DNA of 64,000 nucleotides, from positions 62,001-126,000 of the forward strand of contig NZ_CP135136.1 of assembly GCF_037013735.1 (NCBI RefSeq). The letters run 5' to 3'. The notes below the pieces were generated by a model. That model was given only the letters and a program-made list of their open reading frames with translations. It did no database searches and was not told where the DNA came from. Both the position numbers and the translations under genes were made by a program. Below, one piece after another: positions 1 to 64,000 of the stretch (position 1 is its first letter; every line of letters begins with the position of its first letter). The stretch comes from Candidatus Legionella polyplacis. Its GTDB lineage: Bacteria > Pseudomonadota > Gammaproteobacteria > Legionellales > Legionellaceae.

Positions 1-960
1 AACTTCTTTTATTGCTTCTTTAATTGCAAATTCAAAAGCCTTTTCACATGCATTTCCATGACTTTTAATAACAATACCATTTAATCCTAATAAAACAGCA
101 CCATTATAATAAATGGGATTCATTTTTTTTTTTATATTTAACCATACAGGCATTGAAATTATTCCTAATAATTTAGTAAAAAAGTTTTTATAAAACGATT
201 CTTTAATTTTAATTAATATTAACTTTGCTAATCCTTCACTAGTTTTGAGTACAATATTACCTGTAAATCCATCACAAATTATTAAATCTACTCTTCCAGT
301 ATATACACAATTTCCTTCAACATATCCTATATAATTTATTATTTTAGATTGTTTTAATTTATAAGAAGCCAATTTAATTTGATCATTACCTTTTATATCT
401 TCTATACCAACATTTAAAAGGCCCACTTTAGGATTCATTTTTTTTTCTAAAATCTCGATCAAAGCACTTCCCATAATTGAAAATTGGAATAAATGTCTAG
501 CATTCAAGGTAATACTAGCCCCTAAATCTAAAACACGAGTTTTTCCAATTATAGTTGGGAAAACTGCCATAATTCCAGGTCTTTCAATTCCAGGTAAAGT
601 TTTTAAAAAAAAATTAGATATTGCCACTAATGCTCCTGTATTGCCAGAACTTACACATGCATGAGCTCTTTTTTCTTTAATTAATTTTATTGCTACGTGC
701 ATAGAGGAATTTTTTTTATTTCTAATGGCATTTATTGGAGATTGTTCCATAGAAATTTCTTCATGTGTATGAATAACTGAAAATTGTTCATGTTTAGTTA
801 TATTAAACTTTTTAAGTTGCGTATAAATTTGTTCTTGATTACCAACTAATAATAACTTTAAATTTGAATTTTTTTTTATTAAACGTACACAAGCTGGTAT
901 TGATGCTTTAACTCCGTAATCTCCACCCATTGTGTCAATTGCAATAATTATTTTCTTCAA
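1..960 (-). CDS. plsX: Phosphate acyltransferase PlsX (partial, C-terminus beyond window edge)
   Basis: PlsX turns acyl-ACP into acyl-phosphate, the first step of the PlsX/PlsY route to phosphatidic acid; it is a peripheral membrane enzyme. About 320 residues are visible and the last few tens lie outside the window. The N-terminus reads MKKIIIAIDTMGGDYGV, the family signature, and an SSGNTGA stretch follows in the middle. The start is TTG at 958-960: an in-frame TAA (964-966, also the rpmF stop) lies just upstream, and the first ATG would cut into the conserved IAID strand. It is three bases from rpmF, the usual rpmF-plsX arrangement, so the two are probably co-transcribed. Confidence 0.95.
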   Translation of the reverse strand, partial: MKKIIIAIDTMGGDYGVKASIPACVRLIKKNSNLKLLLVGNQEQIYTQLKKFNITKHEQFSVIHTHEEISMEQSPINAIRNKKNSSMHVAIKLIKEKRAHACVSSGNTGALVAISNFFLKTLPGIERPGIMAVFPTIIGKTRVLDLGASITLNARHLFQFSIMGSALIEILEKKMNPKVGLLNVGIEDIKGNDQIKLASYKLKQSKIINYIGYVEGNCVYTGRVDLIICDGFTGNIVLKTSEGLAKLILIKIKESFYKNFFTKLLGIISMPVWLNIKKKMNPIYYNGAVLLGLNGIVIKSHGNACEKAFEFAIKEAIKEV

Positions 961-963
961 TTT

Positions 964-1158
964 TTACTCTTTTATTTTTTTTGTTTTTTTTAAATATAAA
1001 AATTTTTTTCCTTTGTAATAACCATCTTTTGTTATATGATGTCTTAAATGTACTTCTTTAGTAAAATTATCAATAGATAATGCAGGAATATATAATTTAT
1101 CATGAGATCTTCTCATATTTCTTTTTGAACGAGATTTTTTATTTTGTTGTACTGCCAT
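964..1158 (-). CDS. rpmF: 50S ribosomal protein L32
   Basis: This 64-residue basic protein begins [20 protein letters not shown], the standard L32 N-terminus, and carries the [13 protein letters not shown] segment typical of gammaproteobacterial L32. L32 is a small protein of the large ribosomal subunit near the exit tunnel. A GAGG lies about a dozen bases upstream of the ATG as a plausible ribosome binding site. The DUF177 gene (yceD) that usually precedes rpmF is absent; only 243 bp of A+T-rich sequence separate it from the divergent mnmA. It is transcribed together with plsX. Confidence 0.97.
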
Positions 1159-1401
1159 ATAATTTATATCCTCATAATAATAATTTATTAAAATACAAAT
1201 ATAATAATTATACTGTATTTTAATTGAATTTAGTATTTATTAAAATTATTAATATAAAAATTTTAATAAATTTATAAAGAAATTTACATTCAAAAAAATA
1301 TTTTTCTTATATTTTTAATATAAACAAAAATTAATTTCTATTTTTAATTTTATAGTTTAAAATAATTTAATAAAACTAATTTATGAAATTAAACTATTTT
1401 A

Positions 1402-2499
1402 ATGAAAGCAAAAGTAATTGTTGCTATGTCAGGAGGAGTAGATTCTTCTGTTGCTGCTTGGATATTAAAAAAACAAAAATATTTGGTTGAAGGATTATTT
1501 GTTAAAAATTGGGAAAAAAATGATATTTTAGGAAAATGTGCATTCAAAAATGATTGGAACGACGCAAAATTAATATGTAAACAACTTAAAATTCCTATTC
1601 ATTACGCTAATTTTTCTGAAGAATATTGGGAAAAAGTATTTAAATTATTTATTAATGAGTATGAACATGGTAAAACTCCAAATCCAGATATTATCTGCAA
1701 TAAAGAAATTAAATTTAAAATTATTTTAAAATATTCTATGTCACAACTAGGTGCTGATTTTTTAGCTACAGGGCATTACGCAAAAACATTCTGTCAAAAA
1801 CAATTATATAGCAGTAGTCCTTTATTACAGGCGAAAGATAAAAAAAAAGATCAAACATATTTCTTACATGCAATTGATCCAAAAGTTTTTAAATATTTAT
1901 TATTTCCATTAGGAGATTACTATAAAGTAGATGTCAGAAGATTAGCAAAAAAAATAGGATTTATTAATTATAATAAAAAGAGTTCAACAGGACTATGTTT
2001 TATAGGAAAAAAAAATTTTAGAAATTTTTTACAAGAATTTTTTCTATTAAAACCTGGATTTATCAAAGATATTAATAGAAAAATATTGGGAAAACATGAC
2101 GGAGTATATTTTTATACAATAGGACAAAGAAAAGGATTAGGTATAGGGGGTAAAAAAAATACTAATCAATTACCCTGGTATGTACAGCATAAAGATATAA
2201 AAACAAATACATTAATTGTAGTTCAAGGAACTAATAACTATTTATTATATTCAAAAAATATTTATTGTGAACCTATTCATTGGTTATTAAAACCATTTAA
2301 GTTTCCATTTAATTGTTTTGCAAAAATAAGACATGGATACCGTCAAGAATTATGTACAGTATTTAAATGTAATAATAGTTCAGATTATTACATTGAATTT
2401 TTTTATTTACAACGTGCTATAAATCCTGGACAATATATTGTTTTTTATAAAAATAACCAATGCCTTGGAGGAGCAAAAATAAAATATATCATTCATTAA
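1402..2499 (+). CDS. mnmA: tRNA-specific 2-thiouridylase MnmA
   Basis: MnmA thiolates U34 of the Glu, Gln and Lys tRNAs using ATP and sulfur relayed from IscS. The 365-residue protein has the PP-loop SGGVDSS at residues 10-16, a first catalytic Cys at position 99 in NPDIICNKEI, and a second Cys at 199 in STGLCFIG. The C-terminal beta-barrel is retained. The length matches the E. coli enzyme (about 368). The gene reads away from rpmF-plsX and is followed 42 bp later by erpA on the same strand, so a short sulfur/Fe-S operon is likely. iscS, the sulfur donor, lies at about 21 kb. Confidence 0.97.
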   Translation: MKAKVIVAMSGGVDSSVAAWILKKQKYLVEGLFVKNWEKNDILGKCAFKNDWNDAKLICKQLKIPIHYANFSEEYWEKVFKLFINEYEHGKTPNPDIICNKEIKFKIILKYSMSQLGADFLATGHYAKTFCQKQLYSSSPLLQAKDKKKDQTYFLHAIDPKVFKYLLFPLGDYYKVDVRRLAKKIGFINYNKKSSTGLCFIGKKNFRNFLQEFFLLKPGFIKDINRKILGKHDGVYFYTIGQRKGLGIGGKKNTNQLPWYVQHKDIKTNTLIVVQGTNNYLLYSKNIYCEPIHWLLKPFKFPFNCFAKIRHGYRQELCTVFKCNNSSDYYIEFFYLQRAINPGQYIVFYKNNQCLGGAKIKYIIH

Positions 2500-2541
2500 T
2501 TAAAATTAATACTTAAATATGTATTTAAAATAAAATAAATT

Positions 2542-2922
2542 ATGAAAAATATAAAAAATGATTCATCAAAATTATCATCTAAAATTAATATTTCTATTAA
2601 AGCTATAGATAAAATTTATTCTTTAATATCTGAAAAAAATATGAATTCTAATCTAAGAATTAGAATTATCAGTGGTGGTTGTAATGGATTACAATATAAA
2701 ATATTTCTAGATCAAGAAATATTTAAAAATGATTATATTTTTACAAAAAAATGTTCAGACGGGAAATCAAATATAAAATTAATTATTGATGCAATTAGTT
2801 TCCCATATTTAGAAAAAATAAAAATTGATTATTTACAAGATATTAAAGGAGAGAGATTTATTATTTATAATCCTATAGCTCTATCCACTTGTAGTTGTGG
2901 AGAATCATTTAATATATTTTAA
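2542..2922 (+). CDS. erpA: A-type iron-sulfur carrier, ErpA-like
   Basis: A-type carriers deliver [4Fe-4S] clusters to target enzymes. The 126-residue protein has the three cluster cysteines in the expected places: SGGCNGLQY near residue 48 and TCSCGESF close to the C-terminus. The stretch reading NP-x-A-x-x-TCxCGxSF resembles ErpA more than IscA, and a separate IscA copy sits beside iscS at 20.2 kb. An extra N-terminal tail of about 15 residues is Lys/Ser-rich. The gene follows mnmA closely on the same strand. ErpA is preferred, but another A-type subfamily cannot be excluded without a tree. Confidence 0.8.
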   Translation: MKNIKNDSSKLSSKINISIKAIDKIYSLISEKNMNSNLRIRIISGGCNGLQYKIFLDQEIFKNDYIFTKKCSDGKSNIKLIIDAISFPYLEKIKIDYLQDIKGERFIIYNPIALSTCSCGESFNIF

Positions 2923-3200
2923 ATATATAAAATAATAAAATTATAAATTTTATTTAAAATATTTATTTTAGTAAATTACAAATAAATTTAATTATAAAAT
3001 AATAATTCAATAACTAATTTTTTATAATTTATTTTTAAATAGTTTTATTTTTATTATTTTAATTATTATTTACTTATTGTTAAAATAAAATTTTATATGT
3101 CAACTATTTTACTAATTTAATAGAACATAAATATGTTTTCTGATGAAGATAAAAGTCTTATATAAAAATAATGAATGTATTTAAAAAAGAATATTTTGTT

Positions 3201-4946
3201 TTAAATGTAATCTGTTATTTCTGCTGGAGAATTTGTTAGCATACACGTTGCTGAATTAGTTTTAGGAAATGCTATAACATCACGAATAGATTTAGAATTA
3301 GTTAATAGCATTATTAACCGATCAATACCTAACGCAATCCCACCATGAGGTGGGCATCCATGTTTTAATGCATTTAAAAAAAATCCAAAATCATATTTTA
3401 TTCTTTTTATATCAATATTTAATATAGAAAATATAGTATTTTGCAAATTAAAATCATGAATTCGAATAGAACCACCTCCAATTTCATGTCCATTAATAAT
3501 AAGATCATATGATTTAGACAAAACTTTTAAAGGATTTTTTTTTAAAAATTCAAGATTATTTTTTTTTGGAGCTACAAATGGATGATGAACAGATTGTAAT
3601 TTTTTAGTTTTTTCATCTAATAAAAACATAGGATAATCTGTAATCCATAAAATAGACCATGTAGAAGTAGAAATCAGATTTTTATTATTTCCTATTTCTA
3701 TACGTAAATTTCCCATAGATTCATAAATAATATTTTCAAAACCAACACAAATAAAAACAATTTCATTAGACATAACTGACATGAAGTGTAGAATTTCATT
3801 AATGCAATTTTCGGATAAAAAATTTAAAATAGAAAATTCTGAACTTATATAAGTTGGCATATCATCATTTAATTTTAAATAGAAAAATTTTTTAATTTTA
3901 TATTTTTTCATGAACGTTATATATTGCATTATTTCTTTATTGGAAATAATGCAATAATTAGGAACTTTAAAAGCAATTACTTGATTATCAGAATCTTTTT
4001 TAAATGTAAAAAAAGTACTAAAATTATACTTTTTAACTATTTTAGTTATATTAATTAATTCGATAGGAATACGCAAATCAGGTTTATCAGTTCCAAATTT
4101 ATTAATAGCATCTGAATATTTTATACTAGTAAATTTTTTAGATAAAGTAACATTAAGAAACTTTTTAAATATTTTTATTAACATATCTTCAATTATTTTT
4201 TGAACATGCCTTTCTTTTATAAATGACATTTCTATATCAAGTTGTGTAAACTCTGGTTGTCTATCGGATCGTAAATCTTCATCTCTAAAACAACGAACAA
4301 TTTGATAATATTTATTAAATCCCGACATCATAATTAATTGTTTAAATAATTGTGGAGATTGAGGTAAAGCATAAAATTTTTTAAGATTTGATCTTGATTG
4401 AACAAAATAATCTTTTGCGCCTTCTGGTGTAGATCTAGTTAAAAATGGAGTTTCAATATCAATAAAATTTTTTTTATTTAAATAATTTCTAATATATTGA
4501 ATTAAATTATGACGAAATACTAATTTTTTTTGCATTTTATCTCGTCTTAAATCTAAGTATCTAAATTTATATCTCATAGTTTTACTTATATCCAGATTTT
4601 TACATTCATTTGGAGTAAATGGAAGAAAAATAGCTTGATTTAAGATTTTTAACTTATGTACTAATATTTCAATATAATTTATTTTAGAATTATGATGTTT
4701 TAATATATTTGAATGATTACATACTAAACCTTTAGCCCAAATTACATCTTCATAATGTATTTTTTTAGCAATAGAAAAAACTTTTTCATTTTTATATGTA
4801 CAAACAATTTGTAAAATTCCAGAATGATCTCTAACATCAAAAAATATTACTTTTTTATGTTGTCTATAATTATCTATCCATCCACATATACTTACTACTT
4901 TATTAAGTAATTTTTTATTTATACTACTACAATAATGAGATCGCAT
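3201..4946 (-). CDS. aspS: Aspartyl-tRNA synthetase
   Basis: This class II synthetase charges tRNA-Asp. The 581-residue protein has the N-terminal OB-fold (FFDVRDHSGILQIV), RYLDLRR, the class II motif 2 loop FRDEDLRSDRQPEFTQ, the GAD insertion, GGGSIRIHD, and the motif 3 region GIALGIDRLIMLL followed by RDVIAFPKT. It is close to the usual bacterial length of about 590 residues and appears intact. It stands alone, with 278 bp of empty sequence downstream and 342 bp upstream. Confidence 0.98.
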   Translation of the reverse strand: MRSHYCSSINKKLLNKVVSICGWIDNYRQHKKVIFFDVRDHSGILQIVCTYKNEKVFSIAKKIHYEDVIWAKGLVCNHSNILKHHNSKINYIEILVHKLKILNQAIFLPFTPNECKNLDISKTMRYKFRYLDLRRDKMQKKLVFRHNLIQYIRNYLNKKNFIDIETPFLTRSTPEGAKDYFVQSRSNLKKFYALPQSPQLFKQLIMMSGFNKYYQIVRCFRDEDLRSDRQPEFTQLDIEMSFIKERHVQKIIEDMLIKIFKKFLNVTLSKKFTSIKYSDAINKFGTDKPDLRIPIELINITKIVKKYNFSTFFTFKKDSDNQVIAFKVPNYCIISNKEIMQYITFMKKYKIKKFFYLKLNDDMPTYISSEFSILNFLSENCINEILHFMSVMSNEIVFICVGFENIIYESMGNLRIEIGNNKNLISTSTWSILWITDYPMFLLDEKTKKLQSVHHPFVAPKKNNLEFLKKNPLKVLSKSYDLIINGHEIGGGSIRIHDFNLQNTIFSILNIDIKRIKYDFGFFLNALKHGCPPHGGIALGIDRLIMLLTNSKSIRDVIAFPKTNSATCMLTNSPAEITDYI

Positions 4947-5288
4947 AATATGTTTTTTTATTGTTAAAGTTAGTTAATTAAATAAAAATTTTTTTTAAAT
5001 TGTTAATTTTTTAAAAACATTAAAATAATTTAACTACAAATCAGTTTTTACAAACAAATTCTTTTTTCATAACAAATTATTTAATGAGAATAAATTATAT
5101 AAAAGATATTAATTTAATTTATGTAAATATAAGTTTTAATTAATCTGATTATTATACAAAACAAATATTTATTAATCTATAATTATAGGATTAATTTTTT
5201 TTAAATTAAATCATCTTTATTTTTTTAAAAACAGAGTACGATCAATATCAATATTATTGGATTAATATTATTGTTATCTATTTCTTTA
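4947..5288. other. 342-bp gene-free spacer between the NIF3-family gene and aspS
   Basis: No open frame of note and no RNA gene is visible. The one structured element is an imperfect palindrome at 5171-5195 (attaatctata/tataggattaat, one bulge) followed on the plus strand by a T run. No plus-strand gene lies upstream of it, so I do not call it a terminator. The stretch is probably a decayed intergenic region or gene remnant. Confidence 0.5.
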
Positions 5289-6047
5289 TTACACAGGATT
5301 AAATGTTTCTATGAAATAGTGTTCAATAGAAAATTGATCTTTTAAGTAATTTCCTAAAGCTTGTATTCCAAATCGCTCTGTAGCATGATGACCGCAGGAA
5401 AAATAATGAATATTTAAATCTTGAGCCTGATAATAAGTTCTTTCAGAAATTTCCCCACTTATATAGGCATCTATTCCTAAGTCATATGCTTTTAAAATTA
5501 AATCTTGTGCAGCTCCTGTGCACCAAGCAATATTTTTTATATATTTATTTGAAGATGGTATATGCAAAGGTATTCTACCAATTTTTAAAATAATTAAGTC
5601 TATAAATTCTTTATAAGTTTTATGTTCTTTAAAAGATCCGTACCAAAGTAAATTCTGTATATTAAGTACTTTATAAGAATTAATTTTATCAAGTTCAAAA
5701 AGTTTTCCTAAACAAATATTATTTCCAATTTCTTTATGACAATCTAATGGTAAATGATATGCAAATAATGAAATATTGTTTTTTATTAATTTCTCTATTT
5801 GTTTTTTTTTGATCCCAATAATTGCAGGTGAATCTTTTTTCCAAAAATATCCATGATGAACTATTACTGCATCAGATTTTAATAATGTTACTTTGTCAAT
5901 TACTTCACTAGAAATCGAAACAGCAGTGCATAAAGAATTAATTTCTTCAGAACCTTCAATTTGTAAACCATTATAAACTGAATCATTAAATATATTGCAT
6001 TCTAACAAATCATTCAAATAAGAATCTAAAAAATTACGTAAAATCAT
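5289..6047 (-). CDS. NIF3-like dinuclear metal-centre protein (YbgI family)
   Basis: This is a 252-residue member of the NIF3/YbgI (DUF34) family, which forms toroidal hexamers with a dinuclear metal site; its biochemical role is not established. Metal ligands are visible as VIVHHGYFWK near residue 63, the AYHLPLDCH segment about 35 residues later, and SCGHHATERFGIQAL near the C-terminus, where His and Glu are expected. The start codon overlaps the murA stop by one base (TAATG), so translation is probably coupled to murA. Its survival in so reduced a genome suggests an important role. Confidence 0.9.
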   Translation of the reverse strand: MILRNFLDSYLNDLLECNIFNDSVYNGLQIEGSEEINSLCTAVSISSEVIDKVTLLKSDAVIVHHGYFWKKDSPAIIGIKKKQIEKLIKNNISLFAYHLPLDCHKEIGNNICLGKLFELDKINSYKVLNIQNLLWYGSFKEHKTYKEFIDLIILKIGRIPLHIPSSNKYIKNIAWCTGAAQDLILKAYDLGIDAYISGEISERTYYQAQDLNIHYFSCGHHATERFGIQALGNYLKDQFSIEHYFIETFNPV

Positions 6048-7339
6048 TAAATAATAATATTTCTCCTTTTAATATCTGCCCCTAACAAAGTTAATTTATT
6101 TTCAATATTATCGTATCCTCTATCAATATGGTCAATATATTCTATAATAGTTTTTCCAACTGCAATTAATCCAGCTAAAATTAAACTCGCAGAAGATCGT
6201 AAATCACTAGCTTTTACAAATGTTCCCAGTAATTTTTTATTTCCTGTTATTAGAATTTTATTTTTATTTGAAACAATTTTAGCACCCATAGATATTAATT
6301 CTTTTATATGTGTAAATCTATTTTTAAAAACAGTTTCAATAATTAAAGAAATTCCATTTGCAATAACATTTAAAACAACAAATTGTGGTTGCATATCTGT
6401 TGGAAAAAACGGATAAGGAGCTGTTATAATATTTACTGAGTTTAAATACATTATTTTATTCATATTCACTTCAATATAATTTTTTCCAACATTTAAATTA
6501 ACTCCTGTTTTTTTAATAGCAAATAGAATTGATGATAAAATATTTGAATCAATATTATCAATCAATAACTCTCCTCTCGTTATAATTCCAGCTATTAAGT
6601 ATGTACCGGCTTCAATTCTATCTGACATTATTGAATAATATTTATAATTTCCATGTAAACGTTTTACTCCTTTTATCATTACGGTATTTGTACCTATACC
6701 ATAAATTTTTGCTCCTAACTCAACTAAAAAATTAGATAAATCCACAATTTCTGGTTCACAAGCAGCATTTTTAATAATTATTTCCCCATCTACAAAAATT
6801 GATGTCATTAATATATTTTCTGTTCCGGTAACAGTAACCATATCAAACATAAAAGTTCCAGATTTTATCTTTTTTTTTATAAAAGCATTAATACATTTAT
6901 TTTCTATATAAATATCAATTCCCATTTTTTTTAAAATATCTACATGCAAATTAAAGGGACGAAAACCAATATTACATCCTCCTGGAAAGCCAATTCTGAC
7001 TTTCATGAACCTTGACAATAATGGACCCAAAAGTAAAATAGAAGCTCTAATTTTTTTGGTAAAATTAAATGGTACATAAAAGTTATTAATATTAGATGAA
7101 TTGATCTTAATACTATCTTTAGTATAAAAAGTTACTTTTGAACCTATTAATTTTAGCATTTCCAACATAATTTTTACATCTTTAATATCTGGTATATTTG
7201 AAATATAAACATCATCATTAGTAAGTAATGATGCTGCTATTATAGGTAATGCTGCATTTTTAGATCCTGAAATACTAACTGTTCCATTTAAAGAATTTCC
7301 TCCATTAATAATGAATTGACTTATATTTTTTTGTTCCAT
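6047..7339 (-). CDS. murA: UDP-N-acetylglucosamine 1-carboxyvinyltransferase MurA
   Basis: MurA transfers enolpyruvate from PEP to UDP-GlcNAc, the committed step of peptidoglycan synthesis, in the cytosol. The 430-residue protein has SGSKNAALPI at 24-33 (catalytic Lys), the active-site Cys at 122 in FPGGCNIGFRP, the form sensitive to fosfomycin in other bacteria, and the conserved DLRSSASLILAG loop near the C-terminus. It overlaps ibaG by 19 bp upstream and the NIF3-family gene by one base downstream. The ibaG-murA order matches E. coli. Confidence 0.98.
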   Translation of the reverse strand: MEQKNISQFIINGGNSLNGTVSISGSKNAALPIIAASLLTNDDVYISNIPDIKDVKIMLEMLKLIGSKVTFYTKDSIKINSSNINNFYVPFNFTKKIRASILLLGPLLSRFMKVRIGFPGGCNIGFRPFNLHVDILKKMGIDIYIENKCINAFIKKKIKSGTFMFDMVTVTGTENILMTSIFVDGEIIIKNAACEPEIVDLSNFLVELGAKIYGIGTNTVMIKGVKRLHGNYKYYSIMSDRIEAGTYLIAGIITRGELLIDNIDSNILSSILFAIKKTGVNLNVGKNYIEVNMNKIMYLNSVNIITAPYPFFPTDMQPQFVVLNVIANGISLIIETVFKNRFTHIKELISMGAKIVSNKNKILITGNKKLLGTFVKASDLRSSASLILAGLIAVGKTIIEYIDHIDRGYDNIENKLTLLGADIKRRNIII

Positions 7340-7566
7340 TCTTTTTTTGTAAAAAGATTCATTTTTATAGAATGTATATCATTGTTCAAAAAATATTTTT
7401 TTAATTTTAAATACACAAATTGCTGTCTTTCTAGTTCTGATTTATTTACAAATAAATCAGAAACAATAGTTAAATCACAATGAGACATATGAGATGTTAC
7501 ATCAACAAAATCTATATCTTTTATGTTTAAAAATATGTTTTTTAATTCATCAACAATCATAATCAT
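7321..7566 (-). CDS. ibaG: BolA-family protein IbaG
   Basis: This 81-residue BolA-fold protein probably pairs with a monothiol glutaredoxin in Fe-S handling. It has the family pattern of a central VSDLF strand, ELERQQFVY, and HSIKMNLFTKKEW. The RQQ in place of the RH of BolA proper is what IbaG (YrbA) proteins show, and the position directly upstream of murA is the classical ibaG locus. The end overlaps the murA start by 19 bp. The mlaFEDCB genes that usually precede ibaG are absent here. A start two codons further in is equally possible. Confidence 0.88.
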   Translation of the reverse strand: MIMIVDELKNIFLNIKDIDFVDVTSHMSHCDLTIVSDLFVNKSELERQQFVYLKLKKYFLNNDIHSIKMNLFTKKEWNKKI

Positions 7567-7733
7567 TTTATTTTGATTTTTTTCAATTTTTAATTCATCT
7601 AATTATATAAATGTATAAATACAAAAGATATTTATTGATAATTAATATCTAAAAAAATAATTTTATTGTAAAAATAATTTATAATAATATAAATATTTAA
7701 TTTTATCAAATATAATTTTTTACAATATAGAAA

Positions 7734-8258
7734 ATGAAAAAAATAATACTAGACAAGGCAAAAAAAATAAAATGTTTAATCTGTGATGTAGATGGAGTAT
7801 TAACAAATGGTTGTTTTTATATAGATAATTATGGAAATGAATTTAAATCTTTTTATGTACATGATGGAATTGGAATAAAACTATTAATTACAGCAGGAAT
7901 AGAAGTAGCTATCATAACAATCTCTAATAGTAAAATAATTGATTTTAGAGTACAACAATTAGGAATTAAATATTTTTTTAAAGGACAAACTGATAAAAAT
8001 CTTGCATTTCATAAATTAAAAACAATTTTAAACTTAAAAAATGAAGAATTTGCTTATATAGGCGATGATATACCTGATATTCCAGTTATGAAACAAGTAG
8101 GACTAAGTATATCAGTATCTAATGCTACTAAACAAGCAAAAAAGAATTCTATTTGGCAAACAAAAAAAGCCGGAGGATATGGAGCAGTACGTGAAGTATG
8201 TGAATTAATCTTAAATTCTCAAAATAAAAAATGGGATCAATTAAAATATTGTAATTAA
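7734..8258 (+). CDS. kdsC: 3-deoxy-D-manno-octulosonate 8-phosphate phosphatase KdsC
   Basis: KdsC is a HAD-superfamily phosphatase that releases Kdo from Kdo-8-phosphate in the cytosol, supplying the inner core of lipopolysaccharide. The 174-residue protein has the nucleophile motif CDVDGVLTNG near residue 20, the motif II Thr (AIITIS, where the family usually reads ITGR), the motif III Lys in GQTDKN, and GDDIPDIPVM. The length is normal. It stands alone; the kdsD and lpt genes that often flank kdsC are absent. It implies that at least a Kdo-lipid A type surface is still made. Confidence 0.93.
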   Translation: MKKIILDKAKKIKCLICDVDGVLTNGCFYIDNYGNEFKSFYVHDGIGIKLLITAGIEVAIITISNSKIIDFRVQQLGIKYFFKGQTDKNLAFHKLKTILNLKNEEFAYIGDDIPDIPVMKQVGLSISVSNATKQAKKNSIWQTKKAGGYGAVREVCELILNSQNKKWDQLKYCN

Positions 8259-8347
8259 TAAATAATTTAATTTTAATTTTTTTTAAAAATAAATACGCAT
8301 AATTTAATAATAAAAATTTATTATGAGTTTTATTATAAATCATCATT

Positions 8348-9403
8348 CTATATTTTAATTTTACTATATAACTGCCCGCATGAAGCATTAATATCCAAAC
8401 CTCTTATTTTACGAATAGAACTATATATTCCATTATTTAATAATCTCTTATTAAATTGTCTAATTACTTCCATTGAAGAAGATTGATATTTAGAATATGG
8501 AAACATATTAAATGGAATTAAATTAACTTTTGCTAAAATATTGTTTAATAATTTTATCAATTGATCAGCATGAATAAATTGATCATTAATATTTTTTAAC
8601 ATAACATATTCGAAAGTAACTTTGCGCTTTTGATTTTTATTAAAAATTTCTTTACATAATTTTATCAAATTAAATAATGGATATTTTTTATTTATTGGAA
8701 CAAGAATATTTCTTAATTTTTCATTAGGAGCATGAAGTGATATAGCAATTCCAATAGAAGTTGTATAATATAGTTTTTTTAAAATTGGTACTATACCAAC
8801 TGTACTTAATGTAATTTTTTTTTGAGGTATATTATATGTAAATTTATCTGTAATAATATTTATTGCATTGATAATATTTTTAAAATTAAATAATGGCTCT
8901 CCCATTCCCATAATTACTATATTTGTTATATTTTTATAATTATATATATTTTTTTTTTTATTTAAATTTTTATTAACTAACCAAATTTGTCCTAATAACT
9001 CGGATAGATTTAAATTTCTACTAAATCCCATTTTTCCAGTATAACAAAAACTACAATTAGCAATGCACCCAATTTGAGATGATATACATAAAGTTCTCCT
9101 TTTTTTTTCTGGAATAAATACAGTTTCAATATAATTCTTACATTTTAATTTTAATAACCATTTGCATGTACCATCTTTAGATTTTTTAAAACCTGCAATT
9201 ATAGGTAAGTCTATTTTAAAAGTATTATTTAAATAATTACGAAATTTTTTATTTATATTAGTCATATTTAAGAAATCTTTAATACCAAATTTATGAATCC
9301 ATTGCATAATTTGTTGTGTTCTATAAGATTTTTCATTTATGTTATCAAATATTTTAAATATTTGTTCTTTATTTAAATTTAATATATTTATTTTGTTTTT
9401 CAT
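8348..9403 (-). CDS. rlmN: Dual-specificity 23S rRNA/tRNA methyltransferase RlmN
   Basis: RlmN is a radical SAM enzyme that methylates C2 of A2503 in 23S rRNA and A37 of some tRNAs. The 351-residue protein has the CxxxCxxC cluster motif in GCIANCSFCYTGKMGF at about residue 112, the MGMGEPL segment, and the C-terminal LDINASCGQL with the methyl-carrying Cys. Its genes in Gammaproteobacteria usually follow ndk, as here (ndk lies 87 bp upstream on the same strand). The pilF/rodZ/ispG genes that normally come next are missing. Confidence 0.97.
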   Translation of the reverse strand: MKNKINILNLNKEQIFKIFDNINEKSYRTQQIMQWIHKFGIKDFLNMTNINKKFRNYLNNTFKIDLPIIAGFKKSKDGTCKWLLKLKCKNYIETVFIPEKKRRTLCISSQIGCIANCSFCYTGKMGFSRNLNLSELLGQIWLVNKNLNKKKNIYNYKNITNIVIMGMGEPLFNFKNIINAINIITDKFTYNIPQKKITLSTVGIVPILKKLYYTTSIGIAISLHAPNEKLRNILVPINKKYPLFNLIKLCKEIFNKNQKRKVTFEYVMLKNINDQFIHADQLIKLLNNILAKVNLIPFNMFPYSKYQSSSMEVIRQFNKRLLNNGIYSSIRKIRGLDINASCGQLYSKIKI

Positions 9404-9490
9404 AAAATAAATGTTACTAAAAAAATAATAAGTAAAAATTATTCATTTTTTAATCAATTTAAAATATTAAGAATTTATTTAAAATTATAT

Positions 9491-9913
9491 TTATTTTACA
9501 AATATTTCATACGATTTAAAAAAAAAGGAAATTTCTTGATAAGCTGTATCTATACTATCTGATCCATGTACAATATTAAAATTAATATTTTCTGCGAAGT
9601 CATAACGAATAGTTCCTGGTAATGCATTTTTTGGATTAGTATTTCCCATTAATACACGATTTTTTTTAATAGCATTATTCCCTTGTAAAATTTGAACTAC
9701 TATAGGTCCAGAAATCATAAAATTTATTAAATCATTAAAAAAATTTTTTTCCTTATGAATATAATAAAATTGTATAGCTCTTTCTAAAGAAAGTTTAACA
9801 GTTTTTATAGCAATAATTTTTAGTCCTGATCTTTCAAATCTATTATAAATATTTCCAATAATTGATTTTTTTACTCCATCTGGCTTAATTATTGATAAAG
9901 TTAATTCTTCCAT
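9491..9913 (-). CDS. ndk: Nucleoside diphosphate kinase
   Basis: Ndk balances nucleoside triphosphate pools by ping-pong phosphate transfer through a His. The 140-residue protein starts [16 protein letters not shown], contains [20 protein letters not shown], and keeps the active-site His in NIVHGSDS. Length and motifs are normal. It precedes rlmN on the same strand, the usual order. Confidence 0.98.
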
Positions 9914-10049
9914 TATAGTATTTGGAATACTAAAAATAAAGTTTTTATATTTAATAAATATAAAATAAATTATATTTAAATTAAATTAATATTAATATTT
10001 TATTATAACAAAATATTTCATTTTTAATAAAAATTTATTTAGAATAAAA

Positions 10050-10778
10050 TTAACATAATGGTTGAATTTCAATTTTATTATTTTTTAAATATATTTGGCA
10101 TGGTTCAAAATAAGATTTTATTGCATTATCTGAACGATAAATACCAGCAATAGATAAAAGTTCTGCATCTAATGATTGACAAAAAATTCTTGCTTCAGAA
10201 TTTCCATTAATTCCAGCTAATGATTTTCCTCTTAGAGTACCATATATATGAATATTTCCACTAGCAAATAATTCTGCTCCATGATTAACTGAAGATACGA
10301 TAATTAAATCTCCCTTTTTATTAATAATTTGTTGTCCTGATCTAATTGTAAATGTATACAATTTATTTTGTTGTAATTCTTCTTTAAAAAAAAAGTGTTT
10401 TTCATATTCATATTTATTATTTTGAACAATTAATTTATCATTATTGGTAAATGAGTCGTTTAAAATAGCTAAATTTAATATTTTAGCGATATCAATTAAT
10501 TTTTTATTTTTTTTTACACCTTGGATTGCAAAAGGATATAAAAAGTTATTTTTTAAAAAATTATATAAAAATAATAGATCAATAGTTTCATTTTTAATCT
10601 TACTAAAATCAATAATAATAGGAATATTTTTAAATTCAAATAATTTATTTGAAATAAATTGATTTAATTGTTTTGTCACTAATTTTTGATTAGTTTCTAA
10701 TATATATAAAATAATAAAGAAATATGATTTGTTTCCCAACAAAAAAAATCTTTTTTTTACTATATCAATAGAATTCAT
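10050..10778 (-). CDS. minC: Septum-site determining protein MinC
   Basis: MinC inhibits FtsZ polymerisation away from mid-cell and is carried to the poles by MinD. The 242-residue protein has a poorly conserved N-terminal domain and a clear C-terminal beta-helix from about residue 145 (RSGQQI, SSVNHGAEL, GNIHIYGTLRGKSLAGI, ARIFCQSL, ELLSIAGIY). minD and minE, which normally follow directly, are absent: the next gene downstream on this strand is ndk after 136 bp. Whether minDE lie elsewhere cannot be seen. A tRNA-Phe gene on the same strand is just upstream. Confidence 0.93.
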   Translation of the reverse strand: MNSIDIVKKRFFLLGNKSYFFIILYILETNQKLVTKQLNQFISNKLFEFKNIPIIIDFSKIKNETIDLLFLYNFLKNNFLYPFAIQGVKKNKKLIDIAKILNLAILNDSFTNNDKLIVQNNKYEYEKHFFFKEELQQNKLYTFTIRSGQQIINKKGDLIIVSSVNHGAELFASGNIHIYGTLRGKSLAGINGNSEARIFCQSLDAELLSIAGIYRSDNAIKSYFEPCQIYLKNNKIEIQPLC

Positions 10779-10869
10779 GTTTATAATTAAAAAATATTAA
10801 TTTTATTAGTATACAAAATTAATTTTATTTATTAAAACCCCTGACAATAATATAATATTATATATATTT

Positions 10870-10942
<73 letters not shown>

Positions 10943-11098
10943 TATTTTAATTAGATAATATATTTTATAAAAATTTTAATAATAAAAAAATATTTTTAGC
11001 ATAATTTATTATATAGCATTAAATGCATTAAATTTAATTAAAATAATAGAATATATATAAATATATGTATATATTACTAAAAATTAATTTATTGTTTT

Positions 11099-13816
11099 TC
11101 ATGATAATTGTCCATGACAAAATTTAAATTTTTTTCTAGATCCACATGGACATAAGTCATTTCTACCTACTTTTTTTTCATATATTTTAAATATAGCTAA
11201 ATTTTTATTATCAAAATATTTTATTTTTTTATTATAAATAAATATTTTTTCTTGAAAACATTCTCTATATTCTTGTTTACTTAATTTGATAGCTTCTTTT
11301 GCTATTTCTGTTTTTCTATCTATATCTATAGAAAATAATAATCTTATTATTTCATACTTTAATGAAGAAATCATATTAAAAAATAAAATAAATGCTTCTC
11401 TTTTATATTCCTGTTTTGGATCTTTTTGTGCATATCCTCGCAAATGAATTCCTTGACGTAAACATTCTATTATAGATAAATGCTCACACCAATAATAATC
11501 TAGAGTTTGTAAAATAATAAATTTTTCAAAAAAATATAAGATATTTTCATTAAGTTCTTTTTTTTTTTCTTTATAAATATTTAAAAACTTATTAAAAACT
11601 TTTTCTTTAATATAATTTTTAAAATTAAAAGATGATTTTTTTTTTATAAAAATACTTTTATTTTCCATAAAAATATTAAAATCCTTCATAATTATTAAAA
11701 ATAATTTATTTAATTTTATATCTTGTTTAAAATCATTTCTATTTTTAGAAAAATTTAAATTCTCTATTAAATTAGATATTACATCTTTCATAATTTCTAT
11801 AATAAATTCTTGAAAACTAATCATCTTTATGAGGTTTAATCTTTGCGTATAAAAAACTTTTCTTTGTTCATTTATGACATCATCATATTCCAATAATTGT
11901 TTTCTTATATCAAAATGATATCCTTCTAATTTTTTTTGAGCATTTTCTATTGCTCTTGATATCAAAGAATGTTCAATGGGTTCTCCTGATTTCATCCCTA
12001 ATTTCTGCATTATATGTGAAACACGTTTAGAAGCAAAAATTCTCATTAAATTATCTTCCATAGATAAATAAAATCTACTACTTCCTATATCTCCTTGTCT
12101 TCCAGATCTTCCTCTTAATTGATTGTCAATACGTCTAGATTCATGCCTTTCTGAACCAATAACTCTTAATCCTCCGGATTTTATTACTTGTTCATGACGT
12201 TTTTTCCAATCCTCTTTTAAAATTTTTATTTTCTCTTTATTCATTTTTAATAATGAATGACCAAACTTATAAAATATATTTCCTCCTAAAACAATATCGG
12301 TTCCTCTTCCAGCCATATTAGTAGCAATTGTTACAGAACCAGGTCTTCCTGCATCCGCAATTATTTTTGCTTCTTTTTTATGAAATTTAGCATTTAAAAC
12401 TTGATGTTTAATCTTAAATTTATCCATTAAATTGCTTAATATTTCTGAAGATTCAATCGATGTTGTTCCTATAAGCACAGGTTGTTTTTTTTTAACACAA
12501 TTTTTTACATCATTAATAATAGCATTGTGTTTATCTTTCTGAGTAAGATAAACTAAATCACTTTGATCTAAACGACACATAGGCTTATTAGTAGGTATAA
12601 CTATAACTTCTAAATCATAAATTTGTTGAAATTCATAAGCTTCTGTATCAGCAGTTCCAGTCATTCCAGATAATTTATCATACAACCTAAAATAATTTTG
12701 AAACGTAATAGAAGCAAGAGTTTGATTTTCATTTTGAATTGGAACACACTCTTTAGCTTCTATAGCTTGATGTAAACCTTCTGACCATCTTCTTCCATAT
12801 ATGGCACGACCTGTATGCTCATCCACAATAATAATTTTTTTATTTTTAATAATATAATCAATATTACGATGAAACATAACATGAGCTCTGAGAGCAGCAT
12901 TTATATGATACATAAGATTAATATTAGTAGAATGATAAAGATCTTTTTTAGAATTTAATAATTTAGCTTCTAAAAGAAGTTTTTCAATATGATCATGTCC
13001 TTTTTCTGTTAGATATACTTGCTTTTGTTTTTCATCAATAACATAATTTGTTAGGTGATTAAAATTAGCATTTTCATTAAGTTGTAAAATAATTTTATTA
13101 ATTATTACATATAAATCAGAACTTACATGAGACTCTCCAGAAATAATTAATGGAGTTCTAGCCTCATCTATTAAAATAGAATCAACTTCATCAATAATAG
13201 CAAAATTTAATTCTTTTTGAACTTTATCTTCTATATTAAAGATCATATTATCTTTTAAATAGTCAAATCCAAATTCATTATTTGTTCCATAAATAATATC
13301 TGATTGATAAGCAATTTTTTTTTCTTTATATGGCATATCTGAATAAATAACACCCACAGTTAATCCCAAAGATTCATATATAGGTTTCATCCATTGGCTA
13401 TCTCGTTTAGAAAGATAATCATTAACTGTCACGATATGAACTCCTTTCCCAGTTAAAGCATTTAAATAAGATGGTAAAGTAGCTACTAAAGTTTTACCTT
13501 CTCCTGTACGCATTTCAGCAACTTTTCCTTCATGTAAAACAATACCTCCAATTAATTGGACATCAAAATGCCTTAAATTTAAAATTCTAAATGAAACTTC
13601 TCTTACTACAGCAAAAGCTTCTGTCAAAATATCGTTTAAATTTTCTCCTTCAAGTAATCTAGATTTAAATTCTTTTGTTTTATTAAATAATTTCTTATTA
13701 GAAAGTTTTTTTAATTTTTCCTCATAAGAGTTAATAGATAAAATTCTCTTTTTAATTTTATTTAAAACTCGTTCATTTCTACTTTTAAAAATTTTTTTAA
13801 TTAAAACATTTAACAT
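11099..13816 (-). CDS. secA: Preprotein translocase ATPase SecA
   Basis: SecA is the motor that pushes unfolded proteins through SecYEG. The 905-residue protein has Walker [14 protein letters not shown] near residue 102, the DEAD-type box [16 protein letters not shown], the preprotein cross-linking region, NMAGRGTDI, the helicase motif [11 protein letters not shown], and the complete C-terminal zinc site ([14 protein letters not shown]) that binds SecB and phospholipid. It is full length (E. coli 901). The zinc tail is often lost in small genomes, so its retention suggests the SecB or membrane interaction is still used. secM is absent. Confidence 0.98.
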
Positions 13817-14122
13817 AATTTATTTCACTAATACAATATAATATTAAAATTTTATTATCTATATTTAAAATATTAACTTTACAATAAAAATTATCTAGTA
13901 CAAAATAAAGTAATTAACCCTATATACAAAAATCTTTATAAATGTCTTTATTTCACTAATTTTCATAAAAATATATTTATAATTGTTTTTCAATATTAAT
14001 GATGGATTAAAAATTAATATTTTCAATATCGAATATTGCTTATTTATTTTAGCAAAATTTCACAAATTAATTTAATAAATAAATATATAAAACATAATTT
14101 TTTTTATTAAAAAGTTAATGTT
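13817..14122. other. 306-bp gene-free spacer between the RpfE-like gene and secA
   Basis: The sequence upstream of secA is A+T-rich, with no open frame of note, no tRNA-like fold and no secM-like reading frame. I see nothing further in it. Confidence 0.5.
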
Positions 14123-14935
14123 TTAAAAAAACCAAAATTTTTTTGCTTGATAATATAAAGATATATTATTCCAATGCCAACAAGTCGAATATTTTCTCAA
14201 TTTTTTTTTTAAATAACTAAATATTTTTTTTTCAGGATATTTAATAAATATACAACAATTCTGATCGAATTTTAATTTGCAAGAATAATCCATTATATTA
14301 TTAAATTCCGAAAAATACTTTAACAAAATCAAATCATTTGTAATGATTTTAGTTAATTTTGGAAATATAAATTTCCCATGCCCCCAGATCCATAAACTAT
14401 TAACAGTCAAATCAGAATGTCTCCATTTATTAAGTGGATGAGAATATAAATACATTTGCAACTCTGTAATTTTTTTTTGCCAAAAAAAAGTTTTATCTAA
14501 ATAAAATAAAGAAGGATATATTGGTTTATTTAGTAATGTATATACAGAGGGATTACAAATTAATGGCTTTTTTTTAACATTAATTAACCAAATATATGGA
14601 CTGTAATAAATTAAATTTATATCATCTGATTTAAAAAATTGAGAAATTTCATAAAACCATAAACGAGATTCTAATTCATTTAATTGTAAAGAAGAATCTG
14701 ATGCTACAATCATTACTTGATTATAATAAATTTTCCAATGAACCAAAGAAACTACTAACCACTGCTCTTTTATAGAAATATTACAATATATACTTATTAA
14801 ATTTGCTAAAGGAGGATATGTAAAAGAATATCCTAAAGATATTAACATATTAAAATAATAATTTTTATGAATTAAATTATATTCTACTTTTTCAGACAAC
14901 ATTTTTTTATTGTTGTTTATAACAATATTAATCAT
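14123..14935 (-). CDS. RpfE/COG4255-like conserved protein of unknown function
   Basis: This 270-residue Trp- and Tyr-rich protein matches a family annotated in other proteobacteria as RpfE or as a phosphoglycerate-mutase-like protein, often encoded near recJ. Family landmarks are SPYIWL at about 112-117, an ELQMYLYSHPLNKWR block at about 158-172, and the hallmark VNSLWIWGHG at 178-187, which is usually NSLWLWGGG. No catalytic function is established for these proteins, and I see no metal-binding set that would support mutase activity. It lies divergent to the Mth938-like gene, 101 bp away. Family assignment is fairly secure; function is unknown. Confidence 0.65.
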   Translation of the reverse strand: MINIVINNNKKMLSEKVEYNLIHKNYYFNMLISLGYSFTYPPLANLISIYCNISIKEQWLVVSLVHWKIYYNQVMIVASDSSLQLNELESRLWFYEISQFFKSDDINLIYYSPYIWLINVKKKPLICNPSVYTLLNKPIYPSLFYLDKTFFWQKKITELQMYLYSHPLNKWRHSDLTVNSLWIWGHGKFIFPKLTKIITNDLILLKYFSEFNNIMDYSCKLKFDQNCCIFIKYPEKKIFSYLKKKLRKYSTCWHWNNISLYYQAKKFWFF

Positions 14936-15036
14936 ATAAAAAATTATATAATATAAACTTATACTTTAACAAAAATCTATAATAATATTAATTAAATTTA
15001 TAAATGTATCTTTAAAAAAAAGTATTTATTACTTAA

Positions 15037-15399
15037 ATGCATATTAATTTAGAATATTGCCAAAAACATAGTATTCAATCTTATGGAAGTAATTTTATAA
15101 AAATAAATTCAGTAATTTATAAAAAAAGTCTTATTGTAAATAATAATACAATTATTTCTAATTGGAAAGTTAAAAGTATTTATGATATAAACAAAAATAA
15201 TATAAAACCACTAATCCTACATAAAGCAAATATTATTTTAATTGGCTCAAATAATATACAAATATCTTATTTAAATAAACTTAAAAAATTCTTTACAAAA
15301 AAAACTGCAATAGAATGTATGTCTATAAGTTCAGCTTGCAAAGTATTTAATATATTATTATGTGAAAATCGATATGTATCCATTGGAATCATATTATAA
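15037..15399 (+). CDS. Mth938-like (DUF498/COG3737) domain protein
   Basis: This 120-residue single-domain protein matches the Mth938/Xcc1710 fold, related to the human complex I assembly factor NDUFAF3. Seen in the sequence are the opening block reaching SYGSNFIKINSVIYKKSLIV, the central NIILIGS strand, and the C-terminal pattern ECMSISSACKVFNILLCENR, equivalent to the family's D-T-x-A-A-C-R-T-Y-N-x-L. The bacterial role is unknown. It lies divergent to the RpfE-like gene and upstream of tRNA-Ser. Confidence 0.75.
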   Translation: MHINLEYCQKHSIQSYGSNFIKINSVIYKKSLIVNNNTIISNWKVKSIYDINKNNIKPLILHKANIILIGSNNIQISYLNKLKKFFTKKTAIECMSISSACKVFNILLCENRYVSIGIIL

Positions 15400-15524
15400 T
15401 AATTAAATTATATCTAATAAAATTAGTATCAATTTTATTGAAAAATATCTATTTTTTTTGTTAGAATAAGTTTCTTTATTTTTTAATTCAATATATAAGT
15501 ATCCAATTAGATAAATTTATATTT

Positions 15525-15616
15525 GGAGAGGTGGCTGAGTGGATTAAAGCGCATGTTTGGAAAACATGTATACAGATAATTTAATTGTATCGAGGGTTCG
15601 AATCCCTCTCTCTCCG
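15525..15616 (+). tRNA. tRNA-Ser (anticodon GGA)
   Basis: It is a 92-nt class II tRNA: acceptor GGAGAGG/TCTCTCC (one G-T pair), discriminator G, anticodon stem CATGT/ACATG around TTGGAAA (anticodon GGA), a long variable arm (TATACAGATAATTTAATTGTATC), and T-arm GAGGG/CCCTC. CCA is not encoded. Confidence 0.97.
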
Positions 15617-15657
15617 AGTAATTCTAATTAGTTTAAAATAAAATCATTAACACTTTA

Positions 15658-16347
15658 CTATTTAAAATTTTTTTCTAAAAAATTAATAAATTTATTATGT
15701 ATTTTTAATTCTTCTGAATCAGCATAAATAATGGGGGAATGACTAATTAATATATCATCTTGATTTATATCATCATTTTTATAATTACTAAAATTTTGTT
15801 CTATCTTTTCTTCTTTAAATAAAGAAGTTTGTCCACTAGTCATTTCCAAATAAAGAACTGCTAGAATTTTAGCATCTAACAAAGCACCATGAAAATTTCT
15901 ATCAGAAATATCTATTTTATAACGTTTACAAAGAGCATTTAAAGTATTTCTTCTTCCTGGATATTTTTTTCTTGCAAAAACTAAAGTATCAAAAATAGAA
16001 CAATAATTTCTTAAAAAAATTGGATTATCAATTAATTTAAATTCATATTCTAAAAAATTTATATCAAATTCCGCATTATGTATTATTAACTCAGAATATT
16101 TAATAAATTCTAAAAAACCTATTGCAATATCTTTAAAAAAAGGTTTTTCTTTTAAAAAATTCTGAGTAATTCCATGAATGCTAAAAGATTCTTTATCAAT
16201 ATTACGTTGAGGATTTAAATATGTATGAAAATATTTTCCGGTAAATTTCCTTTCTTTTAATTCTATACATCCAATTTCAATAATTCTATGTCCTGATTTT
16301 ATATCAAGACCTGTGGTTTCTGTATCTAACACGATTTGTCTTTTCAT
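15658..16347 (-). CDS. dnaQ: DNA polymerase III epsilon subunit (3'-5' proofreading exonuclease)
   Basis: DnaQ proofreads the replicative polymerase. The protein has the DEDDh exonuclease motifs: VLDTETTGLD close to the start, HNAEFDINFLEYEF, and HGALLDAKILAVLYLEM. A C-terminal tail of about 50 residues after the nuclease domain remains for binding DnaE. I choose the ATG at 16345-16347 (MKRQIVLDTET) because AAGGTG lies well spaced upstream; a TTG 18 bases further out is less likely. rnhA is the next gene upstream on the same strand, the classical rnhA/dnaQ neighbourhood, although the two usually diverge in enteric bacteria. Confidence 0.95.
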   Translation of the reverse strand: MKRQIVLDTETTGLDIKSGHRIIEIGCIELKERKFTGKYFHTYLNPQRNIDKESFSIHGITQNFLKEKPFFKDIAIGFLEFIKYSELIIHNAEFDINFLEYEFKLIDNPIFLRNYCSIFDTLVFARKKYPGRRNTLNALCKRYKIDISDRNFHGALLDAKILAVLYLEMTSGQTSLFKEEKIEQNFSNYKNDDINQDDILISHSPIIYADSEELKIHNKFINFLEKNFK

Positions 16348-16406
16348 TTTAAACACCTTAATCAAAGAAAAATAAATGAAAACAAAATTAACTATTTATT
16401 AAATTC

Positions 16407-16841
16407 TTAACATAATGATTCTAAAATTGCTTTTTTAGCTAATGCATCAACTTGTTCATTTTCTGGATAACCAGAATGACCTTTTATCCAATACCAATTA
16501 ACAACATGAAAATTAGAAATTAAATCTAATTTTTTCCATAAGTCAATATTTTTTATCGGTTTCTTTTTAGTATTAACCCAAAAATTCTTTTTCCATCTAA
16601 ATATCCAATTATTCATACCTTGACTTAAATATTTCGAATCAGTAAAAAGATGAACATTACACGAACGATTTAAAGATTCTAAAGCTTTAATTGCAGCTGT
16701 AAGTTCCATACGATTATTAGTAGTTAAAGGATCAAATCCATAAAAAAATTTTGTATAATTACAATATCTCAATAAAAATCCCCAACCTCCTGGACCAGGA
16801 TTTCCTTTGCAAGCACCATCAGTGTAAACTTTAACAATCAT
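16407..16841 (-). CDS. rnhA: Ribonuclease HI
   Basis: RNase HI degrades the RNA of RNA:DNA hybrids, including primers and R-loops. The 144-residue protein has all four catalytic acids: YTDGACKGNPGPGGWG (Asp), NNRMELTAAI (Glu), LFTDSKYL (Asp) and EQVDALAKKA (Asp), plus the basic handle around the WIFRWKKNFW segment. Length is normal. It precedes dnaQ on the same strand. Confidence 0.97.
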   Translation of the reverse strand: MIVKVYTDGACKGNPGPGGWGFLLRYCNYTKFFYGFDPLTTNNRMELTAAIKALESLNRSCNVHLFTDSKYLSQGMNNWIFRWKKNFWVNTKKKPIKNIDLWKKLDLISNFHVVNWYWIKGHSGYPENEQVDALAKKAILESLC

Positions 16842-16963
16842 AATAATATTTTTATAACAAAAAATTGTAAAAATTAATTTTCTAAATTATTTTTTCACTC
16901 ATATAAAATAAATAATAATATTTATTCTTTTAACATTTACATATTAATTTAATGATAACTATT

Positions 16964-18442
16964 TCATTTCAAAAAATTTTTATCTAAATATTTTTTAACT
17001 ACATTTTCATCAGAAAAATAAAGATATTTTCCCATAATCTCTTGAAATTTTTCATGTCCTTTACCTAAAATTAAGATTATATCTTGAGATTCTGCTATAT
17101 CAATAGCTTTCTTTATAGCATACTCTCTATTAGGTATTTTATAAATACAAGATTTATTAATACTAGCTCCCAAATAAATTTCTTCAATAATATTTTTTGA
17201 ACTTTCATATCTAGGATTATCACTTGTAATAATTAAAATATCGGAATAATAACTAGCTATATACCCCATCAATGGTCTTTTTGTTTGATCACGATTTCCT
17301 CCACATCCAAAAACTACTATAACATGTTTTTTTTTTATTTTATGAAAAAATGCTAATATCTTCTTAAATGCATCAGGATTATGTGCATAATCAATTATAA
17401 TACAAGGATCATAAGATACTATTTGCATGCGACCAGGAACAGATTTTAATTTATTAAAAACTAAAATAACTTCGTTTAAAGAAAACCCTAAAATCATTAA
17501 AATAATAAAAACAGCAAGCATATTGTATATATTAAATAACCCTAAAGTATTAACAGTAAATTCAAATTTACCCCATGGAGACATAATCATACACCAAGTA
17601 TTTAAAAAAATAGTTTTCCATTTTAATATATATACATCAGCATTAACATTTATACCATAACTTATAATATGCGCTTTTTTTGAGATAGATTTCGTGATAA
17701 ATTGTTTATATAAATCATCATAGTTAATCACTGCCCATTTAATATGGGGAGAAGAAAAAAAAGAAGATTTAATTTTAATATAATTTTTCATCGTCAAATG
17801 ACAATCTAAATGATCATGACTAATATTAGTATATATTACATTTTGAAATTCAATGTCATTTATCCTATATTGAGATATGGCATGAGAAGAAACTTCCATA
17901 AATATATTTTTCACATATTTTTCTTGACAATCTTTAAGAAAACGAAAAAATACTAAAGAATCAGGAGTAGTATTTTCAAAAAATTTTAAATTTCCTATAA
18001 ATCCTGCTCCTAAAGTACCTATATAAAAAGATAAACTATTCAATATAGTACATGCTTGAGTAAGTTGATATGTTATAGTGGTTTTACCATTAGTACCAGT
18101 AACTCCAGTGATGATTATATTTTTGTTAGAAGAAATGAAATAGTAATATCTTTTAACTATTTTTGATAAATTTTTTTTTAATTTAAAGAATGGTATACAA
18201 GGTATATTTGTTGGCAATTTACAATTAATAGGTATATTACACGATTCATAAACTATAGCACTAGCACCAAATTGTAAGGCTTCCATAATAAATAGTCTTC
18301 CATCTAAAAGATCTCCAGGATATGCAAAAAATAAAAATCCAGGTTTTACTTGTTTACTATTATTTTGTAAACCATAAATTTCACAATCTAAATCATACGA
18401 AATACTATTAGTCCAAGGATGCATTAAATAACTTAATTTCAT
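16964..18442 (-). CDS. murE: UDP-MurNAc-tripeptide synthetase MurE (meso-diaminopimelate type)
   Basis: MurE adds the third residue of the peptidoglycan stem peptide in the cytosol. The 492-residue protein has the ATP loop GVTGTNGKTT near residue 113, the central-domain Lys in NYIKIKSSFF, and the C-terminal SDNPRYES; the DNPR motif marks meso-diaminopimelate rather than lysine specificity. It follows rsmH on the same strand, but ftsL and ftsI, which normally lie between them, are missing, and murF/mraY do not follow. The gene itself appears intact. Confidence 0.97.
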   Translation of the reverse strand: MKLSYLMHPWTNSISYDLDCEIYGLQNNSKQVKPGFLFFAYPGDLLDGRLFIMEALQFGASAIVYESCNIPINCKLPTNIPCIPFFKLKKNLSKIVKRYYYFISSNKNIIITGVTGTNGKTTITYQLTQACTILNSLSFYIGTLGAGFIGNLKFFENTTPDSLVFFRFLKDCQEKYVKNIFMEVSSHAISQYRINDIEFQNVIYTNISHDHLDCHLTMKNYIKIKSSFFSSPHIKWAVINYDDLYKQFITKSISKKAHIISYGINVNADVYILKWKTIFLNTWCMIMSPWGKFEFTVNTLGLFNIYNMLAVFIILMILGFSLNEVILVFNKLKSVPGRMQIVSYDPCIIIDYAHNPDAFKKILAFFHKIKKKHVIVVFGCGGNRDQTKRPLMGYIASYYSDILIITSDNPRYESSKNIIEEIYLGASINKSCIYKIPNREYAIKKAIDIAESQDIILILGKGHEKFQEIMGKYLYFSDENVVKKYLDKNFLK

Positions 18443-18505
18443 TTGAAAAATTATTACTTATTTAATAATGATCTAAATATTATTTTATAAAATTAATAAA
18501 AATAA

Positions 18506-18530
18506 ATTTTGTTATTGTTAACAACAAAAT
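18506..18530 (-). terminator. Weak hairpin downstream of rsmH
   Basis: On the minus strand an inverted repeat (ATTTTGTT ... AACAAAAT with a short internal GTT/AAC pair) is followed by TTATTTTTATT, just past the rsmH stop. The stem is A+T-only, so termination efficiency is doubtful. Confidence 0.3.
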
Positions 18531-18542
18531 GAAGTTTCTCAC

Positions 18543-19499
18543 CTAATCATTATTAATTTTTTCCCCTATTCTCAGTATAGCACTTCTAGATCTAATATTA
18601 TTTTTAATTTCTTCATCAGATGGCCTGATAAACTTACCAATTTGTCTAAATTTTATATTATTTTCGATAGTATAAATAGGTATTTTAGATAAATAAAATA
18701 TATTGTAATTTTTATTTAACATAAATCTTTTAACTATCCTATCTTCTAAAGAATGAAAACTAATAACAACCAAACGACCTTTAATAGATAAAACTTTTAA
18801 AGTTGCTTTTAAAGCAAAAAATAAATTATCTAATTCTTTGTTTACATGTATTCTTATAGCTTGAAATACACGAGTAGCTGGATGTTTATGATTTTTCCAT
18901 ATTGGTACTACTTTTTTTATAACTTTAACAAGATCAAAAGTGTTATTTATATTAAATTTAATTCTTTCTTTATAAATTTCTTTAGCAATTTTTAAGGCAT
19001 AACGTTCTTCTCCATATTTTTTGAATATTAATGCCATTTGATTTATATCTGTTTCATAAATAAATTTTTTGGCAGTAAAATCTTGTTGTAAATCTATTCT
19101 CATATCTAATGGTCCAGATTTTAAAAAACTGAAACCTCTAGATGGATCATTTAATTGTGCTGAAGATATACCTAAATCTAACAAAATACCGTCAATTTTT
19201 CCACAAATATTGTTTTTTTTAGCAAATTGATAAATATCTGAAAAAGAACCATGATGTATAAAAATTCTTTTATCATTTGAAAAATGAGTTTTTGCAAATT
19301 TTATAGAATTTATATCTTTATCTATAACAAAGAGCTTTCCTAAATTTGACAATTTTTTTAAAATATTAATACTATGTCCACCATATCCAAAAGTTCCATC
19401 CAAATAAATTCCATCACATTTAATGGATAATCCGTCTATTACTTCTTTTAACAAAACAGGTTTATGAATAGCATTTTCACACATTTTATATAGATTCAT
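18543..19499 (-). CDS. rsmH: 16S rRNA (cytosine-N4) methyltransferase RsmH
   Basis: RsmH methylates N4 of C1402 in 16S rRNA. The 318-residue protein has KPVLLKEVIDGL at the start, the SAM site LDGTFGYGGHS, DGILLDLGISSAQLNDPSRGFSF, VISFHSLEDRIVK and IRPSDEEIKNN; together these identify the family without doubt. A second Met at residue 6 is an alternative start. It is the remnant head of the division/cell-wall cluster: mraZ is not upstream, and rnpB lies 160 bp upstream as in several Gammaproteobacteria. Confidence 0.97.
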   Translation of the reverse strand: MNLYKMCENAIHKPVLLKEVIDGLSIKCDGIYLDGTFGYGGHSINILKKLSNLGKLFVIDKDINSIKFAKTHFSNDKRIFIHHGSFSDIYQFAKKNNICGKIDGILLDLGISSAQLNDPSRGFSFLKSGPLDMRIDLQQDFTAKKFIYETDINQMALIFKKYGEERYALKIAKEIYKERIKFNINNTFDLVKVIKKVVPIWKNHKHPATRVFQAIRIHVNKELDNLFFALKATLKVLSIKGRLVVISFHSLEDRIVKRFMLNKNYNIFYLSKIPIYTIENNIKFRQIGKFIRPSDEEIKNNIRSRSAILRIGEKINND

Positions 19500-19661
19500 A
19501 AAGTATTTACTAATATATAAAATTATTATATTAAAATAATCTAATATTATTAGAATATTAAATTAATAAAAAAATAAAATACCTATTACAAAATAAATTT
19601 ATATCTCATTTTCAAGATCATAGATTTTATATTTTTAATATAATATAAAAAACAAAATTTT

Positions 19662-20054
19662 GATAAAGTTGATTTGTAAGCCGGATTCTGTATAAGACAA
19701 TCATTTATCTAGAATATATGTCACCATATATTTCAAGCGATCTACCAATTTTTTTTTTGCATAGGGCAATACAAATTTAATTTTAAATTTAAAATTAAAT
19801 AATAAATTTTATTTTGATCTTGCTCCGAATGGGGTTTGCCTAGGCCAAATTTGTTTCCAAATTTGCGGTATGCTCTTACCATACCATTTCACCCTTACCT
19901 AAAAAATTTAAATCTTTTATTGTTTAAAGGCGGTATTTTTTCTGTGGCACTTTCCGTAGATTCTTATCTCCCAGGTATTACCTGGCATTCTGCCCTTTTA
20001 TGGAGTCCGGACTTTCCTCTTTTATAAAAAAGCGATTGTCCAATCAACTTTATC
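19662..20054 (-). ncRNA. rnpB: RNase P RNA (class A)
   Basis: The reverse complement contains the conserved blocks of bacterial RNase P RNA in order: GAGGAAAGTCCGGACTCC, TGCCAGGTAATACCTGG, AGGTAAGGGTGAAATGGT, GGTAAGAGCATACCGC, TTGGTAGATCGCTTGA (including the GGU that pairs with tRNA CCA), and ACAGAATCCGGCTTA. The ends form a perfect P1 helix, GATAAAGTTGATT with AATCAACTTTATC, which fixes the gene at about 393 nt. An A+T-only extended stem replaces a usual GC-rich one. It lies upstream of rsmH. Confidence 0.97.
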
Positions 20055-20060
20055 AATTAA

Positions 20061-20066
20061 ATTATA
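20061..20066 (-). promoter_or_regulatory. Candidate -10 box of the rnpB promoter
   Basis: On the minus strand a perfect TATAAT lies seven bases before the first base of the P1 helix, the right spacing for transcription to start at the mature 5' end. No good -35 hexamer is visible 17 bases further up (TTTAAG). Confidence 0.5.
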
Positions 20067-20233
20067 TAAATCTTTAAAAATCACTTAAAAAAAATAATTT
20101 TTAACTAATCCAAAATCAATTTAAATAATATATACAGCATTACTTTTTTTAAAAAATATTTAATTTAAAAAAAAAATGATTAACAATAATTTTGGTTGAA
20201 ATCAAAAATTTAATGTTCTTATATTAAATTAAT

Positions 20234-20557
20234 TTATATAAAAAAACTTTCTCCACAACCACATTGTTTCTTTTGATTAGGATTTTTAAAAAGAAATTTA
20301 TGATTTAATCCGTCTTGTATGTAATCAATATACAATCCTTTTATATAAAAAAAACTAAAATTATCAATATAAATTTTATAATTTTTTATAAAATCTTGAA
20401 CATAATCTTCATCTTTTGGTGAAAAAACATAATCTATATTATAAGATAATCCTAAACAACCTTTTTTTTTCACTCCTATACGAAATCCTAATACATTAGG
20501 CACTTTTTTTAGAAAATAAACAAAATGTTTTTTAGCAGTATTACTTAACTTAATCAT
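20234..20557 (-). CDS. iscA: Iron-sulfur cluster assembly protein IscA
   Basis: IscA is an A-type carrier in Fe-S assembly. Starting at the ATG at 20555-20557 the protein is 107 residues, exactly the E. coli length; a TTG three codons upstream is less likely. The cluster Cys residues are in KKKGCLGLSY and the C-terminal QCGCGESF. It follows iscS on the same strand after 113 bp; the scaffold gene iscU that normally lies between them is missing, as are hscBA and fdx downstream. The overall sequence is more diverged than ErpA at 2.5 kb. Confidence 0.93.
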   Translation of the reverse strand: MIKLSNTAKKHFVYFLKKVPNVLGFRIGVKKKGCLGLSYNIDYVFSPKDEDYVQDFIKNYKIYIDNFSFFYIKGLYIDYIQDGLNHKFLFKNPNQKKQCGCGESFFI

Positions 20558-20670
20558 TTTATTCAATTAAACCAGTATATGTATTAATATATCAAATATT
20601 AACTATTGTAGCAATAACATTTTATAATTAACAATAAAATTATTATTACTAACACTTAATATAAATAATA

Positions 20671-21831
20671 TTAAATATGATTAAATAATTTATTTATTTG
20701 ATCATAGATAATATCAGAAGCTAATTTAATATCTTTCTCTGTAGTAAACCTTCCAAAAGATATTCTAATCGAATTTGAAGCTAAAATGTCATCAATACCT
20801 AAAGCTCGTAAAACATAAGAAGATTCTTTTGTTTCAGACAAACAAGTTGACATTTTAGATATAGCCAATTGATTTAAAGCAGACAAAAGAATATCTCCAT
20901 CAATATCTCTAAACGAAATATTCAAAATATTATTAACACAATTCTTTTCGTTACTATTTAATTGAATTCCAGGAAGATTTTTAATTTTTTCCCATAATAT
21001 TTTGCGTAAATATAAAAAATATTCTTGTTCTTTTTTTCTTAAAAGTTCACTTAAATAAAAAGCTTCTCCTATACCAACTATCTGATGAGTAGCTAATGTT
21101 CCGGATCTTAATCCATTTTCCTGTTTTCCACCGAATGATTGAGGAACTAAATGAATACGTTTAGGATAATTTCTTACATATAAAACACCAATTCCTTTTG
21201 GTCCATATATTTTATGCCCAGAAAAACTCATTAAATCTAAACTAATCTTATTTAAATTTATTTTTAATTTTCCCATACTTTGGGTTGCATCTACATGAAA
21301 TATAATACCTTTATTATATAAAAAATCACTTATTGAACAAATATCCTGTATAACTCCTATTTCATTATTAACATGCATAATAGAAACTAAAATTGTTTTA
21401 TTAGTTATAGAACTTTTAAGAACATCCAAATCTAATAATCCATTTTGTTGTGGTTTAATATAAGTTACTTTAAATCCTCTTTTTTCTAATTCTTTACAGC
21501 TATTTAATACTGATTTATGTTCAGTTTGTAAAGTAATAATATGATTACCTTTTCTTTTATAAAAATCAACTGATCCTAAAATTGCCAAATTATTTGATTC
21601 TGTTGCTCCTGATGTAAAAATAATCTCACTAGGAAAAGCATTAATTGCATTAGCAATTTTAATTCTAGATTCTTCTATTCCTTCTAAAGCCATTTTTCCA
21701 TATATATGAGTTGTTGATCCTGCATTTCCATATATGCCCGATGGACCTAAATAATATATCATTTTTTCTATAACTCTAGGATCAACAGGAGTTGTTGCCA
21801 TATAATCTAAATAAATAGGTAATTGTTTCAT
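20671..21831 (-). CDS. iscS: Cysteine desulfurase IscS
   Basis: IscS is a PLP enzyme that takes sulfur from cysteine and hands it on for Fe-S clusters and tRNA thiolation (it supplies MnmA). The 386-residue protein (ATG at 21829-21831) has YLDYMATTPVDPRV at the start, SGHKIYGPKG with the PLP Lys near 207, SGTLATHQIVG, and the persulfide Cys near 330 in SKMSTCLSETKESSYVLRALG. The text around this Cys differs from the usual SACTSAS, but the Cys is kept. No iscR precedes it, and iscU does not follow. Confidence 0.96.
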   Translation of the reverse strand: MKQLPIYLDYMATTPVDPRVIEKMIYYLGPSGIYGNAGSTTHIYGKMALEGIEESRIKIANAINAFPSEIIFTSGATESNNLAILGSVDFYKRKGNHIITLQTEHKSVLNSCKELEKRGFKVTYIKPQQNGLLDLDVLKSSITNKTILVSIMHVNNEIGVIQDICSISDFLYNKGIIFHVDATQSMGKLKINLNKISLDLMSFSGHKIYGPKGIGVLYVRNYPKRIHLVPQSFGGKQENGLRSGTLATHQIVGIGEAFYLSELLRKKEQEYFLYLRKILWEKIKNLPGIQLNSNEKNCVNNILNISFRDIDGDILLSALNQLAISKMSTCLSETKESSYVLRALGIDDILASNSIRISFGRFTTEKDIKLASDIIYDQINKLFNHI

Positions 21832-22056
21832 CACTTCATAAAATTTGTTAGCTATTAAAAATAATATAACTATTATTAAATATTTTATTATTTTATAATA
21901 ATTGTTTTAATCTAAATTAAATATATTTAATTATTTATTTGTTCACTAATAAAAAAATATTTTATTTAAATTAACATTATAATAATATTAACTATCTATA
22001 TTAATAAAACACAAAAAATTTTTATAAAATTCTAATAAAAATAAAAATATAATTTT

Positions 22057-22869
22057 ATGATACAGAATTCTCTATTAAACATTGCTACAAAAATTATATG
22101 TATAGCAGGTAATATTTTAACAAAAAATTTAATAACTTTAAGAAATATTAAAATAAATACAAAAAAAAAAGAATATTATGAACTTATTATCAATAAGATA
22201 AAACAATTCATAATTTTAAATATTAATAAAAAATATCCAAAACATAAAATTCTAATTAATAATTATAACTATATTAACGAATCATCAATATGGATTATTG
22301 ATTTAATAGATGGAATAAATAACTATATAAAAGGCTTTCCTTTTTACTGTATTTCTATTGCTTATCAAAAAAATAATAAAATAAAACATGCAATTATATA
22401 TAATCCGGCCCAAAAAGAATATTTTATAACTAATAAAGGAAATGGGTCACAATTAAATAATTATCGAATTCGAGTTTCTCAGACTTATAATCTTAATTCC
22501 GCATTAATAGGAATAGAATTTTCTTCTAAAAATATATCTTTAAAAAATCAATATTTATTTAGTTTAAATACTTTATTAAAACAAAATGCAAATATCAGAA
22601 AAATAGGTTCAATTGCATTAACTTTAGCTTATGTAGCATGTGGAAAACTTGATGGAACATTAATATTCAATGATAATATAAAAAATATAATCTCTGGATC
22701 TCTATTAATTAAAGAATCAGGAGGACTCATTATTAATATAAAAAAAACAAAATCTATAAAAATAAATTATTTCACAAATGAATGCTATATTATAGCAGGA
22801 AATCCAAAAATTTTTAAAATATTACTTCAAATAACAGAATCTTTCTCTCAATCAAAAAATGTATTTTAA
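22057..22869 (+). CDS. suhB: SuhB-like inositol monophosphatase-family protein with degraded active site
   Basis: The 270-residue protein aligns with SuhB over its whole length: WIIDLIDGINNYIKGFPF, EYFITNKGNGSQLNNYRIR, IRKIGSIALTLAYVACGKLDG, LLIKESGG and a C-terminal AGNP. The phosphatase site is damaged. The Glu-Glu of TEESG is Asn-Asn (68-69), DPLDGTTN reads DLIDGINN, the VTNVD block is gone, and the metal-ligand Asp of PWDFAAG is Asn at 210. Only the two Asp residues at 82 and 85 remain. E. coli SuhB also serves in ribosomal RNA antitermination independently of catalysis, so that role is my inference. It converges with sppA. Confidence 0.82.
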   Translation: MIQNSLLNIATKIICIAGNILTKNLITLRNIKINTKKKEYYELIINKIKQFIILNINKKYPKHKILINNYNYINESSIWIIDLIDGINNYIKGFPFYCISIAYQKNNKIKHAIIYNPAQKEYFITNKGNGSQLNNYRIRVSQTYNLNSALIGIEFSSKNISLKNQYLFSLNTLLKQNANIRKIGSIALTLAYVACGKLDGTLIFNDNIKNIISGSLLIKESGGLIINIKKTKSIKINYFTNECYIIAGNPKIFKILLQITESFSQSKNVF

Positions 22870-22900
22870 TTTACAAATTAAAATAAATAATAGTTAATTA

Positions 22901-23854
22901 TTAATATCTAATTTCATTATTAAACTTAAAAATCATAGATAATTGATTTATAACAGACATAATCATAATCTTAAAAAACTTTTCAATAATATTATATTTG
23001 TAACTATAATTTATTACTTTATTAATTTTAAATACATCAAAAGCAACTTGATCACTGCTAGCAAATCCATCTATTAATCCTATTATTTTTGCATCAATAC
23101 CGGTCCAAAAAATCCCAGAAAATATATTTTTATATTTACTAATTTTTAATCGATTTCCTCTTCCTTTAACTACTTGTTTTATAAATCGTTTATGAATATC
23201 TAATAATATTTTATGTAATATTTTTAATTGATGAGACTTAATTGGTAAAAAAGAGTCTAAAAAATTTTTATTTTCTCCTGAAGTATATATTCTTCTAGAA
23301 ATACCTAATTTTTTTATAGCTTCCACAAAACCAAAACTGTTATATAATACACCAATTGATCCAATAATACTTGATGGATTTGCATAAATGTATTCAGTTC
23401 CAGAAGCTATATAATAAGCTGCAGATGTACATATATCGACACACACAGAATATATTTTAATTTTTGGAAAATGTTTTCTATAATATTGAACTATGTTATA
23501 TATATAATCAGCTTGAACGGGACTACCTCCAGGACTATTGATACGTAATACAATAGCTTTTAATCCTTTACTTTTATATGCTAAATTCATTGATTGAGAA
23601 AAATTTTCTGCATTTGCATAATATGAACTTAAAATAGGACCATTAATATCAATTAAACCAACATGCTCAATATTATAATTATCATTTCCTATATTTAAAA
23701 ATTGAAACATTACAAAAAATACAAATAACACTAAAAAAATTCTTTTGATCCATATCCAAATATACTCATATTTCTGATATAATAAAAAATTATTATATTT
23801 GTTAGTAAATGAATTTTGTTTTTTAATACCTTTATTGGGCATGAAATCATTCAT
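22901..23854 (-). CDS. sppA: Signal peptide peptidase SppA-type protease (short form)
   Basis: This is a membrane-bound Ser/Lys protease of the ClpP/crotonase fold that digests cleaved signal peptides. The 317-residue protein has one N-terminal membrane segment (about residues 34-52), the strand LRINSPGGSPVQAD, the nucleophile region CTSAAYYIASGTEYIYA followed by GSIGVLYNSFG, and a candidate general-base Lys in YTSGENKNFLDSF. It is the short bacterial form with a single protease domain, not the two-domain 618-residue E. coli protein. It converges with suhB. Confidence 0.88.
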   Translation of the reverse strand: MNDFMPNKGIKKQNSFTNKYNNFLLYQKYEYIWIWIKRIFLVLFVFFVMFQFLNIGNDNYNIEHVGLIDINGPILSSYYANAENFSQSMNLAYKSKGLKAIVLRINSPGGSPVQADYIYNIVQYYRKHFPKIKIYSVCVDICTSAAYYIASGTEYIYANPSSIIGSIGVLYNSFGFVEAIKKLGISRRIYTSGENKNFLDSFLPIKSHQLKILHKILLDIHKRFIKQVVKGRGNRLKISKYKNIFSGIFWTGIDAKIIGLIDGFASSDQVAFDVFKINKVINYSYKYNIIEKFFKIMIMSVINQLSMIFKFNNEIRY

Positions 23855-24041
23855 ACTATTTTAAATAGTTATATTAAAGAACATTTAATTTAAAGAAAAT
23901 ATAAAGTACTAAATCTTTATACGTTATTTAATATAGTAATATTACTATAAATTTATATTATTTCAAATAATATTAAAAATTAATTAAAATTAATAAAAAA
24001 ATCCTATTAAAATTCATATATATATTAATCCTATAATATAG

Positions 24042-24132
24042 GGAGAGATGGCCGAGAGGATTAAGGCGTTCCCCTGCTAAGGGAATATGAAAAAAATAAG
24101 TTTCATCGAGGGTTCGAATCCCTCTCTCTCCG
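24042..24132 (+). tRNA. tRNA-Ser (anticodon GCU)
   Basis: It is a 91-nt class II tRNA: acceptor GGAGAGA/TCTCTCC, discriminator G, anticodon stem TTCCC/GGGAA around CTGCTAA (anticodon GCT), a long variable arm, and T-arm GAGGG/CCCTC. CCA is not encoded. A TATAAT at 24032-24037 lies only four bases upstream, so if it is the -10 box the leader would be nearly absent. Confidence 0.97.
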
Positions 24133-24150
24133 AAAATAAACAGAATCTAT

Positions 24151-24225
24151 GTGCCCATAGCTCAGTTTGGATAGAGCACTTGGCTACGAACCAAGAGGAC
24201 GGGAGTTCAAATCTCTCTGGGCATG
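24151..24225 (+). tRNA. tRNA-Arg (anticodon ACG)
   Basis: It is a 75-nt tRNA: acceptor GTGCCCA/TGGGCAT (first pair G-T), discriminator G, D-arm GCTC/GAGC, anticodon stem CTTGG/CCAAG around CTACGAA (anticodon ACG), and T-arm GGGAG/CTCTC with one G-T. CCA is not encoded. The ACG anticodon needs A34-to-inosine editing by TadA to read CGN codons. It is 18 bp from tRNA-Ser(GCU), probably on one transcript. Confidence 0.97.
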
Positions 24226-24325
24226 AAAAATTAAACTATTAAATTTTATTAAAAACCACTAAAAACATAAAAACAATATTTATATCTTTTTATAAAGAAT
24301 CAAACTAATTTTTATTAGATATTAA

Positions 24326-26266
24326 TCAGGATAATTTTATTAATTTCACATTTTTATCAACATAATTACTTAAAAATTTATTAACTAAATTAATAAAATC
24401 TAAAGGAGTTTCTAGTTTTCCACTTTCAATCAATAAAGCTTGATAATATAACATAAAAACATAATCAGAAAATAACTCATTATCATCAATATAACATAAA
24501 CTTTTTATTAACGAATGATTAGGATTTATCTCAAAAATTGGACTAGATTCAGGAACTTTTTGACCAACTTCTTTTAAAAGTCTTTTCATCTCTAATCCAA
24601 TATCATTGTCATCTGCTACAATACAAACTGGAAAATTTTCCAAACGATTAGTACTTCTAACATCTTTAACATATTTTTCTAAAACATTTTTTATTTTATT
24701 TATCACAACAGTTAAAGATTTTTTCTCTTTATCCTCTGAAATAGAATAAATATTCCTATCAACAATAGAATCAATTTTACCTTTACTAATAGATTGAAAT
24801 TTATTTCCTTTATATTCACCTATATAACTAATCAACCATTCATCAATTTTATCAACAAGTAATAACACCTCTATATTCTTTTTCTTAAATATCTCTAATA
24901 ATGGATTATTTATAGCAGACAGATAATTAGATGCTATAAGATAAAAAATTTTATTCTGATCTTTTTGCATTCTAGATATATAATCAGAAATAGACACTTT
25001 CTTTTTGTCTAAAATACTATTTGTACTAAAAAACCGCAATAACTTTAAAATATTTTCACGATTCTCATAATCTTCAATAGGACCTTCCTTTAAAAATAAA
25101 CCAAAAGAATCCCAAAATTCTTCATAAATATCTGGAGATTTAATACTAATTTTTTCTAATGCAGATAAAATACGTTTTGTACAATAAGATTTTATAGAAC
25201 TAACTTGTTTATTATCTTGTAACATTTCTCTAGAAATGTTTAAGGGTAATCCAAAAGTATCAACTATTCCTTTGACAAAACGTAAATAACGAGGAATAAA
25301 CTGACTAGCATTGTCCATAATGAATACACGTTTTACATATAGTTTTAAACCATATTTATGATCTTTTTGATGAATATCAAAAGGGACATACTTCGGTATA
25401 TAAATTAGAACAATATAATCTTTTTTTCCTTCTATTTTGCTATGAATCCACAGGAAAGGATCCTTTGAATCATTAAAAGAATTTTTATAAAATTTTTTAT
25501 ATTCATCATTACTAATCTGGTATTTTGATAAAGTCCATAATGCATTACTTTGATTTATTATTTCATACCTAATATTATTTTCTTCATTTAAAGAATGATT
25601 ATTATTATTTTTCTCATATTTTCTCATCATAATTGGCCAACATATATGATTAGAATATTTGTTAATTATACTTCTAACACTCCAATCATTTAAATACTCA
25701 TTACTATTGTCCTTTAAATAAAGAATTACCTTAGTTCCTCTACGTTTTATATTTTTTTTACTAATAGTAAATTCTCCGTAACCATCAGATTCCCAAACAA
25801 TACCATTATCACTTGACAAACCAGCTTTTCTACTTTCTACTATTACTTTTTTAGAAACAATAAACGCTGAATAAAACCCAACTCCAAACTGACCAATAAG
25901 ATCTATATTTTTTTCTTTATTATCAAGTAATTTATCTACAAATTCTTTTGTACCAGACTTTGCTATCATACCTAAATTTTCTATTGCTTCATTCCAATTC
26001 AATCCTATTCCATTATCACTTATAATAATAGTTTTATTTAAATCAAAATCAACTTTTATCCTTAATTCACTATCATTTTCATAAAGTGATGGATTTGATA
26101 TAGCCAAAAAACGTAACTTATCTAAAGCATCTGAAGCATTAGAAATTAACTCTCTTAAAAAAATGTCTTTTTTAGAATATAAAGAATCTATTACTAATCG
26201 TAAAACACGTTTTATATCAGCATGAAAACCTAATGTTTTTTTGTTACTATTGTTATCCGAATTCAT
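24326..26266 (-). CDS. htpG: Hsp90-family chaperone HtpG
   Basis: HtpG is the bacterial Hsp90, an ATP-driven dimeric chaperone. The 646-residue protein has the N-terminal GHKL ATPase (LRELISNASDALDKLRF, ISDNGIGLNWNEA, IGQFGVGFYSAFIV), the middle domain with FIPRYLRFVKGIVDTFGLPLNISRE, and a complete C-terminal dimerisation domain. It is slightly longer than the E. coli protein (624) because of Lys/Asn-rich loops. A degenerate heat-shock promoter may lie upstream. It is a single gene in a gap between the tRNAs and rubredoxin. Confidence 0.97.
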   Translation of the reverse strand: MNSDNNSNKKTLGFHADIKRVLRLVIDSLYSKKDIFLRELISNASDALDKLRFLAISNPSLYENDSELRIKVDFDLNKTIIISDNGIGLNWNEAIENLGMIAKSGTKEFVDKLLDNKEKNIDLIGQFGVGFYSAFIVSKKVIVESRKAGLSSDNGIVWESDGYGEFTISKKNIKRRGTKVILYLKDNSNEYLNDWSVRSIINKYSNHICWPIMMRKYEKNNNNHSLNEENNIRYEIINQSNALWTLSKYQISNDEYKKFYKNSFNDSKDPFLWIHSKIEGKKDYIVLIYIPKYVPFDIHQKDHKYGLKLYVKRVFIMDNASQFIPRYLRFVKGIVDTFGLPLNISREMLQDNKQVSSIKSYCTKRILSALEKISIKSPDIYEEFWDSFGLFLKEGPIEDYENRENILKLLRFFSTNSILDKKKVSISDYISRMQKDQNKIFYLIASNYLSAINNPLLEIFKKKNIEVLLLVDKIDEWLISYIGEYKGNKFQSISKGKIDSIVDRNIYSISEDKEKKSLTVVINKIKNVLEKYVKDVRSTNRLENFPVCIVADDNDIGLEMKRLLKEVGQKVPESSPIFEINPNHSLIKSLCYIDDNELFSDYVFMLYYQALLIESGKLETPLDFINLVNKFLSNYVDKNVKLIKLS

Positions 26267-26312
26267 ATTAAAAATTTAAACCTCAAAAAAAACTATATAG
26301 ACTATCCTTTAT

Positions 26313-26338
26313 ATATAGATGAAAAAAAAAAAATCAAG
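26313..26338 (-). promoter_or_regulatory. Possible degenerate heat-shock (RpoH) promoter of htpG
   Basis: On the minus strand CTTGAT (26333-26338) is followed after 14 bases, mostly a T run, by CTATATAT. The -35 box and the spacing fit the RpoH consensus CTTGAA-N14-CCCCATNT, but three of the four Cs of the -10 box are lost. The htpG ATG lies about 50 bases downstream. Confidence 0.3.
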
Positions 26339-26491
26339 TTCTTAAATTCAAAATTTTTTTTGATATCTAACATATAGTACTATTATATATAAAAATATTG
26401 AATATTAAACATTTATATGTGATATAATGATTAAATTATTGTAATTATACATTTATTAATAAAGGTATAAAATAATTAAATATAAAATAAT

Positions 26492-26659
26492 ATGAAAAAG
26501 TATAAAAAATATATTTGTGTTATTTGTGGTTTTATTTATGACGAAGAAAAAGGTTTTCCTGAAGAAAATATAAGTCCTGGTACATTATGGGAAGATATTC
26601 CAGAGAATTGGTTATGCCCGGAATGTGGAGTTACCAAAGAAGATTTTGAAAAGATATAA
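26492..26659 (+). CDS. Rubredoxin
   Basis: This 55-residue protein, too short for routine ORF calling, starts at ATG 26492. Both rubredoxin metal knuckles are complete: YICVICGFIYD near the N-terminus and WLCPECGVTKEDFE near the C-terminus, giving four Cys for one Fe, and the SPGTLWEDIPENW segment lies between them. Rubredoxins are one-electron carriers with partners such as alkane hydroxylases, superoxide reductase or rubredoxin reductase; none is visible here. It stands 35 bp before folK on the same strand. Confidence 0.95.
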   Translation: MKKYKKYICVICGFIYDEEKGFPEENISPGTLWEDIPENWLCPECGVTKEDFEKI

Positions 26660-26694
26660 AAATATAAAAAGTATGAACATAATTAAAAAAAAAC

Positions 26695-27126
26695 ATGGAC
26701 AATTTATCCTATATTGGTTTAGGAAGTAATCTAAACTCACCTTATAGACAATTAAAAATTGCTATTGATAATTTAAAAAAAATACCCTTTACTACTATAG
26801 TAAATATATCAAGTTTTTATTTTAACAAAGCTATTGGAAGAAAAATTCAACCTAATTTTTACAATGCAGTTGTAGCATTACAAACCATAATTGGACCTAG
26901 AAAACTATTATTTTATTGTCAAATTATTGAATTAAAACAAAAAAGAAAAAGAAATATAAAATGGCAGAGTAGAACAATTGACATTGATATTTTATTTTTT
27001 AAATCTCTTAAAATTAAAGAAAAAACATTAACCATACCCCATCCAAGAATACATATACGTAGTTTTGTAATAAAACCTCTCTTAGAAATTGCTCCTCACT
27101 TTAAAAACTATTTTTTAAGTAAATAA
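26695..27126 (+). CDS. folK: 6-hydroxymethyl-7,8-dihydropterin pyrophosphokinase
   Basis: FolK transfers pyrophosphate from ATP to the pterin in folate synthesis. The 143-residue protein has YIGLGSNL at the start, SSFYFNKAIG, the catalytic core RTIDIDILFF with two metal-binding Asp, and PHPRIHIRSFVIKPLLEIAP. Length is slightly short but all motifs are there. It follows the rubredoxin gene and converges with lspA 23 bp away. folP and folB are not in the window, so completeness of the pathway is not shown. Confidence 0.95.
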   Translation: MDNLSYIGLGSNLNSPYRQLKIAIDNLKKIPFTTIVNISSFYFNKAIGRKIQPNFYNAVVALQTIIGPRKLLFYCQIIELKQKRKRNIKWQSRTIDIDILFFKSLKIKEKTLTIPHPRIHIRSFVIKPLLEIAPHFKNYFLSK

Positions 27127-27149
27127 AGAATCCTAAAAAATAATAAAAA

Positions 27150-27602
27150 TTAATTCCTATTAATTATAGGTATAATAAAAATTATTATTACACCAATAAC
27201 AATACAAATATCAGCTATATTTAAAACTAAATTATAATTTTTATTATAATTAACATATATATAATCTATAATGTATCCTAATCTTATACGATCGAATAAA
27301 TTACTTAATCCTCCACCTATTATCAAACTTATAGATAAAGAACGGATAACAGAATGTTTTTTTTTAAAAAAAAATAAACATTTCATGAAAAATAATAATA
27401 TTATACTATCTATAAAAATAAAGAACCAACAATTTAAAAAATTTAATATACCAAATATTGTCCCATTATTATAAATAGGAATATTATTTATAATAAAAAA
27501 ATTAAATTGATATATAAAACTAATATAAAAACATATAAAAAATAATTTTATTGATTGATCAATCAAAAAAATAATAAATATTATTAAATAATATCTAAAC
27601 AT
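27150..27602 (-). CDS. lspA: Lipoprotein signal peptidase LspA
   Basis: LspA is an inner-membrane aspartyl protease that cleaves the signal peptide of lipidated prolipoproteins. The 150-residue protein is strongly hydrophobic with four apparent membrane segments, and has NLFDRIRLGYIIDYI and LNIADICIVIG, which hold the two catalytic Asp residues. ileS lies 94 bp upstream on the same strand, in the classical ribF-ileS-lspA order. The gene implies that lipoproteins are still made. Confidence 0.93.
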   Translation of the reverse strand: MFRYYLIIFIIFLIDQSIKLFFICFYISFIYQFNFFIINNIPIYNNGTIFGILNFLNCWFFIFIDSIILLFFMKCLFFFKKKHSVIRSLSISLIIGGGLSNLFDRIRLGYIIDYIYVNYNKNYNLVLNIADICIVIGVIIIFIIPIINRN

Positions 27603-27696
27603 AATTTTTTATTATTAAATATTTATTTTTTTAAAAACTATTTTTTACATAAAAAAAAATTTCTACAAATTTTTTATCAGAAAAATATATTTAATT

Positions 27697-30492
27697 TTAC
27701 GCAAATATTCTTTGTTCTTCATTTCCTGTCATGTTTCCTATACAACGATTGCAAAGATCTAGATATTTTAAATTATTTCCAATATCTTTACTTCTATGCC
27801 AACATCTTTCACATTTTTTATATTTACTCTTCTTAATTAAAATTTTTATATTTGTATCAAACTGATCTAAAATCTCATTATCTATTCGGAAAATTTTAAC
27901 ACTTGAAACTAATAAAATAAATTTTAATTCATTCTCTATTCTCTGAAGAGATAAAAAAAATTCTCTATTTACATATAACATAACTTCAGTTTCTAAAGAT
28001 GATTTAATAATTCCTAAAACACGTTGTTTTTCTAATTCTTTATTTACTTGATTACGAAGTTTTTGTATTTCATCCCAAAAATACATTTTAACATTAGAAA
28101 TATTTGGCCATTTATCATACCAAGATTGAATAAATATTGAATCATTATTACTGCCAGGTATATTCTTCCAAATTTCTTCAGAAGTAAAAGACAAAATAGG
28201 GGCTAACATTCTAGTCAAAGAATGAACAATATGAAACATTGCAGTTTGGCATGAACGTCTTGCTTTGCTTTCTTTTGCGTTAGTATATTGTCTATCTTTT
28301 ATAATATCTAAATAAAAACCACTCATATCTAATAAACAAAAATTATATATTTTTTGATATACAATATGAAAATTGTATTGATCATAAGCTTTGATAACTT
28401 CTTTTTGCAACCTCATACAGCGAAAAATAATCCATCTATCTATTTCTACAAGTAAAGCATTATTAAAAACTAAATGTTTTTCAGGCTCAAAATCAAATAA
28501 ATTAGCTAATATATATCTTATTGTATTTCTAATACGTCTATATGCTTCTTGAATACGTCTAATATTTTCATCTGAAATATTTATTTCATTTCTATAATCA
28601 ATAGAAGTTATTAACAACCGTAATATATCAGACCCATATTGATTAATTAAATCTTTCAAATTTACATAGTTTTTAGCAGATTTAGAAAATTTTTCTCCTT
28701 TAGAATCCAATATATATCCATGAGTCAAAACAGACTGATAAGGGCTACAATTATCAATTATTGTAGAAATAGTTAATGAAGAATTAAACCATCCTCTATA
28801 TTGATCGTATCCTTCTAAATATAAATTTACAGGAACAATAAAATTTTTTATTTTTTTAGACAAAAAACTATAAGATGTTCCAGAATCAAACCATACATCT
28901 AAAACATCATTAATCTTGATATATTCTTTATATTCAGAACCTAAAAATAATTTAAGATCTAGGTTCAACCAACTGTCTATTCCATTTTCTTCTATTAAAT
29001 TTGAAATTTTCTTTAAAAATTTATCAGTATCAGGATGCAATGTTTTAGTTGTTTTATGAATAAATAAAGGAATAGGAGTACCCCAAACTCTCTGACGAGA
29101 GATACACCAATCTGGTTTTTTGTTAATCATATCTATCATATGATTTTTTCCCCAACTTGGAATCCATTGAACTTTATTGATATTTTCAATAATTTTTTCA
29201 CGTAACTTATTTTTATCCATAGATATAAACCATTGAGGGGTTGCTAAATAAATTACAGGTGTTTTGTGCCTCCAACAATGAGGATAATTATGAGTTATAA
29301 AAGTTTGATATAACAAATTATTTTTTTTTTCCAAAATTTCAATAATTTTTTTGTCAGCTTTTAACGCACTTATTCCGCCTAATAAATTGATGTCTTTAAA
29401 ATAATAACCTTTTTTTGAAACTGTATTGATAATATTTAAATTATATTTTTTTCCTATTAAATAATCTTCAGGGCCATGAGCTGAAGCTATATGAACACAA
29501 CCAGTTCCAGAACTAACACTAATATGATTATCTAAAATAATAGGTACTTTACGTGAATAAAATGGATGAAAAAGCAAAAAATACTCCAATTCTTTAGCAT
29601 TTACATTTAATATAACTTTATATTCTACAATAGAATAACGTTTCATTACATCATCTATTAATAAACAAGATATTAAAAAATAATTTTGATACGTTTCTAT
29701 TAAGCTATACTTAGCATTTGAATTTAAACAAACAGCTTCATTAGAAGGTAATGTCCATGGAGTTGTAGTCCAAATTGGAACAATAATAGGTTTATTGGAT
29801 ATATCTAAACAAAACTTAGAAAAAAATTTTTTTACATTAACTAAAAAAAATGCAACATCAATAGAAAACGATTGTTTTTTATCATACTCGATTTCTGCTT
29901 CTGCTAAAGAAGAATTACAGTCAATACACCAATAAATAGGTTTGAATCCGTATTCTAAATATCCTTCTTGAATAACTTTTCTTAACACACGAATAACATT
30001 TGCAACATAATGTTGATTCATTGTTAAATAGCAACTATCCCAATCAGAAAATATACCCAAACGTTTAAATTCTTTTTTTTGAAAACTAATTTGATTTTTT
30101 GCATATTTATAACATTCTTTCCTAAATTCTAAAAAATCAATATTTTTTCCACATTTCCCAAATTTTTTTTCAATATTTAATTCAATTGGTAAACCATGAC
30201 AATCCCATCCTGGTATATAATTTATATTAAAATTACTAAAAATTTTAGTTTTTAGAACTATATCTTTCAAGATTTTATTTAATGCATGACCACAATGCAA
30301 ATCTCCATTCGCATAAGGAGGACCATCATGCAATACAAAATTTTCACATTTCATTCTGTGTTGCTTAATTTTTTTATAGATATTTTCTGAATTCCACTTA
30401 AGTAATATTTCATATTCACGTTTTATCAAATTTGCTTTCATAGGAAATAAAGTATATGGTAAATTTAAAGTATCTTTATATTTTTTTGTCAT
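27697..30492 (-). CDS. ileS: Isoleucyl-tRNA synthetase
   Basis: IleRS charges tRNA-Ile and hydrolyses misformed Val-tRNA. Counting from the ATG at 30490-30492 (MTKKYKDTLNLP, as in other IleRS) the protein has 931 residues; a TTG six codons upstream is unlikely. Seen are the HIGH region DGPPYANGDLHCGHALN, the editing-domain TTTPWTLPSNEA and HGPEDY, the KMSKS form GEKFSKSAKNY, and the C-terminal zinc site CERCWH with LCNRC. The editing motifs look intact, unlike LeuRS at 61 kb. The gene overlaps the end of ribF by 17 bp. Confidence 0.97.
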   Translation of the reverse strand: MTKKYKDTLNLPYTLFPMKANLIKREYEILLKWNSENIYKKIKQHRMKCENFVLHDGPPYANGDLHCGHALNKILKDIVLKTKIFSNFNINYIPGWDCHGLPIELNIEKKFGKCGKNIDFLEFRKECYKYAKNQISFQKKEFKRLGIFSDWDSCYLTMNQHYVANVIRVLRKVIQEGYLEYGFKPIYWCIDCNSSLAEAEIEYDKKQSFSIDVAFFLVNVKKFFSKFCLDISNKPIIVPIWTTTPWTLPSNEAVCLNSNAKYSLIETYQNYFLISCLLIDDVMKRYSIVEYKVILNVNAKELEYFLLFHPFYSRKVPIILDNHISVSSGTGCVHIASAHGPEDYLIGKKYNLNIINTVSKKGYYFKDINLLGGISALKADKKIIEILEKKNNLLYQTFITHNYPHCWRHKTPVIYLATPQWFISMDKNKLREKIIENINKVQWIPSWGKNHMIDMINKKPDWCISRQRVWGTPIPLFIHKTTKTLHPDTDKFLKKISNLIEENGIDSWLNLDLKLFLGSEYKEYIKINDVLDVWFDSGTSYSFLSKKIKNFIVPVNLYLEGYDQYRGWFNSSLTISTIIDNCSPYQSVLTHGYILDSKGEKFSKSAKNYVNLKDLINQYGSDILRLLITSIDYRNEINISDENIRRIQEAYRRIRNTIRYILANLFDFEPEKHLVFNNALLVEIDRWIIFRCMRLQKEVIKAYDQYNFHIVYQKIYNFCLLDMSGFYLDIIKDRQYTNAKESKARRSCQTAMFHIVHSLTRMLAPILSFTSEEIWKNIPGSNNDSIFIQSWYDKWPNISNVKMYFWDEIQKLRNQVNKELEKQRVLGIIKSSLETEVMLYVNREFFLSLQRIENELKFILLVSSVKIFRIDNEILDQFDTNIKILIKKSKYKKCERCWHRSKDIGNNLKYLDLCNRCIGNMTGNEEQRIFA

Positions 30493-31435
30493 ATATATAA
30501 TCAACTCCAAAATTAAATTTTATATTCTTTATATCATGATAAATTTGTATTGTTAAATCTCTAATCGATAAAAATCTTACTTCATCACGAATTTTTTTAA
30601 TAAAAAAAATTCTTAATTTTTCATTATACAAATTATCATTAAAATTTAAAAAATATATTTCCAATTTAATTTGCTTTCTATTAAACGTAGGATTCTTTCC
30701 AAAATTTGCTACACCAATTAGCCAATTTCCCTTTTCTCTTTCAGCTCTTACAATAAATACACCTCTAATAGGAATTAAATTTAATCCTTTAACACTTAAA
30801 TTAGCAGTAGGTATTCCAGTAATTTTTACGTCACCACTACCTTTAACAACTTTTCCTAAAATACTATAATATCTTCCTAAAAATTTAGAAGCCTCTTTAA
30901 ACTTACCATTGTACAATAATCTTCTAATATAAGTAGAACTAATCCTTTTATTAAATTTTAAAAATTCTGGAAAAATCTGAATTATAATTTTACCATTTTT
31001 GCTATTATTCTTTAATAAATTAATATCACCAATTCTTTTATAACCAAATTTAAAATCTTTACCAACAAGTAAGTACTTTACATTTAAAAATGAAAAAAAA
31101 TAAATTCTTAAAAATTGAATAGCCGACATACAGGCAAGATATTTATTAAACCTTAAACAAAGCACATAATTAATATTAAAGTTTTTTAATAAACATAACT
31201 TTTCTCTCAAATTTGTTAATCTATAAAACTCTTTGTTACTATTTTTAAAATATTCATTAGATTGTGGCTCAAATATCAATACCACTGTAGGTAATTTCAT
31301 TTTTTCAGATTCTATACAAAATTTTTTTAATAAAGCTTGATGCCCTAAATGTACTCCATCAAAATTACCAATTGTAACTGCACTACCATTTAAAAAAAAT
31401 AAACAACTATTTTTATTATCTCTCAATAAACGCAT
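30476..31435 (-). CDS. ribF: Bifunctional riboflavin kinase/FMN adenylyltransferase RibF
   Basis: RibF makes FMN and then FAD from riboflavin. The 319-residue protein has the nucleotidyltransferase domain (VTIGNFDGVHLGHQALL, then SSTYIRRLL) and the C-terminal kinase domain (GIPTANLSVKGLNLIPIRGVF and GVANFGKNPTF). It heads the ribF-ileS-lspA series and overlaps ileS by 17 bp. Riboflavin itself may come from genes outside the window or from the host. Confidence 0.96.
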   Translation of the reverse strand: MRLLRDNKNSCLFFLNGSAVTIGNFDGVHLGHQALLKKFCIESEKMKLPTVVLIFEPQSNEYFKNSNKEFYRLTNLREKLCLLKNFNINYVLCLRFNKYLACMSAIQFLRIYFFSFLNVKYLLVGKDFKFGYKRIGDINLLKNNSKNGKIIIQIFPEFLKFNKRISSTYIRRLLYNGKFKEASKFLGRYYSILGKVVKGSGDVKITGIPTANLSVKGLNLIPIRGVFIVRAEREKGNWLIGVANFGKNPTFNRKQIKLEIYFLNFNDNLYNEKLRIFFIKKIRDEVRFLSIRDLTIQIYHDIKNIKFNFGVDYIYDKKI

Positions 31436-31474
31436 TTTTCTTTAAAAACTAAAAATAACAATTATATAAAAAAT

Positions 31475-31512
31475 AAACCCGCTACTTTTTTTTATAAATT
31501 TGTAGCGGGTTT
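31475..31512 (-). terminator. Rho-independent terminator downstream of groEL
   Basis: A perfect 11-bp stem (AAACCCGCTAC with GTAGCGGGTTT) with a T/A-rich loop lies 70 bp after the groEL stop. On the minus strand it is followed by ATTTTTTATAT. It has the only strong GC-containing intergenic stem I see in the window and also shields ribF from groESL read-through. The repeat could act in both directions. Confidence 0.85.
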
Positions 31513-31581
31513 ATTTTCATAAAAAACCAACACAAAAATTACTTTATTTACATATTAAGTTACTACTAATGAATAATGATT

Positions 31582-33234
<1,653 letters not shown>

Positions 33235-33282
33235 TTACAATCTCTCCTCTACGTATTTTTATTATATAAAAACTTATTATTA

Positions 33283-33591
33283 TTATTTATCTTCAATTAT
33301 TATACCCATAATATCATCTTCACGCATTACTATAAATTCTTCACCCGATAACTTTACTTCGGTTCCAGAATATTTACCGAACAAAATTCTATCACCAATT
33401 TTAACGGATAAAGTTCTAATATCACCATTATCTAACAACTTACCATCTCCAACAGCAATAACTTCTCCTTGCATTGGTTTTTCAGTTGCTGTATCTGGTA
33501 TTAAGATACCAGCAGCTGTTTTACGTTCTTCCTCCATACGTTTTACAACAACTCGATCATGCAAAGGACGAATTTTTATACCACTTATCAT
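33283..33591 (-). CDS. groES: Co-chaperonin GroES (Hsp10)
   Basis: GroES caps the GroEL chamber. The 102-residue protein has [13 protein letters not shown] at the start, the mobile loop [34 protein letters not shown] and the C-terminal EDDIMGII. groEL follows after 48 bp with an AGGAGAGA-type ribosome binding site in the gap. A classical RpoH promoter lies about 85 bp upstream. Confidence 0.99.
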
Positions 33592-33675
33592 TTCTTAATT
33601 TCTCCTAGTTTATCTTACTTTTACTTGTAATAACGAATTCTAAAAGTTTAGTAACTTAAACTTACCCTATACGTT

Positions 33676-33703
33676 ATATGGGGCTTACAAAAATAAATTC
33701 AAG
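33676..33703 (-). promoter_or_regulatory. Heat-shock (RpoH) promoter of groES-groEL
   Basis: On the minus strand CTTGAA (33698-33703) is followed by a 14-base spacer and CCCCATAT (33676-33683), an essentially perfect match to the sigma-32 consensus. The -10 box ends 84 bases before the groES ATG. A 7-bp stem (CCCTATA/TATGGGG) overlaps the -10 region. The run of four Cs is striking in this base composition and shows selection. Confidence 0.9.
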
Positions 33704-34262
33704 AGCAATCTTAAAAAAAAATAATTTAAGATTTAATAATAAATTTTATTTGCAAAATATATATAACACAATTAAGTAACATAAAATTAATTCGCAAATT
33801 AATGCTTTAAATAAAAAATATATACCTTTAAGTATTTTTTTAATTCTCAAGATGAATAAAACTCAATGAGTAATTACTTTATTTTCACAACATATTTATC
33901 ACTTAAATACATAAATTATACTGGAATCTTGATAAAAAGACTAAAAATATTAGAAATTCCACAACATAAAAAACATAATAAAATTTTTCACCACAAAATT
34001 TAATGCTGAGAATAATCCTATCAAAAATATAATACCTTATATAATAAAAATATCATATCAACCCCATCATTCAATATTTTAAATCTATTAAAATACTTCA
34101 GACAGGGCTTAACGATATAAAAATACTATTTTATCTAATAAAAAAATAAATTTCTAAAAGATAATACTTCTCTATAAAACATATAAACATAACTTCTTCT
34201 TTAAAATATTTTAAAACTAAATCCTAAAAATAAAAATAAACAATAATACAACAGAAATACTA
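33704..34262. other. Gene-free stretch between yccA and the groESL promoter
   Basis: Together with the groES leader this is the longest gene-free region of the window (33592-34262, 671 bp). I see no open frame of note, no tRNA fold and no 4.5S or tmRNA signature in it. A TATAAT on the minus strand near 33918 has no convincing -35. It is most likely the remains of a lost gene. Confidence 0.5.
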
Positions 34263-34943
34263 CTATTCCTTATTTGACGAAGAAGTAAAAAATCCTAAAA
34301 CACTTAAAATGCTTATAAATAAATTATATATAGATACATATAATGACAATGTAGCCATAATATAATTAGTTTCTCCACCATAAACAATCTCGCTGGTCTG
34401 AAATAAAATTAATCCAGAAGAAAGTAAAATAAACAATGAGGATATTATTAATTCTATAATTTGTATATGAAAAACAACACCAACAATCATAAACAAAAAA
34501 GATACCATTGTAGAAACAAATAAAAATCCAGATAAAAAATTAAAATCCTTACGTGTCACTAATACATAACCGGATAATGCAAAAAAAATTACTCCAGTTC
34601 CTCCTAATGCAACATTAACCAAATGATATCCATTTGCAAAATTCATTACATAATAATTAATAGTTGGACCTAAAGAATATCCTAAGAAACCAGTAAATGC
34701 AAATACACTTAATAATCCTAATGAACTATGTCTTAACGAATTAGTTAAAAACATTAATCCATATACTCCAAAAATCATTAATAATGGATTTAAAGGTTGT
34801 ACATTAAAAATAAATGCTAAATAAGCTATTAAAGAACTAAACATAAACGTCATACCTAATAACAAATAAGTATTTCTCAAAACTTTATTAGTTTCAATTA
34901 ATACATTGCGATGTCTACTAGCAAAACTTACATTTCTATTCAT
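34263..34943 (-). CDS. yccA: Bax inhibitor-1/YccA family membrane protein
   Basis: This 226-residue inner-membrane protein has seven evident hydrophobic segments, the layout of the BI-1/YccA family. Family text includes LLLGMTFMFSSLIAYLAF in the first segment, GFLGYSLGPTIN with the typical Gly-Pro, and a DFNFLSGFLF turn. In E. coli YccA interacts with and modulates the FtsH protease; a similar role here is inference. It is a single gene, with 227 bp to the divergent tldD. Confidence 0.88.
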   Translation of the reverse strand: MNRNVSFASRHRNVLIETNKVLRNTYLLLGMTFMFSSLIAYLAFIFNVQPLNPLLMIFGVYGLMFLTNSLRHSSLGLLSVFAFTGFLGYSLGPTINYYVMNFANGYHLVNVALGGTGVIFFALSGYVLVTRKDFNFLSGFLFVSTMVSFLFMIVGVVFHIQIIELIISSLFILLSSGLILFQTSEIVYGGETNYIMATLSLYVSIYNLFISILSVLGFFTSSSNKE

Positions 34944-35094
34944 ATATAAACTCCGAATTTATTATTTTTCTAATTAGTTTAGCATATTAAAAAGTAATAC
35001 TCCATTTTTAAACTTAAAATAATATCTTATAACAAAAATACAATAATTCTTAACACAACACTTATTTATACTTAATAAAAGTATTTTTTATTTC

Positions 35095-35124
35095 TTGATA
35101 AAATATTGCTATTATACTTATAAT
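35095..35124 (+). promoter_or_regulatory. Candidate sigma-70 promoter of tldD
   Basis: TTGATA (35095-35100) and TATAAT (35119-35124) are separated by 18 bases and lie 47 bases before the tldD start. TATACT (35113-35118) is a weaker alternative -10. Confidence 0.55.
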
Positions 35125-35170
35125 AAATAATCTCACAAAAAACAAGTGCATAACAAATAAGGCATATTAT

Positions 35171-36661
35171 ATGGAAAATAACGATAATATATTAGACACA
35201 GCTAAAAATATATTACTAAATTCAACAGACATAGATGAACAAATTATAAATAAAATAATCACATCGACCTTGATACATAATGATTCCAGTACAGATCTAT
35301 ATTTTCAAAACAAAATATATGAATCCTGGTACATTGAAGATTCAAAAATTAAAAATGGACATTTTTCCATCAAACATGGATTTGGAATGCGATCTATTAT
35401 AGATGAAAAAATTAATTATACATATTGCGATGATATATCTCTATCTTCTATTAAAGAAGCAATGAAAATAATACAATCAATTCATGCAAATAAAAAAATA
35501 AACATATCTAAAAATTTAAAAAAGAAGAAAACATATATAGAAAAAATATATCATGAAATGAAACAATATTATTCTTCGATAAATCCAATTGATAATATAA
35601 GTCAAGAAAAAAAAATATCTATACTTCAAATGATAGATAAAGAAGCTAGAAAATTAGATCCAAGAGTTATTCAAGTATCCGCTTCATTAAACGGATGTTT
35701 TGAAGCAATTATTATTGCAAATTCAAATCTACAAAACAAATTAATAGCAGATATTAGACCATTAGTTAGTATAAAAATTAAAATAGTTGTAGAAGGAAAA
35801 AATGGGAAAAAAGAAACAGCACAAATTGGTGGAGGAGGAAGGACTTCTTACTCATATTTTTTTCAAAATAAAAAAGCAATAACATACGCTAAAGAAGCAG
35901 TAAAAGAAGCAATAACTAATCTTGAATCATTAGATGCTCCAGCAGGAAGCATGCCAGTTGTATTGGGACCTGGATGGCCTGGAATTTTATTACATGAAGC
36001 TATAGGACACGGATTAGAAGGTGATTTCAATAGAAAAAAATTATCAGCATTTTCTGGGAAAATTGGAGAACAAATAGCTTCTAAAGAAGTAACAATTGTG
36101 GACAACGGAACATTAAAAAATAAACGAGGATCTATAAATATAGATGATGAAGGAACACCATCGCAATGTACTACATTAATTGAAAATGGAATACTAAAAA
36201 ACTATATGCAAGACAACTTCAATGCTAAATTAATGAAAACTAAATCAACTGGAAATTGCCGACGTGAATCTTATGAGTATCCTCCTATTCCGAGAATGAC
36301 AAACACATACATGTTACCTGGAAAATTCAATCCTAAAGAAATAATTGAATCAGTAAAATACGGAATATATGCAACCAACTTTGATGGAGGTCAAGTAGAT
36401 ATTACATCTGGGCAATTTGTTTTCTCTAGCAATAAAGCTTATCTTATAAAAAATGGAAAAATTAGTAATCCAATAAAAGGAGCAACTTTAATAGGAAATG
36501 GAACAGAAATAATGAATAGAATAAGCATGATCGGAAATGATCTAAATTTAGACTATGGAATTGGAACGTGTATAAAAGATAATCAATCTATTCCAGTCGG
36601 AGTTGGTCAACCTACCATAAAAATAGATACTATTACTGTTGGAGGAACGAAAAACAAATAA
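35171..36661 (+). CDS. tldD: Metalloprotease TldD
   Basis: TldD forms a heterodimer with TldE (PmbA); together they degrade unfolded or small peptides and mature microcin and CcdA substrates in other bacteria. The 496-residue protein keeps the metal-binding HEAIGHGLEGD near residue 275, GGGGRTSYS before it, and the ending IPVGVGQPTIKIDTITVGG. Length matches E. coli (481). No tldE is in the window. The gene stands alone, divergent to yccA. Confidence 0.96.
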   Translation: MENNDNILDTAKNILLNSTDIDEQIINKIITSTLIHNDSSTDLYFQNKIYESWYIEDSKIKNGHFSIKHGFGMRSIIDEKINYTYCDDISLSSIKEAMKIIQSIHANKKINISKNLKKKKTYIEKIYHEMKQYYSSINPIDNISQEKKISILQMIDKEARKLDPRVIQVSASLNGCFEAIIIANSNLQNKLIADIRPLVSIKIKIVVEGKNGKKETAQIGGGGRTSYSYFFQNKKAITYAKEAVKEAITNLESLDAPAGSMPVVLGPGWPGILLHEAIGHGLEGDFNRKKLSAFSGKIGEQIASKEVTIVDNGTLKNKRGSINIDDEGTPSQCTTLIENGILKNYMQDNFNAKLMKTKSTGNCRRESYEYPPIPRMTNTYMLPGKFNPKEIIESVKYGIYATNFDGGQVDITSGQFVFSSNKAYLIKNGKISNPIKGATLIGNGTEIMNRISMIGNDLNLDYGIGTCIKDNQSIPVGVGQPTIKIDTITVGGTKNK

Positions 36662-36876
36662 AACATGAAAAAACAAATTTTTCTAAAAAAAATACTTTTT
36701 CTACCGTTACAAAATTAATCATAAATTATTACATTATAATTAATAACTATATAAATAATATTTTATCACTACATAATCAAAAAAATTATTCATAAATATA
36801 GATAGATCAATATTTTTAAAAAAGATTTTTTTTACAAAAAAAATAAAATTATCACTTTGATACCAATCAATCTTAT

Positions 36877-38274
36877 TTAAATTAGACTTAAAATTTTATT
36901 AAACTTTTTTTTTAAAATATCACTTAAACCAACCTTATAAACTGAAGGACGAAATAAACATTTATATTTATTAGGCAAAAATTCTAAACGTTTACTACTA
37001 TATTTGCTAATATCTACTAATTCTTTCGAAGAAAATAAACGCCTGCCTTTCTCCATAACTTTATGTAATAAAGGTTTCTGATCATATTTATCAATAAATA
37101 AAGATTTTTTATTATTAAAAGGATGATGCATAACAGAAACTTTATGTTCTTCACTTAAAGAAATTACATCTGCTCCTAAAAAATATCCATTTTTATCTAA
37201 AACTCTATATACTTGTTTTTTATAAGGAAAATTTTTTTTGTAAATATCATCAGAGTATTTAATACTTGGATTACAATTTAAAAAAGAAAGTTTATAAACA
37301 CCATCTAATGCTGCATCAGGATAACCAATAACTAAATCAGTTCCTACTCCAAAAATATCAATAGGAATTTTTTTATCCAGTAAATCTTTAATAACATATT
37401 CATTTAACTGATTAGAAACAGCAATTTTAATATAGTCCAAACCAGCAATATTAAGAGCATATCTTACTTTCTTTCCTAAATAAAATAAATCTCCACTATC
37501 TAATCTTACACCCATTAATTTTTTACCAGTTTTTTCTATTTCTTTAGCAACTTTAATTGCATTGGGAATTCCACTATACAAAGTATTATATGTATCTAAC
37601 AAAAAAAGACATGATTTAGGCCAAATAGAAAAAAAATCACGAAAAGCATCAGACTCTTTTTTATAACTTTGTACAAAAGAATGTGTCATAGTGCCAAATA
37701 CAGGTACTTGATAATCACGACCAATACTAACATTACTTGTACTATTAAAACCACCAATAATAGATGCTCTACTTGCATGATATCCACCTAAACCTTGAGA
37801 TCTTCTTAATCCACAATCAAATAATTGACAATTTCCAGCAATTCTTCGTATTCTGCTAGCCTTTGTAGCAATTAAAGTTTGAAAGTTTAAAATATTAAGC
37901 AATATAGTCTCAATTAATTGAGCTTCAATTAAATTGGCTTCAATAATAACTAATGGGCAAAATGGAAAAACTATCTCTCCTTCTAATACTGAATAAACAG
38001 TACCATTAAATCGAAAATTTTTTAAATAATTAATAAAATTGGAATGATACTTAAGTTCTTTAAAATATTTTTCATCAATTTCATCAAAATGAAACTTTTC
38101 GATCGCATTAAGTAAATTATCTAAACCAGCAAAAACTGCATATCCACCATTAAAGGGAATTTTACGAAAAAAATAGTCAAAAATAGCTCTATCTTTACTT
38201 TTTTTTCTTAAAAAATATACCTGCGCAGTTGTTAACTGATAATGATCAATATAACTCCCAGTCAATGCAAACAT
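36877..38274 (-). CDS. pncB: Nicotinate phosphoribosyltransferase
   Basis: PncB makes nicotinate mononucleotide from nicotinate and PRPP, the entry step of NAD salvage. The 465-residue protein belongs to the longer form (not the about 400-residue enteric form): it starts LTGSYIDHYQLTTAQVYF and has FRKIPFNGGYAVFAGL, GGFNSTSNVSIG, the phosphorylated His region GTMTHSFVQSY, and VRLDSGDLFYLGKK. It suggests that the cell imports nicotinate or nicotinamide from its host rather than making NAD de novo; the transporter is not seen here. Confidence 0.94.
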   Translation of the reverse strand: MFALTGSYIDHYQLTTAQVYFLRKKSKDRAIFDYFFRKIPFNGGYAVFAGLDNLLNAIEKFHFDEIDEKYFKELKYHSNFINYLKNFRFNGTVYSVLEGEIVFPFCPLVIIEANLIEAQLIETILLNILNFQTLIATKASRIRRIAGNCQLFDCGLRRSQGLGGYHASRASIIGGFNSTSNVSIGRDYQVPVFGTMTHSFVQSYKKESDAFRDFFSIWPKSCLFLLDTYNTLYSGIPNAIKVAKEIEKTGKKLMGVRLDSGDLFYLGKKVRYALNIAGLDYIKIAVSNQLNEYVIKDLLDKKIPIDIFGVGTDLVIGYPDAALDGVYKLSFLNCNPSIKYSDDIYKKNFPYKKQVYRVLDKNGYFLGADVISLSEEHKVSVMHHPFNNKKSLFIDKYDQKPLLHKVMEKGRRLFSSKELVDISKYSSKRLEFLPNKYKCLFRPSVYKVGLSDILKKKFNKILSLI

Positions 38275-38578
38275 TTATAAAATCTCCAAAATTATATATA
38301 TAAAATACTATATATTCATATACATTAAAATTCCTATATATAAAAAAATAATATATTACTAACAACAATTTTAAAAAAATTTATATTTATAACAAAAATA
38401 ATTTTTTTTATATACAAAATCATTAATCACACTTAATATAACATTAATATCCATTAATATTTTTGATAAAAAATCATTTTTAAATTTAATTGATCCTTAA
38501 ATAAAAAATATAGTAAGATCATAATTGTTTATAAAAATAAATATTAGCAATTATTTTGTCTATAGAAAAAATAAATAA
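38275..38578. other. 304-bp gene-free spacer between pncB and ispA
   Basis: It separates two divergent genes and must contain their promoters. A possible ispA promoter is TTGATC near 38490 with TAAGAT about 18 bases downstream, a weak match. Nothing else is visible. Confidence 0.4.
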
Positions 38579-39508
38579 ATGAACAATAAAACTCTAGAAT
38601 ATTATTCAAAACGACACGAATTTTTTTTGAAAAATATTTTTCATGATATTGATATTCCATCTAAACGTATTAAAAAAGCAATTCTATATACACTTTTCCC
38701 TGGTGGAAAAAGAATAAGACCAATGTTAGTTTATTTATGTGGAGAATTATTTGGAATTAAAAAAAAATCTATATTAGATATTATCGCTGTGTCAATTGAA
38801 TTAATACATTGCTATTCATTAATACATGATGATTTACCATCAATGGATAATGATGATTATCGAAGAGGCAAGCTAAGTTGCCACAAATTCTTTGATGAAG
38901 CAACTGCTATTTTAACTGGAAATGCTATGCAAGCGTTTGCTACTGATTTTCTATTAAAAAAATTATCTAAATTATTAAAACCTAACAAAATAATATCAAT
39001 TGTACATATACTTTTATTAAGTTCTGGATTACAAGGAATAATCAGTGGGCAAAGTTTAGATTTACATATAACAAAAAATCATCACTTAAATAAAAAAACA
39101 TTATATAAAATATACATGTTAAAAACAGAAAAATTAATTTCTGCATGTTTCAAAATGGTTTATAAAATCCCTACAAATCCATCATCCCTAATTATAAAAA
39201 TAGTAAATAAATATGCACATTATTTAAGTTTAGCATTACAAATTCAAAATGATTATTTAGATTTTTATAATAAAAATTTTTCAGGAAAAAAACGATCTTC
39301 AGATTTTATAAACCAAAAAAAGACATTTGCAACACTATATGATAAAAATAAACTAAATAATATTATAAACACATATTTTCAAAAAGCTAAAAATATTATC
39401 CTTCCATTAGGAAAAAAATCTAAAAATTTGATTTTTTTAACAAAAAAATTAGAAAATTATACTAATCCAAATATAATAAACTATAAATATAAACAATCAA
39501 AAAAATAA
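38579..39508 (+). CDS. ispA: Polyprenyl synthetase, IspA-like (farnesyl diphosphate synthase)
   Basis: IspA condenses IPP with DMAPP and GPP to farnesyl diphosphate, feeding ubiquinone and undecaprenyl phosphate synthesis. The 309-residue protein has PGGKRIRPML at 41-50, the first Asp-rich motif HDDLPSMDND at 83-92, and ISGQSLDL. The second Asp-rich motif reads NDYLD at 224-228 where the family has DDxxD, and the following Lys/Asp-rich loop is altered. Activity is likely but possibly changed in chain length or rate. It converges with the ccm operon, ending 8 bp from ccmH. Confidence 0.9.
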   Translation: MNNKTLEYYSKRHEFFLKNIFHDIDIPSKRIKKAILYTLFPGGKRIRPMLVYLCGELFGIKKKSILDIIAVSIELIHCYSLIHDDLPSMDNDDYRRGKLSCHKFFDEATAILTGNAMQAFATDFLLKKLSKLLKPNKIISIVHILLLSSGLQGIISGQSLDLHITKNHHLNKKTLYKIYMLKTEKLISACFKMVYKIPTNPSSLIIKIVNKYAHYLSLALQIQNDYLDFYNKNFSGKKRSSDFINQKKTFATLYDKNKLNNIINTYFQKAKNIILPLGKKSKNLIFLTKKLENYTNPNIINYKYKQSKK

Positions 39509-39516
39509 AAACAATT

Positions 39517-39903
39517 TTATTTATCATATTTTGAATTATATACATATATTATATATATAAACAATCCCAACAACAAAAAAAATACAGGACCAAACCATAA
39601 AATAATAGTTTGAACTGTAATAAATGGATTTAATAATATAAAAGAACCATATTTACTAACTATGTAATTAATAATACTAACATCATTTTCACCATTCATT
39701 ATTAACATATAAATTTTATTTTTTAAATTATTAGAAAATTCTGAATTAGAATTTAATAAATCCTGATTTTGACAAACAAGACACCTAAAGTTTTTTAATA
39801 AATATATAAAACGATCCTTTTCTTGTATTACATGAAAAGGATAAAAAACTTTTGTCATTCCAACCAGCAAAAAAAAAGAAAATATTAAAAATAATCTAAT
39901 CAC
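39517..39903 (-). CDS. ccmH: Cytochrome c maturation protein CcmH (N-terminal domain type)
   Basis: CcmH is a membrane-anchored thiol protein that reduces apocytochrome c so that CcmF can attach heme. The 128-residue protein has a signal-anchor (about 1-20), the redox motif RCLVCQNQD with Cys 41 and 44, the three-helix domain, and a C-terminal membrane segment (about 98-120). The start is GTG. The C-terminal TPR part (CcmI) found in E. coli CcmH is absent. It is the last gene of the ccm operon. Confidence 0.93.
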   Translation of the reverse strand: MIRLFLIFSFFLLVGMTKVFYPFHVIQEKDRFIYLLKNFRCLVCQNQDLLNSNSEFSNNLKNKIYMLIMNGENDVSIINYIVSKYGSFILLNPFITVQTIILWFGPVFFLLLGLFIYIIYVYNSKYDK

Positions 39904-39918
39904 TTTTATAATTTATTA

Positions 39919-40470
39919 TTATAAACTTTTAATTTTCGGCAAAAAAATTGTTTTCCATACTTTCTTGCTTAATTCTCCAACATAACAAATCCTAACAATT
40001 CCATTTTTATCTACTAAAAAAGTAGTAGGAAAATTATAAATTCCCAAATCAATAGATATTTCTCCATTATAATCTGTAATTATAAACTTATAAGGATTTC
40101 CCCAAATAAATAACCATTTTTTTATACTATAAATATCATTTTTATAATTTAAACCATATATATAAAAACCCTTTTTAGATAAAAACATCAATAAATTTCG
40201 TTCCTCAATAGAAGAATCATAATAATTTGTCCATACATTTAATAATGATAAATGTCCTTTCATATTTTTAAATAAACTAATTTTTTTTCCTTTATTAGAA
40301 ATAAATTGATACTTAAATAAATTTTTTCCTAAATATGAACAATAAAACTGTTCTTTTTTAAGAAATAAAGCTTTAAAAAAAAGATATAATAACAAAAAAG
40401 TTAAGATAAAACTTAAACTAAACCAAAAAACTATATTTATTTTCCTAAAAATTTTTTTATATAAAAACAT
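39919..40470 (-). CDS. ccmG: CcmG/DsbE-type thioredoxin-fold protein lacking its CxxC
   Basis: CcmG normally keeps CcmH and apocytochrome reduced in the periplasm. The 183-residue protein has one N-terminal membrane anchor (about 13-35) and the full family scaffold: LSLLNVW, IYGLNYKND, IWGNPYKFIITD, LGIYNFPTTFLVDKNGIVR with the cis-Pro loop. The active site WCxxC is replaced by YYDSS at 83-87; the two Cys codons are now TAT (40219-40221) and TCT (40210-40212). The frame is otherwise open, so this is not an obvious pseudogene. The start overlaps the end of ccmF by 34 bp. Confidence 0.88.
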   Translation of the reverse strand: MFLYKKIFRKINIVFWFSLSFILTFLLLYLFFKALFLKKEQFYCSYLGKNLFKYQFISNKGKKISLFKNMKGHLSLLNVWTNYYDSSIEERNLLMFLSKKGFYIYGLNYKNDIYSIKKWLFIWGNPYKFIITDYNGEISIDLGIYNFPTTFLVDKNGIVRICYVGELSKKVWKTIFLPKIKSL

Positions 40471-42419
40471 AATTTCTTTTTGTTAAATTTTGATAAATAT
40501 GGTGCTATTAATCCAAATAAACCACCACAAAAAATTAATATTCCACCACACCATATCCACCTAATAAATGGTTCATAATAAAAATATATAACCCATTCTG
40601 TATTAGATATAGGATCTCCTAAAGTTATATATATATCACGAAAAAAATTTTTATCAATACCTGCTATGCTTTTTACCATGTTAGTTACATTATAAATACG
40701 TTTTTCTGAATAAATATTTTTTACATAATTATTATTCTTGTATACAAAAAATTGAGCTTTTATACCATGATAATTTGGTCCATACAAAGGCAACTCATCA
40801 AAAAAATAAATTTTGTATCCTGAAAAATAAGCAATGTCTTTTAAATTCATACTAACAATCTCTTGATTCTTATATGCTGAAGAAAGCACAATACCTATTA
40901 ACATAATTGCAATACCAAAATGTGAAATTATCATTCCAAAAAATGAAAATCTTATTTTTTCTTTATTTAAATAATATTTATTTATACGTACCAAAACTAA
41001 TTGTAATAAATTTAAAATAATATAAAATGATAAAGATACCCCTAATAAAGCATAAATTTTAATTACATTAAAAAACAAATATAAAAAAATAAAAGATATA
41101 AAAAAACTTATACAAATAATATATTTAAAATTACATTTCTTTTTGATCAAAAAAACATTATCAAAATATAAATTAATTCCAAAACCCATAATTAATATTA
41201 AAGGTAATATCAAAAAACTAAACATAACATTAAAATATGGAGCTCCAACAGATATTTTTCCATAACCTAAAACATCAATTATAATTGGATATATTGTTCC
41301 TAAAAAAATAGTTATAGTACATGTAATCAACAAAATATTGTTTAATAATAAAATTCTTTCATAAAAACTAAACAAAACATTTCTTTTACTTGCAAAGAAA
41401 AAATTTTTTATTTTTAAGGAAAAAAATATTAAAAAACAAATTACTAATAAAAAGAAAAAACATAAAATATAAAAACTTTTCTTAGGATCTATAGAAAAAG
41501 AATGTACTGATATTAAAATTCCTGATCTTACTAAAAAAGTACCTATAAGACTTAAAAAAAAAGAAACAACAACCAACAAAATACTCCTAATACTTAAATA
41601 TTTTTTTTTCTCATCTATTAATAAAGAATGCAATAAAGCAGTGCCAATCAACCAAGGCATTAAAGAAATATTCTCCACCGGATCCCAAAACCACCATCCA
41701 CCCCATCCAAGCTCCCTATAAGCCCACCAACTACCTAAAATAATACCTATAGTCAAAAAACACCATGAAAATAAAACTAAAGGTCTTATTAATTCCCACC
41801 AAAATATTTCTTTTCTATTTTCCTTAAAAAATAAGATTGTCATAACAAAAGAAAAAATTATAGAAAATCCAACATATCCTATATAAAGAATAGGAGGATG
41901 TAATAAAAAACCTACATCTTGTAATATAGGATTTAGATCAAATCCATTGGAAAAATGTAAAAAAAATTGACGTTCAAATGGATTAGATTCCAATAATAAA
42001 AAAACAAAAAATCCAATACTTAAAACCCCCAATACAACTAACGAATAAAGTCTATTTATTAGTTTAAATCCCATAGAAAAATAACTAATTATTAACATCC
42101 AAAAACTAAGTATTAAAATCCAAAATAATATAGATCCTTCATGACCACTCCAAACAGCACACACTTTATAAAACCATGGTAAATATAAACTAGAATTAGT
42201 TAATACATAAGTTACAGTAAAATCATTTTTTACGAAACATAAAACAAGACAAAAATAAGAAAAAAAAACAAATAAAAACTGCATTCTTGCATATAAAAAA
42301 ATTATTTTTCCCAAAAAAACCTTATTTTCTTTCCAAATTTTAAAAATAGGAACCACAACAATTAGTATAGAAAATACTAAAGCAATAAACAAAAAAAATA
42401 AACCAATTTCAGCAATCAT
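40437..42419 (-). CDS. ccmF: Cytochrome c heme lyase subunit CcmF
   Basis: CcmF is the large membrane subunit that attaches heme from CcmE to the CxxCH of apocytochrome c. The 660-residue protein has about 15 hydrophobic segments, the WWD signature ELGWGGWWFWDPVENISLMPW, the HPPILYIGYVGFSI segment with a conserved His, and a large periplasmic domain near the C-terminus. It appears intact (E. coli 647). Its end overlaps ccmG. Confidence 0.97.
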   Translation of the reverse strand: MIAEIGLFFLFIALVFSILIVVVPIFKIWKENKVFLGKIIFLYARMQFLFVFFSYFCLVLCFVKNDFTVTYVLTNSSLYLPWFYKVCAVWSGHEGSILFWILILSFWMLIISYFSMGFKLINRLYSLVVLGVLSIGFFVFLLLESNPFERQFFLHFSNGFDLNPILQDVGFLLHPPILYIGYVGFSIIFSFVMTILFFKENRKEIFWWELIRPLVLFSWCFLTIGIILGSWWAYRELGWGGWWFWDPVENISLMPWLIGTALLHSLLIDEKKKYLSIRSILLVVVSFFLSLIGTFLVRSGILISVHSFSIDPKKSFYILCFFFLLVICFLIFFSLKIKNFFFASKRNVLFSFYERILLLNNILLITCTITIFLGTIYPIIIDVLGYGKISVGAPYFNVMFSFLILPLILIMGFGINLYFDNVFLIKKKCNFKYIICISFFISFIFLYLFFNVIKIYALLGVSLSFYIILNLLQLVLVRINKYYLNKEKIRFSFFGMIISHFGIAIMLIGIVLSSAYKNQEIVSMNLKDIAYFSGYKIYFFDELPLYGPNYHGIKAQFFVYKNNNYVKNIYSEKRIYNVTNMVKSIAGIDKNFFRDIYITLGDPISNTEWVIYFYYEPFIRWIWCGGILIFCGGLFGLIAPYLSKFNKKKLCFYIKKFLGK

Positions 42420-42463
42420 AAAATATACTCGTATTAATAATTATTAAATAAAATAAAATAACA

Positions 42464-42886
42464 TTACTTATTAAAATTAAAAATCTTTTTTTTATAAGGT
42501 ATATAATTAGCACTATGTTTAGATAAAACTTCTGTTGCTACAAAAATCTTTTTACCATAAATAATTTTACCCTTTACTACTACTTCTTGCCCTTCCTTAA
42601 ATAAATTTGGCAAAATTCCATTATAAATTACTGTAAAAGTATTTCTATAATCAGTTAATCGAAACTTAACAAAAAATCTAGATCCTCTAAAAATACTATT
42701 TTTTACAACCACTCCACCTAAACGAATAGTACAATTTTTTTGAAATTTTTTGTGTAAAATCTGTGTTGGAGTATAAAAAAAATTAACATTATTTTTTAAT
42801 AAAATTAATGTTACACTTACTAATAAAGTAATTAAAATAAAAGTAAAAAAAACTAATAACATTTTATTTATTTTTATCCTACTCAT
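42464..42886 (-). CDS. ccmE: Heme chaperone CcmE
   Basis: CcmE binds heme covalently in the periplasm and passes it to CcmF. The 140-residue protein has an N-terminal membrane anchor (about 9-30), the OB-fold (RLGGVVVKNSIFRGS, FTVIYNGILPNLFKEGQEVVVKG), and the heme-binding His 124 with Tyr 128 in LSKHSANY, close to the family's HDENY. Its ATG overlaps the ccmD stop (ATGA), indicating translational coupling. Confidence 0.96.
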   Translation of the reverse strand: MSRIKINKMLLVFFTFILITLLVSVTLILLKNNVNFFYTPTQILHKKFQKNCTIRLGGVVVKNSIFRGSRFFVKFRLTDYRNTFTVIYNGILPNLFKEGQEVVVKGKIIYGKKIFVATEVLSKHSANYIPYKKKIFNFNK

Positions 42887-43053
42887 CTTTTATTTTTTTT
42901 TAAATAAAATTTATAAATTTTACTTTTTAATTTTAAATATTTTATTTTTAAAATAAAAAAATTAATCAATAATGTAACAACCACTATAATATAAGAAATC
43001 CATACATAAAATGTATAATCTCCCATTTTAAAAACAATAAAAATTTTTCTCAT
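42883..43053 (-). CDS. ccmD: Heme exporter protein CcmD (very short)
   Basis: CcmD is a one-helix membrane protein that helps release holo-CcmE from CcmABC. This 56-residue frame sits exactly between ccmC and ccmE with ATGA overlaps at both ends. It contains MGDYTFYVWISYIIVVVTLL, the family's M-G-x-x-x-Y-V-W-x-x-Y pattern leading into a single membrane helix, then a Lys-rich cytoplasmic tail. The ATG at 43051-43053 overlaps the ccmC stop; Met 10 is a possible alternative start. Confidence 0.93.
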   Translation of the reverse strand: MRKIFIVFKMGDYTFYVWISYIIVVVTLLINFFILKIKYLKLKSKIYKFYLKKNKR

Positions 43054-43799
43054 AATTTCTTTAATATAATAAGAGATTTAATCCATTTAACATCATATTC
43101 GTGTAAAATAATTTCATAACAAATTTTTTGAAATACAAACCAAAAACAATAACTAATAAATCCTAATAATGTCATTATTAATGGATAATACATGCTAAAG
43201 GTAATTTTAGAACCGTAAAAAAGGGAAAAAGTAGACCCTTGATGCAAAGTACTCCACCAAATAACAGAATAATGAATAATCGGTAAATCAACTAAACCAA
43301 CTAATATCAAAATAGATACTATCTTAAAATTCTTTTCTCTATTTACATAATTACTATTACCAACAATAAAAATTGATAAATATATAAAAAATAAAATTAA
43401 TTCTGAAGTTAAACGAGCATCCCAAACCCACCAAGTTCCCCAAATTGGTTTCCCCCATATACTACCAGTTATAAGGGTTAAAAATGTCATTAAAACACCT
43501 AAAACAACACAACTATCCAATAAAATAATAATTATTCTAATTTCTAAAGTAAGAAAAATCAATGCCAAAAAAGCCATAATAATATAAATCATTATAGATA
43601 AAAAAGCAATTGGTACATGTACATACATAATTCTAAAAGCATCTCCTTGATAATAGTCTGATGGAGAAAAAAATAATCCACATAAAAAACCTAAAATCAA
43701 AAAAATACAAAAAATAATATTAAATCGTTTAGACCATCTTTCAGCAAATAAATAAGTTCTTTCAGTATAAAAACGCGATTTAAAAAATAACTTAAACAT
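43050..43799 (-). CDS. ccmC: Heme exporter/CcmE heme-loading protein CcmC
   Basis: CcmC loads heme onto CcmE. The 249-residue protein has six membrane segments, the WWD domain GKPIWGTWWVWDARLTSELIL, and the flanking heme-ligand His residues in MYVHVPIA and IIHYSVIWWSTLHQG. It appears intact. It is followed with an ATGA overlap by ccmD. Confidence 0.96.
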   Translation of the reverse strand: MFKLFFKSRFYTERTYLFAERWSKRFNIIFCIFLILGFLCGLFFSPSDYYQGDAFRIMYVHVPIAFLSIMIYIIMAFLALIFLTLEIRIIIILLDSCVVLGVLMTFLTLITGSIWGKPIWGTWWVWDARLTSELILFFIYLSIFIVGNSNYVNREKNFKIVSILILVGLVDLPIIHYSVIWWSTLHQGSTFSLFYGSKITFSMYYPLIMTLLGFISYCFWFVFQKICYEIILHEYDVKWIKSLIILKKL

Positions 43800-43866
43800 A
43801 AACTATAAATTTTCTAAAAAATTAATAACATATTAACATATAAAACTTAATTTATTTTTAAAATAT

Positions 43867-44547
43867 TTAATCATTAAAATTAATACGAATAACTTCTGTG
43901 ATAACAAATGGTAAAAAACTCATAAATAACAAAGAAATTAATAATAGAGAAATTAAATAAATTCCAAAAGGAGAATGATTCATACTACTACTTATGATAG
44001 TACTTCCCAAAATAATTACTGGAACACTTAGTGGAAAAAAAACTATAGAAATCAATGCTCCCTTCTGAGAATGTTTTTTTACCAAAGCAGAAGCAAATGC
44101 TGCAAGAAAAAAAATAGTTGGACTTCCAAATACAAAACTTAATATTATAATGAATAAGTTATAAATATTGAAATTAAACAATAGTGCCAAAAATGGACAA
44201 AATATTAAAATTGATAATAAATTTAAAAAACAATAAGAAAAGATTTTTGCACTTACCATCAATACCAATGGATAACCAGATACTAACCATTGTTCAATAA
44301 CACCATATTCATAATCCTGCATAAATAATACAGATGAAGATAATAAACACATTAACAATATTGATATCCAAAATAAACCAGGAGAAATACTTACAATCGA
44401 TACATATTCTGAAGATAAAGTTAAAGGAAAAAATATATTAACCATTAAAAAAAACAAAACAGAGTATAAAATAACACTTGGTTGTCTCATACATAATAAT
44501 AATTCACGATTTATTTGTCTTAAAAACAATATCCTTACATTTATCAT
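43867..44547 (-). CDS. ccmB: Cytochrome c maturation ABC transporter permease CcmB
   Basis: CcmB is the membrane partner of the ATPase CcmA; the complex releases holo-CcmE. The 226-residue protein has about six hydrophobic segments and family text such as FPLTLSSEY, LLSSSVLFMQDYEYGVIEQWLVS and FPLSVPVIILGS. Its start overlaps the end of ccmA by 44 bp, which implies coupled translation. Confidence 0.94.
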   Translation of the reverse strand: MINVRILFLRQINRELLLCMRQPSVILYSVLFFLMVNIFFPLTLSSEYVSIVSISPGLFWISILLMCLLSSSVLFMQDYEYGVIEQWLVSGYPLVLMVSAKIFSYCFLNLLSILIFCPFLALLFNFNIYNLFIIILSFVFGSPTIFFLAAFASALVKKHSQKGALISIVFFPLSVPVIILGSTIISSSMNHSPFGIYLISLLLISLLFMSFLPFVITEVIRINFND

Positions 44548-45157
44548 ATCTTTTATTTAAAAAATATTCCAAATAATTAACTTTTTTCAAAACAATATCC
44601 TGATGAGATACCAATATAATCATTCCACCACGACTTAAATGAGTAAGTATAATTTTTTTTATGAAAATAATCATTTTCTTATCTAAAGAGACAAACGGTT
44701 CATCTAATAGCCAAAATTTAGCATTCGTAATTAAAATTTTTAACAAGGAAACAAGGCGCTTTTGCCCTATAGACAAATAGTAACATAAATCATCATAAAA
44801 ATCTTGCAAATTAAATTGTTTCAATATTTTTTTATAATCTACTGTAAAATTAAATAAATGTATATCAAAAAAAATATTTTCTTTTACAGTTAATAATGGA
44901 GAAAACCCTAATTTATGCCCAACAAAACAAATATTTTTTTGATATAAAAATAAATTATCTAAGATATTTGTACCATTATATAAAATATATCCATTTTCAG
45001 GGTGGAAAATACCTGATATCACTTTTAATAAAGTCGTTTTGCCAACTCCATTATCTCCTTTTAAATGCAATAATTGACCATTATCTATGCAAAAATTTAC
45101 ATTCTCAAAAAGAAATTTATCCGTATAACCAAAATCTAATTCTTTAACTTCAAGCAT
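44504..45157 (-). CDS. ccmA: Cytochrome c maturation ABC transporter ATPase CcmA
   Basis: CcmA powers release of heme-loaded CcmE from CcmCD. The 217-residue protein has Walker A GDNGVGKTTLLKVISG near residue 34, an ABC signature altered to YLSIGQKRLVSLLKIL (the usual LSAGQQRR), and Walker B FWLLDEPFVSLDKK, then the switch His in LVSHQD. It is the first gene of the eight-gene ccmABCDEFGH operon, in which most junctions overlap or are very short. Confidence 0.95.
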   Translation of the reverse strand: MLEVKELDFGYTDKFLFENVNFCIDNGQLLHLKGDNGVGKTTLLKVISGIFHPENGYILYNGTNILDNLFLYQKNICFVGHKLGFSPLLTVKENIFFDIHLFNFTVDYKKILKQFNLQDFYDDLCYYLSIGQKRLVSLLKILITNAKFWLLDEPFVSLDKKMIIFIKKIILTHLSRGGMIILVSHQDIVLKKVNYLEYFLNKRYDKCKDIVFKTNKS

Positions 45158-45386
45158 ATATTATTATTATATAAAACATTATTTTATATAACAAAATCTC
45201 CACAGATATGCAATCTACTATATAAAATGATTTAATACAAAAAATTTATTTTTTTAAATCTAATTAATTTTATTTTATAAAAAATATCTATTATATAAAA
45301 CTTTATTTTTCATAAATTTATCTATAATAAAAATTATACTTTTAAATAGTTATTTAAAATTTATATAAAAAATCTTATAACAATAT

Positions 45387-48300
45387 TTATGTTTTATGAA
45401 CATAATAAAATTTTCTTAAAATCATTCTCACAAAATTATTATAATAATTATCTACTATAATTCCATTAAACAATAATATCTCTCCCAACTTTAAATAATT
45501 TTTATATTTCTGATAAAAAACTGAACTAACAACAATTTCTGCTACAGCAGAATAATCTTCTATATTAATAATTATAATTTCTTTTTCATTCTTTGTTAAA
45601 ATACTTTTAATGTTATTTATCAATCCACAACAGGAATAACATAAACCTTTCTTAATAAAAGTTAAATCAAAAATAGTCAGAATAAATTTTTTAAATTCTT
45701 TAACATATTTTTTTGTGGGATGATCTGTTAAATATAATCCTAATGTCTCCTTTTCACCAGAAAGTCTTTTATAATCCGACCAAGAATCCTTTAATTTAAT
45801 ACAACCATTATCTTCTTTATAATCATCTTCCAAAGAATTTAACAAATTAATTTGTCCATATTCAATGTCTTTATGAATTCTATTAACATTTTTTAAAACA
45901 CTATCCAATGACTCATATAAAATAGATCTACTTTCCATAAAACAATCCATACTTCCACTTTTTATTAAAACTTCTAAAACTCTACGATTAACTTTTTTTA
46001 AATCCATACGATAACAAAAATTAAATAAATTAATATATTCACCGTTTTTTATACGCTCTTCTACAATCAATTTAATTATTGATATTCCTAATCCTTTAAT
46101 AGCACCAAGTCCATATAAAACCGAATGATCATTAACAACCATAAATTTATACTGTGATTTATTAATTGATGGAGGAAGAATTTTAATATTCAATCTACCA
46201 CATTCATTAATAAACATAATTATTTTATCTGTATTACTCATATCATAAGACATAACAGCTGTCATAAAAAATGCAGGATAATTAGCTTTAATCCATGCAG
46301 TACGATAAGTAAGTAAAGCATAAGCTGCCGAATGAGATTTATTAAAACCATATCCTGCAAACTTTTCCATTATATTAAAAATATTAATTGCTAATTTAGA
46401 CGAAATATTAGATTGTTTTGCACCTTTAACAAAAATATTTCTTTGCTTATCCATATCATCTTTGTTTTTTTTACACATAGCTCTTCTTAATAAATCAGCA
46501 GATCCTAAACTATAATTTGCAAGAACTTGTGCAACTTGCATTACTTGTTCTTGATAAAGAATAACCCCATAAGTTTCCTCTAAAATCTCTTTTAAACTAA
46601 CATGTAAATATGAAACTTCTTTCTTTCTACTTTTGCAATCAATAAAATTTTCTACCATATTTGATTGTAATGGACCAGGCCTATATAATGCAATTAATGA
46701 GATAATATCTTCAAAACAATTAGGTTTTATTTTCTTTATCAATTTCCTCATACCATATGACTCTAATTGAAAAATACCAATAGTATTGCAAGATTGAAGT
46801 AAAGAAAATGTTTTTTCATCATTCAATGGTAATAAACTAACATTAATATAATCTTTATTAGACTTTTTCTTTTCTTTATTTATAAATGAAACCGCCCAAT
46901 CTATAATTGTTAAAGTTTTTAAACCTAAAAAATCAAATTTTATTAACCCAATGTATTCAAGATCATTTTTATCTAATTGACTCATAAATTGCAAAGAGTC
47001 TTTTTCACAATAAATAGCTGTAAAATTAGTTAATTTTGAAGGTGAAATTACTATCCCTCCAGCATGTTTACTAACATTTCTAACAATTCCTTCAAGTTTT
47101 ATTGATAAATCAATCAATTCCTTTACTTCTTCTTCTTCATTATAACGACTCATTAAAATATTATTTTGATATAATGCTTCATGTAAAGAAATACCTAATG
47201 TATAAGGAATTAATTTTGCTATTTTATCAACAAAATTATAAGAATAACCCAGAACACGACCAACATCTCTAACAACTGCTTTTGCAGATAAAGTACCAAA
47301 TGTGATGATTTTAGATACATTTTCTTTTCCATATTTTTTTGAAACATATTCAATAACACGATCTCTTCCTAGAATACAAAAATCAATATCAAAATCAGGC
47401 ATAAAAACCCTTTCCGGATTTAAAAAACGCTCAAAAAATAATTTATACTGTATCGGATCTATATCAGTAATATTTAAAGAATATGCAACAAGAGAACCAG
47501 CTCCAGATCCTCTACCAGGTCCAACAGGAATTTTATTTTCTTTAGCCCAACAAATAAAATCAGCAACAATAAGAAAATAACTAGCAAAACCCATATTATT
47601 AATAATATATAATTCATTTTCTAATCTTTTTTTATACTTTAAAAAAAGCCTATTATTAACATTTAACTCTCTTAAATAAATAATATTCTTAAAACGATTA
47701 AATAACCCTTTTATAGATAAATCAGATAAATAATCTTCAACCTTTTCACCATTAGGTGTAAAAAAATTAGGTAAATATTTATTAGTAGTATTAAACATCA
47801 CTGTACAACGTTTAGAAATTTCAACTGTATTTTTTATTGCCTGAGGTAAGTCTTTAAATAAAAGAATCATCTCTTCTGCAGAACGTAAATACTGTTGAGA
47901 ACTATATTTTTTATAACAATTATTATCAGATAACGTATAACCTTTATTAATACAAACACGTACTTCATGAGCTTCAAAATCATTTTTATACAAAAAACAA
48001 ACATCATTTGTAGCAACCAATGGTAAACCTAATTTATCAGCTAAATAAACTACTTTTTTATTATATTCAGATTCTCCTACTCTTCCAGTTCTTTGAATTT
48101 CTAAGTAAAATCGATTATAAAAAATTTTTGAAAAAAATTTAGCCATTTTAAAAGCTAATTTTTCATTATTTAATAATAATGCTCTTCCAATGCAGCCTAA
48201 CCTTCCACCAGATAAAACAATTAAACCTTCTGAATAAGTACTTAACCAGGAACTGTATATCAGAGGTAAATCAATTTTACTTCCAAATAATTTATTTTGA

Positions 48301-48617
48301 TATGATTTAGATATAAGAGCCATCAAATTTTTATAACCTATTTCATTTTGACATAGAAAAACTAAAGATGATATTTGTTCTAAATCTTCAGAAAAACAAT
48401 ATAATAAATCACTACCAAAAATAGGTTTAATCTTATTTCTAATAGCAGACCTATATACCTTAATGACTGAAAAAAGATTACAAAATTCAGTAACAGCAAC
48501 AGAATTCATATTCATATCTTGCAATCTTTTCATTAATGATGAAATTCTAATTAATCCATCCACAATAGAAAATTCAGTATGTAATCGTAAATGAACAAAT
48601 TTCCTTTCACTTTTCAT
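45387..48617 (-). CDS. dnaE: DNA polymerase III alpha subunit DnaE (shortened C-terminus)
   Basis: DnaE is the replicative polymerase. From the ATG at 48615-48617 it has 1076 residues, against about 1160 in E. coli; a GTG four codons upstream is less likely. Seen are the PHP domain (FVHLRLHTEFSIVDG), GPGRGSGAGSLVAYSL, the catalytic PDFDIDF and KFDFLGLKTL, LYRPGPLQSNMV, SHSAAYALLTYRTAWIKA, the helix-hairpin-helix, and the OB-fold. The protein stops just after the OB-fold, so the C-terminal tau-binding domain seems to be lost. It overlaps the end of ligA by 11 bp. Confidence 0.96.
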   Translation of the reverse strand: MKSERKFVHLRLHTEFSIVDGLIRISSLMKRLQDMNMNSVAVTEFCNLFSVIKVYRSAIRNKIKPIFGSDLLYCFSEDLEQISSLVFLCQNEIGYKNLMALISKSYQNKLFGSKIDLPLIYSSWLSTYSEGLIVLSGGRLGCIGRALLLNNEKLAFKMAKFFSKIFYNRFYLEIQRTGRVGESEYNKKVVYLADKLGLPLVATNDVCFLYKNDFEAHEVRVCINKGYTLSDNNCYKKYSSQQYLRSAEEMILLFKDLPQAIKNTVEISKRCTVMFNTTNKYLPNFFTPNGEKVEDYLSDLSIKGLFNRFKNIIYLRELNVNNRLFLKYKKRLENELYIINNMGFASYFLIVADFICWAKENKIPVGPGRGSGAGSLVAYSLNITDIDPIQYKLFFERFLNPERVFMPDFDIDFCILGRDRVIEYVSKKYGKENVSKIITFGTLSAKAVVRDVGRVLGYSYNFVDKIAKLIPYTLGISLHEALYQNNILMSRYNEEEEVKELIDLSIKLEGIVRNVSKHAGGIVISPSKLTNFTAIYCEKDSLQFMSQLDKNDLEYIGLIKFDFLGLKTLTIIDWAVSFINKEKKKSNKDYINVSLLPLNDEKTFSLLQSCNTIGIFQLESYGMRKLIKKIKPNCFEDIISLIALYRPGPLQSNMVENFIDCKSRKKEVSYLHVSLKEILEETYGVILYQEQVMQVAQVLANYSLGSADLLRRAMCKKNKDDMDKQRNIFVKGAKQSNISSKLAINIFNIMEKFAGYGFNKSHSAAYALLTYRTAWIKANYPAFFMTAVMSYDMSNTDKIIMFINECGRLNIKILPPSINKSQYKFMVVNDHSVLYGLGAIKGLGISIIKLIVEERIKNGEYINLFNFCYRMDLKKVNRRVLEVLIKSGSMDCFMESRSILYESLDSVLKNVNRIHKDIEYGQINLLNSLEDDYKEDNGCIKLKDSWSDYKRLSGEKETLGLYLTDHPTKKYVKEFKKFILTIFDLTFIKKGLCYSCCGLINNIKSILTKNEKEIIIINIEDYSAVAEIVVSSVFYQKYKNYLKLGEILLFNGIIVDNYYNNFVRMILRKFYYVHKT

Positions 48618-50655
48618 TTTCAAAATCACTACTATACATTTTTAACATCCTAAAAAAATTATCTTCATTTAAAATATCAATTCCAAGTTTAATTGCTTTA
48701 TTAAGTTTTAAACCAGGATTAACACCCTTAATAAGATAATTGGTATTTTTAGAAACATGATTATTAACTATGGCCCCTATATTCAACATATGCATCTTAA
48801 TATCTTTTCGTTTTATTTTAATTAATGTTCCAGTAAAAACAATAATTTTCCCACTAAAAAAATTAAAATTTTTATTATTCAATAATTTAATATTTATTTT
48901 CCAAGAAATTCCAAAATCTAATAACTTATTAATCACATCCAAATTTTTTTTTTCATTTAAAAATAATAAAATATTTTTTGCACGTGTAAGTCCAATATTT
49001 TTAATAGATAATAAATTATCTAATGTAGCTAATTTTAAATCTTCAACTGTTTGAAAATTAGAAGATAACAAATGTGCATGTACTGTACCTATACCTTTAA
49101 TACCTAAAGCATATAAAAATCTTGCAAAGGTAGTATTTTTACTATTTTCAATAGATTTAAAAAGTTTTTTAGAAGATTTCAAACCTATTCCTGGTATTTT
49201 TAAAAAATCATTTGCTTGTAAAGAATATAAGTCAGATATAGACTTAACCAAATTAATTTCAACTAATTTGTTAATTATAGATATACCAATTCCTCTAATA
49301 TTCATAGCCTCATTTGAAGAAAAATGTTTTAATACTTGTTTTAATTGAGCAAAACAAAACAATCCTCCAGTACAAAAAAATATAGATCGTTTAACATTAC
49401 TGATAATAAGAGAATTACAGACAGGACAATTTCTAGGAAAATTTATTTCTTTAACTAAGAAACTTCTTTTTTTCAAAACAATAGATGAAATTTTAGGAAT
49501 AACATCTCCAGATCTACATATCTTAACAAAATCACCAATACGAATATCTTTTCGACGAATATCATTAAAATTATTTAAAGTCACTCTTTTAATTACTACT
49601 CCATTGATACAAATTGGATCTAATTTAGCTACTGGAGTTAAAATTCCAAATCTACTAACTTGAAAATCTACTGAAATTACTCTGGATTCTTTCTCCATTG
49701 ATAAAAATTTATATGCACAAGCATATTTTGGAAAACGAGCTGAATATCCTAATTTATTTTGTAAACAAATATCATCAACCTTACATACTATACCATCAAT
49801 TTCATATGGAAAATTCATACGACTTTTTCTAAGTTGTTCATAATAAAAAAAACAAGAATCTAATCCCTTAACCAATTTAGTTTTAGAACTTATTTTAAAT
49901 CCTATATTTTTTAAAAACTGTAACCGAAAAAAATGACTATTTGGTAAAAAAAAACCATTAAAAGCACCGATACCATAACAATATATAGATAATGGTATAT
50001 GTTGATATAAATTATTATTTAATCTACGTAAAACACCCGAAGCTGCATTTCTAGCAGTAGCAAAAACTGATTTATTTGAAAATTTAGCTATTTTATTGGC
50101 TTGAAGAAAATCTTTTTTTGCAATATATATTTCTCCACGAATTTCAATAAAATTGAAATTTACATTTTTTGGCAATATCAACGGAATTTCAGATATATTT
50201 TTTACATTAACAGTTACATCCTCTCCAATCAATCCATTTCCACGTGTTACAGCATGAACTAATTTTCCATCTTCATAAATTAAATTAATTGCTATTCCAT
50301 CAAATTTTGGTTCACAAGTAAAAAAAATACTATTAATATCTTTAGAATACTTTTTATAAATACAATGAAAAAACTTTTTTAATTCTTTAAAAGAATAAAC
50401 ATTTGATAACGACAACATAGATTTCTTATGAAAAATTTTTTTAAAACAATTACTAGGATTTACTCCAACCAATTGCGTTGGAGAATCAGAATTAATATAC
50501 TCTGGATATTTAATTTCCAACTCTTTTAATCGTTTAAAATATTTATCATAAACAAAATCTGAAACTAAAGATCTATTAAGATTATAATAATAATGATTAT
50601 AAAGTCTAATTCTTTTTCTTAACTCTTTAATAAATTTCTTTATATTAGATTTCAT
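48607..50655 (-). CDS. ligA: NAD-dependent DNA ligase LigA
   Basis: LigA seals nicks in DNA using NAD. The 682-residue protein has the Ia and adenylation domains with the nucleophile Lys in CEPKFDGIAINL near residue 115, the OB-fold, the zinc site (NCPVCNSL and CTGGLFC), four helix-hairpin-helix repeats, and a complete BRCT domain from about residue 595 (SGKIIVFTGTL). Length is normal. It is upstream of and overlaps dnaE, so the two replication genes are probably co-expressed. Confidence 0.97.
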   Translation of the reverse strand: MKSNIKKFIKELRKRIRLYNHYYYNLNRSLVSDFVYDKYFKRLKELEIKYPEYINSDSPTQLVGVNPSNCFKKIFHKKSMLSLSNVYSFKELKKFFHCIYKKYSKDINSIFFTCEPKFDGIAINLIYEDGKLVHAVTRGNGLIGEDVTVNVKNISEIPLILPKNVNFNFIEIRGEIYIAKKDFLQANKIAKFSNKSVFATARNAASGVLRRLNNNLYQHIPLSIYCYGIGAFNGFFLPNSHFFRLQFLKNIGFKISSKTKLVKGLDSCFFYYEQLRKSRMNFPYEIDGIVCKVDDICLQNKLGYSARFPKYACAYKFLSMEKESRVISVDFQVSRFGILTPVAKLDPICINGVVIKRVTLNNFNDIRRKDIRIGDFVKICRSGDVIPKISSIVLKKRSFLVKEINFPRNCPVCNSLIISNVKRSIFFCTGGLFCFAQLKQVLKHFSSNEAMNIRGIGISIINKLVEINLVKSISDLYSLQANDFLKIPGIGLKSSKKLFKSIENSKNTTFARFLYALGIKGIGTVHAHLLSSNFQTVEDLKLATLDNLLSIKNIGLTRAKNILLFLNEKKNLDVINKLLDFGISWKINIKLLNNKNFNFFSGKIIVFTGTLIKIKRKDIKMHMLNIGAIVNNHVSKNTNYLIKGVNPGLKLNKAIKLGIDILNEDNFFRMLKMYSSDFENEK

Positions 50656-50872
50656 AAAATGAATAATACTATAAATTTTAAAATCACATAAAAATTAATA
50701 TTTTAAACAATAAATATATTTTTTATAAAAAGTTAAAAAAATATAAAAATTAAAAATTTTAATTTTTATTAAAAAAATTACTTAAAAATATTAAATTTTA
50801 TTAAATATAAAATAACATATAAAATTACATAATAAAAAATATCAAAAAAATAAATTTTACTTTAGCCAAAAT

Positions 50873-51553
50873 ATGAAAAACATTACAGAAACATTTACTA
50901 AACCATTACTAAAATGGTTTGATAAATATGGCAGAAAAAATTTACCATGGAAAAATTCTATTAATCCAGATCCATATAAAATATGGATATCTGAAATCAT
51001 GTTACAACAAACACGATTAAAAACAGTTATCCCATATTTCAATCGTTTTATAAAAAAATTTCCTAATATCCAACATCTTATTAAAGCGTCTGAAGATGAA
51101 ATCCTTTTATATTGGTCAGGACTTGGATACTATAATAGAGCTATCAATTTAATTAAAACTGCCAAAATTATCTGGAACAAATATAACGGAAATTTCCCTA
51201 AACAAACAAAATTCTTAATTAAATTACCTGGAATTGGACCATCTACAGCTGCCGCTATAATGTCTCAAGCTTTTAATTTACCAAAAGCAATACTAGATAC
51301 TAATGCTAAACGTGTACTGTTTAGATATTTCAATTTAAGTTATATTAATAGTCAAAAACATTTAAATGTTAAATTAATCAATTTTGCAAATAAATGTATG
51401 TCAAAAGAACGTAGTGCAGATTATACTCAAGCAATTATGGATCTAGGATATTTTCATTGTAAATCAAAACATCCTAATTGCACAACTTGTCCTTTACATA
51501 CAAATTGTATCTCAAAAAAAAAACAAATTAATATCTCCATTGTCTTATCATAA
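50873..51553 (+). CDS. mutY: Adenine DNA glycosylase MutY, N-terminal catalytic part (frame broken)
   Basis: MutY removes adenine mispaired with 8-oxoguanine. This 226-residue frame holds the complete catalytic domain: WISEIMLQQTRLKTVIPYF with the catalytic Glu, LPGIGPSTAAAIMSQAF, ILDTNAKRVLFRYF with the catalytic Asp, and the full 4Fe-4S loop CxxxxxxCxxCxxxxxC near residues 200-216. The frame then runs through an A10 tract (51514-51523) and stops at 51551-51553. Removing one A joins it to the next frame, giving a 362-residue protein, close to the E. coli length (350). Confidence 0.93.
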   Translation: MKNITETFTKPLLKWFDKYGRKNLPWKNSINPDPYKIWISEIMLQQTRLKTVIPYFNRFIKKFPNIQHLIKASEDEILLYWSGLGYYNRAINLIKTAKIIWNKYNGNFPKQTKFLIKLPGIGPSTAAAIMSQAFNLPKAILDTNAKRVLFRYFNLSYINSQKHLNVKLINFANKCMSKERSADYTQAIMDLGYFHCKSKHPNCTTCPLHTNCISKKKQINISIVLS

Positions 51554-51962
51554 ATATAATAAAAAAAATATTATAAAATATAAAAAGTTTTTACTAATAT
51601 ATAATTCATATAACGAAATTTTTTTTACAAAACAATCTTACAAAAAACTTTGGCCAAAATTATGGACTATTCCTTATATTGATTATAAAACTCCTATTAA
51701 AGACTTTATTCAAAATAAATATAATATAAATAATATTGAAAATATATACTTATTAACTAATTTTAAATATTCAATAAGTAACTTTATACTCAATGCAAAA
51801 TCAATAGCAATAAAAATTAAATCAAACCAATCTTATACAAGTAAAAAATCAAATATAAAAAAATGGTTAAAAATAAATCAATTAAATCAAATTGGATTAT
51901 CTAAAATATCTATTAAAATTATAGACTACTTTAAAACATATATAAAACAACAAAAAATATAA
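51514..51962 (+). pseudogene. mutY: MutY C-terminal 8-oxoguanine-recognition domain, out of frame
   Basis: In the frame shifted by one base after the A10 tract, the text KNKLISPLSYHKYNKK followed by FLLIYNSYNEIFFTKQ and LWPKLWTIPYID continues the MutY alignment through the NUDIX-like C-terminal domain to a stop at 51962. The only local start is a TTG at 51540 without ribosome binding site, so independent translation is doubtful. The domain could still be made by polymerase slippage on A10, or this may be a sequencing error or a recent inactivation. Confidence 0.75.
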
Positions 51963-52119
51963 AAAATCAAAATTATCACTAACAATAATAAAAATATGCG
52001 AAATAAATTTCAATTTTGATCATTTAAATAAACAACCAATATTGATTCAATATTAATAAATATAAAATCTCAATCAAATATATCGAATTCATAAATAAAA
52101 TATCAACAAATATATTAAT

Positions 52120-52803
52120 CTATTTTTTCTGCAAAACCATAAAATAATTTACACATATTTTATTAGTAATTTTAGCTTTTCTAGTAAAAACATTGTACGA
52201 CATTCCCTTTAAATCAATAACTTTAAATCCAACAGATCTTGCAATACTTGCAAGTTTACTTGGAGATATAAAATTTCGAAAATCGTGTGTTTGTTTTGGT
52301 ATTATACCTAATAAATATTCAGCTATAACAACAATTTGTATATACGATATAATTCCAGAATTAATAGTTGATATAAATAAGTAACCACTAGAATTTAATA
52401 ATCTATAGCAGTGATACAATATTGAACAAGGATCTTTAACATGTTCTAATAATTCTAAACAAACAATAACATCAAATAATTTATTACCATAATGATCAAT
52501 AGGCATACAATAATAATCTATAACAAGACTTTCTTTAATAGCATGACATTTTGCTATATTAATAAGGGAATTTTCAATATCCAATCCAGTAACATTTGCT
52601 CCTAACATCGCCATAGATTCTGATAAAATACCTCCACCGCAACCAACATCTAAAACCTCTTTCTTAAATAGAGAGCAAAACTTACAAATAAACTCAATAC
52701 GCACAGGATTAATACAATGAAGTATATGACAAGGACCATTTTTATCCCACCACTGTCTAGCTTGATTAGAAAAATCAGTACCATTCCTAAATTTATTGAC
52801 CAT
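52120..52803 (-). CDS. ubiG: Ubiquinone biosynthesis O-methyltransferase UbiG
   Basis: UbiG carries out both O-methylations of the ubiquinone ring with SAM. From the ATG at 52801-52803 it has 227 residues; a TTG three codons upstream is less likely. Seen are QARQWWDKNGPCHILHCINPVR, the SAM motif LDVGCGGGILSESMA, VTGLDIE, and VIVCLELLEHVKDP. It converges with mutY and supports ubiquinone-based aerobic respiration. Confidence 0.94.
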   Translation of the reverse strand: MVNKFRNGTDFSNQARQWWDKNGPCHILHCINPVRIEFICKFCSLFKKEVLDVGCGGGILSESMAMLGANVTGLDIENSLINIAKCHAIKESLVIDYYCMPIDHYGNKLFDVIVCLELLEHVKDPCSILYHCYRLLNSSGYLFISTINSGIISYIQIVVIAEYLLGIIPKQTHDFRNFISPSKLASIARSVGFKVIDLKGMSYNVFTRKAKITNKICVNYFMVLQKK

Positions 52804-52944
52804 ATTTACCAATACTTTTTACTATTAAAATAGAACATTATTTTAATTAACATTTTTAAATTTTCAAAAACCATTCATACATATTTATATAAAATAATAA
52901 ATTTTAATGTTAAACATCCAATATCAATATCTTATTAAATAAAA

Positions 52945-54150
52945 TCAATAATCTAAACCCATTATTATTTTTATTTCATCCAATGTTTTTCTAGCTTCTT
53001 TTTTTGCTATTTCAGTATGTTCTATTACAATATTTTTAATTAAATTTATTTTTGATTGATAAAATTGAATCTTCTCTTGAATTATAAATAATTCCTTTTT
53101 AATAGAATCAACAATCATTTTTTTACAATCAACACATCCAAATTTAGCAGAACAACACCCAGATTTTATCCATTCCTTTAAAGAATCTGTTGAATAAATA
53201 CTATGTAATTGCCATACAGAACAATTTCCTGGATTTCCAGGGATATATCTTTTTATACGATTAGGATCAGTTGGCATAGAAAATATCTTCTTTTTCACAT
53301 CATTTAAATTTTCTCTTAAAGAAATAGTATTATGAAATGATTTAGACATTTTTTTTCCATCAGTTCCTAGTACTTTAGAAAAACCATGTCTTATTATTGC
53401 TTTTGGTTCATTCAATATCTTTTTTCTATAAACATCAAAATTATTTAATAAATTCTGTTTAACTCTTAAAGGAAACTTTTTATAATTTGCTAAAAACAAC
53501 TTAATTTCATTAATTAACTTACACCCATCATTATTTTGTAAAATTTTTTTTAAAAAAATATAATAATTACTATAATTATTTTTTAAATTTTGAATAGCCT
53601 TAAAAATTAAATGTTTTATATAAAGATTATTATCTTTATATAAAAAATTAAATTTTCTGACAATTTTTCTAGTTAATTCAATATGAGCAATTTGATCCTC
53701 ACCAATTGGAACATAATCTGCTCTATAAAGTAATATATCAGAACTTTGTAAAATAGGATAACCTAAAAAACCATATGTCATAAAATCTTTTTTTAAAAAA
53801 TTTCTTTGTTTTTGATTCTTATGAGAAGGAACATGTTCAACCCAATTTAACGAAGTAATCATAGAAAGTAATAAAAATAATTCAATATGTTCTGAAATCC
53901 AAGATTGAATAAAAATCTTGCACATATTTGGATTTATTCCACATGCAAACAAATCAACCAACATATTCCAAACAAAAGGTTTAATAGAATTTGGATTTTT
54001 ATAACAAGTCGTTAACCCATGTAAATCTGCAATAAAAAAATAACAATCATATTGACTTTGTAAGTCAATCCAATGTTTAATAACTCCATGATAATGTCCA
54101 ATATGCAAATCTCCACTAGCACGTATACCAGAAACCACACGCTTTTTCAT
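52945..54150 (-). CDS. trpS: Tryptophanyl-tRNA synthetase (long form)
   Basis: TrpRS charges tRNA-Trp. The 401-residue protein is the longer form found in many non-enteric proteobacteria (the E. coli enzyme has 334). It has the HIGH motif GDLHIGHYHG at 13-22, the tryptophan pocket region (LTTCYKN, GYPILQSSDILLY), DGKKMSKSFHN, and the long-form insertion with GCCSAKFGCVDCKK near residue 340, possibly a metal site. It is a single gene. Confidence 0.96.
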   Translation of the reverse strand: MKKRVVSGIRASGDLHIGHYHGVIKHWIDLQSQYDCYFFIADLHGLTTCYKNPNSIKPFVWNMLVDLFACGINPNMCKIFIQSWISEHIELFLLLSMITSLNWVEHVPSHKNQKQRNFLKKDFMTYGFLGYPILQSSDILLYRADYVPIGEDQIAHIELTRKIVRKFNFLYKDNNLYIKHLIFKAIQNLKNNYSNYYIFLKKILQNNDGCKLINEIKLFLANYKKFPLRVKQNLLNNFDVYRKKILNEPKAIIRHGFSKVLGTDGKKMSKSFHNTISLRENLNDVKKKIFSMPTDPNRIKRYIPGNPGNCSVWQLHSIYSTDSLKEWIKSGCCSAKFGCVDCKKMIVDSIKKELFIIQEKIQFYQSKINLIKNIVIEHTEIAKKEARKTLDEIKIIMGLDY

Positions 54151-54288
54151 TTAAATCGAACCTCAATACTTTACAAAAAATATTTATATTTACATATATA
54201 TTAACTCTATAAAAGATTCTTGCAATTTTTTTAATTTTTATCAAAACTATCAAAAAGAAACTTATTAAAAATAATAAAACAATATCTT

Positions 54289-54744
54289 ATGAAAAAAAAA
54301 TATTATATAGATATACAATATTCACACAAAAATTATATTCCAATAAAAATTAAAACTATTATTTTTTGGGCAAAATTAATATTAAAAAATTTAATAAAAA
54401 CTGCTGAAATTACTATTAAATTTGTATGTCCAAATGAAATAATTCAATTAAACTATTTATACAGAAAAAAAAACAAAATTACAAATATATTGTCTTTTCC
54501 TAGTTCTATTTCTACATATAAAAAATTAAATTATCATTTCTTAGGAGACATTATTATATGTACAAAGATTTTAAAAATAGAATCTAAAAAAATAGCTCAA
54601 CCATTTAAAAAATATTTAGCTTTTATAATTATTCATGGAATCCTACATTTATTAGGATTTAATCATATTAAAAAAAAAGAAAAAACAATCATGAAAAATT
54701 TAGAAAATAAATTGTTAATAAAATTAGGTTTCAAATTAAAATAA
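54289..54744 (+). CDS. ybeY: Endoribonuclease YbeY
   Basis: YbeY is a metal-dependent RNase needed for 16S rRNA 3'-end maturation and ribosome quality control. The 151-residue protein has the metal motif HGILHLLGFNH (family HGxLHLxGxDH; all three His kept) and the upstream ITNILSFP strand. It stands alone; the usual partners phoH and lnt are absent. Confidence 0.93.
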   Translation: MKKKYYIDIQYSHKNYIPIKIKTIIFWAKLILKNLIKTAEITIKFVCPNEIIQLNYLYRKKNKITNILSFPSSISTYKKLNYHFLGDIIICTKILKIESKKIAQPFKKYLAFIIIHGILHLLGFNHIKKKEKTIMKNLENKLLIKLGFKLK

Positions 54745-54807
54745 TTAAAATATTAAACTACTATAAAAATAGCTAATCATGAAACAACTTAAAAAAAATA
54801 AATTAAT

Positions 54808-55986
54808 TTAGCATTTCTTAACTAAATTATCATTTCTTCTTGTACTTACATTATTTAAGACAAAAATACCCAACATTCCCGAACAAAATGAACCTAAAAA
54901 TATACCTTCTTTAGCCAAAGTCATATAATATAAATCATAATGATAAGATATAGACCCAATAAATATACTCATTGTAAATCCAATCCCACAAAGCAAAGAA
55001 ATCCCATAAATATCTAAAGATTTGATATTACTATCTAATTTTAATAGACATTTAATCTTAATAAAAAAAAACAATGGTAAAAATATACCAATTTGTTTTC
55101 CTACTAATAAACCAAAAAACACACCAAGAAAAATAGGATGCAATAACATTGAAAAATTAAAATTTACAAACACTATACCAGAATTTACTAAAGCAAATAT
55201 CGGTAAAATAAAAAATGTTACAAAATATTTTAAATATTTTTTAAAATATATTAAAAAATTTAAATTCTTATATTTAGAAACAATTATAGAAATAATTATT
55301 CCAGACAAAACTCCATGAACACCTGATTTAAAAAGAAAAAATAATGAAAAAAAACCAATAGTTATAAACAATAGAGAACTTTTGAAGTTAAAATAAAATA
55401 AATAAATCAATATAATACTAATTAAAAATAATCCTAAAAATAAAGGAACTTTTTTAGAATAAAAAATAGATATCACAATCATTGATTGTATATCATCAAA
55501 AACAGAAATAACAGTTAATAAACTTTTTAAAGAATAAGATACATAAGGATCCAAAAAATTAATAACACTTGAAGAAAAAACAATATCAGTAGAAATTGGT
55601 ATAGACCATCCTTTTAAATATTCTATATAATTTTTATTAAAAATAAAAAAAACAAATGCCGGAAAAACTAAACCACTAAAAACAACAATATTAAAAATTA
55701 ACATACTCACTTTGTTAACAAGAAAATTTTCTATAAGAACATCTATAACTTCGAGACCAACCAGTACGAAGTAAATAATCATTAAACCATCATTTACCAA
55801 TGATAAAAATGATTTTGCAACTAAAAAATTAAATATTTTTATTCGAACTACATAATTTAACGCTTTTTCATAAAAATAACAATATGGAGAATTTGATAAA
55901 ATTATTGCAAATAAAGCAAAAATAAAAACTAATAAACTACCTATTTTTTCTAAATTAGCAAATTCTTTATGACACAATTTATTCAT
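54808..55986 (-). CDS. nhaA: Na+/H+ antiporter NhaA
   Basis: NhaA exports Na+ in exchange for two H+ and controls internal pH. The 392-residue membrane protein has about 12 hydrophobic segments and the ion-site acids: the Asp in PISTDIVFSS and the adjacent pair in SVFDDIQSMIVI (Asp163/164 of E. coli), plus the Lys in LLVGKQIGIFLP. Length matches E. coli (388). It is unusual but not unknown for an intracellular symbiont to keep it. Confidence 0.94.
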   Translation of the reverse strand: MNKLCHKEFANLEKIGSLLVFIFALFAIILSNSPYCYFYEKALNYVVRIKIFNFLVAKSFLSLVNDGLMIIYFVLVGLEVIDVLIENFLVNKVSMLIFNIVVFSGLVFPAFVFFIFNKNYIEYLKGWSIPISTDIVFSSSVINFLDPYVSYSLKSLLTVISVFDDIQSMIVISIFYSKKVPLFLGLFLISIILIYLFYFNFKSSLLFITIGFFSLFFLFKSGVHGVLSGIIISIIVSKYKNLNFLIYFKKYLKYFVTFFILPIFALVNSGIVFVNFNFSMLLHPIFLGVFFGLLVGKQIGIFLPLFFFIKIKCLLKLDSNIKSLDIYGISLLCGIGFTMSIFIGSISYHYDLYYMTLAKEGIFLGSFCSGMLGIFVLNNVSTRRNDNLVKKC

Positions 55987-56135
55987 AAAAACCTATATAT
56001 AAATATTATTTATAAAAACAACTTATAAATAAGTTATAACAATTAATAAAATATTACACAATTATCTAATATAAGATATTAATCAAAACTATTTTGATAT
56101 AAAATATTTATATTTAACAATACAAAACTTTAAAA

Positions 56136-56969
56136 ATGCAAAAAAAAAAAATAACATTAGCACATATATCCACAAAAAAAATAAAAAAAAAAAATCCTTA
56201 CTTTAAACCAATCATAGGAATCATACTTGGATCAGGATTAGGCAATCTATCATCAATGTTAAATAACACTATTATTATTAAATATAAAGATTTACCAGGA
56301 TTTCCAAAATGTACAGTAAATGGTCATAATGGTAACTTAATACTAGGAAATATATCAGGAAAAGATGTTGTATGTTTGCAAGGAAGAAGTCATAGTTATG
56401 AAGGGACAAACTTTCACACAATGAAAACATACGTTAGAACTTTAAAATTATTAGGTTGTCAATATTTTTTATGTACTAATGCATCTGGATCTCTAAAAAA
56501 AAAAATTAAACCAGGAGAAATTATGATTTTGACTGATCATATAAATATGCAACCAAACAATCCATTGGTAGGAATTAATGACGAAGAATTTGGACCAAGA
56601 TTTTTACCATTAAATAATTTATATGATGCAAAACTAAAAGAAAAAATGTTAATAATAGCTAAAAAAGAAAATATTATTTTACATCAAGGAGTATATATTT
56701 CAGTACTAGGACCAAATTACGAAACAGCAGCAGAAATAAAAGCATTTAAAATATTAGGAGGAGATGCAGTAGGTATGTCTACTATTCCAGAAGTTTTATT
56801 AGCAAAACATTGCGGAATGAAAATTATCGCAATCGCAGGTATTACAAATTATGCTACAGGCATTGTATCTACAAACCATACTCATGAAACAGTACTAGCA
56901 ATGGCATCAAAAATAGAAAAAAAACTTAATAAATTAATAAAAAAATTCATAGAAGAACTTTTACATTAA
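56136..56969 (+). CDS. Purine nucleoside phosphorylase (PNP-I/XapA type)
   Basis: The enzyme splits purine nucleosides with phosphate to base and ribose 1-phosphate. The 277-residue protein has GSGLGNLSSM, LQGRSHSYEG, LCTNASGSL, LTDHINMQPNNPLVG, and GMSTIPEVLLAKHCGMK followed by ITNYATGI, which together define the trimeric PNP family (not the hexameric DeoD). It suggests purine salvage from the host. A run of 12 A directly after the start (56140-56151) makes the second to sixth codons prone to slippage. Confidence 0.93.
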   Translation: MQKKKITLAHISTKKIKKKNPYFKPIIGIILGSGLGNLSSMLNNTIIIKYKDLPGFPKCTVNGHNGNLILGNISGKDVVCLQGRSHSYEGTNFHTMKTYVRTLKLLGCQYFLCTNASGSLKKKIKPGEIMILTDHINMQPNNPLVGINDEEFGPRFLPLNNLYDAKLKEKMLIIAKKENIILHQGVYISVLGPNYETAAEIKAFKILGGDAVGMSTIPEVLLAKHCGMKIIAIAGITNYATGIVSTNHTHETVLAMASKIEKKLNKLIKKFIEELLH

Positions 56970-56997
56970 AAAGAAAAATAATTAAAAAAATAATAAA

Positions 56998-57561
56998 TTA
57001 ATAAGGAAGAACTATAACTTGAGTACCTATTTTCATAAAATATTTATTTAACCACTCCGCCGCACTAGGAAGCACTTTAATACAACCATGACTAGAATTT
57101 GCATAAGGAACTTCATAAGCAGCATGTATACTAAATCCACGAAAAAAAAACATACAATAAGGCATTTTAACTCCTAAACGACTTTTATTTACAAAAAATT
57201 CACTAGAACGACAATTTACCCCTTTTTTGTAATAAATGTAAAAACTACCAGTTACAGTACGACATGATGTTCCCAAATCTTTACAAAAATCTTTTCCACC
57301 AGAAGCACTACCTGTCATAATTCGATCACCATGTTTATTATAAACAGCCCATACATATTTTTTAGGATTAAAAACAAATTGTTTTTTCCCATTTGATAAA
57401 ATCCTCAATGGAAACTCCTTTTGACCCCTTTTATCTTTCAAATAAAATAATGTTTTATGGATATATCCATAATCATCTATTATTAAAGTTGATTTGTTAA
57501 GTAACAATAATTTATAACCTATGATAGGAACTATCATAAACATAATAAAAAACTTAATCAT
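56998..57561 (-). CDS. L,D-transpeptidase of the EnhA/YkuD type
   Basis: YkuD-domain L,D-transpeptidases make or edit peptidoglycan links or attach proteins to it, in the periplasm. The 187-residue protein has a signal-anchor (about 1-22) and the catalytic pattern H...SSHGCIKVLPSAAEW with the nucleophile Cys; the usual Arg after the Cys is Lys. The segment SASGGKDFC, the PVGTF-like TGSFYIYYKKG, and PYCMFFFRGFSIHAAYEVP resemble the EnhA proteins of Legionella and relatives. It is a single gene. Exact substrate is unknown. Confidence 0.85.
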   Translation of the reverse strand: MIKFFIMFMIVPIIGYKLLLLNKSTLIIDDYGYIHKTLFYLKDKRGQKEFPLRILSNGKKQFVFNPKKYVWAVYNKHGDRIMTGSASGGKDFCKDLGTSCRTVTGSFYIYYKKGVNCRSSEFFVNKSRLGVKMPYCMFFFRGFSIHAAYEVPYANSSHGCIKVLPSAAEWLNKYFMKIGTQVIVLPY

Positions 57562-57975
57562 AAAATTATTGAATAATCTTAAATTAAGAATTAATTTTAC
57601 CTAAAACTATCTAAAACTACATAATAATAATAATAATCTGTATTAATATAAATATAATTCTATAAATCTTTTATGATAAACATCATCTTCTTCTGATTAA
57701 ATTCAAATTTAAATTTGACAATTTAAAACATTAAATTACAACATATTAAATATTAATAATTTTTATTATATATTAATTTTAAAAATAAAATATCCCAATC
57801 ATAATATTATCTATATAACATATGGGGGAAAAATTCTATTATTAATATTTTGAATAAAATATGTTTTAAAAACAAAACTATTATTTTTGCTTAAAATGCT
57901 ATCTTTAACAAAAAAACCAATTTCAAAATTAAATAAAAATAAAATAATTCTAAAATATATTGTAGAATAATTACA
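57562..57975. other. 414-bp gene-free spacer between the L,D-transpeptidase gene and pcm
   Basis: It lies between two divergent genes and is A+T-rich throughout, with a short (ATA/AAT)n-like stretch near 57620 and a small palindrome caaatttaaatttg near 57707. A 66-codon minus-strand frame at its end overlaps the pcm start and has no recognisable features. I see no gene. Confidence 0.5.
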
Positions 57976-58626
57976 ATGAATAAAGAAAGAAATAACATGT
58001 TGAAAAAACAATTATATTACGGATATATAACAAATAAAAAAATCCTTGATATTTTTAATAATATACCTAGACACATTTTTGTTCAAAATAAATTTAAAAC
58101 ATTCTCCTATTCTGATATGAGAATACCAATTAATTATGGTCAATATATGTTAACTCCATTAGAAGAAGCCATTATTCTACAATCTTTATTTTTAAAAGGA
58201 AATGAAAAAATATTAGAAATTGGAACAGGAACAGGGTTTTTTACAGCAATATTAAGTAAATTATCCAAAAAAATTATAAGTATTGATTATTATGAAGAAT
58301 TTATAAAAACAGCTGAAAATAAATTAAAAGCCCTATCTATCAGAAATATACAATTAATCAAAAAAGATTTTAACACCTACAAATGCAACAATAAATATTT
58401 ATTCGATATATTAATCTGTACAGCAGCAATAGATAAAATAAAAATACCATATTTATTAAAATTTTTATCTAATGGAAAATTATTTACTATATTAAAAAAC
58501 AAATTAACAATGAAAGGAATTTTATTTATTATTCAAAATAATAAAATTATTAAACAAAATATATTGTTTGAAACAATTACAACTCCGATAATTGATCACT
58601 CAAATAAAAAAATATTTATATTATAA
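57976..58626 (+). CDS. pcm: Protein-L-isoaspartate O-methyltransferase-family protein
   Basis: This SAM-dependent methyltransferase family repairs isoaspartyl residues in damaged proteins. The 216-residue protein has NNMLKKQLYYGYITNKKIL, IPRHIFV, a substrate loop ending in INYGQYMLTPLEEA, and the SAM site LEIGTGTGFFTAILSKL. Its N-terminal text fits the paralogue encoded beside tolC in many proteobacteria rather than the surE-linked enzyme; tolC is not seen here. Catalytic specificity is inferred from the family. Confidence 0.82.
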   Translation: MNKERNNMLKKQLYYGYITNKKILDIFNNIPRHIFVQNKFKTFSYSDMRIPINYGQYMLTPLEEAIILQSLFLKGNEKILEIGTGTGFFTAILSKLSKKIISIDYYEEFIKTAENKLKALSIRNIQLIKKDFNTYKCNNKYLFDILICTAAIDKIKIPYLLKFLSNGKLFTILKNKLTMKGILFIIQNNKIIKQNILFETITTPIIDHSNKKIFIL

Positions 58627-58632
58627 AAATTT

Positions 58633-58655
58633 ATTTATCAAGTAACTTGATAAAT
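58633..58655 (+). repeat. Perfect 11-bp inverted repeat just after pcm
   Basis: ATTTATCAAGT and ACTTGATAAAT are separated by one base, six bases after the pcm stop. It could form a transcript-end hairpin that protects or terminates the mRNA. No T run follows on the plus strand, so a classical terminator is unlikely. Confidence 0.45.
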
Positions 58656-58811
58656 ATCAAAATATAAAATTTAAAAAACTAAATATTTAAATTTACTTTT
58701 TAAAAACTCATAATAACTAATCTAATACAAAAAACAATACATTATTTCCCAAATAAAAATTTATACATATAATATATAATAACAACATTATATACACTAA
58801 CTATATCAATA

Positions 58812-60542
58812 ATGCGTATATCTAAATGGTTTTTATCGACAAATAAAAATCCTATAAATAATAAAGAAAATATTTCTTATCAATTGATGATAAAATCTGG
58901 AATTATACGAAAAATTAGTACAGGACTATATACATGGATGCCACTAGGATTAAAAATACTTCAAAAAATAAAAAATTTAATTAGAAAAGAAATGAATAAA
59001 AATTATGCAATAGAAATACTTATGCCAATATTGCAACCATCAACATTATGGAAACAAACTGGAAGATGGAATATATTTGGAAATCAATTAATGAAATTAA
59101 AAAATAATCATTACAAAGAATATTGTCTATCTCCTACTCATGAAGAAATTATTACTAAATTAATTAAACATGAACTAAAATCATACAAGCAATTACCTAT
59201 TATTTTTTATCAAATCCAAAATAAATTTAGAGATGAAATCAGACCAAGATTTGGAACAATAAGAACACAAGAATTCATCATGAAAGATGCCTATTCCTTT
59301 CATTTAAATAATGAATGCCTAAAAAAAACTTATAAAATAATGCGTGAAACTTATTGTAATATATTTAATAAATTAAAATTAAATTATCGTATTGTAAAAG
59401 CTAATAACGGAAACATAGGAGGGAATATATCACATGAATTCCAAATCTTAACAAATATTGGAGAAGATATAATTATCTATAGCAATAGTAGTAACTATGC
59501 TGCAAATTTAGAACAAGCTACCGATTTAAAATCTTCAACAAAATATTATCAATCCACAATAAAATCTAATATTAATTATTACAATAATAATAAAACAAAT
59601 AAAAAAATATTTAAAATTACGTCAAATAATGAAATATCTATTTTCCTTAAAACAAAAAAAGAAAAAATTGTAAAAACTTTTATTGCTGAAGGAAAAAATA
59701 GTCCATTTATAGCATTAATTTTAAAAGAAAACGATGAACTTAATTTAACTAAAGCTGAAAAACATCCATTAATAAAGTCACCAATAAAATTAATTGAAGA
59801 AAGCACTATAAAAAAAATCTTTAATACATTACCTTGCTTTTTAGGACCAATTAATTTAAAAATTCCAATTATAGTTGATTACCATGCTCTTATGGTAAAA
59901 GATTTTATTTGTGGAGCCAATGAAATAAATAAATTTTATTTAAACGTAAAATGGGGAAAAGACGTACATTATAATGATGTTTATGATTTAAGAAAAGTAC
60001 AAGTAGGAGATCTAAGTCCAGATGGAAAAGGAAAACTAAAATCCTGTAAAGGGATAGAAATAGCACATATATTCCAAATTGGAAATAAATATTCAAAAAT
60101 ATTAAATGCAAAAATCTTAAATAAAAATCATAAACTTACAAATTTAGTTATGGGATGTTATGGCTTGGGAATCAGTCGAATGATTGCAGCCATTATTGAA
60201 CAATTTCATGATGAAAATGGAATTATATGGCCATTCGAGATCGCTCCATTTCAAATAGTTATAATTCCAATAAATGCACATCAATCAAATTTAATTAAAA
60301 CTATATCAGAAAATATATATCAACAACTAATCAAAGAAAACTGGGATGTACTATTGGATGACAGAAATGAAAAACCTGGTATTTTATTTATGGATCATGA
60401 TTTAATTGGTATACCACACCATTTAATTATCAGTAAAAAAAATATAAAAAATAATCTTATTGAATATAAATCTAGAAAAAATAAAGAAAAACATCTAATT
60501 CCTATAGATAACATTATTCAATTCATAAAAACACTAAAATAA
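58812..60542 (+). CDS. proS: Prolyl-tRNA synthetase (bacterial type with INS domain)
   Basis: ProRS charges tRNA-Pro. The 576-residue protein has TGLYTWMPLGLKILQKI, the class II motif 2 FRDEIRPRFGTIRTQEF, MKDAYSFH, the bacterial insertion (INS) editing domain between about residues 240 and 390 with the Lys of IVKTFIAEG, the GCYGLGISRMIAA motif 3, and the C-terminal anticodon domain. Length is like E. coli (572). The INS domain is kept in length but its conserved His before the KW strand reads Phe. It is a single gene. Confidence 0.97.
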   Translation: MRISKWFLSTNKNPINNKENISYQLMIKSGIIRKISTGLYTWMPLGLKILQKIKNLIRKEMNKNYAIEILMPILQPSTLWKQTGRWNIFGNQLMKLKNNHYKEYCLSPTHEEIITKLIKHELKSYKQLPIIFYQIQNKFRDEIRPRFGTIRTQEFIMKDAYSFHLNNECLKKTYKIMRETYCNIFNKLKLNYRIVKANNGNIGGNISHEFQILTNIGEDIIIYSNSSNYAANLEQATDLKSSTKYYQSTIKSNINYYNNNKTNKKIFKITSNNEISIFLKTKKEKIVKTFIAEGKNSPFIALILKENDELNLTKAEKHPLIKSPIKLIEESTIKKIFNTLPCFLGPINLKIPIIVDYHALMVKDFICGANEINKFYLNVKWGKDVHYNDVYDLRKVQVGDLSPDGKGKLKSCKGIEIAHIFQIGNKYSKILNAKILNKNHKLTNLVMGCYGLGISRMIAAIIEQFHDENGIIWPFEIAPFQIVIIPINAHQSNLIKTISENIYQQLIKENWDVLLDDRNEKPGILFMDHDLIGIPHHLIISKKNIKNNLIEYKSRKNKEKHLIPIDNIIQFIKTLK

Positions 60543-60899
60543 TATTAGATTATATAAAAACGCAAATTAATAAACATAAAACTAAATTAATCTTTTCGAA
60601 AAAAAATTGTTTAACATTACACAATATTAAATACCATACACCCATTTAACAATATAAAAACATAAATTATGTTTTTAATATTTTTAATTTTTATCTAAAA
60701 ACTAATAAATAGTAATTTTATAATGTATCATCTTTCAATGTATTAATAAAATTATATTTTATATTTTATTATTATCATCTATAATTATTTTAGATTTAAC
60801 TATTTTTAAATTTATTGAATAATAACAAATATATAAAAATATCAAAAAACAAAATTTTTATTTTAATCACAAAATTTATTTTTGTTAAATATATGTAAA
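60543..60899. other. 357-bp gene-free spacer between proS and leuS
   Basis: No reading frame or RNA gene is visible; the sequence is close to pure A+T. It must contain the leuS promoter, which I cannot pick out from many TATAAT-like strings. Confidence 0.5.
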
Positions 60900-63374
60900 A
60901 TGGATATAAATTATCTTCCAAAAAAAATTGAAAAAATTACTCAAGAATATTGGAAAGAAAAAAAAGTTTTTAATGTTTTTAAAGATTCAAATAAAAAAAA
61001 ATTCTACTGCTTATCTATGTTTCCATATCCAAGTGGAGATCTACATATAGGACATGTACGAAATTACACAATAGGAGACATCATAGCCAGATATCAAAGA
61101 TCATTGGGAAAAAATGTATTACATCCAATTGGATGGGATGCTTTTGGTCTTCCAGCTGAAAATGCCGCCATAAAACATAAGATTAATCCACAAAAATGGA
61201 CAGAAAAAAATATAAAACGTATGAAAAAACAATTATTAAAATTGGGAAATTCATACGATTGGAATAGAGAAATTAATACATGTAATCCAAATTATTATCA
61301 ATGGGAACAATGGTTTTTTATTAAACTATATGAAAAAGGACTTATCTACAGGAAAAAAACTCTTGTTAATTGGGATCCAATAGATAAAACAGTATTAGCC
61401 AACGAACAAGTAATTAATGGAAAAGGATGGAGATCAGGAGCTACAATAGAACAAAAAGAAATATCACAATGGTTTATTAAAATAACTTCATATGCAAAAG
61501 AATTATTAAAAAATTTAAATACATTAGATAAATGGCCAAATAAAGTAAAGCAAATGCAATATAATTGGATAGGAAAGTCCAAAGGATATGAAATTAATTT
61601 TCAAATAAATCACAATACGAAATTATTAAAAATATATACAACAAGATTAGATCTTATTATGGGAGTAACATATATAGCTATCGCTCCTGATCATTCTTTA
61701 GCAAAAGAAATCGCGAAACAAGATATAAATATCAGTAACTTTATTAAAAATTGCTATAAAACAGCAATAACAGAAGAAAATATAGTTACCTCAAAAAAAC
61801 ATGGAATAAAAACTAACATTATTGCAATTCATCCAATTACCAAAACCAAAATTCCTATTTGGATAGTCAATTTTATATTAATGCAATATAATTTAAAAGC
61901 AATAATGGTAGCACCAGCACATGATCAATGTAACTGGGAATTTGCAAAACAAAATAATATACCTATAAAAGAAGTTATTATTCCTTTTAACAAATTAAAA
62001 CATGACTATAACCAATCTGCCTTTACCCAAGAAGGTTATTTAATAAATTCAGGACAATTTAATAACTTATCTTCAAAGAAAGCAAATAAAGAAATTATTC
62101 GTTTTTTAATAAAACATGGTTATGGAAATACTTCTATTAATTTACGTATTAGAGATTGGAGTATATCCAGACAACGATATTGGGGTACTCCTATCCCAAT
62201 GATTCATTGTAATCAATGCGGAATAATTCCAGTTCAAGAAAAACATTTACCAATAATTCTACCTAAAATACATTCTTTCAAACATAAAAAACTATCCTTA
62301 TCTAATTTTCCCAATTTTTATAAAATAAAATGTCATAAATGTAAAAAAAATGCTACTAGAGATACAGATACTTTAGATACATTTTTTCAATCTTCCTGGT
62401 ATTACGTTAGATTTACCTGTCCCACACAACATAATACAATGACTAATAATGAAACTAACTATTGGATGCCAGTTGATCAATATGTTGGAGGAATTGAACA
62501 TGCTGTTATGCATTTATTATACGCTAGATTTTTTTATAAACTCATGAGAGATGAAAAATTAGTACAATATAACGAACCATTTAAAAAATTACTCACTCAA
62601 GGAATGGTCATTAAAGATGGACAAAAAATGTCTAAATCATTAGGAAATATCATAAACGTAAATTATTTAATTGATAAATATGGAGCTGATGCAACACGAT
62701 TATTTATCATCTTCCTAGCTCCACCAGAACAAAATTTAGAATGGTCTTCTAATAATTCTATAAAAGGAATACATAAATTCCTAACAAAACTTTGGAATTT
62801 TTCATATAAAAATAGAAAGTTATATTTGAAATTAAATAATTCCACTGTAAATGATAATTTTCTAAACTTAGAAAAATCTGAATATAAATTAAAAAAATTT
62901 TATTCTTCCATATACAAAATTTTAGAAAAAATTAATTTCAGTTATAAAAATCATAAATTTAACACGATTGTATCAAATGCAATGAAACTTTTTAAAAAAA
63001 TAATCAAATTTACTATTGAAACAAAAAAAGATGAATATCTTATTTATATTAGCACAAGTATATTATTAAGGATATTAGCACCAATTGCACCACATATTTG
63101 TCATGTTTTATGGATTAATTTAGGATTTAAAGACATCATAATAGATGCAAAATGGCCGAAAATAGATAAAAACATTATTAATTTTAATGAGAAAAAAATT
63201 TGTATTCAAATAAATGGAAAATTTAAATCTTTTTTAAAGATATCAAAAAACATTTCAAAACAAAAATTATTATCCTTAACTAAACAACATATGAAAAAAT
63301 ATTTAGAAGAAAAAAAAATCACAAATATTATTTATATCGTTGATAAAAAAATAATAAATCTAATTGTGAAATAA
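60900..63374 (+). CDS. leuS: Leucyl-tRNA synthetase with degraded editing site
   Basis: LeuRS charges tRNA-Leu. From the ATG at 60900 the protein has 824 residues; a TTG six codons upstream is unlikely. The catalytic core is intact: [38 protein letters not shown], and [11 protein letters not shown]. The CP1 editing domain is kept in length but not in residues: the Thr-rich motif reads TTRLDL (Thr252 of E. coli is Leu), the GTG loop reads NLK, and HDQRD reads HDQCN (Asp345 is Asn). The numbering coincides with E. coli at these sites. holA follows, without lptE. Confidence 0.97.
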
Positions 63375-63570
63375 TTATATATACTTTTAATACCATTAAT
63401 TATTTTAAATTAAATGTTTTAAAACTTTTAAAATCTTTAAAAGAGATATAACTGATAATTCATTTAAATAAAATAATTCTAATTAATTAAAATTAAAATA
63501 ATTCTTTTTTATTTATTAAAAATTTTATAAATTACTTTTTTACCAAAACAAAATATTTATGTAAAAAATT

Positions 63571-64000
63571 ATGAATAATATAAAAATAACAATTAATTCT
63601 ACAAATAAAATTTTCTTTTTTATTGGAAATGATACCATCTTTTCAAGATACTATAAAAAATATATACAAACACTGTTAATTTCCAATAAACAATATGAAA
63701 TAATTAATATTTTTATAAAAAAAATATCAGAATTAATTAACATTCAAAAAAAAATCTCAATCTATCCATTGTTATGTAAAACTTTTATTTTTAATATTTT
63801 TTTTGACGGAAAAAATCTAAATTTTGAAGAAAAAAAACTCATAAAACAATGTATAAAATCTATCAATCCATGTAATGTACTAGTACTACATTTTCCGTTT
63901 TTAATTATATCACAACTTAAAGAATTTAATAACCTTAATGAAATTAAAATAATTGAAATAAAAAAAATATCTTCAAAAATTATTTACAATTGGATTGTTC
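63571..64000 (+). CDS. holA: DNA polymerase III delta subunit HolA (partial)
   Basis: HolA is the clamp-loader subunit that opens the sliding clamp. Only the first 143 residues are in the window. KIFFFIGNDTIFSRYYKKYI corresponds to the LLxGNDPLLLQE opening of HolA, and the later NPCNVLVLHFP and IIEIKKISSKIIYNWIV match the family's LVLxFPKLD and L-P-x-W-I segments. Placement after leuS fits the gammaproteobacterial leuS-lptE-holA order, but lptE is missing. The identity rests on weak sequence plus position. Confidence 0.75.
   Translation, partial: MNNIKITINSTNKIFFFIGNDTIFSRYYKKYIQTLLISNKQYEIINIFIKKISELINIQKKISIYPLLCKTFIFNIFFDGKNLNFEEKKLIKQCIKSINPCNVLVLHFPFLIISQLKEFNNLNEIKIIEIKKISSKIIYNWIV

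Follow-up and report, generated by a model that had tools for sequence, protein, structure and literature searches.

The window analysed here, a stretch of 64,000 nucleotides, covers bases 62001-126000 of the single 530,980-bp contig of a symbiont genome rated 99.9% complete, and carries on its minus strand a ccm operon in the order ccmA-B-C-(D)-E-F-G-H. The ccmA (44504..45157) and ccmC (43050..43799) genes score above the cut-offs of TIGR01189 and TIGR01191, respectively, ccmB (43867..44547) matches PF03379 and ccmE (42464..42886) matches PF03100. An open frame between ccmE and ccmC (42886..43053, minus strand), encoding a short one-helix membrane protein, is a candidate ccmD assigned by its position alone. 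The heme lyase gene ccmF (40437..42419; PF16327 and PF01578) has an intact WWD region, and its last bases are shared with the beginning of ccmG, which lies between ccmF and ccmH (39517..39903; PF03918, E=8.2e-32), a gene order identical to that of Legionella. The preliminary description of this DNA had called the operon otherwise intact apart from CcmG, and this holds for the residues it named, since the CxxC of CcmH (C41 and C44) and the heme-binding H124 of CcmE are both kept, but not for the gene set as a whole, given that the gene for the TPR-containing protein CcmI, which follows ccmH in Legionella, is missing at this locus (window 39480-39520). The gene next to ccmH in this genome is instead a plus-strand, prenyl-synthase-like gene.

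The ccmG (dsbE) gene (39919..40470, minus strand) encodes a protein of 183 amino acids, with an N-terminal membrane helix followed by a thioredoxin-fold domain without CxxC. This ORF is matched by the CcmG/DsbE profile TIGR00385 with E=5.7e-29 and 100.9 bits, a score that falls short of the curated cut-off of 123.15 bits, and a single membrane anchor is predicted in the hydrophobic segment at about residues 2-36. As the preliminary description had noticed, both active-site cysteines are gone: the former WCxxC (40210..40224, minus strand) now reads Y83-Y84-D85-S86-S87, positions 40210-40221 coding for residues 84-87, the equivalent of the CxxC. A search for WCxxC at the level of DNA patterns gave many chance-like matches and is uninformative by itself. 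A single base separates each of the codons at the two former cysteine sites, TAT and TCT, from TGT, as had been pointed out, but the active site has been altered by more than two point changes, because W83>Y, S82>N, G146>N/S and E149>T replacements were also found. The cis-Pro loop (40024..40029, minus strand), reported earlier as well kept, does retain P148, a residue conserved in 100% of 86 CcmGs from relatives; within its GxPET motif the proline and the next threonine are kept, and G146 and E149 are changed, the latter, conserved in 98.8% of the same relatives, being replaced by T in both symbionts compared. Also kept is E90, the buried glutamate six residues past the first cysteine position, which is highly conserved in CcmG/ResA/StoA (PMC3961690).

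The comparison of symbionts included one congener, a sister genome of 529,746 bp. The louse Polyplax serrata is the host of Legionella polyplacis PsAG (PMC12175528), and the hosts on record for Legionella polyplacis are P. serrata and P. spinulosa (PMC9376444); the genome containing the window would be that of a sister symbiont, perhaps from another Polyplax host. CcmG of the sister genome has the same YYDSS, encoded by the same codons, so that the WCxxC typical of CcmG/DsbE is replaced in both symbionts, whereas the CxxC is intact in all 87 other Legionellaceae CcmGs covering the site, and both cysteines are kept in 80 of the 80 ccmG loci retrieved from genome contigs of relatives, a set that overlaps the 87. 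The loss is therefore fixed and older than the split of the two symbionts. A sequencing or assembly error behind YYDSS can practically be dismissed, since an independent genome, 88% identical at the protein level, has the very same codons and other active-site residues of CcmG have changed coherently. The comparison after the loss covers these two lineages, each as a species-level genome, and the order-level survey comprised 143 genomes, every one from the same family, so it holds no outgroup with independent losses.

CcmG is still preserved by purifying selection. Between the two symbionts the dN/dS of ccmG was 0.175 (bootstrap 95% 0.093-0.330), a value obtained by a counting method and approximate on so AT-rich a genome, and within the range of the neighbouring genes, mostly about 0.1-0.3. 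Because both species share YYDSS, this value reflects the time after the loss. The ratio of divergence from Legionella to divergence within Legionella was 2.15 for CcmG, on a par with CcmE (2.13), CcmF (2.57) and CcmH (2.19), giving no sign of relaxed selection. Consistent with a maintained protein, the AlphaFold model of CcmG, built with 30 sequences, reaches a pLDDT of 85.4, and the nine PDB entries that match it best are without exception CcmG structures, led by those from P. aeruginosa and E. coli.

The changes in CcmG are concentrated around the former active site. When the soluble-domain positions with at least 95% conservation among relatives were split by location, the active-site loops had changes at 7 of their 11 positions and the rest of the domain at 3 of 19 (Fisher p=0.015); the loop positions for this test were hand-picked from the thioredoxin fold. 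Residues S82, W83, C84, C87, D111, G146 and E149 of these loops are replaced in both symbionts, and the fold residues G106, Y109, W119, N125, P126, D133, G143, P148, D154, G157, G165 and W172 are kept. These data bear on the view that ccmG is simply an eroding remnant without function, held in frame by chance or through its overlap with ccmF. Such decay would fit a highly reduced genome in which the catalytic residues of CcmG, CcmI at the ccm locus, DsbD and DsbB have all gone, and "Ca. A. viridis", another reduced endosymbiont, is reported to have ccmABCEFH but not ccmG (PMC11549363). Nevertheless, we consider it improbable, given the dN/dS with its upper bound of 0.33, the lack of stops in ccmG of both genomes, a divergence ratio equal to those of CcmE, CcmF and CcmH, and the retention of the fold-defining residues.

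DsbD/CcdA supplies electrons to CcmG, and DsbB re-oxidises DsbA. Family profile searches, on which the absences given here rest, gave no match to DsbD_TM in this nearly complete genome and no match in either symbiont to DsbD_2, a family that 38 of the 42 sampled Legionellaceae have, or to DsbB, which occurs in 36 of the 42; by the two DsbD searches, then, the electron supply expected for a CcmG/DsbE protein is lacking. The only proteins matching the thioredoxin profile in each symbiont are a TrxA-like protein and a DsbA2-type oxidoreductase. The latter (contig positions 492306-493100 in the genome that contains the window) keeps CVHC and the cis-Thr-Pro, has a dN/dS of 0.086 and, with both the DsbB and DsbD families absent from the two symbionts, appears as an orphan Dsb enzyme with a normal Legionella active site. 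Since it is kept and under selection, an oxidant may persist. No second CcmG/TlpA was found in this genome by redoxin family searches, in which the remaining matches proved to be an AhpC-type peroxiredoxin and a leaderless redoxin-like protein.

Targets for the maturation system do exist. A triheme cytochrome and an adjoining CoxB-cytochrome c fusion, encoded beside coxA (contig ~287840-290711), together hold four CxxCH sites and are the only cytochrome-like frames with this motif; the other CxxCH matches fall in a ribosomal protein L31-like protein, in DnaJ proteins or outside long frames. Both targets are under purifying selection (dN/dS of 0.138 for the triheme cytochrome and 0.105 for the fusion). 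The idea that no c-type cytochrome is left to mature, under which the loss in CcmG would be plain decay, is contradicted by these four sites in two proteins. In the same CxxCH search no cytochrome c1 motif was seen, so the triheme protein may serve as the route from quinol to oxidase without a bc1 complex.

We propose, with a probability of roughly 0.6, that once the Dsb relay had been lost the thiols of CcmG became useless, and that the fixed, redox-dead protein is probably kept as a thiol-independent apocytochrome holdase or as a scaffold for CcmF and CcmH. The periplasmic thiol relay would have been dismantled in the ancestor of the louse symbionts by loss of DsbD/CcdA and DsbB. Recycling of the CcmG dithiol would have become impossible without DsbD, and without DsbB the heme-binding cysteines of apocytochromes would have been oxidised less. 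With the CxxC serving no purpose, the active-site surface of CcmG could then have drifted or been remodelled, as the clustering of changes suggests. The selection still seen on CcmG would, judging from other bacteria, reflect a thiol-independent job, which could be to bind apocytochrome c, to keep CcmF and CcmH joined in the ligation module, or both. Where apocytochrome cysteines are nevertheless oxidised, any reduction would fall to the CxxC of CcmH, together with small thiols or another donor. Two observations count against the proposal: the kept DsbA2-type protein may still provide an oxidant, and the retention of the CcmH CxxC implies some thiol chemistry.

The preliminary description had left a choice between reduction through CcmH alone or another reductant and a structural or chaperone role for CcmG. 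A CcmG that is kept although redox-dead is backed by the purifying selection, the fixation in two species, the retained fold and the presence of cytochrome targets. The absence of DsbD and DsbB accounts for the dispensability of the CcmG cysteines and favours the structural or chaperone option. We regard it as an even chance that these symbionts mature multiheme c-type cytochromes although no dedicated transmembrane system brings in thiol reductant, and that CcmG is retained there solely because it has an essential function independent of thiols.

Two other thiol routes have to be weighed. In one, a different donor would reduce apocytochrome or CcmH, with CcmG as an accessory. This donor could be the DsbA2-type protein, now deprived of DsbB and DsbD, or thiols of the host or the symbiont, such as glutathione and cysteine. 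The intact CVHC of the DsbA2-type protein and the retained CxxC of CcmH speak for this, as does the finding that maturation with a Cys-to-Ser CcmG in S. oneidensis is improved by small thiols (PMC8782879), and it is compatible with the holdase/scaffold explanation. However, it has no transporter or donor to name, and the active site of the DsbA2-type protein gives no sign of a shift in role, being the same as in Legionella, where relatives have CIHC, CVHC or CGHC (most CIHC or CVHC); with this dipeptide unchanged, a switch of DsbA2 to a new role was rejected, and we consider the other-donor route unlikely. In the other, C44 (40339..40341) and C162 (39985..39987, both minus strand) would form a relocated dithiol, acting as a substitute redox or structural pair. 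They are the only cysteines common to the two symbiont CcmGs, C44 being absent from aligned Legionella CcmGs, with S as the normal residue, and C162 standing where 96.5% of relatives have R. Still, a cysteine is conserved between the two genomes 88% of the time anyway, the two residues are 118 positions apart, with C44 near the membrane, and DsbD, which could reduce them, is absent, all of which makes this pair very improbable.

A thiol-independent role for CcmG has precedents. An apocytochrome c holdase role has been shown for CcmG of R. capsulatus. In E. coli, loss of CcmG abolishes cytochrome c and is rescued neither by reductant nor by removal of DsbA, while a Cys-to-Ser CcmG gives low-level cytochrome c that thiols restore to the wild-type level (PMC3601427). 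In S. oneidensis ccmG is essential and CcmG C74S has no detectable defect; cysteine improves maturation when a dsbD ccmG double mutant is supplied with C74S, but does not permit growth if CcmG is missing (PMC8782879). Laboratory Cys-to-Ser mutants thus indicate that CcmG as a body is essential, its thiols being dispensable under some conditions. As for the oxidising side, loss of DsbA/DsbB compensates for loss of ccdA in R. capsulatus, oxidation of apocytochrome competes with heme attachment in E. coli, where apocytochrome left unoxidised can do without DsbD and without the redox activity of CcmG/H, and an E. coli dsbA dsbD double mutant still forms, under aerobic conditions, about half as much cytochrome as the wild type (PMC3420020).

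Whether CcmG acts chiefly as a reductase or as a holdase/scaffold for apocytochromes has long been a question in System I, as has the need for apocytochromes to pass through oxidation and re-reduction before heme is attached. The louse symbionts look like a natural version of this experiment: with DsbD and DsbB gone, the CcmG cysteines were lost and the protein stayed. If the proposed reading is true, this would be a natural separation of the holdase/scaffold role of CcmG from its reductase role. The natural thiol-less CcmG offers direct test material and may represent an intermediate on the way to systems that lack CcmG, like that of plant mitochondria.

Compared with the System I CcmG/DsbE proteins of E. 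coli (2B1K) and P. aeruginosa (3KH7), the symbiont protein agrees in its fold and membrane anchor, in being encoded between ccmF and ccmH, and in the cis-Pro and most residues of the fold, but lacks the WCxxC, the glutamate of the cis-Pro loop and a DsbD partner in the genome. The Cys-to-Ser variants made in the laboratory (E. coli; R. capsulatus; S. oneidensis C74S) are likewise thiol-less and yet support or interact with apocytochrome (PMC3601427, PMC8782879), and the symbionts look like their evolutionary counterpart, with the relay lost, the thiols lost and the body kept; the symbiont form differs in that it arose in nature, has become fixed, has changed at further residues besides the cysteines and occurs in genomes that have also lost DsbD and DsbB. 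Maturation also proceeds without CcmG thiol chemistry in plant-mitochondrial System I and in System I* (PMC3601427), although CcmG is undetected in those systems, whereas the symbionts keep a Cys-less one. Similarly, the respiratory endosymbiont "Ca. A. viridis" has kept CcmH, within ccmABCEFH, without a CcmG redox function (PMC11549363), but there ccmG is unlisted in the published description, whereas the louse symbionts retain a redox-dead CcmG.
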